Positions 1 through 64,000 of a stretch of DNA of 64,000 nt are shown here, piece by piece. The notes beneath the pieces are model-generated. The model was not told where the DNA came from and made no database searches. It saw nothing but the letters and a program-made list of their open reading frames with translations. The stretch's first letter is position 1. Every line of letters begins with the position of its first letter. Source of the stretch: Branchinecta lynchi (taxonomy: Eukaryota; Arthropoda; Branchiopoda; Anostraca; Branchinectidae); the NCBI GenBank assembly GCA_023053575.1, contig JAKZAP010000005.1, forward strand, positions 1,178,001 to 1,242,000, written 5' to 3'. Both the position numbers and the translations under genes were made by a program.

Positions 1-390
1 GTTTTCCAAGATTTCCGGTTTCCCCCTCTAACTCCCCCCAGTGTCACCGGATCCGGTCTGGATTTAAAATGGAGGGTCTGAGACACGAATTCCTTCCATG
101 TATTAAGTTTCATTAAGATCCGATCACCCGTTCGTAAGCTAAAAATATCTCATTTTTCCTATTTTTTCCGGATTCCCCCTCCCTCCACTCCCCTCCAGAT
201 GGTCGGATCGAGGAAGCGACAATTTCTAATTTAATCTGGTGCAGTTCCTGATATGCTTGCCAAGTTTCATCGTCCTAGCTTATCTGGAAGTGCCCGAACT
301 AGCAAAACCGGGACCGACAGACCGACAGACCGACTGACGGACAGAAATAACAATCGCTATATGGCACTTGAGTAAGCTCAAGTGCCATAA
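1..390 (-). mobile_element. Family B element, right part with terminal hairpin
   Basis: It contains 'fits Gccaagtttcatcgtcctagc'-type text shared with the copies at 34.1-34.7 and 35.2-36.8 kb, a run of gaccgacag repeats, and the terminal hairpin at 361-389 (ATGGCACTTGAG...CTCAAGTGCCAT). The element continues off the left edge. Confidence 0.75.
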
Positions 391-670
391 AAAACTATAA
401 GAATGTTTCGTGCTCCAGTAGCATATCTCAGTAGCGTGTGGTCCCAACAAATAAAAATCAGCCCACAGTCCTGCTCCATGTAAAATCCCCCCCCCCCCCC
501 CCCTCCCCACTACCTGGAGTTGCATTGATAGATGTCTCGACTTTGTGAGTAAAATAATTTTCTTTACGAAGCTGCTGTATTACAGTTTTGTTTCTGGGTT
601 TAAGTCCATCAGTTTTCTAAATTATAAGGAACTTAATACTCCTTCAGCCCAAATGACTGCAAATCATGTT

Positions 671-1145
671 TGACATTGCTAAACGGATACGTCAGCTACA
701 TTTTATTAGTGTATGATCTCGTAAAACACAACGAAAGATTCTGGCTTTGAATGACTGATTTTATGGACTTCTTCGTAAAAATTGCTTCGAGTTTAAGCTG
801 GTGCTTCGATATCATTTTGGATATGTCTACTTTTTTTGCTGCTCGACTGGATCGTTGAGAGGGAAGAGGTTATGCCGCATTTTGATTTTGGTCGCATTTT
901 GATTTTGGTATCAATCAATCAATCAAATGTATTCCAATCACCAATCAAGCTAGAAGCGGAAAAAAATACTAAATGTTAGTATTTTATATATTTTATATAG
1001 TATTTTATATATTTTATATATCAATACTAAATATCACCAGTCTCTTTTCTCTAGCTAAGGTGGGTAATTGTCTGGGCTAATCTACAGGGGCTGAAATATA
1101 GCTGTAATAAAATGTAGCTGACGTATCCGTTTTGCACTGTCAAAA
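671..1145. mobile_element. Family D element
   Basis: The left end reads GCTAAACGGATACGTCAGCT and the right end is its inverse (AGCTGACGTATCCGTTTTGC). The interior differs from other D copies. Confidence 0.6.
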
Positions 1146-1205
1146 ATTATCATGAACTCTAGTTTATTTGCATGCATAAAGAAAGCAGCTGGGGCTATAT
1201 ACACC

Positions 1206-1892
1206 TTTTTGGGATCCCAAAACGTAAGTGGAGGGATACCTATGACATCGCAAAAGTTGTCCGTCTGTCCGTCCGTCCGTCTGTAAGCACGATAACTCTC
1301 GAAGGGAATGAGATATTTTGATGAAACTTGGTGTGAGGGTTCGTTGGGTGGTCGGACCAGTCAAGTTCGGAGATGGGCTTTGTAGCTCTACATTTAGGGG
1401 TGGGGGAGGGGATTCAAATTAAGGGACAAACAAAATATTTTGAAACAGCTAATGTGATAGTCGATTATGGGGTAAGAAGACATGCTGAACACGATGGTGA
1501 AAACCATTTTGTCATCGGACAAGTAATTCGCCCGGAATCCGGCCAAAACCGGAAAGTTTGTTGAAAGTAAAAGTTTTATTTGAAGTTGATTAGATGTTCG
1601 ATTTAGGGGTAGGAAGACATGCTGAAGACGATGGTGAAAATTATTTTCTCGACGGACAAGTATTTCGCCCGGAATCCAGCCCAAACCGGAAAGTTTGTTG
1701 AAAGTAAAAGTTTTATTTGAAATTGCTGAAGACTAGTGATTAGCTATTTGGCCTTAATCTGTTTCTGAATTTTAATTGTAAAAATGTTCAAGGAGTCTGG
1801 CGAAGACTGGATCTGGCTAAGACAAGACCCAGTTGTCTGGATCAGATATTGAATTTTTGGGATCCCATCGAAACCTTTGGTCTTGTTTGTCT
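1206..1892 (+). mobile_element. Family C element with GGATCC ends
   Basis: The left end is TTTTTGGGATCCCAAAACG and the right end TTTTTGGGATCCCATCG. After a gtccgtccgtctgt run there are partial copies of a subrepeat containing GCCCGGAATCCGGCCAAAAC. No coding sequence is seen. Confidence 0.7.
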
Positions 1893-2465
1893 GGTCCTCA
1901 CTAATGTCAGTAGCCTACGTCGGTAAGCCAACCCCGATTTCTGAAAACTGAGCAAGAAAGCTGGCAGAAACTTTCAAAAACGTCTAATCTCACATACTTT
2001 GTAATGAGAGTCAGGCCAAGAAAATTCCTTTTTTCCGTTCGTACTTTAGGCCTGTCATTCCACCCAAACTGGGGTGGGGTGGGGGGGCGGAATCAATTTC
2101 TGGGTTTGAATGCACAACACACTTGAGGTTATGACGATAGTGTTATGATTGTTTCCTGAAGTCTGCCATTCCAGTGGTAGGAGGCGGAGGGGAGTTCCCG
2201 TAAATTATGTGACATGCATAACTCTAAAACGAGTTATGTGATTCTGAGGAAGCTTTAAACACCTTAATGTGCACATCTTAACGACAAAGTGCAAAAAATA
2301 CTTTTGACAATAAGAACCATTTTCATGATCCACCATGATCGTTTTATCCTCAAAATGAATTCGCAGCCACGTTAAAGTATGTATTGACATCTGATAGTTT
2401 GTATATGTAATTCCTTGAACCGAGAAAGTAAAATAATTATATCGAATAGATATTCTAAATAGTTG

Positions 2466-2560
2466 CCAGTGCAAAACGAATACGTCATCTGAATTTATTT
2501 AGAGCTGTATTTCCTTGGCACGAATCCTCTTCAGGCTCATGTCACATGATTTACAGGAAC
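2466..2560. mobile_element. Family D fragment
   Basis: It is a single end, GTGCAAAACGAATACGTCAT, followed by the CTTGGCA...CCTCTTCAGGCTC body shared with other D copies. Confidence 0.5.
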
Positions 2561-2816
2561 TCCCCTCCCCTCCTATCACCGGAATTCATCTTGGGCTGAA
2601 GGAATATTTATATTTCTAAAACTTGGTGTTCGCACAGTAGTTACGAATAACTGCATAGGGTCGAGAGTTGCATATATGCAATACAGCTGCAATTCGTTTG
2701 AGACCGTCCTTAGGTGACAAAGTTATTCTTTACTTTGTCACAAATGAAGAATCAGGACTGTACCGAAACAAAATGTTTAATTTTTTGAAGGTCAGAAGAA
2801 AAGGAGCTTTTTTTCT

Positions 2817-2927
2817 GATCTCGTGGGTCTAGCTCTCGACTACCTGGCTGTAGAGGCAACCGCTGTGCCCAGCGAATCGGCATTTTCAGTCGGTGGGTAT
2901 TTGGCCGTAAGCAACGCGCTCGCATAG
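2817..2927 (+). pseudogene. hAT transposase relic (C-terminal dimerisation motif)
   Basis: An open stretch reads LALDYLAVEATAVPSESAFS then VGG, which fits the known hAT pattern L..YL...AT.VPSER.FS..G. Nothing else of a transposase is nearby, so this is a short fossil. Confidence 0.65.
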
Positions 2928-2950
2928 TGTCAAAGACGCTCGAGAGAATA

Positions 2951-3243
2951 GTTGCGTTTTTGATCGAAGTTTTGTTCGCCGTTCGCTTAGCCGGTTGCTT
3001 AATTTCCGTTTCTGAACGCCGTCGAAGTTCACCGTTTGCTTAATTAATGTTTTTACGACTCCGGCGATCCTTGCCAGGTTGACGTTTCTTCGACGATTCA
3101 AGCAAACTTCGGACTTGCTAGCGCACGAAGTTCGACGGTCAGAGTTTGAAGGACGAAGGAACTGTGACCGGCGACCAAAAACGGTATTTAAGCAGAGACC
3201 TTTGAGGTTGAAGGTAACTTCAAACTTCGATCAAAAACGCAAC
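2951..3243. mobile_element. Family F MITE with TA target duplication
   Basis: The terminal inverted repeats begin GTTGCGTTTTTGATCGAAGT and match perfectly for about 21 bp. TA flanks both ends (2949-2950, 3244-3245), as for Tc1/mariner-type elements. Related sequence is at 19738-19908 and 37482-38002. Confidence 0.75.
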
Positions 3244-3923
3244 TAATAATGTTCTTAGCTGACAAGTTTTAGACCCATTATCAGTATCATCTTTTATTTT
3301 TCGTGTATTTGATTGACTAGTAACAACAGTGATTACAGGTTTGTTTCCTTCCGCGAAGTTGAGCCAGAGGATTGACAGCCTGACGAGGACCCTTGCCAGG
3401 AAGGGCCGAAACATCACTGACAAAGAATCGTAGCTGACAACCTCGTAACAACCTCGCTTAGAACTGAGACGGGGCACTTTATTCGTTCGAAACACACATG
3501 CAACTTAGATTGTTGTAGGTATTGAGGGAAAAACAGAAAACAGCTGTATAAACAGTAAAAATAGAACAGGGCAACTGTTTTCTCCGACACATGTTTCTGT
3601 TCTGTCCTTAAAATGCCCTGTTTTCTGTTCTTCTGTTTTTCGAAGAAAAAAAAAAACAGAACAGTGCGCATGCTTATTTTAAACGACTTTTTACGCCAGC
3701 AGGCCTAAATTGTGTTTTGGATTCCTTTTCTATTGCTTGGCTTTCCTCACTTTTTAGCGACGGCGCGCAGTTTTCAAATACTTTACGTTGAACTTCCGCT
3801 TCGGAAAACGAGAACTCTGGACAGGGTGGAAACGCGCTAACGACAAAATCGCTAATTTCACCGAGCGAGTGCTGGTATTTTCGAAAACGAAAAAACTCTG
3901 AACCATTTTATCGTTAAAACATA

Positions 3924-6900
3924 ATGTCTGGTAAGAGTTGTGCTTAAAAGCTTCCAGGAAAATAGGTGTATTTTGTTTTAGACCCTTCAGCCGCTTTCAA
4001 ATTAACACGTCGTTGCGATACGCTGCGTATGCGTTTATCTTGCGCTGCTTGGTTGCGTAGCGTATCTTTCACACCTGCGTGACAAGCTTTCATGCTGGAT
4101 GTGTATTTACGTTTTTCTTCTCGATTTCTTATGCTGAATTCTCGTTTCTTTCATCATTACTAAGTTTTTCTTCACGTTAGTAGGTTTTCTCCAGTTTGTC
4201 TTCAAAGTTCCCGTTTTTTCACTCAAGAATCTGATACGTATGCGTCGACGCAATGCAAGAATAGAACATGGTCCTATTCTTGCGTTGCGTTTTATTTGCT
4301 CAGTGTGAAAGCCTCAACGCGCCAGTGTGAAAGCGGGTTTAGTCTCCTAACTTTACGCGGAAGAGCCTTTACCGCGCGCTATCGCCAATTCTCACGGCAC
4401 AGTCAAAACAAACATCGGCACAAAATAAGTCTCGACATGTAAATTCATTACGCCTTCACGAACTTTGTGCGACATTCGAGAAGAATAAAACCCCGCCCAG
4501 ATTTACCGAAGAAGGCTGAGGCCCGAGACTCTGTTTACCACTTAGGGTTTTGACGCATGTTACATTGCCGTTTCGTTGGTTTAGCTGTTGGTCAGCTGTG
4601 CCAAAAGTCAGATAATTTTACTACTTGTACCTGAACAAATGGTGTGAGTTATTTTATTTATTTATTTTTATAACCCGCTGAAAAGACAGAATAGCGGAGT
4701 ACAAACAATGAAAAAGAACATAAAACACTAAAATACACTAAAATTCACTCTAGAAGAAGGGACAAGCCGTGATGTGCGGGGAAGCTGAGATAGGACGTTG
4801 GGGACAACTTTTTACTTATGGCAGAAAATTTCAGCGATATATCCGGAAGCTTGTAACGCGAAATCAGATGTCTGTTTTTATACCAGGGGGGTAGGAAACG
4901 GAGGAATTTTGCATATCGGTAATAACAAGAACGGAGGGAATGAAGATCTTTTTTCCTTAAAACTGAAATACATGAAAGACTTCACTTCGCACTTACCTAG
5001 ATGAACACGAGCTTTGAACAAATCTTCTACAGTGAAAGAGCTTCTAACTCCAAAGTAGTCATGATACTTCAAGGGGTCGATCATAGGCCCTAAAAGTTCA
5101 ATCTATCAGTATTCTTCTCCGAGTACTATAACTTGCCCTACAGTGATCTTCGGTTTCAGAAGTTCTTGAAGCTCCAAGTGCCTCTGAACCATGGCACAGG
5201 GTCTGCATCCGAACTGGGGGTGTTGTAAGCAGCTTGCAAGCGATATTATCTGTTGAGTTTGGCAAACAAACGCAGGTCATTGAGACAACTCTGAAATGGT
5301 ATCCACTTCACTATTTTATTTCGCTCTGGTGTCGCAGATGTTCTATGGAAGAAGGAGCTGCAGAAGATGAGAAGATGCTATTTTAAGTACGCGAAGCACC
5401 TGCTTTATTTGCCAAAGTCATACCACAGCCACGTGCTAACGGAGTGTTTCAAAGTTAAAGATGTAAGCGTCACACTTTCGGAAATTTAGTCGGCTCTACT
5501 AAAAATCATGGACAACAGGCCCAGCCAGGGCATGACTTTTCACACACATTCTTTTCTGGCCGACGAATGAAAATTGTATTTCGTAATTGTTGTGTTTTAT
5601 TTAACTCTTTTATTTTATTTTACATACTCCGCTTTTCAAATGGCGGGTCAGAAATAAATTAGTTTACTTACTTACTTACTTACTACATTTGAAACTTAAA
5701 ACTCAAAATTATTTGAAAAGTTATTTCGAACATGTCCGGCATAAGAAAAACTATGAAGGGCGTTTTTTCACGGCATATTTGTATCCCACACATTACTCGG
5801 CGTTTGTTACCGAAACAAAAACGCTTGGCGTGTACTGTTCGCCACACACTCAACTCACAAGGTGAACTCGCGGGAACACCGTTTTGTATATGTTTTTTTG
5901 CGGTAATTTCAAATGCTTGAAGATATAAACAAAATCTCAATAAATAAGAAAGTAAGTAATTTATTTGTGACCGGCCATTTCGAAAGACGGTGTATAAAAC
6001 ATGAGCTTACGCCCTTCCCAATATTTCCTAGTAGGAAACGCAGTGTTATGTTTACACGCTTGGCAAAGTAGCTAATTTTATTATGTGGGATTCAATTTGC
6101 CACAAATCTGAATTCGCGCTAGACTGGAGCAACAAAATCAAAAAGAGCTGTTTGGCAAATTCGAGCCACAGTGGGAGAAAGAAAAAACTTATTGGTTGAA
6201 GAACAACCCTTATGTGCCACACAAACGACCGCGGAAACATTTTTCAAGCCACAACCGAACCACAGACTCACTGCGGGATCAAGACAAACCCAATCCTGCA
6301 AAAACCCCAAACAAAAGACAACATAGGCTATGAATATTCTAAAAGTGGTTTTAACTTTGGTAAGTAGTGAAGTTTACCTTTTTCTTTCATCTCCACATCA
6401 GACACCAAAGATGTTGCAACTTTACTCTGCTGCCTGAAGGCTTGACTTTTGAAGAAAGTCCTAGAAATTGTTTTGATCCCTGTAATAAAGAACACACAAT
6501 TTTAACTAGCACATAGTTTACCTTCATACAGGAAAGATCTGAGTCACTTCCCATTGAAAAAATACAGCTGGCATATGGGAACATTGTAGCCTACCAAGAT
6601 CGGCTTCAGGTAGCCCCACTCACAATCTAGTGTATCTAGTGTAAACTTGTAAACATAAACATGACAGTGTATCTAGTGTAAACATTAGTAACTGTGAAGT
6701 ACATTGGGACCCAAAGGCAAGTGCAGTTTATTTTGGCCACAGCCTGAACCATGTCTAGGACCCACATCATGCTACCTACCCCCTTCTATCGCATACACAA
6801 ATACAACTGCAATGAAAACCATCAAGCAATTATTTTTATTTCTAAGATCTGAATGGTTGCTTTTGTCCTCCCGACAAGAGCAACCGATCACTTAACAGGT

Positions 6901-7473
6901 ATTATTGGGCTAGACCTAAGCCTAGGCCCAGGCTAGACAGTAGTCAAGAGTTTTTAAAACAACTGGATATCTAATTAGCAAGGGATTTCCTAATACCTGA
7001 CACTAATAGGCCTACCCTGACCAAAGGATATGCCTATAACATAATCATATTCTGCTCTCTCTTTCAGACTGCTTCAATTGTTCAAGATGTTGAAGCTAGG
7101 TACTGTTTGTAGGCTACAGCAGAGGTATTCTTACCTCAACCGTTCTTTATAGTTTGACTGAAAAGCTACCTTATTTTCATATCTTAAAACTGAATACACT
7201 GAATTAAGGGCGATCTCTTGGACTCGCATTCCGAAAAGCAAAGCGAGAATCCACCGAGCGCAAGAACAAACGGAAATTCCTTGCACCTCAGTTGCATATT
7301 TACAGCTTGTTGCTGACTTCCCAAAATCACTTTCTACCCTCGAAGTGGATTCACTTTCCAAATCACTGGCGGAAACTAGCCGAGTGCGGGAACAGCTCTG
7401 GAAAGCGAAACGAATTTCGGCCAAAATGCAAAAACAGCCACCGCATAAACTTCAAATCACTGGCGGAAACTAG
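3924..7473 (+). CDS. Unidentified spliced gene (tentative)
   Basis: Proposed exons (+): 3924-3930 (ATGTCTG|GTAAGA), 5338-5462 (after ctctggtgtcgcag, before GTAAGC), 7068 to about 7104 (after ctctctttcag), and 7292 onward (after ccttgcacctcag). The first join gives an open phase: MSDVLWKKELQKMRRC, then FKYAKHLLYLPKSY and LTECFKVKD. The last part reads LQLVADFPKSLSTLEVDS and SLAETS, then meets TAG at 7471 inside a 94-bp tandem duplication. The donor of exon 3 is uncertain. The residue pattern looks like real small helical protein, but I do not recognise the family. Its exons interleave with MRPS2 exons on the other strand. The gene may end here, be frameshifted, or not exist. Confidence 0.33.
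3987..4343 (-). mobile_element. TIR element, GCCGCTTTCACA family
   Basis: Its ends AGCCGCTTTCAAATTAACAC and CCAGTGTGAAAGCGGG are inverted repeats, and the interior shares ATTCTTGCGTTGCGT with the copy at 28244-28985. Confidence 0.65.
4645..4690 (-). mobile_element. LINE 3' tail fragment
   Basis: On the - strand it reads ctccgctattctgtcttttcagcgggttataaa with a (TAAA)n tail, the same tail type as at 5590-5688 and 5945-5995. Confidence 0.4.
4997..6479 (-). CDS. MRPS2: Mitochondrial ribosomal protein uS2m (MRPS2), partial: two internal exons
   Basis: Exons (-): 6479-6378 and 5089-4997, with strong splice sites (tttattacag; GTAAAC; GTAAGT) and matching phase 1. The second encodes PLKYHDYFGV, then FTVEDLFKARVHLG. 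That is the conserved start of mitochondrial uS2 (known family pattern: PLK..D[FY]F.V..LF.V..LFDARVH.GHK), a small-subunit mitoribosome protein. The first encodes a Ser/Arg/Lys-rich, acid-poor stretch (ISRTFFKSQAFRQQSK), fitting a mitochondrial presequence. The next exon should begin GHK; it was not found and must lie beyond position 1. The first exon, with the ATG, is unresolved. A strong donor at about 7135 (TTGAG|GTAAGA) could end a 5' exon but its frame does not fit coding sequence. Confidence 0.75.
5590..5688 (+). mobile_element. LINE 3' tail fragment with (TTAC)n
   Basis: It has a T-rich 3' UTR, then tactccgcttttcaaatggc, and ends in a (CTTA) microsatellite, typical of the other LINE tails in this window. 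A related tail in inverse orientation lies at 5945-5995. Confidence 0.45.
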
Positions 7474-7546
7474 CGGAGTGCGGGAACAGCTTCGGAAGCG
7501 AAATGAGTTTCGGCCAAAATGCAAAAACCAGCCACCGCATAAGCTT
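7360..7546 (+). repeat. 94-bp tandem duplication
   Basis: Two adjacent copies start at 7360 and 7454 with AAATCACTGGCGGAAACTAG and differ by a few substitutions and single-base indels. Because 94 is not a multiple of 3, the duplication shifts any reading frame across it. Confidence 0.8.
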
Positions 7547-8089
7547 GTGGAGCTTTCTGGATTGCCCTTTAATTGGGCTCTGCTAAGGAATTATCTTTTC
7601 GTCTTGGGCTCTGGTAGTGACATTCCGAATATGCACTGCTGGTCCGACAAGGCAAATTTATTCCAGCCCCAGAGAATTTGAATGTCAACATAATCGTATG
7701 GTTCAATAGCTAACGTAGGGAAGCTAAGGAAATGTTCAATTCCATATTGTAAGGTCTCTTCTGAAGACTGCTGTTGTGTGTGACAAAAAAAAAATCAGCA
7801 ACTGTTTACAATAGTAATTGCTAAATATGTCAACTATTTTTTATACTTTTAAATATTACAAAATCACACAGAGGTAAAAAAAATCTTAAAGAAAAATTTC
7901 ATCTGATGTAAATCAATTACATAAATAGCACAGCAATAACGTAAGGCATTTTCATTGGGTCTTCAACTGTTTATCTTAGCGACTAAGTGGTGGTTTACTA
8001 GACTGTCCTATCTCAGCCTTTTCAGTCGTATTTTAATCAAATGCAACAGAGAAATAACGAACTTGATATCAGCTAACAGCCAACTGAAG

Positions 8090-8267
8090 TGATGCTGTCC
8101 CGTTTCAGATTACTTCCCATATAAACACTTTGTTGCAACTGGTCTCGAAAAAGGCTTAAAAGAGTCGAACTGTGGGTTATTTGTTGAAAGCACAGCCTAG
8201 TTTTAAATTATTCAACTATTTTAAAATACTGTAAGTTAAGTAGAAAATACTGTGAGGGGTCCTTTAA
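8090..8267 (-). mobile_element. Family H fragment
   Basis: It ends GGGTCCT|TTAA and shares GTGGGTTATTTGTTGAAAGC with the 29.4-29.7 kb copy; the other end is decayed. Confidence 0.5.
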
Positions 8268-8279
8268 GGATTGTAAGAA

Positions 8280-9600
8280 GGCAAAACTAAAAATGAAATA
8301 TGTTTTTTCAGCAAGTACTGTTCTGTAAAAGTCCACCGGAAAGATGTCCACCAAAAAGCTGTTTCTTCATTCAAGCCAGGAATCTGACAAAGATTACGGG
8401 CAAAGATTCAACTAACCAATAATAAAATGTTTCAATAGCATTTATATCATCGGTACTGACAGCTGCTGCTCTTATACAGCTAGATATTAGCTAGACTTTA
8501 AAATTGAGACTGCAAACGAGATATGCACTATTCAACCAAAGTAAAAGATAGCAGTTTAAATAATCTTTGTAGCCGACTAACTGTGTCGGCTATGTTTCTA
8601 TGGGGGCAAGTATTGCCAACTAACTGGCTACAAAGATTGTTTCTACAGGACACACTCAGAGTAGCTAACTAACTGGCTGCAATGTTTGGTAGTATAAAAT
8701 GAAAAGCTACATACATTTCTTATTTATATAAACTGATCAATTTTAAAATAGCTGAATGGTGATGTCTGGAAATGTTGCATAAGAATAATGCCTCTCTTCT
8801 GTAACTTAGAATAGAAGAAACAATCTTAACCATCGACAGGTCTTATTGGTAGTTTTTTCTCTGGTTCCCATTCCATGTTCTGTGTTCACAGTTGTCTGGT
8901 TTGGATAAGAAACAGTATTTTTTGCTTACACCACTATGTGTTTCGTGTTTAGTGGCTGTTCTGACGAAATGCAAATTAGGTTCCTGGGCACGTGGAAATC
9001 TGTTAAACTGCAAATTAAATTCCAAGACGAGCATACTTTAGGGTCAATCTTTCCTCTGAACTTCTGCAATTCTTTGTTCTATCTGCAAATCTCTCTGCAA
9101 TTTTCTATCTGAACAGTGATAAAACATGCAAGGAGAGCATGTTCCGTGTTTTGCATAACAGACAGCAGAACACAAAATAGCGTACAAAAACGAGAAAATG
9201 AGAAACAGAGTGTTCCGTTGTTCTGGGTTTTGACAAAACGTAAAAAATATAAAACAGAGAGAAAACAGCTAACAGAACAGGGACAAAAAACGCAACTGAC
9301 GTGGCATGATTTATCTTAACGAAACCCTAGAAATAAAGACAGCAAAGCAAAAGCAGACCTTTCATGTTGGCGAAAACTACCAAATCTTCAAACAACAAGA
9401 GTTCCGACTTCCGAAAGCTGCGCGCGTCAACTTCCTCTCGTTACGGAATCTCTACGAAACTGTTTGGTCTACGAAATATACGAAATTAAACGACCACGGA
9501 CAATGCAAACTATTTTTGGAATGAAAGAACCGGAGAAACAGAGAGCATTTGGTTCGACAGTATGCTTGTAACTACATGTTAGAACTAACCTTGACCTGTA
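8280..9600. other. Region upstream of SMYD4, no gene seen
   Basis: The sequence is AT-rich with a few loose duplications (CTAACTGGCTACAAAGATTG-like around 8570-8690). It must hold the SMYD4 promoter, but no clear core element was recognised. Confidence 0.4.
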
Positions 9601-9604
9601 AACA

Positions 9605-9747
9605 ATGGATTCTTACAGGAAGACTTGTAACATGGCAACCTTGCAGTCTCGACCGGAAGGATTCTTTAAAACATATGCTGAAGCAGTACTCGATACTCAG
9701 CCGCTAGTTCTGGATACTTTCAGTAAAATGAAGTCGGACAAAGAAAG
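9605..9747 (+). CDS. SMYD4: SMYD4 exon 1 (start exon)
   Basis: The ATG context is acaATGG. A second in-frame ATG with an equally good context follows nine codons later. The exon ends at AG|GTAAAG in phase 2. It encodes the acidic/helical N-terminus ending KSDKE plus the split Arg. Confidence 0.88.
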
Positions 9748-12700
9748 GTAAAGTCATGACGAATTCCTTCTAATTGATTGCTGGAAAATGTTTGTGTTCG
9801 TCGTCTTGGCATGTCATCATGGATTTCCACTTTACAATGGTCTCTTTGCAGATTTTTGTGCTGCTGGTCAATACCAGCATCTCACTGTGTACTGTCGATA
9901 CAAGCAGCTTTCAAATCAAAGGACCCAATTTCGGCAGCAACTAAGAGGAACGAAGCTTTGACTCTACTTGAGAAAAATCAAGAAGCGGCATTGGCTCTTC
10001 TAAATCAATCTGTGATCAGGGGTAAGATCTCTTTCCGTGCTTTACTTTTTTTGAATTTGCGGACTACTTACCAATGCCTATACTTGTTCCCACATTCCAC
10101 CCAGAAAATTATTTACGGTATTCGATGTTGATCTTTTCTAGATTTCTCTGGCACTCCGCAATACTTCTTCACACTGCAATGTCGTGCGAAAGTTCTAATG
10201 GATATGGGAAGACCCGATTTGGCATTAGTGGATGCCCAAGCTGCTGTAAAAGGTAAGCCTCTAAACTGGCATTTAGATTTAATTTTCTTTATCTTATCGC
10301 TTGTGGTTATTAGACATTCCCGCACCGACGCTCGAAGGAGCTTTTCAGTCAGCGGAACCGTTCACTCACACAACCAAAGATCTTAGAGGACATCTCGCAC
10401 TATTTACTGTTTATATTCCAATATTAAAAAACTATTTGAATAATGTAAAATTAGGCTCTGTTTTAACAAATTATCCACGGATTTGGCAGCTTTCAGCCTT
10501 TTCCAAGGTCCATTAACTTCTAGCAAATCTCGGCAAAATACAGATAACCGGTTTTACGCATCAGTAGCATGATACGCGAACACTCCTCGGGAGCGTAATA
10601 TGCATGGAAAACAGTGAAACTTGTCAAGTGCAATGATTAGAGAAGTATCGTTAGCGGACTTGGAATTTAACATATTCAACTGGGGTTTCCTGGCTTTAGA
10701 ATTAATGAATTTGGCATTATCGATACGTCGGGTAAATACGGGAGGAAGACAGAAAACACCACTGAAATCGCCTCATTGAAAATCGAGCGAAGTGCTAGAT
10801 GACGTTAACTGAATGCTCACCTAAACCATATTTTCCCGGATTAAAGCCAGTCATTCGTGTGGGGGTGGGGTGAGGAAGCGGGAATACCTAAACTTGTGAG
10901 TTGTGACCCGATTTGAAGGAGGCGACATTCTGTTTATCTGTCCAAACTGCATCCTGACACGGGGGGCGAGGGGGGGGGGGAGGGGGCGATATTCTGTTTA
11001 GATGTCCGAACTGCATCCGGGCATGAGGTGCGAGGGGGGAACATGTGCTGGAATTTGCGTTGCAATGGAATATAGGGATTCCATCTTTGGAACCTGAACT
11101 GAAAAGGAATATAGGGATTGGGATGGAACTTTTAAGGTACATAGGTCATGGGTCCCACATGTGTGATTTGAAGTCCGGACCGAATCCGACCTCGGCGTGG
11201 AAAGTTGGAAGGGCCGTATTAAGTTTCCTAGAAATACTTCGGTGAATGATAAAAGCGATCCCCAGATGCGACATTTAATTTTCCGAATCCCATCAGACTC
11301 TGTTGGGGGGGGAGGGGCTGGAGGCATTAGGGGGGTGGGGGTGGAGGCATCACGCAGCGCCGCGAAGGGGGGGGGGACGCAGCACCCACCTACATTTTGG
11401 GCATTCGGTCAAATTTTCGCTGAAGGCGAAAAATTGGGTCAAAACGGGCATCGCGTCGAAGCCGTGATACCCTTTAAAATCGTGTGTCCCAGCATTTCGA
11501 ACTTGGGTGATTTAACATTGGTTCCCTTTTCTTTATCGAATTTGCTAATTCACCGAACTTTAGTTCACTCCGCATCGATGTCACCGCATTCGGTCTGTCC
11601 CTTCTTAAATTCGGTGATTGAACCTGTTTATTTGTTCACCGGACTTTTCTCAAGTCTGTATCTGTTCTATTGAATTCGGTCAGTCCATTTCATAATTCGG
11701 TCATTCATCAGATTCATCTGGTTCTGATTCGTGACCGAATTCGATAATTCATCCAACTTTCGTTCAGTCCGCACCGATTTCGCCGTATTCGGTCCTTCCT
11801 TGAGTAAATTCGGTGACTTAACCTGTTTATTTGGTCTCAATCTTTACCGAATTCGATAATTCGGTCAGGCCATTTCATAAGTAGATTCGCTGATTTGATT
11901 TTGTCCTGATTCGTTACCGAATACGGTCATACGCCGGATTTTCCTTAGTCAGTTTCTATTTCTAGACTTGTCGAATTCGGTTGTTTTATGTGGTTCTAAC
12001 AAGAGTTTTATTTTCGATATTCTACGAATTCATTATTTGCTTCAACCCAGTTACTGAGTTGGGTAATTTAACTGGCATTTATTTAGCTCTCGGTCTTTAC
12101 CATTTACGGTGGCTTCAACTGGTTGCTGTTCATGTTTTTATGGCACTTGCCCTTCGGCCAAGTGCCATATAGCGATCGCAATTTCTGTCCGTCCGTCGGT
12201 CTGTCGGTCTGTCGGTCTGTCCAGGTTTTGCTAGTTCGGGCACTTCCACATAAGCTAGGACGATAAAACTTGGCAGGCGTATCAGGGACCCCAAATGACT
12301 AAGTTGGAAATAGTCACTTCCCCGATCCGAGCACCGTGGGGGGAGTGGAGGGAGGGGGAATCCGGAATCTTGAGGTATTTTTAACTTTTGAACGGGTGAT
12401 CGGATCTCGATGAAACTTGATATTTGGAACGACCTCATGCCTCAGACGACCCACTTCAAATCCGGACCGGATCCGGTGACTTTTGGGGGGAGCTGGAGGG
12501 GGCAACCGGAAATCTTGGGAAACGCTATGAGCGGAGGGATCGAGATGAAACTTGGTGGGAAGACACCTAGCAAACACTAGATACATCATTGACATAACCG
12601 AGCCGATTCGGTGGGGGGAGTGGAGGGAGGGGGAATCCGGAATCTTGAGCTATTTATAACTTTTGAACGGGTGATCGGATCTCGATGGAACTTGATATTT

Positions 12701-15700
12701 GGAAAGACCTCGTACCTCAGACGACCCACTGAAAATCCGGACCGGATCCGGTGACTTTTGGGGGGAGCTGGAGGGGGCAACCGGAAATCTTGGGAAACGT
12801 TATGAGTGGAGGGATCGAGATGAAACTTGGTGAGAAGACACCTAGCAAACACTAGATACATAATTGACATAACCGAGCCGATTCGGGCACTGTGGGGGGA
12901 GTCGAGGGAGGGGGAATCCGGAATCTTGAGGTATTTATAACTTTTGAACGGGTGATCGGATCTCGATGGAACTTGATATTTGGAAAGACCTCATGCCTCA
13001 GACGACCCACTTAAAATCCGGACCGGATCCGGTGACTTTTGGGGGGAGCTGCAGGGGGCAACCGGAAATCTTGGGAAACGCTATGAGTGGAGGGATCGAG
13101 ATGAAACTTGGCGGGAAGAGACCTAGCAAACACTAGATACATCATTGACATAACCGAGCCGATTCGGGTACTGTGGGGGGAGTGGAGGGAGGGGGAATCC
13201 GGAATCTTGAGGTATTTATAACTTTTGAACGGGTGATCGGATCTCGATGGAACTTGATATTTGGAAATACCTCATGCCTCAGACGACCCACTTAAAATCC
13301 GGACCGGATCCGGTGACTTTTGGGGGGAGCTGGAGGAGGCAACCGGAAATCTTGGGAAACGCTATGAGTGGAGGGGTCGAGATGAAACTTGGTGGGAAGA
13401 CACCTAGCAAACACTAGATACATAATTGACATGACCGAGCCGATTCGGGCACTGTCGGGGGAGTGGAGGGAGGGGGAATCCGGAATCTTGAGGTATTTAT
13501 AACTTTTGAACGGGTGACCGGATCTCAATGAAACTTGATATTTGGAAAGACCTCATGCCTCAGACGACCCAATTAAAATCCGGACCGGATCCGGTGACTT
13601 TTGGGGGGAGCTGGAGGGGAGAACCGGAAATATTGGAAAACGCTATGAGTGGAGGGATCGAGATGAAACTTGGTGGGAAGACACCTAGCAAACACTAGAT
13701 ATATCATTGACATAACCGAGCCGTGCCTACTCGTAACAAGTGCCATATGAGCTCGTAGCTCTTGTTACATCTTAGGATTGTAGTACTTCAGGATAAGCAC
13801 GTCTCTTGGCGTGAAAAGTAGCCTACTTTTGTTTGATGTAAAATCCGAACAAATGTACTTTGTATCCTCTATTTAACCTGGATCGCCCCTTTCGTCGCCA
13901 GACAACTCTGGAATGAATAGGTAATCTTGGATTCGCAGAAAGGCACTTTTATCATCAGTGTTTCCACAAAATTTCGCCTGTCGCGCATTTCTCAGTCTTT
14001 ACTAGTTAGACAAAGGTTGCCTCATTTAGTTGCCGTTTGAGGCTTGGAACTTTGGGGGGCTATAACTATGTTAAAAGCTAGAATTTGCATGGGAAGTTTT
14101 TAAATATTGCCAGAAAAGAAAAGGCGGATTAAAAAAACTTTGCCTGTGGCGCATTAATTAATCATGGGCACAGCCGTTAGCCACGTTGTCGCTATGCAGC
14201 AACACCGTTTTTTGCGATTATTTCAAGTCCTGTTGGCAACACTGGAAAGGTCTTCCAAAGATAAAAGGCTAGAAAAACAGAAGGGAAAACGCGTGAAAAC
14301 GCGCCAATTTTTCTCTTTAGACTTGTTTGTATGTACTCTGCACCTTTTTACGTTGTAGCTTCATGAAGGCAACTCGCTGTGTTTTTACAATTTCTTTTTT
14401 AGTAAATTCATTAAAAATCAGGTAGCAATTTGGTCAATTTTACCAGGTGCGCCACCCCTCCCCCCCACCCCCCAATGAAGAAAGGCTCGGGAGGACCCTG
14501 GGCGGAGGGGGCCCGGAAATCATTTAACATGCGCAGGTACCATCTGGATCATCCAACCAAGAATACGTAAAACCTAGATTTGTTACTTTGAGGTCCAGAC
14601 CAGATCCGGCCTCGTCGGGGGGAGTTGGGTATCACCAAACATTTTCAGGATGTTCTCCGATCCAGGGGATACTTGTTCGGTAGTAAATGCCGTAGATGCA
14701 ACATCTGTGTGTCCGAATCGCATGCGAAAGAAAGGGAGGCTCGGTAACATTTGTAGAAAACCAAACGGATGGAGTGACTGGGATGAAACTTGGATCATGC
14801 AAAGGTAAAGAGTTCTCCATTCGAGTGACTTAATGGGTGATAGCACCGAATGCCTTAGATTTATATTTGACGTTGCAAAACGGATGAGTCAGCTATATTT
14901 CGACCCTTCTTGGCAAGGGTCCTCTTCAGGCTCCAGCCGCTCAAGCTGGAAAATGAACTTGTGGTATTGCAATTACGGATAGATTCTTTCTTAAATAATT
15001 CAATTCAAGTCAATTCAATTCAATTTATTTTCAAAACTGACACAACGGTCAAGCCGATTTGGTGGTTCTCGTCCATATTAACACTAATTATCTACAAAAG
15101 ATAATTCTACACTATAGTTTGGATATAACCAAGACTTGTCGAACATAACACAAAATATTCAAATCTATATACAATTAATGATGCGAGTTAAAAAGATTGA
15201 CGAAAGCGGGAACAAAACTTCTTAGGTAACTATTCGTTGCATGTCTAATTAGCTGCAATTTGGGTAATTTAGCTGCAATTTGGGTAATTTAGTTTAGTCT
15301 CATCTTTTTCTTTCCTTTATTGTTTTTCATATACTCCGTATGGGCATGTTCTGTGCCATTTTTATACGGGTTAATAAAATTATTGATTGATTGTAATGGC
15401 TGGGCTGCCACTCTCTCAGACCTTACTCTTGCCGCTGAAAAATCTGGGGGGAGGATCTGATTTTGTGAACTTCTTCTTTGAAAACTGAAATATAGCTCTT
15501 ATAAAATCTAGCTGACTTGTCCGTTTTGCACCGTCAAATATGATTCGCAGTCAGCTTGGGCTGAAATATCTATCACCAAAGTACGGAACTTCAAATCGTC
15601 CATACATGCCGCAGACAAGACAAGTATCCATCTTAGCTGGAAAGAAGAAGAAGAGACAGCTGACTCCAAAACCAAAATGCAGAAGAATCTCTACCCCTTC

Positions 15701-18700
15701 GACGACCCAATCGAAAAGCAAAAACACCAGAAGACTTTCAAGGGACGGCTCAATTTCCATACTGATATAACCATAACCACCTTGTTTCAGGAGCTGACCA
15801 GAAGGCGTTCGTCTACGCACTGATCGGTGATTGTTATCTCGCACAAGGCCTGACGAGTGCCAACAAAAAAAGAGCCGAACTTGCCTACAAAATAGGCCAA
15901 AAGCTCTCCGAAGATCTAGACAAAAAGTCAAAAGAGAAGGCAAATAACCTCTTTAAGGCAAAACTGACAGCAATGGACGAGAGACTTTCAGCTCATCTCA
16001 TGCTCAGCACACCTGATACCGGATATGGTAAGTCTGAATACTCTATATGACTAAGTCCAAAACACGCCAGTGTTTCTCAGGAAGAAGGAGTAAGCGTGTT
16101 CGTACGACTCAAACTCAACGACTCAAATCCTGTATCAATCAATCACCGCGATCTTCTAGCGCAGCTTTGACACCACTTCTGCCTTTCTTCAGCTAGCTAC
16201 CCGGAGAGGCCGGAGATTTTGTATCGGCAAGGTGAGATCAAGAGTATTCCAAACTAAGATGTCATCAAGAGTATTCCAAACTATTTAAGATTGTTTTCCG
16301 TGATGAAAAAAAAACGACGAAATGGAGTTGAAATGGCGCGGCGTTAGGCTTTTGGGATCCCAAAACGTAAGTGGCAGGATACCTATAACATCGCAAAAGT
16401 TGTCCGTCTGTCCGTCCGTCCGTCTGTGCGCACTATAACTCTCGAAGGGAATGATATATTTTGATGAAACTTGGTGTGAGGATTCTTTGGATCAAGAGGA
16501 ATGTCAAGTTCGTAGATGGGCTATGTAGCCCTACATTTAGGGGTGGGGGAGGGGTTTTAAATTAAAGGGCAAATGAAATATTTTTAAACAGATAATGTGA
16601 TAGTCGATTATGTAAAACCGAAAAGTCTGTTAAAAGTAAAAGTTTTATTTGAAGTAGATTAGATGTTTGATTTAGGAGTAAGAAGACATGCTAAACACGA
16701 TGGTGAAAACCGTTTTTTCGCCGGACAAGTAATTAGCCCGGAATCCGGCCAAAACCGGAAAGTCTGTTAAAAGTAAAAGTCTTATTTGAAGTTGATTAGA
16801 TGTTCGATTTACGGGTAGAAAGCCATGCTGAACACAGTGGTGAAAACCATTTTCTCGCCGAACAAGTAGTTCGCCCGGAATCCGGCCAAAACCGGAAAGT
16901 TTGTTAAAAGTAAAAGTTTTATTTGGAGTTGATTAGATGTTCGATTTAGGGGTAAGAAGACATGCTGAACACTTACGTGAAAACAATTTTCTACCCAGAC
17001 AAGTAGTTCGCCGGAATCCGGCCAAAACCGAAAATTGTTAAAAGTTAGAGTTTTATTTGTAGTTGGTTAGATATTCGATTTAGGGGTAAAGAGATGGTGA
17101 ATCCGTGTATGAAAATCATCTTTTACCCGGACATATAGTTCGACAGGAATCCGGCTGGAGCCGAAAAATTTGTTATAAGTTGAATTTTTATTTGAAGTTG
17201 ATTAGATGTTCAATATTGGGGAAAGAAGATACGCTGAGTTCGTTTCTGAGCTTTCTTTTTTAGCCGGAAAAGTAGTTCCGGAATTCGGCCGAAACCGGGA
17301 AATTGGCAGAAGTGGCAGGAAGTTTTCGTCAAAACAGAGATGACTTATAGGGGTAAACACATATGCTGATTCAATACCAGAACTGATTCAATCAGATGAT
17401 TAATCTGTTTTTGAATTTTAATAGTAAAAATGTTCAAGGAGTCCTGCGAAGACTGGATCTGGCGGAGACAAGACCGAATTGTCTGGATCAAATATTGAAT
17501 TTTTGGGATCCCATCGAAACCTTTGGTCTTGTTTTTTTTGCTAGCGTCGCCGAATTCACGTAGGCGACTACGAGTCCGCGTTATGCGGGCATCAAGCGTC
17601 CGTATGGTACCCTGATGTGGTCGACAGGTAAAGATTTCGTGTTAATACTACACTGTCAGAAGTTTCATAACAGATTGCGCATAACACTTTCAAGAATAAC
17701 ACCTTTTCACTTAGAAATAAAGTGTTATGACCAATTAAGTTTATACTATTTCGTGCCTAGATCTCCAACAACACCTTCTATAGGTAAAAATACTACACTG
17801 TCAGAAATTACGTAACGACAACAAGGATGCGCGGTTTCAACAGATAACACTTTGGAATGTTATCTGTTATGTTTCTTTCGTTCCCGTTAGTACTTTTACC
17901 AATTGAAAGTGTTGTTGGATATCTAGGCACGAAATAGTGTAAACTTAATTGGTCATAACACTTTATTTCTAAGTGAAAAGGTGTTATTCTTGAAATTGTT
18001 GTACGCTATCTGTTATGAAACTTCTGACAGTGTGGTAGTTGCGTTCGTGATTGAAATTTGAATTTACCTTCAACCTCAAAGTCTTGGTCGCCGGTCACAG
18101 TTTCTTTGTCCATAAAACTCTGACCGTTGAACTTCTGCCGAGACACACTATAGTCACACCCAGGGCCACAGCTAAGGGGGGGGGGGGGACTCGCCTTGCT
18201 CTGATGGTCCCCACTAGTGTCGGCCAAAGTCCAAGCGCCGACGTCTCGCACTTCTATTAACCAAAGTCCTTAAGATTGTCGGCAGAAACTCGGTGTTGGC
18301 TGCGTGCTGTGTGCCGACGCCTTGCTCCGATGGTCCCTACTAGTGTCGGCAAAAGTCCAAGCGCTGACGTCTCGTACTTCTATTAACCGAAGTCCTTAAG
18401 ATTGTCGGCAAAAACTCGGTGTTGGCTGCGTGCTGTGTGCCGACGCCTTGCTCTGATGGTCCCTACTAGTGTCGGCAAAAGTCCAAGCGCCGACATCTCG
18501 CACTTATATTAAGCGAAGTCCTTAAGATCGTTGGAAGAAACTTCGGTGTTGGCTACGCGCCGACGTCTGCTCCGATGGTCCCTACGAGTGTCGGCAAAAG
18601 TCCAAGCGCCGACGTATCGCACTTCTATAAACCGAAATCCTTTAGATCGTTGGCAGACACTTCGGTGTTGGTGCGATGTCAGTTGTCAGTCTTGGTTTAC

Positions 18701-21700
18701 ACGGCAACACCCGTTTCGTGTCGCTAGCTAATTTCTCCGAATAAATGGTAAAGGCGTGTGAAGAGTGTAAAGAAGCTGCAAAGCCCGTCACTGTTTACGA
18801 GTTTGATGACGACTACCGTAGCACTCATGCAGCAAAGTACCATGCAAAACAGTGCAGATTCCACCAGGAGTACTAAAGTCGGAAATAGAAATCTTCCAGG
18901 GAGTTTTAAAGCAGACTCAGACTAACAAACGAAACTTCGGACAGCTCTTCTCTATGGCCAAAGAGCACAAGCGTGCTCTTCCACTTGTTTACAGAGCTTT
19001 CGTTTTTGCAAAAACCGTACCCCTGACTTCAGCTGAAGGTGAGCCGACCTTCAGTAAGATAAAAATTGTAAAAAGCCGATTGAGGTCAACCATGGGCGAT
19101 GATAGACTTGACTCACTTATGCTCCTCTACATCGAAAAAGACATAGCTGCTGAGTTGGGGTCATCGGCACTTGTTGATGCGTGGAAAGTGAAGAAACAAA
19201 GGCGAAGAAACAAATGGAGTTAGATCAGCCAATCTTGTTTTGGAAACGAAAAGAGAAAACCTTGAGATTTGAAGAATTAGAAACACCGCTTCTTTAAATC
19301 GGATAAGTTTTATTTTCTTTATTTAGCTTATGTGTCCGCATTTGTCGGCACACTGGACGATTTTGTCGTCACAATTTTTTATATCCCCCCTCCAAACCTA
19401 AAACCCTAGCTTCGCCCCTGGTCACACCTAGTAATAACGTCGGTAATAAGGCCGTCTTACCGTCAAAATTGGGAAGAAAAGACGCTGAAAATGTAAGATT
19501 GTCGAGATGGAAAAATCCATCTCCGCCACTTTGAAACGTATCTTCGGTGCGTGTGGACCAATCACAGACCAGAGTCGCTGATTTTAGACAGTTTTGTTTA
19601 CGTTTGAGTGATGATGGTGGTAATATATCTTGAATTTCTTCGTTCCAGGTGTGACCAGGATGAAACGTAAGAGTGGGTAATAACCAAATTAACGAACCAA
19701 ATTACGTACAGATATGACTGAATGTGGCCCGGGCATTCGTGAGCTAGCAAGTTCCAAGTTTGCTTGTGTCGTCGAAGAAACGTCGACCGGGCAAGGATCG
19801 CCGGAGTTGTAAAAACACTAATTAAGCAAACGGTGAACTTCGACGGCGTTCGAAAACGAAATTGAGCAACCGGCTAACAAAACTTCGTTCAAAAACGCAA
19901 CTACTGCCGTCTGAAAATCCGAAAGGAGAGAGAGGGGGCATAGACAGTCCATATCGTGATCCAAGAAATATGCGGCTGTCATGGAAAAATACGCCAAAAA
20001 TTTCTTATTAACCCAAAATCGCAAAAAAACTCCAAAAAGGTTTGTCAAAAGAACCCGAGCAATTTTAAACCGCCAGCAAAAACAAATCCGCCAGTCTGTC
20101 GAAAAATCTGCCAGTTTTGCGTAAAATTGGCCAATATGGCAACGATGGGCATAGATAACCACTCGACGATTTTCCGCACTGTGTTTTTTTGCCGTAGACA
20201 ATCAGTCCAAAAACCCCCACTTCATCACTATGAAATTCCACACGGTGTGAACAAATGCGATTCCTGTCAACCTAGCAGACGCTCTACCTTTAATTATTGC
20301 AAATAAGTACGAGCTTGCTAACCACAAATTTATTTGTCTACCTTCTTCCGGGCACACTATCTAAATAGGAGCCCCTATTTATTCCTGATAGGACACTAGA
20401 AACTTTACTTTACAAATTTTTGGGTCGTTTCCGTCGGGCGAATGCTCAAAAGGCGACAATGTAAAAACTCGGGAGTGTCACATCCTCTTTCGGCAGTAGG
20501 CCTGAAAAGAAGACGAATGACGTCATTCGTCATCATGACGTCCAATTCTAGTTCTCGGATCTATACTGTGATGCTGCGGACACACGTCCGGGGTCGGGCG
20601 GTCGTGAACTACAGCTTCTGCTACGACTTTCCATCAGTTCCAGACTGAAAACTTGAGTGACTTGCTGATGAAAGTGCAGAACATCCGGCATGAATTGATG
20701 AAAAGACTGACGTGAACGTGTCAATGGATCTTGCTCCTAACAGCGTTTTCAATGTAGGGTCAGCATCAATACCCAAAAAAACAACTGCGTCACTCTCCCG
20801 AAAAAAATCTGATGAGTACAGCGGCGCATTCTCGGGGTTCAAAGTGAAGACATCTAAGGATCTTGGTAGATATGCAACCACCAGTGTTGACCTCGCAGCC
20901 GGGGAGACAATCGTCGTAGAAGAGCCTCACGCGTCTGTCCTGAATTTTGATAAATACGGAGGATACTGTCATCACTGCCACGAAAGGTAAACCAAATTAT
21001 GAAATATAACCGGAATGGGGTGTTTCTTCATAATCCGATTGAAGACCTAGAGCGTGTTCCACCCTACTTACCGTAGTTACTACGCATGACGTCACGATTC
21101 TGGCTTTTTGCCGTCAAGGCTGGAACGATTTTTCTATTTTCCAGCGGGATCTCACGCCAGGGGCGAATCCGACCAATCACGTTACAGAGATGCGTGGTTA
21201 CTACGCTTACTACGCTCCCGAGCATGGTAAGCAAATAGTAACTATTAGTTACTATTGCGACAAGGCTGGAACGGTCAGCGTAGTAACGTTTCTTGAGGAT
21301 GGAACGGAAATAGTAACTAATAGTAACTATTGTTAGAAGGGTGGAACACGCTCCTAGTAGAAGTGTTGGAATCTTCGTACTCAGACCGAAGACCTAGTAG
21401 AAGCTGGTGTATCAACGAATCACAGCAGTTAGGCGGACAGTACAAGAGACCTGCAGCCCTCATCTTGTTGGCTGCAGCCAACCTTACTGTTTCGCCTTGC
21501 CCATCTAAGCACAGACACCTCAAACCTAGAGGTGTCACGACTGGGGGGAGGGGAGGGGGGGCGCCCCCCCCCCTATGCCGTCGGTAAAAAAAAATACCGC
21601 GATTTTGTTAGCTCCGCGGTTTTTCGTCAAAACATTTGATTTTTGTTCATGAAAACAGTCGGTTTTTCTGAAAAATGGTCAATTTTTCGTCAAAATAGTT

Positions 21701-24700
21701 GTTTTTTCTGAAAATCAGTGGATTTTCTGGAAAATCAGTAGATTTTTTTTCAAAAATGTCATGTTTATTGTGAAAACAGTATTTTTTTCTGCAGAAAAAG
21801 TCGGTAAAAATTACCAGCCGGTCGGTAAATGCCTCGTCCCCCCCCCCAAACATTTTGGCTAGTAACACCTCTGCTCAAACCGCAGAAAAGGGCCGCGTAA
21901 TTTTGACGCGATAGTATTCTATCCTGCACCTTACTACAGCCGGGCAGCTTAATAAGATTACTCACGCCAAACTTCCTTTCCTCCCAAACCAGAATAATGA
22001 GAAACAACTGGTTTGAACTGCCTGCCTCCGCAAGCGCGCTTGATAGTATTCTATCCTGCACCTTACCACTGCTGGGCAGCTTAATAAGATAGGGTTTGTG
22101 AACTAACCCTCCCGAATCAAACTCGGCTAACTCAAACATCCAAAACCATTCACCGTACCCTGTTTTATAATACCTCTACCCCCTCATGACCCATCCTTAT
22201 CATACGCCCATACACAACAAACTTCCTTTCCTCCCAAACCAGAATAATGAGAAACAATTTGTTTGAACTACCTGCCTCCGCAAGCGCGCAGGGTAGAACT
22301 GGCGTTATCTTGTTGGCCGTACGGATCGAGACTGAAAAACTGCCATGGGATCCGGAAAATGTATTGGCCTGAAGTGGTACCTTATTTCCCCGTCAGCGAC
22401 CTGACAATGTTCGGGGAACTAGAATGCTCGGTATCCATTTATAGCAGTTGACGCCATCTTGGACGCCATAGACAGATTTTCGCTACTACGGAATTGTCAC
22501 TAGTCTTCAGTATTTGTGGTGTGTGTAACAAGCGGCGCCAGGTATGGGGGGACGGGGGTGGGGGGGGGGACGCCCCCTAATGCTGTCTATTGCTGAGTCG
22601 GCGCGACGCGCCACGATTTCTCGGAAAACGGTCGATTTTTTTCTTGGAAACAGTCGATTTTAGTCGATTTGTATTGAAAATCAGTCCCTTTTTCGTCAAA
22701 ACAGTCATTTTTGTCTTAAAGTTCAATGAGCACATCGAACTACCCCAATCCCACTCTGTAACAGCCTAGGAACAATGCTTACCCCCTAGATCAGCAGTTT
22801 TTTCAACAGTTTCCTCTCTGTGATATTTCAAAGCGTAATTTTGTGGGCCAGTACATGCTCAGTTTACAATCTTGAACAATGATAAAAGTGATGTTTCTTA
22901 TAATACTTATTAGATCTTTATTTTATGCATAAATCAGCTTGTATAATTCAGATTTGAATAGGATATTTGTTTTTGAATGATTTTTGTAGCTATGTTATTT
23001 TTTATAAGCTTATTGCATATTTTGGCACATTTTATAAAGCAAGCTAATCAAGCTTCACAACACTATTCCACAAAGAAAAACTTTTAATAGGTACTTTAAG
23101 CCATGGAACTTCTGATGAAACACTAGAACAATCAGGTAAACTGCATCTGCGGCTTGACTTTGGTGACATTTCAAATATATCCTTTTCTATCAAGCATTGC
23201 TGGGAGTTTTTGAATTTCCTGCCACGATATCCCAGCTCCTAAGATTTGGATCGCCGAAATGCCAGAGAGATAAAGACAAGGGATAACAAGAAAACGGCCG
23301 ATTTTCGTAGCGCCTTCTAAAGGAAGTCGGAAATGTTTATTTGTTAAGCATTTAATACAAAGTAAATCATTAGAAGTGTCCATTGTGCTTTAAAAACAGT
23401 TGTTTTTCTGCAAAAATAGTCGTCAAAATGACCAGCCTGTCCGTAAATACCTTGCCCCCCCTACCCCCCAAACATTTTGGCTAGTAACGCCTCTGTGCGT
23501 AGCTACGACGGCTGAACTAGTTACAAATTTTTTTCCAGGCTGATCGCAGTCTTTTCCTGTCCATGGTGCCGCGGTATGGGATTCTGCAGCGAACAGTGCC
23601 GCCAAGCCGCCGTTTTGTCTTATCACGTCTACGAGTGCCATTTGACTGACCTAATTTACGCGAGTGGCATGAGCCACCTATCGGCGCTAGCCCTCCGCGT
23701 GGTGAGCCAGAAGGACCTTGAATATTTCAAAACTTTTGCCGAAAATGAAGAAAAGCTAGATGGCTCCGTCCGTTCTTACGCGAGCATACGGAACCTTGTA
23801 GGACACGAGGAGTTGAGGGACGGCAAGGACATGTTCATGAGAACAATGATGGCGGTTTTCCAACTGAGACTACTGAAATTCTCGGGATATTTCAGAGTCA
23901 AGCAAGATGCTCCAGCGGAATATCCAGAGGAAATTGCAGGTAGATTTTTAACAATTCTACCGCGATCGTCATCGATACCTTTTTAGATAGAAACAATCTT
24001 ATATTCAAACGGGGATGCTGGTAAGTGACGTGAGAAATAAAGATGTACCCGGGTAGCTAGGTAACGAAGCTACAAAATGCTCGTCAGGTGCTCTTTCTGC
24101 AGATTTATTTGTATCCTCCGTTTCTGATTGTGCAACAACGTTCCATTAGAGTACTGATGAAATTGGAGAAAATACTCCGGGAAAGCCTAAGCTACGTCAT
24201 CACCATAACTTGTGTCTTGGTTCTCTTTGTCTTCTGGGATTTTTGGACCCAACTAATAAACTTGATCAGCCTCTGCTGACCTTGGTTTGGTCTGACTTTT
24301 AGTCCTATTTTATTTCGTTACTGACCTGAACAACGGTGTACTTTCATTTTAGGCGTTCCAGATCTCGGCGAAGATGAACTGCTAATTGGCACGGTGCTGC
24401 TACGCAACCTCCACGTTTTGCAGTTCAATGCACACGAAGTCTGTGACCTAGCAGTGGTGGATGGGCAAGGGTTAATAAAAGCGAAGTCTCAAAGTGTTGG
24501 TCTGGCTGTCTATCAAACTGCTTCACTCTTCAATCACTCATGCTACCCAAATGTTGCACGGTAACTAGTTCCTCTAATGCCTTGTACAGATAGGGTTGCG
24601 TGCTTGTAGACAGGAATTCCTGCCGGACTTTCGGCACCATTCATCGATTCCATGTGAAGAAGTTTAGGTTGATATTCCTTCAGCCCAAGATGACTGCGGA

Positions 24701-27700
24701 GATTCGACGGTGCAAAACGGATTTCATTTCCCAGCTTGAGCGGCTTGAGCCTGAAGATGACCCTTGCCAAGAAGGGCCGAAATATAACTCTAGTAGCTGA
24801 CTTATCCGTTTTTGCACCGTCAAATATGAAGTTTAGATTTCTACAACTTGACGATGAAAGGGCCGAAAGTCCGGCCAGGACATCTTGATCGCGTGTTCGC
24901 ACTGTGGAGCAAGCGAGCTCTCGCTTAACTTTTTGAATCCTACAAGAAACTAACTCACCAGAGGGATATCTTCGTCTGTCCGATTTGGTTGCTTGGAAAG
25001 ACCCGGGTAGCGCCTGTCACAGTGGAAGCTGCTGGGCATTAGGAAGTTTAGAAGGAGATGGTTTAAGTAGCGTTTACACTGACGAGAAATCCCGTCTAGT
25101 AGAAAGGAATTCCGGTCGACTCGAAAGGATTCCGTTCGTGAAGACGACTAGAAAAAAAGTCTACCGGGACGAGAATCCAAAGGAATTCCGGTCTGCTTGA
25201 AATGAATTTCGTCGGTGGCGCTGATAAAAAGACTAAATAAAAGTCTAGCTAGCTTTTGAGAGCAGCAGTCATCAGTACTGATTTCATAAATGCTCTCAAA
25301 CAAATTTTGTATTGGCTAGTGAATTTATTTTTTCAGATTTTCTGGTTTGAAGAATTTATTTTTTTCCCTCTTGCGTGTAAACATAATATTGTCACCAAGA
25401 TCGGATTCTGTTCAAGTTTTCTTGTCCTTGTTAACGCTGTATTAGATGGCCTAACAGCAACAGGCGGCCACTCAAAGGCTCAACTCGAAAGTCTTTTAGA
25501 GAAATACAGTTAACGCTCGAGGCTGCAAAGCTGCTGCGGCTTTCCAGCCGAGCTTTTACCGCCATGAATATGGGCTTCTCGTGGCATCTGTCGGATTTAC
25601 AATGAGACTGTGATATGTAGCGGGCCCGGACTTTGTTATGCGATTCATCAAAGAAAACACGCTTGTTAATGATACCAAGAATAAATAAGGGATTATTTAT
25701 TTATTCTTGATTTATTTATTCTTGTTTATTTCTTATTTATTATTTTTTTATTTATTCTTGTTTGTTTTACTTCTTATTTATTTATTCCCTTATTTATTCT
25801 TGATGATACGGCGATTTGCGGGGAAGAAAATGAGAACAAAGCATTAGTTGATGGTTGCAACAATAGAAACAGGACATGCAGGTTAGCCTCGATCTAGTCC
25901 CTTATATAGTTTAACCAAAAAAGGGCTGGGACAGGACAATCTAGTTACCAATTACTTTTTCAGTTAAATTGGCTTGAAGACCCGCTGAAAATGCATTACT
26001 TCGTTGTTCCGCTATTCACGAATAATCGATTTTATAGTGAAATTTCCGTGGGAATTGTGGTACCTCTATGCGCTTTTATTTTTGTTGTATGCCTTACGAG
26101 AAAGATTTGTGCAATATAAACCAATCTCACCACTGCCCACTGAAAAGCCACGTTTGTGTTGAGATTAAAATTTCACGCCTCATAATATAACTTACGCTGT
26201 GGGGGCGGCCACAGATATTCTGAATGTCATAAGAGCAGATAGTGGAAAATTAAAAAATCCCTTTGCAGAATCCAAATAATTCAGTGTATTCAATTAAATG
26301 ACAAAACAATAAGATGGCTTTTCAGTTGAACTTTAAGCAAAGCTTGCGATTTTGAGTTTATAAAGAAGGGGAGAGAAGCGTGACGGAAACGCTAATTTCT
26401 ATAAGGGTACATCTTTCAGATATTTCATTGGAACCAAGCTTGTCATTCGTACAACACGTCAAGTTCCTTCCGGTGCAACCCTTTATGACAATTACGGACC
26501 CCTTTTTACCCAGAAGAACTTGGTGCAAAGGAAGAAGCTCACACAGGGAAGATATTGGTTCGACTGCTCTTGCGAAGCCTGTACTCAAGACTGGCCGGTC
26601 CTAAGCAAGATGAATATTGACGAAAACCAACGATTCAGGTAGTAAAGCTAGGTAACCTACTATACTCTTGATGACTATGAGCGTGTTCCACCCTACTTAC
26701 AGTAGTTACTACGCACGACGTCACGAATTCTTGCTTTTTGCCGTCAAGGCTGGAACGATTTTTCTATTTTCTAGCAGGATCTCACGCCAGGGATGAATCC
26801 GACCAATCACGTTACAGAGATGCGTAGTTATTACGCTTACTACGCTCCCGAGCATGGTAAGCAAATAGTAACTATTAGTTACTATTGCGACAAGGTTGGA
26901 ACGGTCAGCGTAGTAACGTTTCTTGAGGATGGAACGGAAATAGTAACTAATAGTAACTATTGTTAGAAGGGTGGAACACGCTCTATCTCTCCTTGCTGAT
27001 GCAAAATCTCCGGCCTCTCTCCGGGTACCTAGTGGAAGAGAGGCAGAAGTGATGTCACAGCTGCTCTCGAAGAACGCCGTGATAGTTTGACACAGGATTT
27101 GAGTCGTTGAGTTTGAGTCGTTATGAAGACGCTTACTCCTTCTTCCTGAGGATCACTGGCGTATTTTGGACTTCCAGATGGAGTATTCATTTTACTTCAA
27201 AGTAGCCGCCCATCGTTTTCGGAGACTGACGCAGTCACGCACACGTACGGTAGAGGTATGCTTATGTGAAGGTTTGTTGACATTGGATTTTGCCATTTTC
27301 ATGCACTTGCTGTGTCTAAAGCTAACTAGACTGTAAAACGAAATCGTGCAGTATTTGCTACTGGGATTAATCTTGTCTCCACTGAGATCTCTAATTCGTA
27401 TAGAATAGCAAATACCGCAGTTAACTTAAATGCTTACTCGGAGAAACTTTTGTCAGTGTACCCGTAGCCAAAGTAGGTAGTTAAGGGTATCTGAAAACCC
27501 CTGAATAGGTACTTTGGATCTTCATTCTACCTTTTAGCCAAAAACTGCACTGTTCACATTAAAGTAACTGTTCACATAAAAATAAGTCTACTGTATATTA
27601 ACCCCTGTTACAGACGGAAACGAAAATTCGCAGCCAAGTCTTGTCTGAACATCCGTACGGCTTGGTACTAGGAACTTCACTTAGAAGCCATAACCCATCG

Positions 27701-30700
27701 CTCTCGGAGACGAGTTCAGTCACTCCCACTCCCCCTAGCCTACCCGGACCCGAAAGTTTGCAGCAATGGCCCAAAAGTCGGATTCTAATGTACCCCCAAT
27801 GGCTTGGCTCTTCCGAAACTTGCATCAATCTTTCGGGCAGGATGCGGAGGAAACACAGTCAAGGTATAAAAATGAATTTCAGCTTCAGTTTGAATTCTTT
27901 CTAATCAGAACTGCAGAAATTCAAACAGTCCAAGACACACGACCCTGCATCTGAGTCAGGGTAGGCTAACTGCAAATTCACTGGAGAAACTGCGACCGAA
28001 AAATATGACGAGAAAACTATCACATAGGATATTGGTGGCCTGTATTATTAATACAAAACTTTTCACTCCCAAGATGCGCGAAGTGTGGCAACCTCCTGTC
28101 TACGAATAAGTCGGAAAATACAACTAAATGCAGCAGATGTCAGAGCGAAAACGACTTAATAACAAAACAGACAGCAGTCCAGGAAGCTACAAAACTTATT
28201 AAAGGTATGGAAACACCCACCCCAGTATCTGCTTCCTTTAGGCTTTAAGCCGCTTTCACACTGACGCGTTGAAGCTTTGGTACTGAGCTACGCAAGAACA
28301 GAACCAAGTTCTATTCTTGCGTTGCGTCCATGCATAGAGGCGTACTCTCGCCGTTCCCCGCGGACTCCACTTGAGGAGTCCCCGCGTTTTTGTTTGTCCC
28401 TGGGACTCACTCCCCGTATTCTCGTGAGTCCCCACGGACGGGAAATGCTCTGATTATCATCACCATCATCAAAAAGGACTCCCTTTCAGATTCGGAGAGG
28501 AATCAATTTTTGCTGGTGGTGGTGCAATGTAAAATTAATTAAAAATAATCAGAATAAACAAAACCAAAAATAAAGTGGCTCCAGACTAATTTCGTCAACT
28601 GCATATCTATTTTTCGAACAAAATCCATGCTGGAAGCATTCCCCGTGTTCTCGCTGTTTCTGTCCGCGGAGTCCGCGTGGAGAGACTCCCTCTATTCTCG
28701 CCGTTCCCTTTGATTCCCAGAGGAGTCCTCGGGGAACGGCGAGAATACGCCTTAGGTGTTAGATTTTTTAGTGGACAATGGAAGTTTTAGAAGACAAACT
28801 GGAGAAAACCTACTAACGATGAAGAAAAATTAAGTAATAAATTCAGCATGAGAAAGTGAGAAAGGAAAACGTAAATACACATCCAGCGTAAAAATCGCGC
28901 AGGTGTGAAAGATATGCTATGCTACCGCAAGATAAAGGCATACGCAGCGCATCGCAACGACACGTCAATGTGAAAGCGGCTTTAAGATCAAACAAATTTG
29001 TTGATCAGTCTATTTTGCGGGACGCAAAGATCCATTCGTCACGGCTGACATTCATTGTACAAATTCCATTTTTACGTACAGATGTTTTTAATCCTATTGA
29101 CCTTGAATCCATTCGTCTTACCTGTAGAGCATGACAATTTTCCTTTGCTGTCATATCTATCTGCAGCTGAGACTAGAGATTGCATCTAGAACTTGACAAG
29201 GGAAAGACAAACCACGTTTTTGTGCAATGGCTTGGCATAGCTTCTCGCCACCCTTCGCTTTATCCACAAAATGAAATTTTTGTAATCTGGTAACAGGCAA
29301 CGATCCGTCAGTGTAGAATGTAGATCATGTCAGTATCTTTGGTAGTAGGTTTCAGGATTGCTTCTGCTATTGTTTCAAACGACCTGTCTTACCGATAATA
29401 CTAACGCAACCTACTTCCATAATACTCCATATATTTCTAAACCCGGAGACTCCATTTCGTACGGTACACTCTAATCCCTCTGACAAAAGCATGCTGATTT
29501 TGTCACTTGCCGATGTTTGCTACCTTCGATGTGTCTTACGCTAACGCGGTTGTCTGCGAGAAGTTTCTCCATCAGAAAGACCATTTATGTAAATTTTCTC
29601 CCTGTTTTCGGTGTAAGTGAACGGGTCTCGGTAAAGGTTTAAAACAGCCAAACAGTGGGATATTTGTTGAAAGCACAGAAAGTAGTCAAATTTTAAAATA
29701 CTGGAAGTTGAATAGTAAATAGGGCCAGGGGTCCTTTAAGTTTTATCGCTTCTCCGTCAGTATGTCAGTCGTCCGGTGCACTGATAATTCCAGATTGGGT
29801 AGGAGGAGGACATCTTGTGGCATCCATAACTCTCAAAGGAGTGATTCGATGTGGATGAAATTTGATAGTTGATAAGTGCAGATGGCCTAAACATTCTAGT
29901 GCAGGTGGGGAGCTTTGGGGTGGGGGGGGGGAACTGGAGTGGTAGCTGAAAATTGCGTAACTGCAGGACGGTCATAACCCATAAGTTTGCTAGATCCAAT
30001 CAGTGTTTGGGAGATGTAGCTGGGAGATCTCGAAAATCTTGTGGCATACTTGGAGTTTGTCCGGCAGGACGGTCGTAAGCCCTGATGTGTTTCACTTGTG
30101 GCATTTTTTCTTGGGGACTTTTTGCAGACGAGAATCTAGGTAGAAATATTGTTTTATTAGTATATCAGGCAGGCCAAGTATCCAGGAATTTATTTCAGGG
30201 GGGGGGGGTTGCCTGCTGCAATGGTCGGACAGAAAAGTACAAAAAACGAGGGAAAAGCCTATACAAATGATTATTTATGTATGTTTCGGGCGGGGGGGGG
30301 GGGGGGGTCAACCCCGTAACCCACCCTAGATACGGTCTTGGTGACTTTTAAAGTTATGTCCCCAAGGATACTTCATCAGCAAAAACTTTAGTACAAAACG
30401 AAGTGCAGCGAGGTTGCGATTCACGGATGAATTCGAAGAAGGATTCTTCGTGTCTTCAAAATTTCCGAAAAACTTAATTTACCCGTTGGTCCCTACAACA
30501 TGATTGACGCCGACGCCACTATGTCAGACTTCGTCAGCATTTTATAGCTAATTTATTCCAGACGTTGCTGGCAAGATGGACAGACACGACACCACCGAGG
30601 CAATTGAGTCACTTCTAGAAGCAATAAAGCTAATGGAGTCAAATATCGTCCCACCCTTTCACGATCTACATCTGGCTCAAGATTATTTGCGTCTCTGTTA

Positions 30701-30746
30701 CTCAGCTACTGGATCAAATTGGAAAACTACAGCACCGAAAAAGTGA
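9605..30746 (+). CDS. SMYD4: SMYD4-like SET and MYND domain protein, complete, 10 exons
   Basis: Exons (+): 9605-9747, 9852-10021, 10142-10252, 15791-16027, 20758-20986, 23539-23939, 24353-24560, 26420-26638, 28074-28204, 30562-30746. All junctions are GT-AG, phases agree throughout, and the sum is 2034 nt, giving 677 residues plus TGA. Domain order: N-terminal and TPR-like helices (about 1-220), first SET half (about 235-280), MYND zinc finger (C291-x2-C294, C304-x2-C307, C313-x3-C317, H326-x3-C330), second SET half with NHSCYPN (491-497) and DNYGP (523-527), post-SET cysteines (C549, C551, C554), an added C574-x2-C577...C592-x2-C595 zinc ribbon, and a short helical tail. This split SET around MYND defines the SMYD family; the TPR N-terminus points to SMYD4, a putative lysine methyltransferase. 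An in-frame TAA sits two codons before the ATG. It is shorter than human SMYD4 (about 800 residues), mostly at the C-terminus. Confidence 0.93.
9852..10021 (+). CDS. SMYD4: SMYD4 exon 2
   Basis: The acceptor ctctttgcag was chosen because it is the only nearby AG that keeps the downstream TPR helix (SAATKRNEALTLLEKNQEAA) in frame with exon 1. The exon ends in phase 1 at a GTAAGA donor. Confidence 0.85.
10142..10252 (+). CDS. SMYD4: SMYD4 exon 3, TPR helix pair
   Basis: It lies between ttttctag and GTAAGC and is 111 nt, phase 1 to phase 1. It encodes a TPR-like segment with RAKVLMDMGRPDLALVDA. Confidence 0.88.
10384..10560 (+). mobile_element. Family H fragment in SMYD4 intron 3
   Basis: TTAGAGGACATCTCGCACTATTTACTG matches the left end of the 44164-44525 element over its first part; it is diverged toward the right. 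Confidence 0.5.
11400..12060 (+). repeat. Degenerate ATTCGGT-rich repeat
   Basis: GAATTCGGT / AATTCGGTCA motifs recur many times at irregular spacing, interspersed with CCTGTTTATTTG and CCATTTCATAA pairs. It looks like a decayed satellite; no protein is supported. The preceding 10.9-11.4 kb is rich in G runs. Confidence 0.5.
12137..13766 (+). mobile_element. Family B element with 280-bp tandem array
   Basis: The left terminal hairpin is ATGGCACTTG-CCCTTCGGC-CAAGTGCCAT; the right end has CAAGTGCCATATGAGCTCGT and the hairpin GAGCTCGTAGCTC. Inside are five copies of a unit of about 280 bp (CGGATCCGGTGACTT at about 12468, 12743, 13024, 13303, 13584), over 90% alike by eye. ORFs through it are by-products of the repeat. 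Confidence 0.8.
15000..15300 (-). mobile_element. LINE 3' fragment (ORF2 C-terminus)
   Basis: On the - strand it encodes YLRSFVPAFVNLFNSHH-stop, matching [18 protein letters not shown] at 59.6 kb. Both fit the non-LTR ORF2 ending R..RSF[VI]P....FN. It has an (AATTC)n tail. Confidence 0.7.
15305..15397 (+). mobile_element. LINE 3' tail with (TGAT)n
   Basis: A T-rich UTR with ATACTCCGTATGGGCATG and aataaaattattgattgattg, the same tail layout as at 49.8 kb. Confidence 0.5.
15791..16027 (+). CDS. SMYD4: SMYD4 exon 4, helical linker
   Basis: The acceptor cttgtttcag and donor GTAAGT are strong; the exon is 237 nt and keeps phase 1. It has a TPR-like start (FVYALIGDCYLAQGL) and then a Lys-rich helix. 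A family D element end lies 250 bp upstream in the intron. Confidence 0.9.
16055..16230 (-). repeat. Interspersed repeat, inverse copy at 26990-27180
   Basis: It shares, inverted, ACGCCAGTG...CAGGAAGAAGGAGTAAGCGT and CCGGAGAGGCCGGAGATTTT with SMYD4 intron 8. Boundaries are not resolved. Confidence 0.5.
16349..17533 (+). mobile_element. Family C element with 136-bp subrepeats
   Basis: It has GGATCC-palindrome ends, gtccgtccgtccgtctgt, then five subrepeats marked by GTTGATTAGATGTTCGATTTA at about 16651, 16788, 16925, 17058 and 17195, each with a CGGAATCCGGC core. This is the longest C copy here. Confidence 0.75.
17647..18038. mobile_element. Long hairpin element
   Basis: Arms of about 130 bp (17647-17780 and 17905-18038) are inverted and nearly identical, starting ACTACACTGTCAGAAGTTTC. 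The loop holds a second partial copy of the tip (CTACACTGTCAGAAATTACG). Confidence 0.75.
18209..18690 (+). repeat. Tandem repeat, unit about 125 bp, four copies
   Basis: Copies start at TGTCGGCNAAAGTCCAAGCG near 18216, 18345, 18470 and 18588, within the hAT element, where tandem arrays often lie subterminally. Confidence 0.8.
18745..19223 (+). pseudogene. hAT transposase C-terminal part, broken
   Basis: The open frame 18852-19223 encodes GEPTFSKIKIVKSRLRSTMG, then DDRLDSLMLLYIEKDIAAEL, the hAT dimerisation region (ZMYM1-like group by eye). A preceding ORF at 18745, with CEEC and a CRFH tail, is in another frame and stops at TAA. The N-terminal zinc finger and DDE core are missing, so it cannot act alone. 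Confidence 0.8.
19738..19908 (-). mobile_element. Family F fragment
   Basis: An inverted, shortened copy of 2951-3243 (GGCAAGGATCGCCGGAGT, then AAAAACGCAACTA at the end). Confidence 0.6.
19940..20152 (+). mobile_element. Family I element (hAT-like, CAGTGTTGCC)
   Basis: It is a diverged copy of 42829-43051: ATCGTGATCCAAGAAATA, aatacgccaaaaatttctt and ggccaatatggcaac in the same order. The left tip is lost. Confidence 0.6.
20758..20986 (+). CDS. SMYD4: SMYD4 exon 5, first SET half and first MYND cysteines
   Basis: The start was set at ttttcaatgtag|GG because upstream frames hit stops and only this acceptor matches phase 1. It carries the SET opening (SKDLGRYATTSVDLAAGETI) and the first MYND pair C-x2-C. 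It ends in phase 2 at GTAAAC; a GAGCG MITE lies 63 bp downstream. Confidence 0.87.
21050..21353 (+). mobile_element. GAGCG MITE, full length, TSD CTA
   Basis: 304 bp with inverted tips GAGCGTGTTCCACCCT; CTA flanks both ends (21047-21049, 21354-21356). The interior has a TGACGTCA octamer and TAGTAACTATTAGTTACTA. Confidence 0.88.
21527..21873 (+). mobile_element. Family A hAT-like element, perfect 8-bp TSD
   Basis: CTCAAACC is at 21519-21526 and 21874-21881. The ends are TAGAGGTGTCACGACT and, inverted, CAGAGGTGTTACTAGCC. The interior is a run of about 30-bp units like AAAACAGTCGATTTTTCTG between G/C tracts. Confidence 0.85.
22529..23495 (+). mobile_element. Family A hAT-like element carrying a TTAA element
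   Basis: The left end is CAAGCGGCGCC and the right end, inverted, CAGAGGCGTTACTAGCC. The AAACAGTCGATTT units are interrupted by 22720-23389. The flanks TGTGTAAC / TGCGTAGC agree at 6 of 8 bases. Confidence 0.7.
22720..23389. mobile_element. TTAA-flanked element nested in family A
   Basis: TTAA is at 22716-22719 and 23390-23393. The tips AGTTCAATGAGCAC and, inverted, AGCACAATGGACAC match imperfectly. The host repeat resumes exactly after it. A piggyBac-type origin is inferred from TTAA only. Part (23150-23220) recurs inverted at 48355-48440. Confidence 0.6.
23539..23939 (+). CDS. SMYD4: SMYD4 exon 6, MYND zinc finger
   Basis: The acceptor attttttttccag joins in phase 2. The exon completes MYND (C-PW-C, C-SEQ-C, H-VYE-C) and continues into the helical inter-SET insert. 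A hAT-like element ends only 43 bp before it, yet the exon is intact. Confidence 0.93.
24353..24560 (+). CDS. SMYD4: SMYD4 exon 7, SET catalytic NHSC
   Basis: The acceptor ctttcattttag joins in phase 1. The exon contains NAHEVCDLAVVDG and ends with LFNHSCYPNVA, the cofactor-binding SET motif. Confidence 0.94.
24698..24828 (-). mobile_element. Family D short element
   Basis: Compact copy with tips GACGGTGCAAAACGGAT and ATCCGTTTTTGCACCGTC; body CCCTTGCCAAGAAGGGCCGA. Confidence 0.7.
25690..25800 (+). repeat. TTTATTTATTCTTG low-complexity tract
   Basis: Imperfect repeats of TTTATTTATTCTTG in SMYD4 intron 7. Confidence 0.75.
26420..26638 (+). CDS. SMYD4: SMYD4 exon 8, SET C-terminal motif
   Basis: The acceptor catctttcag joins in phase 2. 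The exon encodes YFIGTKLVIRTTRQVPSGAT, then DNYGP and the post-SET C-S-C-E-A-C. A GAGCG MITE begins 41 bp after the donor. Confidence 0.93.
26679..26983 (+). mobile_element. GAGCG MITE, full length, TSD TAT
   Basis: 305 bp; TAT at 26676-26678 and 26984-26986. Nearly identical to the 21050 copy. Confidence 0.88.
27244..27570 (-). repeat. Interspersed repeat filled by a family E insertion
   Basis: It matches 57722-57885 inverted (GTAGAGGTATGCTTAT ... AAAACTGCACTGTTCACAT) except for the extra block 27333-27473. Confidence 0.7.
27333..27473 (+). mobile_element. Family E MITE
   Basis: Tips ACTGTAAAACG and, inverted, CACTGACAAAAG; contains GCAGTATTTGCTACTGGGAT. It is absent from the paralogous site at 57.8 kb. 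Confidence 0.7.
28074..28204 (+). CDS. SMYD4: SMYD4 exon 9, zinc ribbon
   Basis: It runs from ctcccaag to GTATGG. It encodes CAKCGNLLS and CSRC, the usual SMYD4 cysteine pairs after post-SET, then a helix. It ends in phase 1. Confidence 0.9.
28244..28985 (+). mobile_element. TIR element, GCCGCTTTCACA family, with nested insertion
   Basis: The ends TTTAAGCCGCTTTCACACTG and, inverted, TTAAAGCCGCTTTCACATTG match over about 20 bp. TTTAA borders both ends. It is interrupted at 28338-28752. Confidence 0.75.
28338..28752. mobile_element. Nested TIR element, TSD TAG
   Basis: Tips AGGCGTACTCTCGCCGTTCC and, inverted, AGGCGTATTCTCGCCGTTCC differ at one base in 20. TAG flanks both sides. It is GC-rich at the ends and AT-rich inside, 415 bp. 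Confidence 0.8.
29378..29735 (-). mobile_element. Family H element
   Basis: Inverse copy of 44164-44525: ACCTGTCTTACCGATAATAC ... AGGGGTCCT|TTAA. Confidence 0.65.
30562..30746 (+). CDS. SMYD4: SMYD4 exon 10, C-terminal exon
   Basis: The acceptor tttattccag joins in phase 1. It encodes 61 residues ending TTAPKK-TGA, with PPFHDLHLAQDYLRLCYSA, the closing helices of the family. A polyadenylation signal follows 26 bp later. Confidence 0.9.
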
Positions 30747-30771
30747 AAACAGACAGAACTTACAAAAGAAG

Positions 30772-30777
30772 AATAAA
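30772..30777 (+). promoter_or_regulatory. Polyadenylation signal of SMYD4
   Basis: An AATAAA hexamer lies 26 bp after the SMYD4 stop codon, which implies a very short 3' UTR that ends before the AATGCCCACG minisatellite. Confidence 0.6.
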
Positions 30778-30859
30778 TTTTAAAAGAAAAACTCCGCAAC
30801 TCTCAAAGGCGTACCGCTGAAACTCTTGAATGGGGTGGTTCCCAAAATCACCATGATCT

Positions 30860-31160
30860 TTTTGCCCACTCTCACAATGCCCACGCTCAGAATGCCCACG
30901 ATTAAAATGCCCACGGTTCAAATGCCCACGATTAAAATGCCCACGACTCGAAATGCCCACGACTGAAAATGCCCACGACCACGAAATGCCGGCGGCCTAA
31001 ATTGCCGACAGTTGAAAGTGGTCACAGGGGAGGCTAATGTCGTATCGGAGGCCAAAATTATCCTGGGACAGCGAATTTTCTCGCTGTGGGCATTTTGAGC
31101 CGTGGGCACTTTGAGTTGTTGGCATTTTGAGTCGTGGGCATTATGATCGTGGGCGTTTTT
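30860..31160. repeat. Inverted AATGCCCACG minisatellite
   Basis: The left half (30880-30980) repeats AATGCCCACG about every 17 bp; the right half (31083-31160) repeats the complement CGTGGGCATT. The two halves could pair into a long hairpin. It lies between the convergent 3' ends of SMYD4 and FTCD. Confidence 0.75.
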
Positions 31161-31199
31161 AGTGTTAGCCCTTGAATGAGCCCTCGAGCTCGACCCCAT

Positions 31200-32072
31200 T
31201 CCTTACAAAACCCGAAACTCACTCGGTACAGGCTAGAGTATTCGTGGGGAAAATATAATGAAGTAGAAGTACGACGAATGAAAGGATTAAGGAATAAATA
31301 CCCCTTCGAGCCAAGCTGACTATATATCAGATACAGAAATGACTCAAAAGGGATAAGTCAGCTACGACATTTTTTTTTCATTTTCAGAATTTTTTACCCG
31401 TTTAGTCATTTTATATCTTGGCTGGTATTGACCGTAATACTGATGCTGCCCCACAAGATAGGGTAGGTTTGTATTAGGCAGAAGACGAAGATTGGATTAG
31501 GAATAGGAAGTGTAGGTTTTAATATGGACTTCAATTAGATATGAATTAATATAGTCACTTTAAAGCTGGCTCCCCACAAAGGCCGTGGCTGAATGGGACG
31601 TGACTACTATTTTTGCATTCTCATAGAACGAATATGATATGGCCTTGACGCATCTGTTGCGGATATCTTATTTCTGTCGCTTACTTCCAAGATGTGGCAA
31701 AGAATGGTTATATTCTGACTTTATTTGTTTCCAAACACGAGAATAACAGCAAACATTACGTTAACAATCATGGAGTAATAAAGATCCAGGTACGAAAAAA
31801 CTCACTTACGCAAACACATTCAACTTGCGCATGTTTCAATCTCCTAGCCAACCCGAGCCTAGCTGCAAAGTACCACCATTCCTACCATTCCTGTTTCTAC
31901 ATCTAAGATGGCACAAAATAAAAACAAAAGAACGGAAAAGAAATCCACTACCAGTGATGTAACCATCACGCAAACATCTACGCTAATAAAATTAGCAACA
32001 AACAAAATACAACGAGGGGGAATTCTGCGAGTACATTCAAAACGCCGAGGAATCAAAGTCGTACCTGTTTTT
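31200..32072. other. Intergenic 3' flank between SMYD4 and FTCD
   Basis: No ORF or repeat family was recognised. FTCD's 3' UTR should lie here; TTTATT at 31730-31735 reads AATAAA on the - strand. Confidence 0.4.
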
Positions 32073-32270
32073 TCACGGGGCGCTTAACTCTGGTCGGCGT
32101 TTCTCGAGAAGGTGCAAAACCTTCTGACAATTAGCGCTTGCTTCGTTAGCAATCTGCGAAATTTCGGCCACGACAGGCTGCTGCTTCTCTTTATCTCCAA
32201 CGCTCCCAATATTCGTCATAACGTTGTAATAAGCTCCCCATGTCGCAGCTTCCAAGCACCTCGTGCCGAC
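32073..32270 (-). CDS. FTCD: FTCD exon 10 (stop exon)
   Basis: It encodes [20 protein letters not shown] and a final helix ending [12 protein letters not shown] candidate AATAAA on the - strand lies at 31735-31730. Confidence 0.94.
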   Translation of the reverse strand, partial: VGTRCLEAATWGAYYNVMTNIGSVGDKEKQQPVVAEISQIANEASANCQKVLHLLEKRRPELSAP

Positions 32271-35200
32271 CTGAAAAACATTACCATAGGTTTCGGTGAG
32301 ATTGAAATTGGGGGCGCACGGGCCAGGACCAAATTTCGTTGCCACGGAGAACTGAACAGCCTGCAGAATCAACTGATGTATTTAATCCGTGGCCGAAGAC
32401 AGTCGAGTTATAATCATAATAATATGTTCGCAAATTGGATGGCAGGCCATTAAGCCTCTATAAAATTCTTAGTTTACATTTCTTCTAAATTTGACATTTG
32501 AAGAATATTCATCAACTTCCTTCTTGAATGTCACTAGGTTTGTGGAGCAGATTGCTCTCTCTGGTAAGTTGTTCCAGTTGCTGGACCACTCTGTTGCCAA
32601 AAGTCCAGCGGCCCATGACACATAACGACACACAACATGTCAACATGGGCCCTGACTAAATAAATATCAGTCTACATTGGTAAGTATGTACCGCACTATG
32701 TTGTTCCTGACAGGACTGATGGCAGAAAAGAACTATCTTGGGTCACGGATAAATTCCTTGGGCCGAATTCTTTGGAGGAAATGCATTTTAGCTGGCCTTG
32801 AGTTACCACAGCAGTTAACTAAAGCTGGGAGAAAGACCGAATGACTTTATTCAAAATCCCGGAAAATTACTGGTGATGATAAAAACAGTAAGAGATACAT
32901 AGAATGGTAGGTGAAAGAGGGAGGTTCATCAACAAGAAGGAGTATTTGCATACCAAGAAAGACGAACGGACGGATCTACGATAGTTAACATGCACAATTT
33001 TGTTTTAATAAACTGTAAAACGTCTGCTAAAATCCTAAGAAAAGAAAAGAATAAAACAAAAAAGTAAATTCTGTCTTACACCTGATCTGGTCTAGTAGTG
33101 TCTAGTTCACAGCATTTTAATACTTAAGTCAGCATTTACAAACGTCAAACTATGCTCATAAGAGTAGCAGGAAACACTGCTGATCGGCAGATTTTCTTGT
33201 ACTTGTTCCGTCTCAGTTCCCACGACATTAAATTTCATATCTCACAATAACTCAGACAGTTATAAACTTTTAAGTGCCACTTCTGTTTTCAAAATTTTTA
33301 CCTGCAAGTCGGAAATGCAATTGGGATTTCCAAACTCCGAGAGCTGTAGTAAAGGTTCCCAAGCTCGGGTGACGGTGCGTGCTAAGCTCAGCGGTGAATT
33401 AACGGTGCACCACACAGCCTTCTCCACTTCCTGCTCACGTTTCTTCTTTTCTTCTGGAGTACCGTGCGGTAGTCGGGTTGCTTTCTGTACATACATTTAT
33501 GTGGTTAATAAGGGTACAAGCGCTCAGTCTAGCACTGTCATAGGACAGCCTACTGGGTTTATCCCTGAACGGTAACCCCAAAACTGAGTCTATGGCACTT
33601 GCTCCATACGTTATTTGAGGGACAAAGCTCGCGAAACAGTGCAATGCTTGAATTTAAAGATGCTCAACTAAACATAAACAATCACAGAAAGAAGGGATTA
33701 ATGAAGTAAATCCATTTAAGAAAATGAAATTAAGGGACCTCTCGAAACTTCTCGAGAAGGAGAACTGAAAAAAAAAAGCAACACATATACGCTACAGGTC
33801 TTCTACAATTAAAGACAAAATGAGGACCTTCGGAGAACAGGTGTCTATCAATTCGAGTGCCGTCTAACCTCCTGGAGGAAGAGGAGGTTACTAATTCTTC
33901 TGCCCAATTTTTACGTAGTTGCATCCCATCAATTCTTTCTAGTCATATCTTGTTAATTAATGTGTATTAGTTAATTTGTTTCGTGTATGTGTATTTCCTA
34001 AACATTGTATCCGTCTTCTAGATTTAAGCTACTTGGAAAATAAACTTGATTGATTGATTGAAAATGCTCATATGGCCCTTGCAAGACTGGGTCAAAGAAT
34101 GAAAGTGGGAATTCTCCAATTTGAGTGTTTGCCGCGATCATTTATAAGCAAAACCCAATAAGGTAAGAATGGTCATGGGCCCTTATTGGAAACCATGTAT
34201 GCCTGCCAAGTTTCATCATCGTAGGACATCTGGAATTACCGTAACCCGTGATAACCGGAATTCCGGGATCCAGCCCCCACAGTGCCCGGATCCGATCCGG
34301 TTATGTCAACAATGTATCAAGGATATGTGCTTGTTCTTCCCACCAAGTTTCATCCCGATCCCTCCACTCTAAGCGTGTCACGAAATTTCCATTACATCCC
34401 CTCCAACTCCCCCCCACAGCTGTCGGATCCGGTTCGGACGTTAAATGGGACATGCGAGGCATGTTTTCTTTCCACATATCAAGTTTCATTCAGATCCGAT
34501 CACCCGTTCGAAAGTTAGGCATGCCTCGATATTCCGGATTCTCCCTCCCTCCACTCCCCCCACGACTATTTCCAGTGACTATTTCCAAGTCAGTTTGGCC
34601 GGGTCGCTGATATGCCTGTCAAGTTTCATCATCCTAGCACATCTGGAAGTACCCTAACTCTCGATCTCCGGACCGACCGACCGACGGAAAAGTTATCGGT
34701 ATATGGCACTTGGCCGGAAGGCAAGTGCCATAAAAACTGGTTTTGACCTTTCCTGTAAATTTGGCGAGCCACGCCAGCCATCGCAAAGTGGGAAGGGCTT
34801 CGGTCAGGGCCTCGAACACTTACCATGTAACCGTCGAACGCAGCAGTGTCGCTGTCTACCATGGGCATGATCTCTTGCATTAGGTTGTACAGTGGAGGAA
34901 TGACGGCTCGGGCTTGCTTGTCGAATTGCTCCCAATGCTTCTTTCCGTAGGTCAGCTGGCCAACCATGGAGGGTAGGGCAGTCCCCTGAAACGAAGAGGC
35001 TAATTTAGGACACGTTCAAGAATGATGTCCATGCGAGGAAGAATTTTCGAGAATAACGTATGGAGTTGTACGAAAAAGTAGCATGCCTGTTGCCACAAGA
35101 GCCGTTACTGGCCAAAATGTTTGGGGGGAGGGCAAGGCATTTACCGACTGGCTGGTAATTTTTACCGACTGTTTCTGCAGAAATAACTACTGTTTTCAAG

Positions 35201-38200
35201 AAAAAAACGAGTTTTCAAAAAAGGGCCATATGGCACTTGCAAGGCTGGGTCAGATGGGAGTGATGGTCAAAAGTATTTTTTTCCCTTTTCCATTAAGATG
35301 CGCCAAACTTGCTAGGCTGGGTCAGAGTATTTTTTTACTTTTCGTTTGAGATGCGCACTTTAACGGTGCTAAAAAAAAATTTCTAAGCAAAACCCTTGAG
35401 AAACGATGACGCGCTCATGTCGATCGTGAAAAAGTAAATTGTGCTTAAAAGTATTTTTTGTACTTTGCAGTTAACATGAGTTCTTTAAGGGGTGGTCTGA
35501 TCGGAGAGTGACGATGTCTAACCCAATGATATCAAATTTATAATGCTCCAGCATAGTCTTATGGTCCTAGCACATCTGGAAGTACCTTAACCCACGATCA
35601 CCGGAATTCCAAACACCCCCTACAGCTCCCCCCCCCCCTTCTCTCGGTTCCCGAACCCGGTCCGATTCTGCCACCGAGGCACCTAGGACTTGTGCCTGCG
35701 CTTCCCAACAAGTTTCATCCTGATCGCTCCACTCTACGCGTTTCGCAAGATGTCCGGTTCTCCCCTCCGACGCTCTCCCCCCAATTCATCGGATCCGGTC
35801 CGGGCTTGAAATGGGACATGCTGAGACATGAGGTCTTTCAAGATATCAAGTTTCATTAAGATCCGATAACCCATTCGAAAGTTAAGCATGCTACTAATTT
35901 CCCCCCTCCCCCCACGATATTCAGATACGGCAAGTGACTGTTTCCAAGTTAATCTGGCCGGGTCCCTGAAATGCCTGCCAAGTTTTATCGCCCTAGCCCA
36001 CCTGGAAGTAGATTAACTACGGATCGCCGGAATTCCGGAACCCCCTTCCAACTCCCCCACAGTGTCCGAATCCGGTCCAGTCCTGTCAGTGATGTATCTA
36101 GAGCGTATTGGATCCGGTCCGGACTTGAAATGAGACATCTGAGACACCAGATATTTCAAGATATCAAGTTTCGTTAAGATCCAACCACCCGTTCGAAAGT
36201 TATGCATGTCCCTATTTTCCGGATTCCGCCACCTTCCCCTCCCCCACGATGGTCGGATCGGACAAGTAACTATGTCCAAGTTAGTTTGGTCGGGTCCCTG
36301 ATGCGCCTGCCAAGTTTTATGGTCCTAGCCCACCTGGAAGTACATTAACTACGGATCGCCGAAATTCCGGAACCCCCCTCCAACTCCCCCCACAGTTTGT
36401 CCGAATCCAGTCCTGTTCTGTCAGTGATGTACCTAGAGCTTGTGCTTGCTCTTACCACCAAGTTTCATCCCGGTCGCTCCACTCTGAGAGTTTCACACGA
36501 TTTCCTGTTCCCCCCTCCGACTCCCACCCAGATTCATCGGATCCCGTCCGGACTTGAAACGAGACATCTGAGACACGAGATCTGTCCAGATATCAAGTTT
36601 CATTAAGATCCGATCACACATTCGAAAGTTATGAATGTCTCTATTTTCCGAGTTCCACCACCTCCCCCTCCTCCCAGGATGGTCGGATCGGGCAAGTGAC
36701 GATTTCCAAGTTATTTTGGTCGGGTTCCTGATACGCCTGCCAAGTTTCATCGTCCTAGCATATCAGGAAGTACCCTAACTCGCAAACACCGGAGTAACCG
36801 ACCGACCCACGGAAATGTGATCAGTAAAACAGACTGTTTTGAAAAAAAATCAACCAATTTTCAGAAAAACCGACTGTTTTCATGAAAAACATCAACTGTT
36901 CTGAAAAAAATCGCGGCGCGGTTATTTTTACCGACTGGCCTACAACATTCAGAGGGAGGCGTCCCCTCCCCCCCGTCTTGACGCCCCTGCATGCTACTAC
37001 TAGAAAAGTGGATGCTACTACAGAAAGATTGGATGCTATCGGATACTACAAATTAAATTAACCCAGCCGAAGGCATTTTAAATCAAAGTATTCCATACTA
37101 CTACATATCAATATCAATAGTACATATCAATAGTTCGCCAGTTGGGAAGATTCCTTAAGCTTTCGATGAAGCATCGTGAAAGATTCATTTAGGTTTATTA
37201 GTAATTTAGTGAAAATTTATTTTTATTTTGTTTTGTATTGCCATGGCCCTCGGGCTTTTTGTGTAAATATATATCATATCATATCATATCATGCAACTTT
37301 TGCCTACAACTAACATACAATTACACAGTCAAAGAATTTTTCATCGGTCTTGCGGTCAGAACGAATTTTGGATCATCATCTTGACGCTGGAGCGGTATGA
37401 GTAGTCCTGGTCGCGAATGTCCGTAAGGTAAGTGGGAACTGGCCAAGCTACATACCATGACATATCCATTTACGGACAATAGTTGCGTTTTTGATTGCCG
37501 TTCCTGATCTCAGTTCTTTTTATTTCTCGTTTTCGATGACCTACCGAGTTCGCAGTTTGCTTATTGTCGTTTTTGATGAAACGGAGGTGTCAGTTCTCGG
37601 TTCTACAACACCTGCGAGTGAAACGCCGAACTGTGACGCAGACGCAGTTCCCGGTCCGAGATCGCCTGTCATGAATAAATTAGCCCAACAAAATTGAAAG
37701 TCCTGGACAGTGTGTTTGGAAATGGATGATTACAACTTCTCTACTTTGACTACAAGAATATCCTTTTCATTGTCAATTCAAGAATAAATAAGAATAAATA
37801 ATTATTCTTAGTCAAATGTAACTACCATTTACTGATTTATTTAGGTGACTTTATGAATGATTTGCCGGGATGCATATTTTCCGTTTTTATTCACCTGCGT
37901 CTTGAAACGGCGAAGGCGTCAGGCGAACTGAGCACAAAAACGGAAATTAAGCTGTAACGGTGAACTCACAGGGGAACTTACACAGGCATTCAAAAACGCA
38001 ACTAATGTGATTGTTCCGAGGATGTAAGAGTGCCGAAGCTCTCACGAAGTCGAGCCACCATTTGGATGTATTTAGACGAAGGAAAAAGGGCGAATCTCTA
38101 CAATTTTCGAGAATTATTTGCTCGTAAAATTTCACCACTTTTGTGCACACGCACTCAAACGTGGAGTATGAAAGAATGAATCAAGTTCAGGAATCGAATA

Positions 38201-41200
38201 TATCGCATAGCAGTTGCTGCCGAACCTCAGACATTTATTGGCTCCTTTTATCTCATCTTATTTTCAGAACATTCGACGCCCGAAAACTGAAGCCATAAAA
38301 GTGTCAACCTTCGCCATAAATTCAAACCCCGTTCATGCATGCGAGGAGAGTCGGGCTAATTCAGATGAACTTTAATACTTCCCCACATTTTCTATACGCA
38401 GGCCTATTCAATACTGTGACGGAGGATAGGCGTTGGACAAATACTCAAATTGCCAAGTCTGAGGAACGGAGCTGGGTTCGTCGAGGGACTTGGGACTCCC
38501 CTTGGAGATGTCAATCATCGAACCGTGCTCCGATCCCGACTTCACTTTAGACTTGAACCGAGTCAAATTCGAGTCAACGAACCTGGCTCGGACCCCGACT
38601 TTGAACTTCGTCAAAATTTAGTAAACGCCTTGCCCTCACTGATTTTAAGGAACTTGGTCCCAGTTACCCTGGACAACTCCAAACAACTCAGCATAAGGGT
38701 TTTCACTGTTGCAACCATCACCGTTGTCAAGTTACAAAATTAAGGTAAATTAAATTTATTTGTAACCCGTCTAGGTAAACACAGAGTATGGTAAAAGGTG
38801 AAAAGAGAGAGAAACAACACATCAGCAACAACAGCCATAGACGGATCATCTATACGGAACTTTTCGATGAGATGGCTGTTCCTTTCCAGGGGGGGGGGGG
38901 GGGACGTAGCAAATATTTGGAAAACCAAAAGAAAATGGAACGAATTTGACAAAGATTCTCCACGGATACTTTTCAGTGTGAGCAGAGCTGCCCCAGAATT
39001 GGAAGGGTGGAGACGACACAATCTCCAAAAGCTGCTGCCAGAACCTACGGACGATGTCCTTTTTCTTTCTCCATCATCGTCAAGTTACGGATTTAGGGGG
39101 CAGTCTGGGCCCAGTTACTTCTGAACCGTATGGGGGGGGGGGGACCAAATGGGCACGCGTCATGATAGCCACAAGACACGGCGAAAATTAAAGACAAACG
39201 TGAAAACCCGCAAGACTAGACTTCTCATAAGTGAACGCTTCTCTAATAAAAGCCATTCCACATGATAAAGAGCGCAAGTTATTCACACTTGGACGCCGGA
39301 AGTCTAACCATTTGAAGGCAATAAAACAACCTCCACTGGGGCTCTCCAATTACACGAAGCTAGCAGGAGTTTAAAACAGTGCAAACTCCGCACAATGATC
39401 GTGTCAAAAGTCAAAACGAGGGGATTTTTACCCTAAGGACAGCGACGACAATTCCCCTATCATGCTGTGACGTGAGGAAAGGGACATGAACAGTTTTATC
39501 GGAGGAAATCCCTGGACCTTGGACCTCGGGAACGGCCAACACAAAACTTACTTCTAAAATTTTGATTAGAAAAAAAAAAAAATCAGCTTTACAGTAATAG
39601 CAGGTTCTGGAGCTTAGCTCGAGCTGAAAAGTTAAACTTCTATTCGCACGATCAATTTTTTACGGTTACACTAAAATCCTCACAAAATTTCTCAGGAAGG
39701 CACCGATTTCAGCTGAACGTTAACTTTATTTTATTTTTACAGTCTTTCTTTACATGCTATATTAAGTATCAGGTATATAAGGTTTATGTAAACCGACCAT
39801 GGATTCGACCCTCCGTTTTAACTTTTTTTTTATATGTCACATTAAACCTTGAAGAGATCCATAGGAGGGACACGCCAATCCATATCGCACGAAGAGTGAA
39901 TCGATGTACATATGACCTGAAAACAAAGGTACACATCTACGTTTACAAACTTACCAGAGCTCCTAGAAGGGCGGCGACAGATCCTCCACCAGGTGCTGGT
40001 GATCTTGCAGCTACCGATTCGACAAACTTCTGTACCGAGAGTGACATTAAAGGTCCAATGCGGCCTTCCAACCGGTACTCGATGACCCGCTCCCTGAAAA
40101 GAAGCGACCTTCGATAACTCGATAACTTCGATAATACTTTCGCATAACTGATACAATGCATATTATAATACATTTTGTGCCAATCGTTCTGGTGTGAACC
40201 AAGTTCTGCGGAAAAGACATTAAACTTACTGCAGACGTCCTACTTTAATCACTGCACATTTTTAATGTATCTCCCACGTTCATGTCGTAACCGTCAGTTA
40301 ATTCAGAAGTTCACTGTGCAAGATGTTATTCAGTCACCGGAGAGAACGTCAGCGCCTCTACTAACAAGACCAAAGGTTTCGATTGGATCCCAAAACCTTA
40401 ATATTTGATCCAGACAATTTGGTCTTGTAGATATCCGTTCTTCCCCAGACTCCTTGAACATTTTTACTATTAAGATTTAGAAACAGGAGAAGGTCAACGG
40501 CTAATCATCTGAGAAAACCAAGTTCAGATACGGTTTCACCATGTGTGTATTACCCCTAGGCTATACGTCATATCTACTTTGACGAAACTGATCAAAACTT
40601 CCTGCCTCACTTCTGCCAAATATCCAGTTTCGACCGGATTCCGGAGAACTACTTGCCGGGCAAAAACTAAAGCTTAAAAACGAACTCATCTAATCAACTT
40701 CAGACAAAACTTTAACTTGTAACAAATGTTCCGGTTTCAGCCGGATTCTGGGCGAACTATATGTCCGGGTAGAAAATGATTGTCAAAAGCGAACTCAGCA
40801 GTCTTGTTACCCCTAAATCGAACATCTAATCAACTTCAGATGAAACTTTTACATTTAACAAATTTTCTAGCTTCGGACGGATTCCGGGCGAACTACTTAT
40901 CTGACAAAAAAATAATATTGATATAAACGCTCAGCATGTCTTCTTTCTCCTAAATTGAAAATCTAATCAACTTTATACAAAACTTTTACTTTTAACAAAC
41001 TTTCCGGTTTCGGCCAGATTCCGGGCGAACTACTTGTCTGGGGAGAAAATGGTTTTCATGTTCACGTTCCGCATTTCTTCTTACCCCATCATCTTGTCGC
41101 CACATTTCGTGGACTAAAAATTAAATATATTAAATATATATATACAGATTTTCTGCTAGCGGCCATCTAAAACCCGTATTGAATAGTTCCTCCAGTAATT

Positions 41201-44200
41201 ACAGTAAGAACTTCAAGTCACCAGTCTGGAACTCGAAGGGCGTGCACATGAATACATCTGGACTGAGAAAGCGTCTGCATGAATACATTTCAAGAGAAGA
41301 ACAAGAAGAAGAATACAGGATCCCAAAAAGGCATGCTTTTCCCATTTAGCATTTGCTATCCAGAATGTTACTGTGAATACACTGTAAAAAAATAATCTTG
41401 CAGTATTTGCTACTGGGATTAATCTTGTCTCTAAAAAGATTATCTTATCTCTAATTCGTCTTCCTCCTTGGACGCGCAATACCTACATGACCAATAAATA
41501 CGGTCTCGTTGACCCGATTCGAAAGCTCGATGAGCTATGTCAACGAGTAAAATGCAGTAAGAGCGGCCATGAGTGGGAAGGGGTTGTTTTTTGACATTTT
41601 GTGAATTATAAGTGTGATTTTTCCCTCTGTGATTTGCTTTTTGTTTTTCTTTGATGTGTGATCTTTTTTTCAGTGTTTTTTCTACTTTCTTTCTTTTTTC
41701 TACTCCATCATTTTCTCTTTCCTGTACGATGGGTGAAAAATAAACATTACATTACATTAAATTAATCTTTTCTCAGTAGAGATAAGATTAATCCCAGTAG
41801 CAAATCCTGCAGTTAACTTTAATCCTTACTCGGCGGAACTATTTACCGTGTATACTCCAGTTTTGCTTGAAATAATCAAGCCGTGTCTGAGTTTTCCGTC
41901 ACGCGAACGATCTAGAACCCTCTCGAAACTGTTTTTAAACCCATCTCTCCAGCTCACTGTTATGAAGAGAAATGCAGACCTAGATACGATTTTTGAATGG
42001 AACTAGTGGAGGAAGAGTTTGGACGGAGGCACAAACCAAAAGCACTAGAAAACCTATTCGAAAATCTTCTGTTGTCCTCGTGAGCGTGTTCCATCCTACT
42101 TACTGTAGTTACTACGCATGACGTCACAAATTCTGGCTTTTTGCCGTCAAGGCTGGAACGATTTTTCTATTTTCTAGCAGGATCTCACGCCAGGGGCGAA
42201 TCCGACCAATCACGTTACAGAGATGCGTAGTTACTACGTTTACTACGCTCCCGAGCATGGTAAGCAAATAGTAACTATTAGTTACTATTCCGACAAGGTT
42301 GGAACGGTCAGCGTAGTAACTTTTCGTGAGGATGGAACGGAAATAGTAACTAATAGTTACTATTTATGGAAGGGTGGAACACGCTCCGTGTGACTAATTT
42401 TTCTTTGTCAACTCCACGTCTTTATGGGCGAAAATAAGTAATGATAACCATGTATCCCCCAAGAACGGATAAAAATGACTGAAGTGTACCGAGTATTACT
42501 TCGGCCTTTTTACACAACGAAATCCTGGTCAACCTAAAGGAGATATCAGACTTACCGGGGGTCAAACTTGCTGATAGACGACAGTCCCATCTTGTGGATT
42601 ACTAGCTTGAGCTTCTGGTCTTCCTCGAGTATCATCAGTCCCTCTTGCTTTATGTAGAAGTCGGCTGCTTCCAGTAGTGCTTTCAAGGGTACTAACCCGA
42701 CAATTTCGGAGCCACCTACGCCAACCTGGATTTCTCTTGCATCTTTGCAAACCTATCAGTTCAAAAGACTGTGTTTATTCTTGATCTGCAAAATATCTGC
42801 AGATATTTGATAATTTGATATCTGCAGACAGTGTTGCCAGATCGTGATCCAAAAAATACGCCGCTGTCTTTGAAAATACGCAAAAAACACAGAAATTTCT
42901 GTTTAACCCAGAATTGCAAGAAATCTCTAGAACACTTACAAGGATTGTCAATAGAACCCAAATAATTTTAATACGCCAGGAAAAAGAAAAAACCACCAGT
43001 CGGTCGTAAAATCCGCCAGTTGACGTAAAATCCGCAAATTTGGCAATACTGTCTGCATTAAATGCTCAGGTGTGATATCTAAGGCCGAGCTTGTAGCGGG
43101 GGAAAATCTTTCTGCGTGTCTTACAGGTTAAATTCATGAGGAAGCTGGATTCATGACCGGAAGGAGGATAAAACAAAAATGAATTAGGTCTGTAATCGAA
43201 TTAGTCAAAACATTGGGAGGTCACCCATGTCTCCAAGACAAAACTGATCGGCCTAATAAACGAAGAATCTAAATTAAATCCGATGGTGTAGGCAAGGGCG
43301 TCACGACTAGTTGTGACGGTTGTCGGCCAGTGGTCGGTAAAAAATAGCCGAGCGCCACGATTTTTTTCTTGGAAACAGTCGATTTTTTTTTTTTTTTTTA
43401 ACATTCAGTTTCTCGTAAAAATAGTCGAATTTTTTATTAAATAGTAGTTTTTCTGAAAATCAGCCGATTTTTCGTCCACACGGTCGTTTTTCTCAGTAAT
43501 AGCCGTTTTGTATCTGCTAAAACAGTCGGTAAAAACAACCAGCCAGTCGGTAAATATCTCCCTCCTCCCAAACATTCTGGCTAGTAACGTCTCTGGGTGT
43601 GGGGATGATGATATACAGGGTTCATCAGCCAAGCGGAGAGGAGGATTTTATGGACGAGAGGAGACAGGGTTTTCACCTCTTCATACGCGACGTGTAGTGG
43701 AGTGACATCCATATCTGTCAAATTGAGGGACACTTGCGCCATGTTTTGCTCCTCAAGCCACCAGCCAATTCCTTGCACAGATTGTAGCCTTCCTTTTTCT
43801 TCTGGTCCCCGTCCCTGCTCCCGCAGGTTGAGAGCTATCCTAGAAGGCAAACCAATGTTAGAACCATACCAGGTCGAAAACTACTGCACTAGTGCAGAAT
43901 ACTGCACAAGGAATCAAGCGAAAGAAAGGGAGGCAGGCCCCTATTTACATATATTTCCCTTTTTGGTGAACTACACATTTCGGTTCATATGTTTTCGTGC
44001 TAAGTAATGTCCACTTTGGGCTTTTGAAGTGCAAATAGATAATTACATGTGTAAACCAAGTATGAGAAGGGAAAAATCATAAGCCTCGGGAATATTCCGT
44101 TTAGTGTAAGCTACTGAAATCCTACGGAGAGCTAAAATAGCCAGGCATTCACTCAGCTATTAAAGGACCTCTCGCACTATTTACTCTTCAACTTACAGTT

Positions 44201-47200
44201 TCTTAAAATATTTGAATACTTTAAAACTAGGCTGTGGTTTCAACAAATAACCCATGGTTTTGGCTGTTTTAAGCCTTTTCGGAGACCCGTTGACTTATAG
44301 GGAAACAATTTACATAACCAGTTTTTCGGATGGAAAAACTTCTCGCAGACAACCGTCGACAGCGTGATACACATCGAATGTAGCACAACACGGCAAGTGA
44401 GAAAATCAGCGTGGTCTTGTTAGACGGGTTAGAATGTACCGTGGGAAATTGGGTTCTCCGGGTTTACAAATATATGGAGTGATATGGAAGTAGGTTGCGT
44501 TAGTATTATAGGTAAGACAGGTCCTTTAAAACATAAATGACGTGAACAGCGTTCCCCATTTACTTTTTTCAGGCCCTTAGTACCCCCGCTTTCACAAGAT
44601 AGGAGCGCTTCCTTCCGAGTTTTGCGATGAGTAGTAATTTACATTCGAAACAAGTCGTCATCAACCGCGAAAACAGGCTTCGGATATTATGACGTCACAC
44701 TATGACCTCACCCTTCTACAAATAGTAACTGCTTACCGCTCTCGGGAGCGTAGTAAGCGTCGTAACTACGGATCTCTGTAACGGGATTGGTCGGATTCGC
44801 CCGTGGCATGATATTCTGCTGGAAAATAGAAAAATCGTTCCAGCCTTTACGGCAAAAAGCCAGTATTCGTGACGTCATGCATTGTAACTACGGTAAGTAG
44901 GATGGAACACGCTCAATATGTCTGGTTTGCTTATGAATGATCATGCTTGATCGGCTAGCGTCGAAAGCCACGCCCTAATTTATTGCAGCCTGCCGAGCAC
45001 CACCTAAGTGTTGACTGCTGAAAATTAAAAGGCGCAAATCATTGCAAATATTTGGATTCAGGCGGGATTGAAAAGCCTTGGAAATTTAAACAAGAATTAT
45101 TTGTTGTGCCCTTTGTGCTTTAGGCTACTAGCTAAACTATTTTTTTTACGAAGAGTTTTTCGTAAACCACATTGGCCTCACATTGGAGTGACGCTAATAC
45201 CGAGCGATAACAGTCATAATTGTTATTCGCAGGTATTGGTGAGTGGCTCGCTGTTTTTATTAGGTTTTGAATTCTTCCAATTTTGGTTATAATTTTCGGT
45301 TTTTTGTTGGTTTTCCGCTTTGTTCTGGTTTTCTTGGTTGTTAATATTCATCCTTGTTTTGGCATTTTTCCTCCAAATTTTCTGACTGCGCTGAAGAAGG
45401 GAGGCGGTTGTGCTACGGAAATGTTTGCCTTTTATTTCAAGACATTCGTTGGCCTTTACAAACCCCCATTCTCCTTGGTTTCTTCGTTGATTTTTTTTTA
45501 CTTTTTTTACATTTGAACACAGGAAAGCAAGCACACAAAAAGCTCTTTGCAAACCGCCTTCCCCTAAACCCTAATAACCACTATTTTATTTTGGGCCGAT
45601 CTGTTCTCATCCAGAAATAAGGAGTTATTTTTATGTCCCATAAAACAGAAGCGTCATGCACTTTTGTCTGAGAGGAAAAAAGATTTTTGGATGCGCCGGA
45701 AACTGCGTCTTTGATGCCTCGTCAGATGTCCTGAACGACAAAAGGATACATAGGGCTACTATGACAAAGCAAAGAGACGATAGAAGTTTGTATGGTCCAT
45801 TAATGACTAATTGAATAAGACGACGGTGAATCCGTAATGTTCTACGTTAAGTGGAGCTAAGTCATGGTCATATGTTTATTACGCTCGTGTCCATGTACAC
45901 CTTATGTAAGCCTTTTTGTCAATAGAACCCGCACAATTTAAATACGCCAGCAAAAAAAATCCGTCGTAAAATACGCCAATATGGCAACAGTGCTGACCAT
46001 AATGAGCAGGGGCGTCACAACTAGGTAGTAGGGGGGGGGGGGAGATGGGGCCCGAAGCGGCGAAGCTTTGACTTTTTTTCGTAAAAAAAAGTCGATCATT
46101 TTCTTGGAAACAGTCCCTTTTTTTTAAATCAGCGGGTTTCTCGTAAAAATGGTCGATTTTTTCTTAAAATAGTAGTTTTTCTTAAAACCAGCCAATTTGT
46201 TGTCAACACAGTCGTCTTTTCTCATTAATAGTCGTTTTATCTGCAAAAACAGTCGGTAAAAATGGGATCGGCTAAAACCAGGAAGGGAAGGGAACGCGAG
46301 AAAAGCAGGAAGGCATACTAAAACCAGGAAGGGCATACTAAAAAGAGGAAGGCTGTCGCCAGAATTCGCCGCACCGTTCCCTTCCTCTGTTTAGTACTAT
46401 TTGAGGGGTCAGCAACTACTTTCAAGGTAGTAAAAAGAGGAAGGAAATGGTGGACTTGAAATATCTTAGTTGCCGACACCTCGCTGGACTCGGAGGTTTG
46501 AATCGCCTACCGTCAGAACGACAAATGAAAAGGTGAATTACAATTTTATAGTTCCTGACCCCTCACTGAAGTTAATGCCTACCCATGTTAGGATACTAAA
46601 ACGAGGAAGGGATGGTGAACTTCGAATTTGAGAAGTTGCCGACCCCTCAAATAGTACTAAAGAGAGGAAGGGAACGGTGCGGCGAATTCTGGCGACAGCC
46701 TTCCTCTGTTTAGTATGCCCTTCCTGGTTTTACTATGCCTTCCTGCTTTCTCGCGCTCCCTTCCCTTCCAGGTTTTAGTTGATCCCAGTAAAAATGACCA
46801 GCAAGTCGGTAAATACCTTGCCCCCCCAAAAAAAACAAATATTTTGGCTAGTAACACCTCTGCTAGTGATCACTGAAATTTACTTACTTGTGTGCTTGTT
46901 CTTTCGTTCCAAGGATGTTCACATTGTACGCAATTAAAAACTTTCGGACTCCAGTCGCTGTGCAACCCCATTGAGGAACAAACTTGGCAGGTCCGAAGTC
47001 CGGTTCCCACTCCTCTTTTTTCAGCTAAAAAAGAAGCGTAAAAGGTGGAAACTTAGGTCGAAGGTTACTAGATGCTTGAATGCAATTTGGTAGGCTTCTT
47101 GGTCCCACGATTACAAATGACCGAGGCGTCCAAGATGAGAAAGCATGAAATAGCAAGTGTTACAGAAATTAGTTAATGAAAGAAAAAAGGATTTATGACG

Positions 47201-50200
47201 CACTGCCTGTCACTGAACAAATATTTTCCATAAAAGTTCACTAATGTAGAATCACATTGATGGGATCGTGGACAGGTGATCGGAGAACACAAATTAGTGC
47301 GTCCAAATCCCAACTACAATGAAGGCATTTTGCCAATCTGAAACTAAATTACGCAAACTTCCGAGTGCTTGAGTCCGATATTATTTATAATATTGACAGT
47401 GCAAAACGGATAAGCCAGCTACATTTTATTCGAGCTATATTTCGTCCTCTTCAGGCTCAAGCCGCTCAAGCTGGAAAATAAACTTGTGGGAAAACTATTA
47501 CTTTAATAACAGTAAATTCTGTTCGGTGAGTGATTCCAGTAGATTATGTTCAGTCATTACACGACATAAGTGTCCGTCCAGAAAAGAGCAACAAGAATTA
47601 TACTCCGAAACCGCGACATACCTTACGAATATGCCCTTGTGAAACTGAATTCTTGAACACCTAATTTTGCAGTTTTGGTAAATCTATCCTAGCCAATAGG
47701 AGCCACTGGTCACTGCTACCGGAAACAGCCCCTCCCACTAATCGAACACGATTGCAAAATAAACTTCTACCCCCTAACGTGCAAAATAAACTTCTACCCC
47801 CTAACGTGCGCACTAATCGTCAGGCGAACTCGTTTGTGCCGTTTTTATTTCGATTTTCAATGTCGAATCGTAGTATGTGTTTGTTATTCAAATGTTAGTT
47901 ATTTATAATTTGTCAGAAACTGAATTTAGTTACGCTATGATAGTTTATAAATATACCAATCTCTCTCTCTCGTTCTCAGGTCATACTACAGTTGGCAGGA
48001 AGCCTAGAATATTTACACACTCTCTTGGCTTACTCAGTTTACTACTTGGCTCACCTTTTCGGCCATACCCTCATATTCCCCAGCTCTTATCTGAGGTAAG
48101 GTCTTGCGGTAGTCTCCTTTCTCTGCTGACATTCCGTAAAGGAAAACAGGGACTCCTAGTTCCTCTGCAAGCCTCTGACCGAACTTTTTGGAGCAAGCGA
48201 TGCATTCATCAACTGTAGCATTACTCACTGGGATGAATGGACAGACATCAAGAGCCCCCATCCTTGGATGCTCCCCTGAAAACACAAGACCGAATCTAAA
48301 AAGTGCCCCCACTACATAAACACAATTTGTAGTGCGAACACATTGTCAGGATTTTGCACTTTCATTCAAAAACTTCCAGCAATGCTCGATAGAAAAGGAT
48401 ATATTTGAGATGTCACCAAAGTCAAGTTGAAAAAATTTCAACTTTTCCATACGGAAGTGATGATGGTGACGACAATCCGGGCAGGAATTCCAGTCCGAGA
48501 GCTCCCGATCCTGATCGTGTGTTCGCACTAGCTGGCCTCGATTTTGTTCCTGTCGGTATGCTTCTGATAGCGACTTCAAATCAGACAAATGGATAGGTGA
48601 ATTCCATAATTAGTGTCAACCCTTCCAAAACGGTCGAGATGAACCATCGTCTCATGGCTAAAATCACCTAGAAAAGAGCACACTATGCACACTTTTCGTC
48701 TACCCCGATATGACAAAATCCTAACATCTTTAGGACTCTTCGGTTCTGCGTGAACTTACTGGTCCTTAGCTGGCTACAGTACTCAATGCTTCCTGGTCTG
48801 CTTAGTAAATTAATATTCCCAACTAACACTCATTGGTTTCAAATTTAGTTATAAGATTTTTTCGTTTCTTTCAGATTTAACAGCTACTATATGCGCTTAT
48901 CTTCAATTCAATTATGTACATTCGTTTCAATTAGACTACAATACTGGTGAGTTTTCCGAGTTTTCGGTCCTCTTTTTTCAGTAAATCGAAAGTCCACAGG
49001 TTCGATATTCAATCGTGTGTATACATTTTTGCAGCAAAATATTAAACGACCGTTGACAAATAAGTTCCGAAATAGTGCACACCTTTGTGTGTAGACATGT
49101 CAATGAGCTTCCACGCCACTTTAGCAGCATTGACAGCACCTTCAACCACAGCATCTGGGCCTCCAACAAAGGTGTAGACTGTTCGATTAGTTGACTGGCC
49201 AGGGTCGACGTCAAGCAAAGACACTCCCGCAGTCCCTCTAATGGCAGCAGCAATAGATTCAATAACCTAAATGGAGAGAAAAAATAGTATTGTTGCCATG
49301 CAGTACAGTGATACAAGACAATGGCGTAGCCTGTTTCTGAACCTTCGATAGTTGTGCAGAACAGCAGAGACTGCAAGGACAGGGCAAAGGGAAACCAAGC
49401 TTAACGTCCGTCGGGACGAAAATGTTATGACAGACTGGTGCTAATGCAGCTGTATAATGCTCTTGCATTACCGCATGCACTTGCACTAGCACCTTTCTGG
49501 AAACTTTTCAACACATCTGATGTTAGAACTATTAGAAGTACTTTTTTCAACTATGCTAAATTCCTGCTTGGGCTGCCGCTGTGGTCTCGTAATTGACGCG
49601 TTACAAGAAATCACGGAGTTAAAGATCCGATTGAGGCTGCTTTAGAGCGTCGTGCTCGATTTCTGAAATCTCTCGACCCTCTAAATAGCCTCTATCCACC
49701 AATTAAGCAGAAGTTAAGTAGTTATTATTATTTTTTCTGTCTCTCTTGTTTGCATTACGTAGTGCCAATTTAAAATTGTATTTTGTGTGTTGTTCATTTT
49801 TTTTCCTTTTCCTTTTTCTTTTTTGTTTATTTTTCTTTTCTTATACTCCATCAGTGACATTTTTATGTAAAGATGGGTAATAAATATATTCATTCATTCA
49901 TTCATTCAAAATCAAAAATGGTTTTGGTATCGCAGACGGAAATGAAAAAGATTGTAATAAATGCCACTGCAAAAGGGATTCCCTATGACGGAAGGGACGC
50001 AGGAAGTGCGAAGAGGTAATACAAATTTGTGTTGTTATTGTCTCAACGACAAGAACCCCTTTTTGGTTTGGTTGCAAAATAAAACTAAAGAGGGATATAT
50101 TTTTATAAATAATGAGTTTTAAATGTAAGACAATTTTACGGAAAGGAGATATTAAGGAAGGAAAAAGTAAAGACAATTCTAAGGTTTTAGAGATGTGATG

Positions 50201-53200
50201 AAAATGGTAAAATGAGAAATAAGGATAAAAGAGGAAATGAGAGAGAATATTAAAAATTAAAAGTAGGGATAGAGGAAAGTGTAGGTGACGCTAAATCTAT
50301 AGGTCGGTCATTGAAATAAAAATAATTTAAAATATTAGATGTTAGGACCGTTGGCGTCACCGAGGGTAGCGTAGCCAGATACTGGACAGGAAGAATGGAA
50401 AGGATACTACGCCGCAAAAAAAATAACATCTTCTGGGCTCTGCTCTGCTTGAGCTTACTTGTCAGATACGGTCGAGGATACTGTTTGCCTACAGTCCTAC
50501 TTCCTAGTCTCCATCGTCTGGTAGAAATATCTCATGTTGTACATCGGCTTGGTTGTACACGCGGCGGGAGCCCTATACGCGACCAAATTAATTAGATTTG
50601 TATTAAACGTTTCCTTTTACATCCACAATAGCTAAAAAATAGACCTGGATATGTAGTAAACCTCACTTTAGGTGTACAAATAATAACGAGGGGAGTAACA
50701 AGGATAAGAAACAAGAGAGAAGTTTCGATGGGATTCCAAAGGAAAATATTTGCTGATCTTTCTAAATACAGACAATCGGGTGTAGCAGAGGTTCGTTTTT
50801 TAGCTGATTTCCGCAAACGTTCGATATCATTTTAATAGACCCCTAAACCAGATCCAACAGAAAACTTTCCAGCAAAAAGTATATCCAGCAATTTCAAGCA
50901 ATAAGATGCACTCGTAAACATCCTGTTTTGACCAGATTCCGACACGACCATCCATCCGAGGTAAGACAATTTTCAAATCTGGATACAGAACGTATCATTA
51001 GCCTACCCCTTAATTAATTGTCACATTAGCTAAAAAAAACAAAATTTCGTCCCTCAGGCTAATCTGAAAGCCTCCCCCACTCCTAAATATAGTGCTACGG
51101 TCCCATCTACGAACTTGGCCTGTACTTGGCCCAAAGGCCATCCTCACACCAAGTTTGAACTAAATACCTTGACCCCTTCGAGAGTTATCGTGCTAACAGA
51201 CGGACAGACTGACGGACGGAAAACTTTACGTTTTCAGATCCCATTAATAAGGCAAGGCATACGAGACTATGCCAGGATTATAGCATAGCTCTTAGGACCA
51301 GGGTTCAGATATTCGTCTATAAGAATTTTAGAAGGTAAACTTATAGATACTCCAGGAAATAAAAAATTCCGTCGTGCTTCAACTTTAAATAAGGTGGAGC
51401 CTCATTGTTCAGTGCTTGATTCCTTTTGTGTTTTCCTTCCATCGGCTTCAGCACTGAATTGAGTTCTTAGATTTGTGTTTACAGAAGATGAATTTTTCCC
51501 TTCGGCCAAGCAAGTTTTCGTCAAAACGGTAAAATAAAACCCAAAGTACTCATTTAGTTGTTCTTACAAGCTCTTTAAAGAAATGACGTCCCTCCCCCCA
51601 ATGTTGTCGGCCAAGTCTTGAGAAAGTCCCAAGTCCTAAGAAATGACCGAGTCTTGCTCGAAGCGCAGCGATTTTTCGTCAAAATAGTTGATTTTTTTTT
51701 TATGAAAACAGTTGTTTTTCTAAAAATCAGTTGAATTTTTGTAAACTGTCGGTTTCTATAGCACTTGCCCTTCGGCCAAGTGCCATATAGCGATCGCAAT
51801 TTCTGTCGGTCCGGGTTTTGCTAGTTCGGGCGCTTCCAAAGCTAGGACGATGAAACTTGGAAGGCATATCAGGGACCCCAAATAATTAAGTTGGAAATAG
51901 TCACTTCCCCGATCCGAGCATCGTGGGGGAGTGGAGGGAGGGGGAATCCTGAATCTTGAGGTATTTGTAACTCTTGAACAGGGAGATCGGATCTTAATGA
52001 AACTTGGTATTTGGAAAGACCTCGTGTCTCAGACCGTCATACCATCGACATTAAATCCGGACCGGATCCGGTGACTTCGGGGGGGGGGGGGGGGGAGTTG
52101 GAGAGGGGAACCGGAAATCTTGGGAAACGATTAGAGTGGAGGGTTCAGGATGAAACTTTGTGGGAAGAGCAAGCACAAGTCCTAGGTACATCATTTGGAC
52201 GAAAATATTTTTCACGTAATGTGCGTATGTCCTGAGCTTTCAGATCTTCGTGGGGAAATTTTTGGTGTTAATAATTGGGGAGAGGATTGGTTGGTAAAAG
52301 TAATGGGAAGTAAAATATTTGGTGATATGGAAAAGTTGGGAAGATTCCTTTCGATCTCGAAGTACCACAGAGAAAGATTCTTGTAAAGGAATATGTAAAA
52401 TTGTTAGCATTTATTTGGTTTGTGTTTTTTATTTTTTTTGTGTTTATTTTTTTCCCATGGCCTCTATGCTTTTAGTGGAATAAATCTTATCTTATCTTAT
52501 CTTATCATAACCGGACCAGATTCAGGCACTATGGGGGGAGTTGGGCGGGGGGGGGCTGGACTTCTGATTATCCGTGAGTTCGGCACTTCCTGATGTACTA
52601 GGACGATGCAACTGGGCGGGTATATCAGGGACTCGAACAATTGACTTGACAATAGTCGTTTGCATGATCCGATCATCGCGATGGGGAATCCGGAATCTTG
52701 TGGCATTCATAACTGTCGATCCGATTTTAATGAAACTTGGCAAGTGCAAAGAGGTGTCGTTTCACATGTTCCAAGTCAAGCCCGGACCAGATCCAATACT
52801 TGCGGGGGGGGGGGGGGGGGGGGTAAAGGGGGGCACCGGAATATTCGTGAAAGCCTAGCGCCGAGAGATCGGGATGAAAATTGGTGGGAAGAATAAGCAT
52901 AAGCCTTAAATAGATCTTTGACAGGACCACATCACATTGGGGCTCTTTAGGGGAGTCGGAAGGGTTTTCGGGAATTCCGGTGATCGCAAGCTAGGGTACT
53001 TCTAGGTGTGCTAGGATGAAACTAGGCAGGCATATTAGCGACCCAACTAAAGAGACTTAAAGATCTGACACAATGTCCTAGGGAAATTTTTATTCCTGGA
53101 TCTGGCCGTTTTGGGAGGAGTTAATGGAAGGGAAATCCGGAAATTACTGACTTGCGTAGTTTGCGAACGGGTGGTCCGAATCGAGTGAAACTTTATGTGT

Positions 53201-56200
53201 GATAAGAACTAATAAGCTTGATATAAAACATGTCTCCGAACCACATGCGGCATTGGCTGGGGTAGCTGGAGGAGGGTGGGAGGGAAGGACCTTAAACTTT
53301 GTGATACGGTCAAAAAACAAACGAATGGGCTGACTGGGATGCAAGTTGGACAGTACCGAGTTTATGCTGCCTAGTTTGTCATATGGCGTCCGGACCGGAT
53401 CCGGCAACGGTAGAGGAGGAGGTCAGGCGGAAACCAGAAATGTGCAGAAATGTTCCAATTCGAGTCAAGCTTGACGGACGAGAAGAGAAAATGTCAGTGA
53501 TGCGAAGTTTATGTGTCCTAGTCGTGTCCTAGTCCTTGGATAATCTGTAAATGTGGCTGAACCAGATTTGGCCTTGGCACGGAAGTTTGAGGGCGAGGCG
53601 TACCGACAATAGTAATCTAACTAGGAATCTAACAGTTCTAGGAATCTAACTAGTATGGCGAAACACTGCAATAGATTATCCGAGGCAATGAAATGCTCAG
53701 GCTCGCGTAAAATGAGATACGTTATTTTCTAATCCTAGGGGGTGTTGAAGGGGGGATTTCGTGACATTCTCGTCTACTTTCTTGTACCACCTACTCGTAA
53801 CAAGTGCCATATGAGCTCGTAGCTCTTGTTTTGAAAATCAGTTGCCTTTTTTTCAAAACTGTCTTTTTTTTTTAAACAGTGTTTTTTTCTTGAAAACAGT
53901 CGTTTTTTCTGCAAAAACAGTCGGTTACAGCCAGTTGGTAAATGCCCCCCCCCCCCCCCCCCCCCAACATTTTGGCTAGTAACACCTCTGTGGCTCTGTT
54001 CATGGTGACCTCAAGAGTGTGGATTTGTATGCAGCAAAAGCAGAAGATTAGACTGTTACTTGTCATTTTCAGCCGCAAGATACAAAGGTTGGCCAACTTC
54101 GGCCTATCTGTCAGTTGAGTTGTTCCTCTAATCACTGGTAGCCTAGGTATTTTACCAATGACACCTTTAAGCTGGGACCCATTTCATTCATCCATCTTGA
54201 ACCATACGTTTAATTTGTCAATATCATCAGCATCATCATTTTCAAACTGTCGTTATGATCGCACGCACCATCCGAACCGAGAGCACAACCGCATTCCTTT
54301 TTCAAAACAAAATTTCGCAGAAGGACAGGGATGTAATCGATAGGTTAGTTTTGTGAACTTGTGTTAAAGAGATGTTCCACCAGATTAGAAGAACAAAGTA
54401 TCGAGACTCGAGAGCAACTTTTGGCAATTGTAACCAAAACTTTGGATTGGGCCAGAATTGGATGAAAGAAACGAACGGACATGCCGGTTATTCTCAACAC
54501 GGAATTTCTGAAGGCACTGTCTAGGGAACCGGGAGTCGTACTTTATTTCCTACGGGCTACGGAACCGGTAGTTCTCACGGAAACCAAACCATATGAGCTG
54601 CGATTCCGGGATCTGACGTCATTAACTAACGGAAACTTGTATGTGCTGGCTCCCGTTCCGGTAGTAATTGGAAATAGCTCACGGAAACTTCATCGCACCA
54701 GCTTCTCGTCCGGTGGCCTCACAGAATTGTGTACTCAGAAGCTAGGGAGCCGGTAGTTGATACCGGAAACTGTATAATTGGAGCTTCTGTTCCGGTAGTG
54801 TCTACGTGGAATATAAAACTCACGGAATAGTTTGGATGAGAGCTAGGATGCCGGGATTTTCACGGACTTAGAGAAAATAAAATGGGAAAAAATTCACTAC
54901 CGGAACCCATATATTGAGAGCTAAGGTACCGGTAGAAACTACTATTTGCTTGAAAATGACCAGCTCACGGACACAGATGGCTATGGGCTAGGGTTCCGGT
55001 AGTGATGAAAAAAAAAAATTGAACTCACGTACCCATGTCAGTGCAGACTAGGAAACCGGAAGCAAATATTTTTAACTAACGGAACCCAACTTCTGCTGGC
55101 TGGGGTTCCGGTAGGGCAAAAAAGAAATAAGATGTATAACTGGATTCAGTGAGCTGTACTGGACTCAAAGTCCATATTGACACCCGTCCATGGGTTTTTA
55201 ATTTTATTTTTTGGCACTACCGGAACCGCAGCTCGCAAGAGCTGGGTTCCGTGAGTAAAAAATATTCACTTCCGGTTTCCTAGTCTACACTGACATGGGT
55301 CCGTGAGTCCTATTTTTTTTAATTTTCGTCACTACCGGAGCCCATAGTCACCTGTGTCCGTGAGCTGGTCATTTTCAAGCAAATAGTAGTTGCTACCGGT
55401 ACCTTAGCTCTCAATATATGGGTTCCGGTAGTGAATTTTGTCCAATGTTGTTTTCTCTAAGTCCGTGAAAATCCCCGTAACCTAGCTCTCATCCAAACTA
55501 TTCCGTGAGTTTTATATTCCACGTAGACACTACCGGAACAGAAGCTCCAATTATACAGTTTCCGGTATCAACTACCGGCTCCCTAGCTTCTGGGTACACA
55601 ATTCCGTGAGGCTACCGGACGAGAAGCTGGTGCGATGAAGTTTCCGTGAGCTATTTCCAATTACTACCGGAACGGGAGCCAGCACGTACAAGTTTCCGTT
55701 AGTTAATGACGTCAGATCCCGGAATCGCAGCTCATATGGAGCGTGTTCCACCCTTGTAACAATAGTTACTATTAGTTACTATTTCCGTTCCATCCTCACG
55801 AAAAGTTACTACGCTGACCGTTCCACCTTGTCGGAATAGTAACTAATAGTTACTATTTGCTTACCATGCTCGGGAGCGTGGTAAGCGTAGTAACTACGCA
55901 TCTCTGGAACGTGATTGGTCGGATTCGCCCCTGGCGTGAGATCCTGCTGGAAAATAGTAAAATCGTTCCAGCCTTGTCGGCAAAAAGCCAGAATTCGTGA
56001 CGTCATGCGTAGTAACTACGGTAAGTAGGATGGAACACGCTCATGGTTTGGTTTCCGTGAGAACTACCGGTTCCGTAGCCCGTAGGACATAAAGAGCGTG
56101 TTCCATCCTACTTACCGTAGTTACTACGCATGACGTCACGAATTCTGGCTTTTTGCCGTCAAGGCTGGAACGATTTTTCTATTTTCCAGCAGGATCTCAC

Positions 56201-59200
56201 GCCAGGGGTGAATCCGACCAATCACGTTCCAGAGATGCGTAGTTACTACGCTTACCACGCTCCCGAGCATGGTAAGCAAATAGTAACTATTAGTTACTAT
56301 TCCGACAAGGTTGGAACGGTCAGCGTAGTAACTTTTCGTGAGGATGGAACGGAAATAGTAACTAATAGTAACTATTGTTACAAGGGTGGAACACGCTCAA
56401 AGTACGACTCCCGGTTCCCTAGACAGTGCCATTTCTGAAAGATGCTCTCCCCGATTTGTCGGCATCATCAGCGATGGATAAATTTGAAACTTGAGAAACC
56501 AGTCTGACTGACTGAGTCCAGAGTCTGAGCTAATTTAATTGTTTGCCATGGTGTAACAGGCGGAGGGGAACTCATCATTTGACACTGATAGCCAAAGCAT
56601 TTGATACGGCATGGCCAAACTGTGTGAGGTCCTTCAAGGCTTGATTGCAATAGGCAATCTCAGTCTTAATCTTATCACCCCAAAAATGGGATAACTGAAC
56701 AAATTTGAAAAAAAAAATGGTTGTCCTGACAAACGGTGTTGGCATAAAGTAGAAATCTGCATCAGGTCTATATAGGGGAGAGGGGGTCAGGTTTGTTATG
56801 TTTTTGCTTTTTTACATACCAAGGTTTCGTTTTAGGTTCTGTTGATTCCATTTTTGCTGACTGTCTCAAATCATGTCTTGGATCTTGTTGTTACTTTGTA
56901 GAAATTTGCTCCCTTCAACATTTTCTTTGCAAATTCAGTTTTCCTATTAGCTACTTTGGTCAGGACCTGCCCCCATTGCTGGAGCAGCTCCGGCCATCAC
57001 TTTTTTTTTTAACCCGGAAACAGGGAAAGAAGTTGTGTACACATTTTTCGTATGCTTTTGTTACCTCAGTTCAGCTTCGTTAGTTTGCTTCCGTTTCAAA
57101 ATCTGGACAAGTATACCATCACATTGTCAACATTGGTTATTATCATTGGGATATGCTGTCACCACCTGGTCACCACTGCCACCGCTGCATCAGAATATGA
57201 CTTGCTTTCTTTCATAATGGGTCGTAAAGACTTTCTAAACCTTTTTGCTGACTTTTTTCCTTCCCTGGTCTAATTTTTGTATCTTTCATTATTTTCTCTT
57301 TGTTCCTTTCATATTCTCTTTCTTTGCTGTTCAAACTTTTGTCCGGACCTGCTCCTGTTGCTGTTTTCACAGAGATAAATTTGTAACTTCAAACTGCTGT
57401 ATCATTTATGGAAATTCGTTTTCGACATGGTAGATCCAATCTTAAACTGCCTAAGTAAAATTCATTGACATTTAAGTGGGTTTGGAACTACCAACACGAG
57501 GTGCCAACTCCATGACGTAGAACCTGCTTTCGTGCCAAAAAAGTGCCAAAAACATTGGTTTGGCTGCGGAAATTTTGACTGAAGAAGCGCATAAGTGCAA
57601 CGTCCCTGAAAAACATTTTCGCATAATTTAAATTTCTATAGCGAGGCTTGCAGAGCCGATGTCCGGACCTCTATGACGGACCTGAACCCCTTGCTCCCCT
57701 ATTTGAGCAGTTACTTAAATGTGAACAGTGCAGTTTTGGGCTAAATGATAGAATAAAGATACTTATACAGATGTTTTCAGAGGCCCTTAATTTCCTACTT
57801 CGGGCAACTGGTAGTTAACTTTAGTCACAGCAAGTGCACGAAAATGGCAAAGTCTCAAATAAGCATACCTCTACTGTACCAATAGGCTACTGACTGAAGT
57901 GACAAAGTGCATTGTATTTATGGACAAGTGGCATTGAGCAGTCACACCAGCAAACCCAGATTTGTCAGAGCAGGTCACAAGTTCCCTGATGGCAATAGGT
58001 TGTGGTCAGGGGCATCACGACTGAGGGGGGGACCCTCCCCCCCCAGTGCTGTCGGCCAGTCGGTAAAAAATAACCGAGTCGGCGCGAAGCGCCGCGATTT
58101 TTCGACAAAACAGTTGATTTTTATCATGAAAACAGTCGTTTTTTCTGAAAATTGGTCGATTTTTTGTCCAAATAGTGGGTTTTTCTGAAAATCAGTTGAT
58201 TTTTCTGAAAATCAGTGGATTTTTCTGAAAATCCACAATGCAGTCGATTTTTTTCAAAAATGTCATTTTTTTTGTTGAAAACAGTCGTTTTTCTGCAGAA
58301 AAAGTCCGGAAAATTACCAGCCAGTGGGTAAATGCCTCGTCCCCACAAAAAAACAAACATTTTGGCTAGTAACTCCTCTGGTTGTGATAATCCCATCTCG
58401 TCAAGCAGCTGTCTAAAGAAAAATGGACGAAAAGGTGAGTTACTTCTTTTCATAGGCTATCAAATATTTGTCTTTGATTCCTCTTTAGGACATTGACTTC
58501 ACATTAACTAATCTAGGACACACTTGGCTAGTTTTCACTATGGTTGTAGCACAATGCTGACACATATGCAGTGACAAAGTGAGCCGTCTGAGTCCTGGAC
58601 CTAGTCTGGACAGCAGCGCTGTTAAAGTGTTGCAGACTATTGGTGTGTTCTAGCCTTCTACTGGGAGTAAATGAGAATGGCAGTCAGTTTGATCAGGCGC
58701 GAAGCACCACAGTTTTTTCCTAAACATCTGATTTTTTCTCAAAAACTTTCAATTTATCTTAAAAACAGTCAATTTATCTTAAAAACAGTTGTTTTTTTCT
58801 GAAAAACAGTCAGTAAAAATGACAAGCCAGTTGGTAAATACCTTGGCCCCCAAAAACATTTTGGGTAAAACACCTATTTCTGCTAGTTGTATTCATCCAG
58901 TTGAGTTGAATATGGTATTCTTCTAATTCCTCTGTTAAAAGTGCTCAGTCAAGCATATAAACCTTACAGCTTTCTGCCTTTATCTCTTTTATGGTATTTG
59001 TTTGTCACAACATTCTTCACTTACCATCCAGATTTAAACTGTTGGAATGGAATGGCTTAGCAACAGTTTTAATACTTAATGGAGTGCCCATTTACGAGCA
59101 GCCCTCTATTGCAGCAGCACTAACTTATTTTCAGTTTTCACCATGTTTTGCGGTTTTCATTACTCACAAACCATAACAGGTATCAAGTTGAAACTTGGTT

Positions 59201-62194
59201 TACTAGTTAGAATTGATGTCTAGGAAATTTCGTGTAGCCTACTGACAGATCCTAGGGTCTGGAAGTATCTGATAGACCTACACACACACACATACATGTT
59301 TGTGGGTACATCGGCCCGGATTTTGACCAGTGAGCTAAGCTCAGGACCTTACTACGAAATAAGCCAATAGAACCTCCGTCTTCAATCAATCAATCAATCT
59401 TTATTATTCGATAAAACATTCCTTACGGTATTAACAAAAAACCGAATGTTTGTTATCTCGTCAAACATAACTATATACAATTGCGCTTTTAACATAGTCA
59501 AATATTCAATAATTACACAAGAACAAGGATTGCAACAAATTAAAACGCTAAAAATTCAATAATTAATATAAAAAAGAGGAAAAGAATTTAAAATTTCGCG
59601 TTGAAAAAACTCACAAAGGAGGGGACAAAACTTCTTTCGTACCGCGCATGAATTGCCCGAATGGGTTGGAGCTTAGGAACTGGTTGTGCTGCCATTCTCT
59701 GTGCCCTTGTGCGTTCGGGAATGTGGGGAGGGGGAAGGATGTGCCGATGGTTGGGGTCTTCCAGTAGTTGTTCACCAAACTTGGTAGAAAGTTGGTGTCT
59801 ACGGTTTGACAAAGATGCGAGACCAAACTCTTTAAGAAGGGAAATGTACGGGATTTTGGGGGATTTTGATACTATTAGTAAAGATCGGTACTGGATCCTC
59901 TCGAGGATGTAACCATCTTTGGTTACATCCACCGACTATGGATATCCCGACAAAACTGAGCAGAGCTAGAGGTACTCGCTAAGCTTTGAGTTGATGCCCG
60001 TCTACTTCCCTCTACGCCGCTGCGCATACAGAAGAAAAAACTGTAGTAGGCGTGCATGAGTGCATGACCCGCTCTGCAGTGCATCACGTGACGTCACATA
60101 ATCGGCTGTTACTCGGCATTTCTTCTCTGGTGCGCTGCTGCAATATAGCTGTTTGCAGAAGGAAACGAATTGTGTTGTTCCGCGTAGCTCCTACCATCCG
60201 CTCGTTTGCATCGGGCAGGGTATCGGGAATCCTTTTGACTCCTCATGGTCGTTTATAGAGATAGGGAGACGGAGGTTCCTCTGCTTTCTTGGCACCAATT
60301 TCAGATTTGGTGTAGCCTACATTTTGGTATTGCCTATCTTTTGTTGTGTTGTGTTGCCATTGACTTCTAGAAGTGCCTTTTGGGGCCTCACTGCTCGCAC
60401 CCTCCCGGTTGATCGGCAACTCGGAACATAAGGACCTGTGGCTCAGAAGTAGAATGATTAGAAGTAGGAAGATCTCGGGGTCTAGAAATACTTTTTGCAG
60501 TTGCAATTCCCTCACCCTGTCCGTTCATGGACAACTGGGCCCAAGTTGCCCAGTAACTCAGCAAGTCAAGTAAATCGAACTTGACAACGCCTAGGAGTAG
60601 CTGAGATAGGACTAGGATGACGGCTGTGCTGAGTTAATTGATGCTGATTACCGACCCCTCTGTCCACTTGGTTCATGGGAGACTGGGCCCAAATTCTCTT
60701 TTACCGAGTCTAGCCGCACAAGTGTTTTTGATATATATCAAGATAATATTTCATACAGTTATACTTGCTCCTGTTCCATTTAAATCAGTGCACGAAAATT
60801 ACAAAGCTAAACTACAAAGATGGACTAAGTTGTGATTAGCGTAAAGTAGCTCAGATTTGCTGAGAGCGGAATCCTTTTACCGGCGGCAATCCTGAATTAG
60901 TTAGCTATAACGCGAAAGGCCAAGTCAAACTTAAGTCAATACATAGGCTACTTTCACGCTCCAGGCCTGAGCACTAGTTGTAGGAAATCTGAGGGAGGTT
61001 ACAATGTACGCTGCAATTATGTTCTTTTTTGGATCCCAAAAAGTAAGTGGAGGATGACCTCGTAAAAGTTGTCCGTCCATCTGTCTGTGAGCACGATAAC
61101 TCTCGAAGAGAATGAGATATTTTGATGAAATTTAGTGTGAGGATTCTTTAGGCCAAGGGACAGGTCGAGTTCTTAGATGGGCTGTGTAGCCCTACATTTA
61201 GGGGTAAGGGAGGGGAAGTTAAGGGGTAAACAAAATAGTTTTTAACAGCTAATGAGATAGTCGATGAATGGGTAAGAAGACATGCTGAACACGAATATGA
61301 AAATCATTTACTCGCCGGACATGTAGTTCGCCCGGAATCCGGCCAGAACCGGAAAATGTCTTAAAAGTAAATGTTTTATTTGAATTTGACTAGATGTTCG
61401 ATTTAAGGGTAAGAAGATATGCTGAATCCATATATGACAATCATTGCTATCCAGACGCATGCTTCGCCAGGAATCCGGCTGAAACCGGAAAATTTGTTAA
61501 GAGTAGGAGTTTTATCTGAAATTGATTAGGGGTTCGATTAAGTGGTAAGGAGACATGGTGATTCCGCTTATGAAAATCATTTTCTCACTGGACAAATAAT
61601 TCACCCGGAATCCGGCCAAAACTTGAAAATTTGTTAAAAGTAGAAATATTATCTGAAGTTGATTAGATGTTTGATTTAGGTGTAAGAAGATCTGCTCAAT
61701 CCGTGTATGACAGTACTTTCGACCAAAACGATACTTTCGACCAAACGATACATATTCACGATCCCCAAGGTCCCATGATCATTTTAGCCACAAGGGTTTT
61801 GCTTAGGGCCAACAGATAAATTTCTAGCGCCCTTAAATAGTTAAAGCGCACGTCATTGCAGCCAAATGCAAAAAATAAAACACTTTGTACCAAACGATAG
61901 AAGACCCAGGATTATTGTTATCTCAAGGGTTTTGCTTAGAAATGATGAGAACAAACCCACGAATTGGCTAATTCCAACTTCCATCCTCTGGCCCAGCCTT
62001 GAAAGTGCCATATGAGCTTCTTGCTCTTGTTTATGTAGCCTAAATCTTCTGCCGTCACCTCCCATGTTTGGAGTGGAAATTTAATTAATTAGCAGTTATA
62101 TATACTATCATAATCAACGTTAAAATATGACAGGACCCACCTCTGGCTTCCTGCCCTCTGAAAAATTGGGAACGCATTCAATAACTTTATGCAT
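32073..62194 (-). CDS. FTCD: Formimidoyltransferase-cyclodeaminase, complete, 10 exons
   Basis: Exons (5' to 3', - strand): 62194-62141, 49266-49083, 48275-48055, 47024-46888, 43839-43677, 42752-42556, 40093-39955, 34985-34824, 33484-33302, 32270-32073. The total is 1638 nt, 545 residues; human FTCD is 541. FTCD transfers the formimino group of formiminoglutamate to tetrahydrofolate and then deaminates it to methenyl-THF, in histidine catabolism. Domains: formiminotransferase N-subdomain (1 to about 180, starting [14 protein letters not shown], with catalytic His82 in [16 protein letters not shown]), C-subdomain (about 181-325, [10 protein letters not shown] and [10 protein letters not shown]), and cyclodeaminase (about 330-545, with [16 protein letters not shown] and ending at LSAP-TGA). 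An in-frame TGA lies five codons before the ATG. Both enzyme halves are intact and fused, as in animals. Intron 1 is about 12.9 kb and TE-filled. Confidence 0.96.
32480..32620 (-). mobile_element. LINE ORF2 C-terminal fragment
   Basis: On the - strand it reads [20 protein letters not shown], then [11 protein letters not shown], the known non-LTR ending WN.LP......S...FK..LD. Confidence 0.65.
33302..33484 (-). CDS. FTCD: FTCD exon 9
   Basis: It is 61 codons, including [20 protein letters not shown] and [11 protein letters not shown]. The acceptor is atgtatgtacag. Confidence 0.94.
34066..34735 (-). mobile_element. Family B element
   Basis: It starts at GCTCATATGGCCCTTGCAAG and ends with the terminal hairpin GGCACTTGGCCGGAAGGCAAGTGCC. 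It contains GATCCGATCACCCGTTCGAA-type units. A LINE tail (TTGA)n abuts its left end. Confidence 0.75.
34824..34985 (-). CDS. FTCD: FTCD exon 8
   Basis: It is 54 codons from [14 protein letters not shown] to [11 protein letters not shown], phase 0 at both ends. A family B element ends about 90 bp downstream. Confidence 0.94.
35105..36989 (-). mobile_element. Family A hAT-like element split by family B
   Basis: It begins (inverted orientation) GTTACTGGCCAAAATGTTTG and ends GACGCCCCTG. The AAACAGTCG-type units before 35222 and after 36820 are the two halves of one element. No clean TSD. Confidence 0.7.
35222..36820 (-). mobile_element. Family B element nested in family A
   Basis: It starts GCCATATGGCACTTGCAAGG, then has AAGTTTCAT...GATCCGAT units at about 280-bp spacing, ending near accgaccgaccc. 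The hairpin end is lost. Confidence 0.7.
37095..37292 (+). mobile_element. LINE 3' end with (ATCAT)n tail
   Basis: It encodes [20 protein letters not shown], the same ending as [16 protein letters not shown] at 52.3 kb; then ccatggccctcgggctttt and the pentamer tail. Confidence 0.75.
37482..38002. mobile_element. Family F element, longer copy
   Basis: GTTGCGTTTTTGATTGCCGT at the left and CAAAAACGCAAC at the right, both bordered by TA. Confidence 0.65.
38200..39840. other. FTCD intron 7, no gene recognised
   Basis: It has scattered ORFs below 110 codons, a LINE-tail-like patch at 38745-38790, and G runs at 38890-38903 and 39131-39141. None shows family motifs or splice support. Confidence 0.35.
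39955..40093 (-). CDS. FTCD: FTCD exon 7, start of cyclodeaminase domain
   Basis: It encodes [11 protein letters not shown], then [20 protein letters not shown] and SVAALLGAL. The PGGGSVAA loop is the cyclodeaminase signature. It ends in phase 0. Confidence 0.95.
40369..41100 (-). mobile_element. Family C element, inverted
   Basis: It starts GGTTTCGATTGGATCCCAAA and carries CGGATTCCGGGCGAACTA units about every 135 bp. The distal end is not clear. Confidence 0.65.
41385..41853 (+). mobile_element. Family E element with nested LINE tail
   Basis: Tips CACTGTAAAAAAATA and, inverted, CACGGTAAATAG, each bordered by TA. The halves GGGATTAATCTTGTCTC and GAGATAAGATTAATCCC are inverted. A LINE 3' tail with (ATTAC)n lies at 41640-41762 inside. 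Confidence 0.7.
42082..42386 (+). mobile_element. GAGCG MITE, full length, TSD CGT
   Basis: 305 bp; CGT at 42079-42081 and 42387-42389. In FTCD intron 6, 170 bp from exon 6. Confidence 0.88.
42556..42752 (-). CDS. FTCD: FTCD exon 6
   Basis: It encodes [20 protein letters not shown], then [13 protein letters not shown], ending FDP plus a split Arg at a GTAAGT donor. This is the end of the transferase domain. Confidence 0.93.
42829..43051 (+). mobile_element. Family I hAT-like MITE
   Basis: Tips CAGTGTTGCCA and, inverted, CAGTATTGCCA. The flanks TCTGCAGA / TCTGCATT agree at 6 of 8. Fragments also lie at 19940-20152 and 45908-45993. Confidence 0.7.
43293..43595 (+). mobile_element. Family A hAT-like element, 8-bp TSD
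   Basis: GGTGTAGG (43285-43292) and GGTGTGGG (43596-43603) flank it. Ends CAAGGGCGTCACGACT and, inverted, CAGAGACGTTACTAGCC. Confidence 0.85.
43677..43839 (-). CDS. FTCD: FTCD exon 5
   Basis: It encodes [31 protein letters not shown] and PLHVAYEE. A hAT-like element with a clear 8-bp TSD ends 81 bp downstream of its donor. Confidence 0.95.
44164..44525 (+). mobile_element. Family H element, TTAA-flanked
   Basis: TTAA at 44160-44163 and 44526-44529; tips AGGACCTCTCGC and, inverted, AGGACCTGTCTTACC. The TTAA target suggests a piggyBac-type mobiliser (inference). Confidence 0.7.
44712..44914 (-). mobile_element. GAGCG MITE, truncated
   Basis: Inverted copy with one intact tip (TGGAACACGCTC at 44903-44914), more diverged than the five full copies. 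Confidence 0.8.
44940..45905. other. FTCD intron 4 stretch, no gene recognised
   Basis: ORFs of up to 109 codons at 45223-45620 run on T- and N/K-rich low-complexity sequence on both strands; no motif supports them. Confidence 0.4.
46007..46862 (+). mobile_element. Family A hAT-like element carrying a palindrome
   Basis: CAGGGGCGTCACAACT at the left and, inverted, CAGAGGTGTTACTAGCC at the right; interrupted by 46263-46795. Confidence 0.78.
46263..46795. mobile_element. Foldback palindrome nested in family A
   Basis: Tips GGGATCGGCTAAAACC and, inverted, GGGATCAACTAAAACC. The arms contain ATACTAAA-GAGGAAGG units. GTAAAAAT stands on both sides, and the host AAAACAGTCGGTAAAAATGACC is split there. 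The centre is TA- and GC-mixed, not coding. Confidence 0.8.
46888..47024 (-). CDS. FTCD: FTCD exon 4
   Basis: It encodes [20 protein letters not shown] and [17 protein letters not shown]. It ends in phase 2 at GTAAGT, 26 bp before a hAT-like element. Confidence 0.95.
47396..47490. mobile_element. Family D fragment
   Basis: GTGCAAAACGGATAAGCCAG with the CTTCAGGCTCAAGCCGCTCA body; the second arm is missing. Confidence 0.55.
48055..48275 (-). CDS. FTCD: FTCD exon 3, active-site His82
   Basis: It opens with [16 protein letters not shown]. His82 falls at the same residue number as the catalytic His of the mammalian enzyme. It ends at AAG|GTGAGC in phase 0. Confidence 0.96.
49083..49266 (-). CDS. 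FTCD: FTCD exon 2
   Basis: It begins at ccatttag|GTTATTG and encodes [34 protein letters not shown] and LIDMSTHK, the formiminotransferase fold start. It ends in phase 1. Confidence 0.96.
49505..49912 (+). mobile_element. LINE 3' end with (ATTC)n tail
   Basis: It encodes [20 protein letters not shown], a stop, then [17 protein letters not shown], typical of decayed ORF2 C-termini; a T-rich UTR and CATT repeats follow. It lies upstream of FTCD exon 2, in intron 1. Confidence 0.65.
50830..51250 (-). mobile_element. Family C element, inverted
   Basis: Contains the inverse of GATAACTCTCGAAGGGGTCA, the cgtccgtc run and a GATCCCATT end. Confidence 0.6.
51751..53832 (+). mobile_element. Family B element, middle layer
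   Basis: Left hairpin ATAGCACTTGCCCTTCGGCC-AAGTGCCATA; right end CAAGTGCCATATGAGCTCGT-AGCTCTTGTT. Inside are 280-bp-type units and the LINE insertion. Confidence 0.8.
52193..52505 (+). mobile_element. LINE 3' end, inner layer, (CTTAT)n tail
   Basis: It encodes [18 protein letters not shown], then [20 protein letters not shown], the non-LTR ORF2 C-terminus. It splits the B unit TACATCATT|GACATAACCG. It is 5'-truncated, as usual for LINE copies. Confidence 0.8.
55739..56042 (-). mobile_element. GAGCG MITE inside the foldback arm, TSD ATG
   Basis: 304 bp. ATG at 55736-55738 and 56043-56045; the opposite arm has the uninterrupted CATATGAGCTGCG. Confidence 0.9.
56094..56398 (+). mobile_element. 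GAGCG MITE inside the foldback arm, TSD AAA
   Basis: 305 bp. AAA at 56091-56093 and 56399-56401; the opposite arm has the uninterrupted GTACTTTATTTCC. It lies in opposite orientation to the copy 52 bp away. Confidence 0.9.
56440..57720. other. FTCD intron 1 stretch, no gene recognised
   Basis: A T-rich stretch gives several hydrophobic ORFs (56793-57433, both up to 96 codons) with no conserved motif; I read them as chance. Confidence 0.4.
57722..57885 (+). repeat. Interspersed repeat, empty for family E
   Basis: Inverse copy of 27244-27570 that runs straight through the site where the other copy carries the 141-bp family E element. Confidence 0.7.
58007..58380 (+). mobile_element. Family A hAT-like element, 8-bp TSD
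   Basis: GTTGTGGT (57999-58006) and GTTGTGAT (58381-58388) flank it. Ends CAGGGGCATCACGACT and, inverted, CAGAGGAGTTACTAGCC. Confidence 0.85.
58690..58880 (+). mobile_element. Family A fragment
   Basis: Decayed AAAAACAGTCAATTTATCTT units and a right end AAACATTTTGGGTAAAACACCT. Confidence 0.5.
59384..59940 (-). mobile_element. LINE 3' end with (ATTG)n tail
   Basis: A 114-codon open frame (59932-59588) holds [34 protein letters not shown] and [15 protein letters not shown], the standard ORF2 C-terminus of CR1/jockey-type elements. It is open throughout, so it is relatively young, but truncated. Confidence 0.8.
59950..61020. other. FTCD intron 1 stretch, no gene recognised
   Basis: No ORF with motifs. 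Two lines share CCCTGTCCGTTCATGG / CCTCTGTCCACTTGGTTCATGG followed by a GGGCCCAA, suggesting an old local duplication (60515 and 60655). Confidence 0.35.
61027..61712 (+). mobile_element. Family C element
   Basis: TTTTTTGGATCCCAAAAAGT at the left, gtccgtccatctgtctgt, then four CCCGGAATCCGGCC-type subrepeats; the right end is missing. Confidence 0.7.
61770..62032 (+). mobile_element. Family B end fragment
   Basis: AAGGGTTTTGCTTAG occurs twice, then GGCCCAGCCTTGAAAGTGCC-ATATGAGC-TTCTTGCTCTTG, the right end of family B, about 110 bp downstream of FTCD exon 1. Confidence 0.6.
62141..62194 (-). CDS. FTCD: FTCD exon 1 (start exon)
   Basis: It encodes 18 residues, [18 protein letters not shown], and ends at GAG|GTGGGT in phase 0. 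It is too short to be found by ORF length; it was located by searching for the ECVPNFSEG signature. Confidence 0.93.
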
Positions 62195-62339
62195 TTTGTG
62201 GTTTTGTCACAAACAACCATGTGCTCCTACAAACCCACCAGTTGCTGACTGAATTCACTCGAGTCTTGGGAGTCGGAGTTTGTAATTTGCATAGCTACAT
62301 AATGTAACCGTGTGAGCCCTTTCGCCTGCCGGCGACGAG

Positions 62340-63255
62340 TTTGGTTCGATTTGGACTTTTACTTTGGCACATTGACAGACTAGAAATAAGCTTGTGTCAG
62401 CGTTTTGCGATTTAAGAATGGGTGGAGAAAAAAGAAAGTGAGATGGCGAATATTTTCATTATCTTTCTTGTAATCACTTAAGTGGTGATTATCTCCGACT
62501 GGGACTCGGGTTTTGTGACTTGAATAGTTTTCCGAAATAGTGTTGGTTTTCACTATTTATACGACGATTGGTTTATGTTTAGGAGTTTGGATTTCTGGTT
62601 TGGCACTGGGACAGACTAAAACTTCGGTAGGCTACGTGTTTGACCTAACTTAGGATTGGGTGGAGCTAAAACAAAAGAAATTGAGACATCGAATGTTTTT
62701 ATTATCTATCTTATTAATATAATTACTGGTTGGTGTAAGGATAGGCTGCGATTTTCTGGTTTGGTGTAGTGACAGACTAGAATAAATCTTCGATAGGCCG
62801 TGTGTTTAACCTGATGCAGTTTAAGATTGGGTGGACATAAAACAAGAAAGTGAGGCATCGAAATTGTCTGTTGTTTATCTCATCAATATAATCACTGAGT
62901 GGTATAATGATAGAAGAGGCTTTGATGAGTCACATTTAAAAGTTTTTAAGAATACTAGTGTATTCTTTAGTCTGGAGTGTAATATGTGTAATTTCTATGA
63001 CGGTTGGTTCAGCTCGGGTTCAGCGTTGGAAGTTTTTATTTTTGTTTTGCACAGTGACGACAAGCTTCGATGACAGTTTGACTATTGCGATTTTAGACTG
63101 AATGAAGGTCTAAGAAGAAAATTTAGACGTAAAAGATTTTTCTTTTATCATCTTCCTTGTACTCTCTGAGTGGTTTGATTTTTAGCTTATCACCGTGACA
63201 GAACAGAAAAAAAAAACTGCAACGGGGTTTTAACCTACCGTGATGATTTAAGACA
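62340..63255 (+). repeat. Degenerate tandem repeat upstream of FTCD
   Basis: Units of roughly 160-250 bp share TTTGGYRYAGTGACAGACTA, ATTGGGTGGAS and AGTGAGRCATCGAA near 62350, 62600, 62760 and more weakly near 63050 and 63190. They lie just 5' of the FTCD start, so they may overlap its promoter. Confidence 0.6.
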
Positions 63256-63265
63256 GGGTGTTAAC

Positions 63266-63732
63266 TGTAAAAAAAAAATCTTCAGTATTTGTTACTGGGA
63301 TTAGGCTAATCTTGTCTCTACTGAGATAACCTTAAAAATTCCTGCAGCATAAGCTGACCGCGAATCATATGTGATAGTGCAAAACGGATACGTCAGCTGA
63401 ATTTTATTAGAGCTATATTTCGGCCCTTCTTGGCAAGGGTCCTTTTCAGGCTCTAAGCCGCCCAAGTTGGAGAAATGAACTTGTGGGAAGCACTAGAGGT
63501 AAGTTTCCCACAAGTTCGTTTCCCCAACTTGAGCGACTTAGAGCCTGAAGAGGATCCTTGCCAAGAAGGTCCGAAATATAGTTCTATAATAAAATTCAGC
63601 TGACCTACCCGTTTTGAGATAATCTTTTCTCTAATTCGGATTATCTTAATGTTTCAATAGGGATAAGATTAATCCCAGTAGCAAATGCTGCAGTTAACTT
63701 TAATCCTTACTCTGAGAAACTTTGTACAGTAT
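63266..63732 (+). mobile_element. Family E element split by a family D hairpin
   Basis: Left half AACTGTAAAAAAAAAATCTT...GGGATTAGGC; right half GGGATAAGATTAATCCC...TTTGTACAGTATAC. Confidence 0.7.
63377..63618. mobile_element. Family D hairpin element, nested
   Basis: GTGCAAAACGGATACGTCAG at the left; the right arm is its near-complete inverse (CTTGCCAAGAAGGTCCGAAA ... CTACCCGTTTTG). The loop is a short AGCACTAGAGGTAAG. The clearest full copy of the family. Confidence 0.8.
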
Positions 63733-64000
63733 ACATAGCTAAAAGAAAAGGTAGTGAGATGCAGAATCTTTTTATGTCTACAGTCACTGAGTGATGTAGC
63801 CTCATGACAACGTAGGATTTGCGATATGCATTTAATAACTTTTCCGAGGATAGTAATGCATTGTTCATACTAGAATATAAATATACAGAATCTTTACAGG
63901 TTTGTATAATACCTTTATACCGATTTTCTGTAAAGCACCTTCGAATAATACTGCAGAAATAAGACGACTTAATGACCGACCTAAACTGGCTAAAACCTAA

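What the first reader, a model, noticed from the sequence alone, without database searches (positions are those of the whole stretch)
54504..56439. Foldback element with 9-bp target duplication and arms made of serial hairpins
An exact ATTTCTGAA duplication flanks a 1.9-kb palindrome beginning GGCACTGTCTAGGGAACC. Each arm is itself a chain of 60-70 bp units alternating TCACGGAA and TTCCGGTAG, so single strands could fold at two scales. The near-identity of the arms implies recent insertion or ongoing arm conversion. A 9-bp TSD is known for Mutator-like and FB elements; I do not recognise this family.
Basis: partly seen in the sequence, partly recalled or inferred. Interest (0 to 1): 0.75.

Follow-up and report, generated by a model that had tools for sequence, protein, structure and literature searches.

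The report
Foldback transposon with repeated 39-bp sites
This looks like a small, non-coding jumping gene in an animal gene's intron whose two long mirror-image arms are built from ten similar 39-base units that may be docking sites for the enzyme that moves it; the kind is known, and I could not tie this one to a described family.

Summary
An exact 9-bp duplication (ATTTCTGAA) flanks a 1,918-bp palindrome (54513-56430). Two MITEs (304 and 305 bp), each with its own 3-bp duplication, are nested in the right arm only; without them the element is 1,303 bp. It lies in intron 1 of an FTCD gene. No transposase was found in the 20 reading frames tested. The "serial hairpins" are better described as ten units of exactly 39 bp per arm: CTMACGGAA, a variable middle with GCT at one place in 9 of 10, TTCCGGTAG. 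Half-sites start 28 bp apart, linkers are 1-39 bp, units are on average 58% alike. The halves are not kept complementary: no covariation above shuffles, one pair failing in 8 of 10 units. The tip itself matches the right half-site. This fits arrays of transposase-binding sites, as shown for Galileo, better than selected hairpins. Arm divergence rises from 1.7% near the tips to 12.5% near the centre, so the arms were probably equalised from the ends, and not across the MITE sites since the MITEs arrived. Most likely: a non-autonomous Mutator-type foldback element. The superfamily is unproven (Merlin remains open), because the genome-wide search did not complete in 19 of 19 tries.

The parts
54504..54512 (.). 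left target-site duplication ATTTCTGAA
   Evidence: exact 9-bp match to 56431-56439
54513..56430 (.). whole foldback element, 1,918 bp as it stands, 1,303 bp without the nested MITEs and one copy of each of their 3-bp duplications
54513..55123 (+). left arm
   Evidence: pairs with the right arm; inverted repeats I1, I3, I5 and I9; alignment
54513..54535 (+). left tip; 54519-54535 is a single right-type half-site
   Evidence: PWM score 17.1, above all 124,132 positions outside the element (best 12.3); tip not used to build the PWM
54555..54571 (+). subterminal single right-type half-site
   Evidence: PWM score 23.5, not used to build the PWM
54574..54612 (+). unit 1 of the left arm (39 bp)
54626..54664 (+). 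unit 2
54678..54716 (+). unit 3
54718..54756 (+). unit 4
54760..54798 (+). unit 5
54819..54857 (+). unit 6
54897..54935 (+). unit 7
54964..55002 (+). unit 8
55024..55062 (+). unit 9
55076..55114 (+). unit 10
55124..55207 (.). centre (loop), not paired between the arms
   Evidence: 84 nt between the arms of I3
55208..56430 (-). right arm, mirror set of units: eight intact at 39 bp (starts 55217, 55269, 55393, 55471, 55530, 55572, 55612, 55664), one shortened by 6 bp (55332-55364), one cut by MITE 1 (from 55716)
   Evidence: PWM scan; arm alignment
55739..56042 (-). nested MITE 1, 304 bp, TIR GAGCGTGTTCCA, TSD ATG
56094..56398 (+). nested MITE 2, 305 bp, same family, TSD AAA; differs from MITE 1 at 4 of 305 aligned columns
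56431..56439 (.). right target-site duplication ATTTCTGAA

Best explanation
This is a non-autonomous foldback-type DNA transposon, most likely of the Mutator (MULE/Phantom) superfamily, inserted in intron 1 of an animal FTCD gene. Shown: discrete tips, an exact 9-bp TSD, mirrored arms of about 600 bp, and ten 39-bp bipartite units per arm plus single half-sites at the tip and just inside it. Inferred: a transposase made elsewhere binds the half-sites, probably as a dimer that spans the 28-bp distance between them. The many copies raise its specificity and bring the two ends together, and the end is cut next to the tip half-site. The long hairpin is a by-product of having the same array at both ends, and it may let one arm repair the other. 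Arm homogenisation probably started at the ends during past moves, which would explain the rise of divergence towards the centre. Two MITEs with 3-bp duplications, hence of another superfamily, jumped in later.
For: 9-bp TSD and exact 32-bp outermost inverted repeat. Fixed 28-bp spacing with free linkers. Positions 2, 5, 8, 25, 26 and 33-36 invariant in 10 of 10 units, while positions 12, 14, 16-18 and 21 carry 0.1 bits or less. The halves are not co-varying pairs. The tip and subterminal half-sites score above each of the 124,132 positions outside the element. Arm-to-arm mismatches fall on conserved unit positions in 4 of 18 cases, 7.8 expected, P = 0.049. Literature: the Galileo THAP domain binds several repeats in foldback-like TIRs (PMC3688188, abstract and section 2.6). 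Muta1, an active MULE called a type 2 foldback element, has 8- or 9-bp TSDs and nine 12-bp subterminal repeats (PMC5225508, passages). Tm1 has mostly 9-bp TSDs, repeated composite TIRs and a Phantom-type transposase (PMC3169594, passages). Tetris is a foldback element with 8-10 bp TSDs (PMC4079207, passages).
Against: No transposase and no second copy were seen, because 19 of 19 genome searches did not complete, so the superfamily rests on TSD length and architecture of one copy. Three of the ten units fold as hairpins well beyond shuffles, and pairing within units exceeds all six slid registers, so some pairing role is not excluded. The avoidance of conserved positions by mismatches is only borderline, and the conserved set was defined on the left arm. 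The rise of divergence is weaker if only the outer 476 bp are taken (15 mismatches, P = 0.02) or if clustered differences are merged (19 events, P = 0.005). The repeats of Muta1 (12 bp) and Tm1 (13-15 bp) are much shorter than 39 bp. No binding was measured, and helical phasing of the units was not tested.
Confidence: 0.6

Rival explanations
1. Same architecture and mechanism, but the mobilising transposase is of the Merlin superfamily (IS1016-like), whose elements end in 5'-GG and make 8- or 9-bp duplications.
For: The element starts GG and has a 9-bp TSD; Merlin is described with terminal 5'-GG-3', TIRs of 24-462 bp, 8- or 9-bp TSDs, and some families with internal tandem repeats (PMC8101967, abstract and passages).
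Against: The 12 of 23 passages shown mention no foldback-type Merlin with arms of about 600 bp, whereas most foldback elements are said to seem to belong to Mutator, with exceptions (PMC4079207 passage).
Confidence: 0.17
2. The units are selected as hairpins: single strands fold at two scales, and folding (cruciform, ssDNA intermediate, or a hairpin RNA made from the intron) is what the arms are for.
For: Halves are partly complementary (68.2% of cells pair, against 17.5-49% when slid by 1-3 columns); units 5, 7 and 10 fold with z of -2.9, -3.5 and -4.3; the whole element is a palindrome inside an intron, so it is probably transcribed (transcription not tested).
Against: Pairing is no better than with shuffled partners (68.2% versus 66.5%, 137 of 500 shuffles as high) and pair 4/36 is unpaired in 8 of 10 units; mean z is only -1.2; the tip holds one half-site with no partner.
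Confidence: 0.12
3. A foldback derivative of the P superfamily (Galileo-like) or of another cut-and-paste group.
For: Galileo has a 1.2-kb repeated TIR with several transposase-binding sites (PMC3688188), and foldback form is said to arise independently in different groups (PMC3169594 passage; PMC4079207 passage).
Against: Galileo duplications are 7 bp and P/hAT ones 8 bp (recalled, not from a call); here it is 9.
Confidence: 0.08
4. Not a transposon: an inverted duplication or an assembly or sequencing artefact.
For: Foldback artefacts in long reads are known (PMC12870357, title and abstract start in the listing, not read).
Against: Arms differ at 35 positions plus indels, only one arm carries the MITEs, each MITE has its own TSD, and the whole has an exact 9-bp TSD.
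Confidence: 0.02

Closest known systems
Muta1 and related MULEs of Aedes aegypti (Muta1 is called a type 2 foldback element), PMC5225508, passages read
   Same: 8-9 bp TSD; long TIR with a distinct tip followed by an array of subterminal repeats with short linkers; many non-autonomous derivatives
   Different: 12-bp repeats, nine copies, 145-bp TIR; here 39-bp bipartite units, ten per arm, arms of about 600 bp, linkers of 1-39 bp, tip itself a half-site. No transposase known here
Tm1 of root-knot nematodes (Mutator/Foldback, Phantom-type transposase), PMC3169594, passages read
   Same: 8-10 bp TSD, mostly 9, in 45 of 53 complete copies; composite TIRs of repeated motifs; non-coding forms; the two TIRs 93% identical on average
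   Different: 13-15 bp tandem motif and asymmetric terminal motifs CGGTTAA/CCTACCC, which are not the tip found here
Galileo (P superfamily, foldback-like), PMC3688188, abstract and section 2.6 read
   Same: Long internally repeated TIRs in which several transposase-binding sites were shown
   Different: Different superfamily; four long direct repeats, with the site found in the first two; TSD 7 bp (recalled)
Tetris (Drosophila virilis), PMC4079207, passages read
   Same: Non-autonomous foldback element, 8-10 bp TSD, repeats in TIRs, no transposase found
   Different: TIR-220 repeats that became satellite DNA; no bipartite 39-bp units described in the passages read
Merlin superfamily, PMC8101967, passages read
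   Same: 5'-GG tip and 8-9 bp TSD
   Different: TIRs of 24-462 bp in that account; foldback form not mentioned in the passages read

Membership tests
Foldback-type DNA transposon (structural class) | long inverted repeats that fill most of the element | tested here: met
   arms about 600 bp each of 1,303 bp
Foldback-type DNA transposon (structural class) | arms made of repeated subunits | tested here: met
   ten 39-bp units per arm; in the right arm eight intact, one shortened, one interrupted
Foldback-type DNA transposon (structural class) | target-site duplication of constant length across copies | tested here: inconclusive
   exact 9-bp TSD for this copy; other copies not seen
Mutator/MULE superfamily | 8-10 bp TSD | tested here: met
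   9 bp, one copy; range from PMC5225508 passage
Mutator/MULE superfamily | long TIRs (over 100 bp) | tested here: met
   criterion
Mutator/MULE superfamily | MULE-type DDE transposase in an autonomous relative with the same tips | not tested
   The genome search unanswered in 19 of 19 tries; 20 reading frames of the window, of 174 listed at 75 aa or more, scanned against Pfam gave no MULE domain
Merlin superfamily | 5'-GG tip and 8-9 bp TSD | tested here: met
   GGCACTG tip, 9-bp TSD; criterion
Merlin superfamily | IS1595-type DDE transposase in an autonomous relative | not tested
   The genome search unanswered; none in the 20 frames scanned
Galileo / P superfamily | 7-8 bp TSD (recalled) | tested here: not met
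   9 bp, one copy

The most novel reading that the evidence does not exclude
The arms are a row of composite sites at which a transposase dimer grips two different half-sites exactly 28 bp apart, and the cut end is itself the outer half of such a site. Transposition would then begin from a transposase array that covers the whole arm, and each move would repair one arm from the other starting at the tip, leaving the measured tip-to-centre gradient of divergence. That would be a foldback design in which arm length, site number and arm equalisation are one mechanism.
Probability: 0.25. Interest if true: 0.55.

Novelty: new member of a known kind. Interest (0 to 1): 0.36.

Why it matters
Why foldback elements keep long mirrored arms is not settled. 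Here the arm splits cleanly into fixed, conserved letters and free filler, with the same half-site at the tip. That makes a sharp prediction (a protein footprint on 39-bp units, not a hairpin), which can be tested with one binding assay and a family alignment. The gradient of arm divergence gives a second test, of how the arms stay alike. As a transposon it is otherwise ordinary.

Tried and rejected
Genome-wide search for the 18-bp tip: asked 19 times, with pauses; did not complete. So no copy number, no family TSD table, no autonomous partner.

Plasmid records and viral contigs (exact tip only): no match; both tools warn that records near the window's genome may be left out. Rfam: no match in the window at gathering scores. 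Pfam on 20 of the 174 reading frames of 75 aa or more: parts of a MYND-finger gene (below the cut-off), FTCD and a hAT remnant, no MULE. A short text pattern meant for MULE transposases gave no hit in six frames of the window, which is weak evidence.

Hairpin reading of the units: tested by covariation and folding and judged weaker than a binding-site reading. Artefact reading: rejected on arm differences, nested MITEs and TSDs. A search of the window for other large inverted repeats listed five rows: a pair of MITE copies, three overlapping rows of one repeat near 30.9-31.2 kb that I did not examine, and one unrelated element (see Noticed in passing). In that call my filter dropped the foldback element itself, whose match is self-symmetric.

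Paper searches on foldback elements, FB-NOF, Phantom, binding sites, 39-bp units and arm conversion: no title or abstract start shown points to this element. For most papers only that was seen, and several of the lists were cut. Five terms on arm conversion and rearrangement were not found in one further Galileo paper (PMC3573991). I do not claim that the family is absent from the literature or from Repbase, which I could not search.

Full report
What is there. The window is animal-type DNA with split genes: it holds exons of an FTCD gene on the minus strand (Pfam FTCD_N and FTCD_C; first exon near 62.2 kb and the next near 49.2 kb by recalled motifs) and exons of a MYND-finger gene (zf-MYND, E = 0.00086, below the curated cut-off). 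The species is unknown to me. The finding lies between those two FTCD exons, that is in intron 1 by this reading. An exact 9-bp duplication, ATTTCTGAA, flanks positions 54513-56430, whose two ends are the same sequence in inverted orientation. The tip has no other match in the window at up to three mismatches.

Nested elements. Two copies of one MITE (TIR GAGCGTGTTCCA) sit in the right arm, in opposite orientation, with 3-bp duplications ATG and AAA. Three further full copies in the window have 3-bp duplications CTA, TAT and CGT, and there is one partial copy. The two nested copies differ from each other at 4 of 305 aligned columns, and from the three other full copies at 12 to 17, so they are sister copies. 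Because they lie in one arm only, no arm-to-arm copying has passed over their sites since.

Arms. With the MITEs left out, the element is 1,303 bp and aligns with its own reverse complement from end to end at 91% (1,197 of 1,321 columns). The outer 620 bp of the arms differ at 35 positions, with 12 gap columns. The differences are not evenly spread: 5 of 300 (1.7%), 10 of 176 (5.7%), then 16 of 128 (12.5%) from the tip inward, the last 4 differences (beyond position 604) left out. One of 100,000 random placements was as skewed; with neighbouring differences merged to 19 events P is 0.005; for the outer 476 bp alone, 15 differences, P is 0.02. Post-insertion mutation alone should be even. I read this as past equalisation of the arms from the ends, with stronger constraint near the tips as an alternative. 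The divergence of the outer arms (1.7%) and of the two MITEs (1.3%) are alike, but the numbers are small.

Units. Each arm holds ten units of, in origin, exactly 39 bp. In the left arm their consensus is CTCACGGAAAC, then a middle with GCT at positions 24-26 in 9 of 10, then a right half ending TTCCGGTAG. Nine positions are invariant in 10 of 10 units and others are random; pairwise identity is 58% on average (38-74%), so the copies are old and mainly the half-sites have been kept. Linkers between units vary from 1 to 39 bp. In the right arm a scan finds eight intact mirror units; by the arm alignment one more is shortened by 6 bp and one is cut by MITE 1.

Hairpins or binding sites. The two halves of a unit resemble inverted copies of each other but are not equal: left halves usually read CTCACGG or CTAACGG, right halves CTACCGG on the other strand. 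Against 500 shuffles, pairing within units is ordinary (68.2% versus 66.5%; 137 shuffles as high), covariation is ordinary, and pair 4/36 fails in 8 of 10 units. On the other side, the pairing exceeds all six slid registers (17.5-49%), as it also would for two similar inverted binding sites, and three units fold strongly. A profile of the right half, built from the ten left-arm units only, finds the tip itself (17.1) and a subterminal site (23.5). The best score outside the element among 124,132 positions is 12.3, and the 22 best hits all lie in the element: the ten training sites, the tip and subterminal sites, and ten right-arm mirrors. Arm differences inside units touch conserved positions in 4 of 18 cases, 7.8 expected, P = 0.049. 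Together this favours a protein that reads the half-sites at a fixed distance, most simply the transposase.

What it works like and what it is. In print, foldback-like TIRs with repeated binding sites are shown for Galileo (PMC3688188: abstract and section 2.6 read). MULEs with subterminal repeat arrays and 8-9 bp duplications are described around Muta1 (PMC5225508: passages), and Tm1 joins foldback-like TIRs, mostly 9-bp duplications and a Phantom-type transposase (PMC3169594: passages). Tetris is a non-autonomous foldback element placed in Mutator on its TSD length and on earlier suggestions about foldback elements (PMC4079207: passages). The present element works like these. Its membership in Mutator is likely but untested at the decisive point, the transposase. 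Merlin also fits the GG tip and the 9-bp duplication (PMC8101967: passages).

Limits. The genome search was unanswered in 19 of 19 tries, so everything rests on one copy. The unit profile and the conserved positions were defined on the left arm of this copy. No binding, transposition or expression was measured.

Noticed in passing
window 46263-46787: A second, unrelated palindromic element of 525 bp: arms of 158 bp at 94% identity, internal repeats around CTAAAAC-AGGAAGGG, tips TGGGATC/GATCCCA with a 7-bp duplication GTAAAAA (or 9-bp GTAAAAATG if the ends are taken as asymmetric).
   Followed up: partly
window 21050-21353, 26679-26983, 42082-42386, 44718-44914, 55739-56042, 56094-56398: A MITE family of about 305 bp with TIR GAGCGTGTTCCA; all five full copies in the window have 3-bp duplications without a shared sequence (CTA, TAT, CGT, ATG, AAA); the copy at 44718 is partial.
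   Followed up: partly
window 55739-56398: The two MITEs in the foldback arm are sister copies 51 bp apart in opposite orientation, 1.3% apart while the three other full copies differ from them by about 4-6%: a local hop or conversion between them.
   Followed up: partly
window 18822-19220 (+): Remnant of a hAT transposase, dimerisation region, at the Pfam cut-off (21.4 bits).
   Followed up: no
window 53826-53994 and similar stretches at 21703, 23390, 35092, 43487, 58200, 58733: A dispersed repeat, 70-78% alike between this copy and those six, lies about 500 bp left of the foldback element; shorter hits were also listed.
   Followed up: no
window 30868-31165: Overlapping short inverted matches of 71-80 bp (80-83%), not examined.
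   Followed up: no
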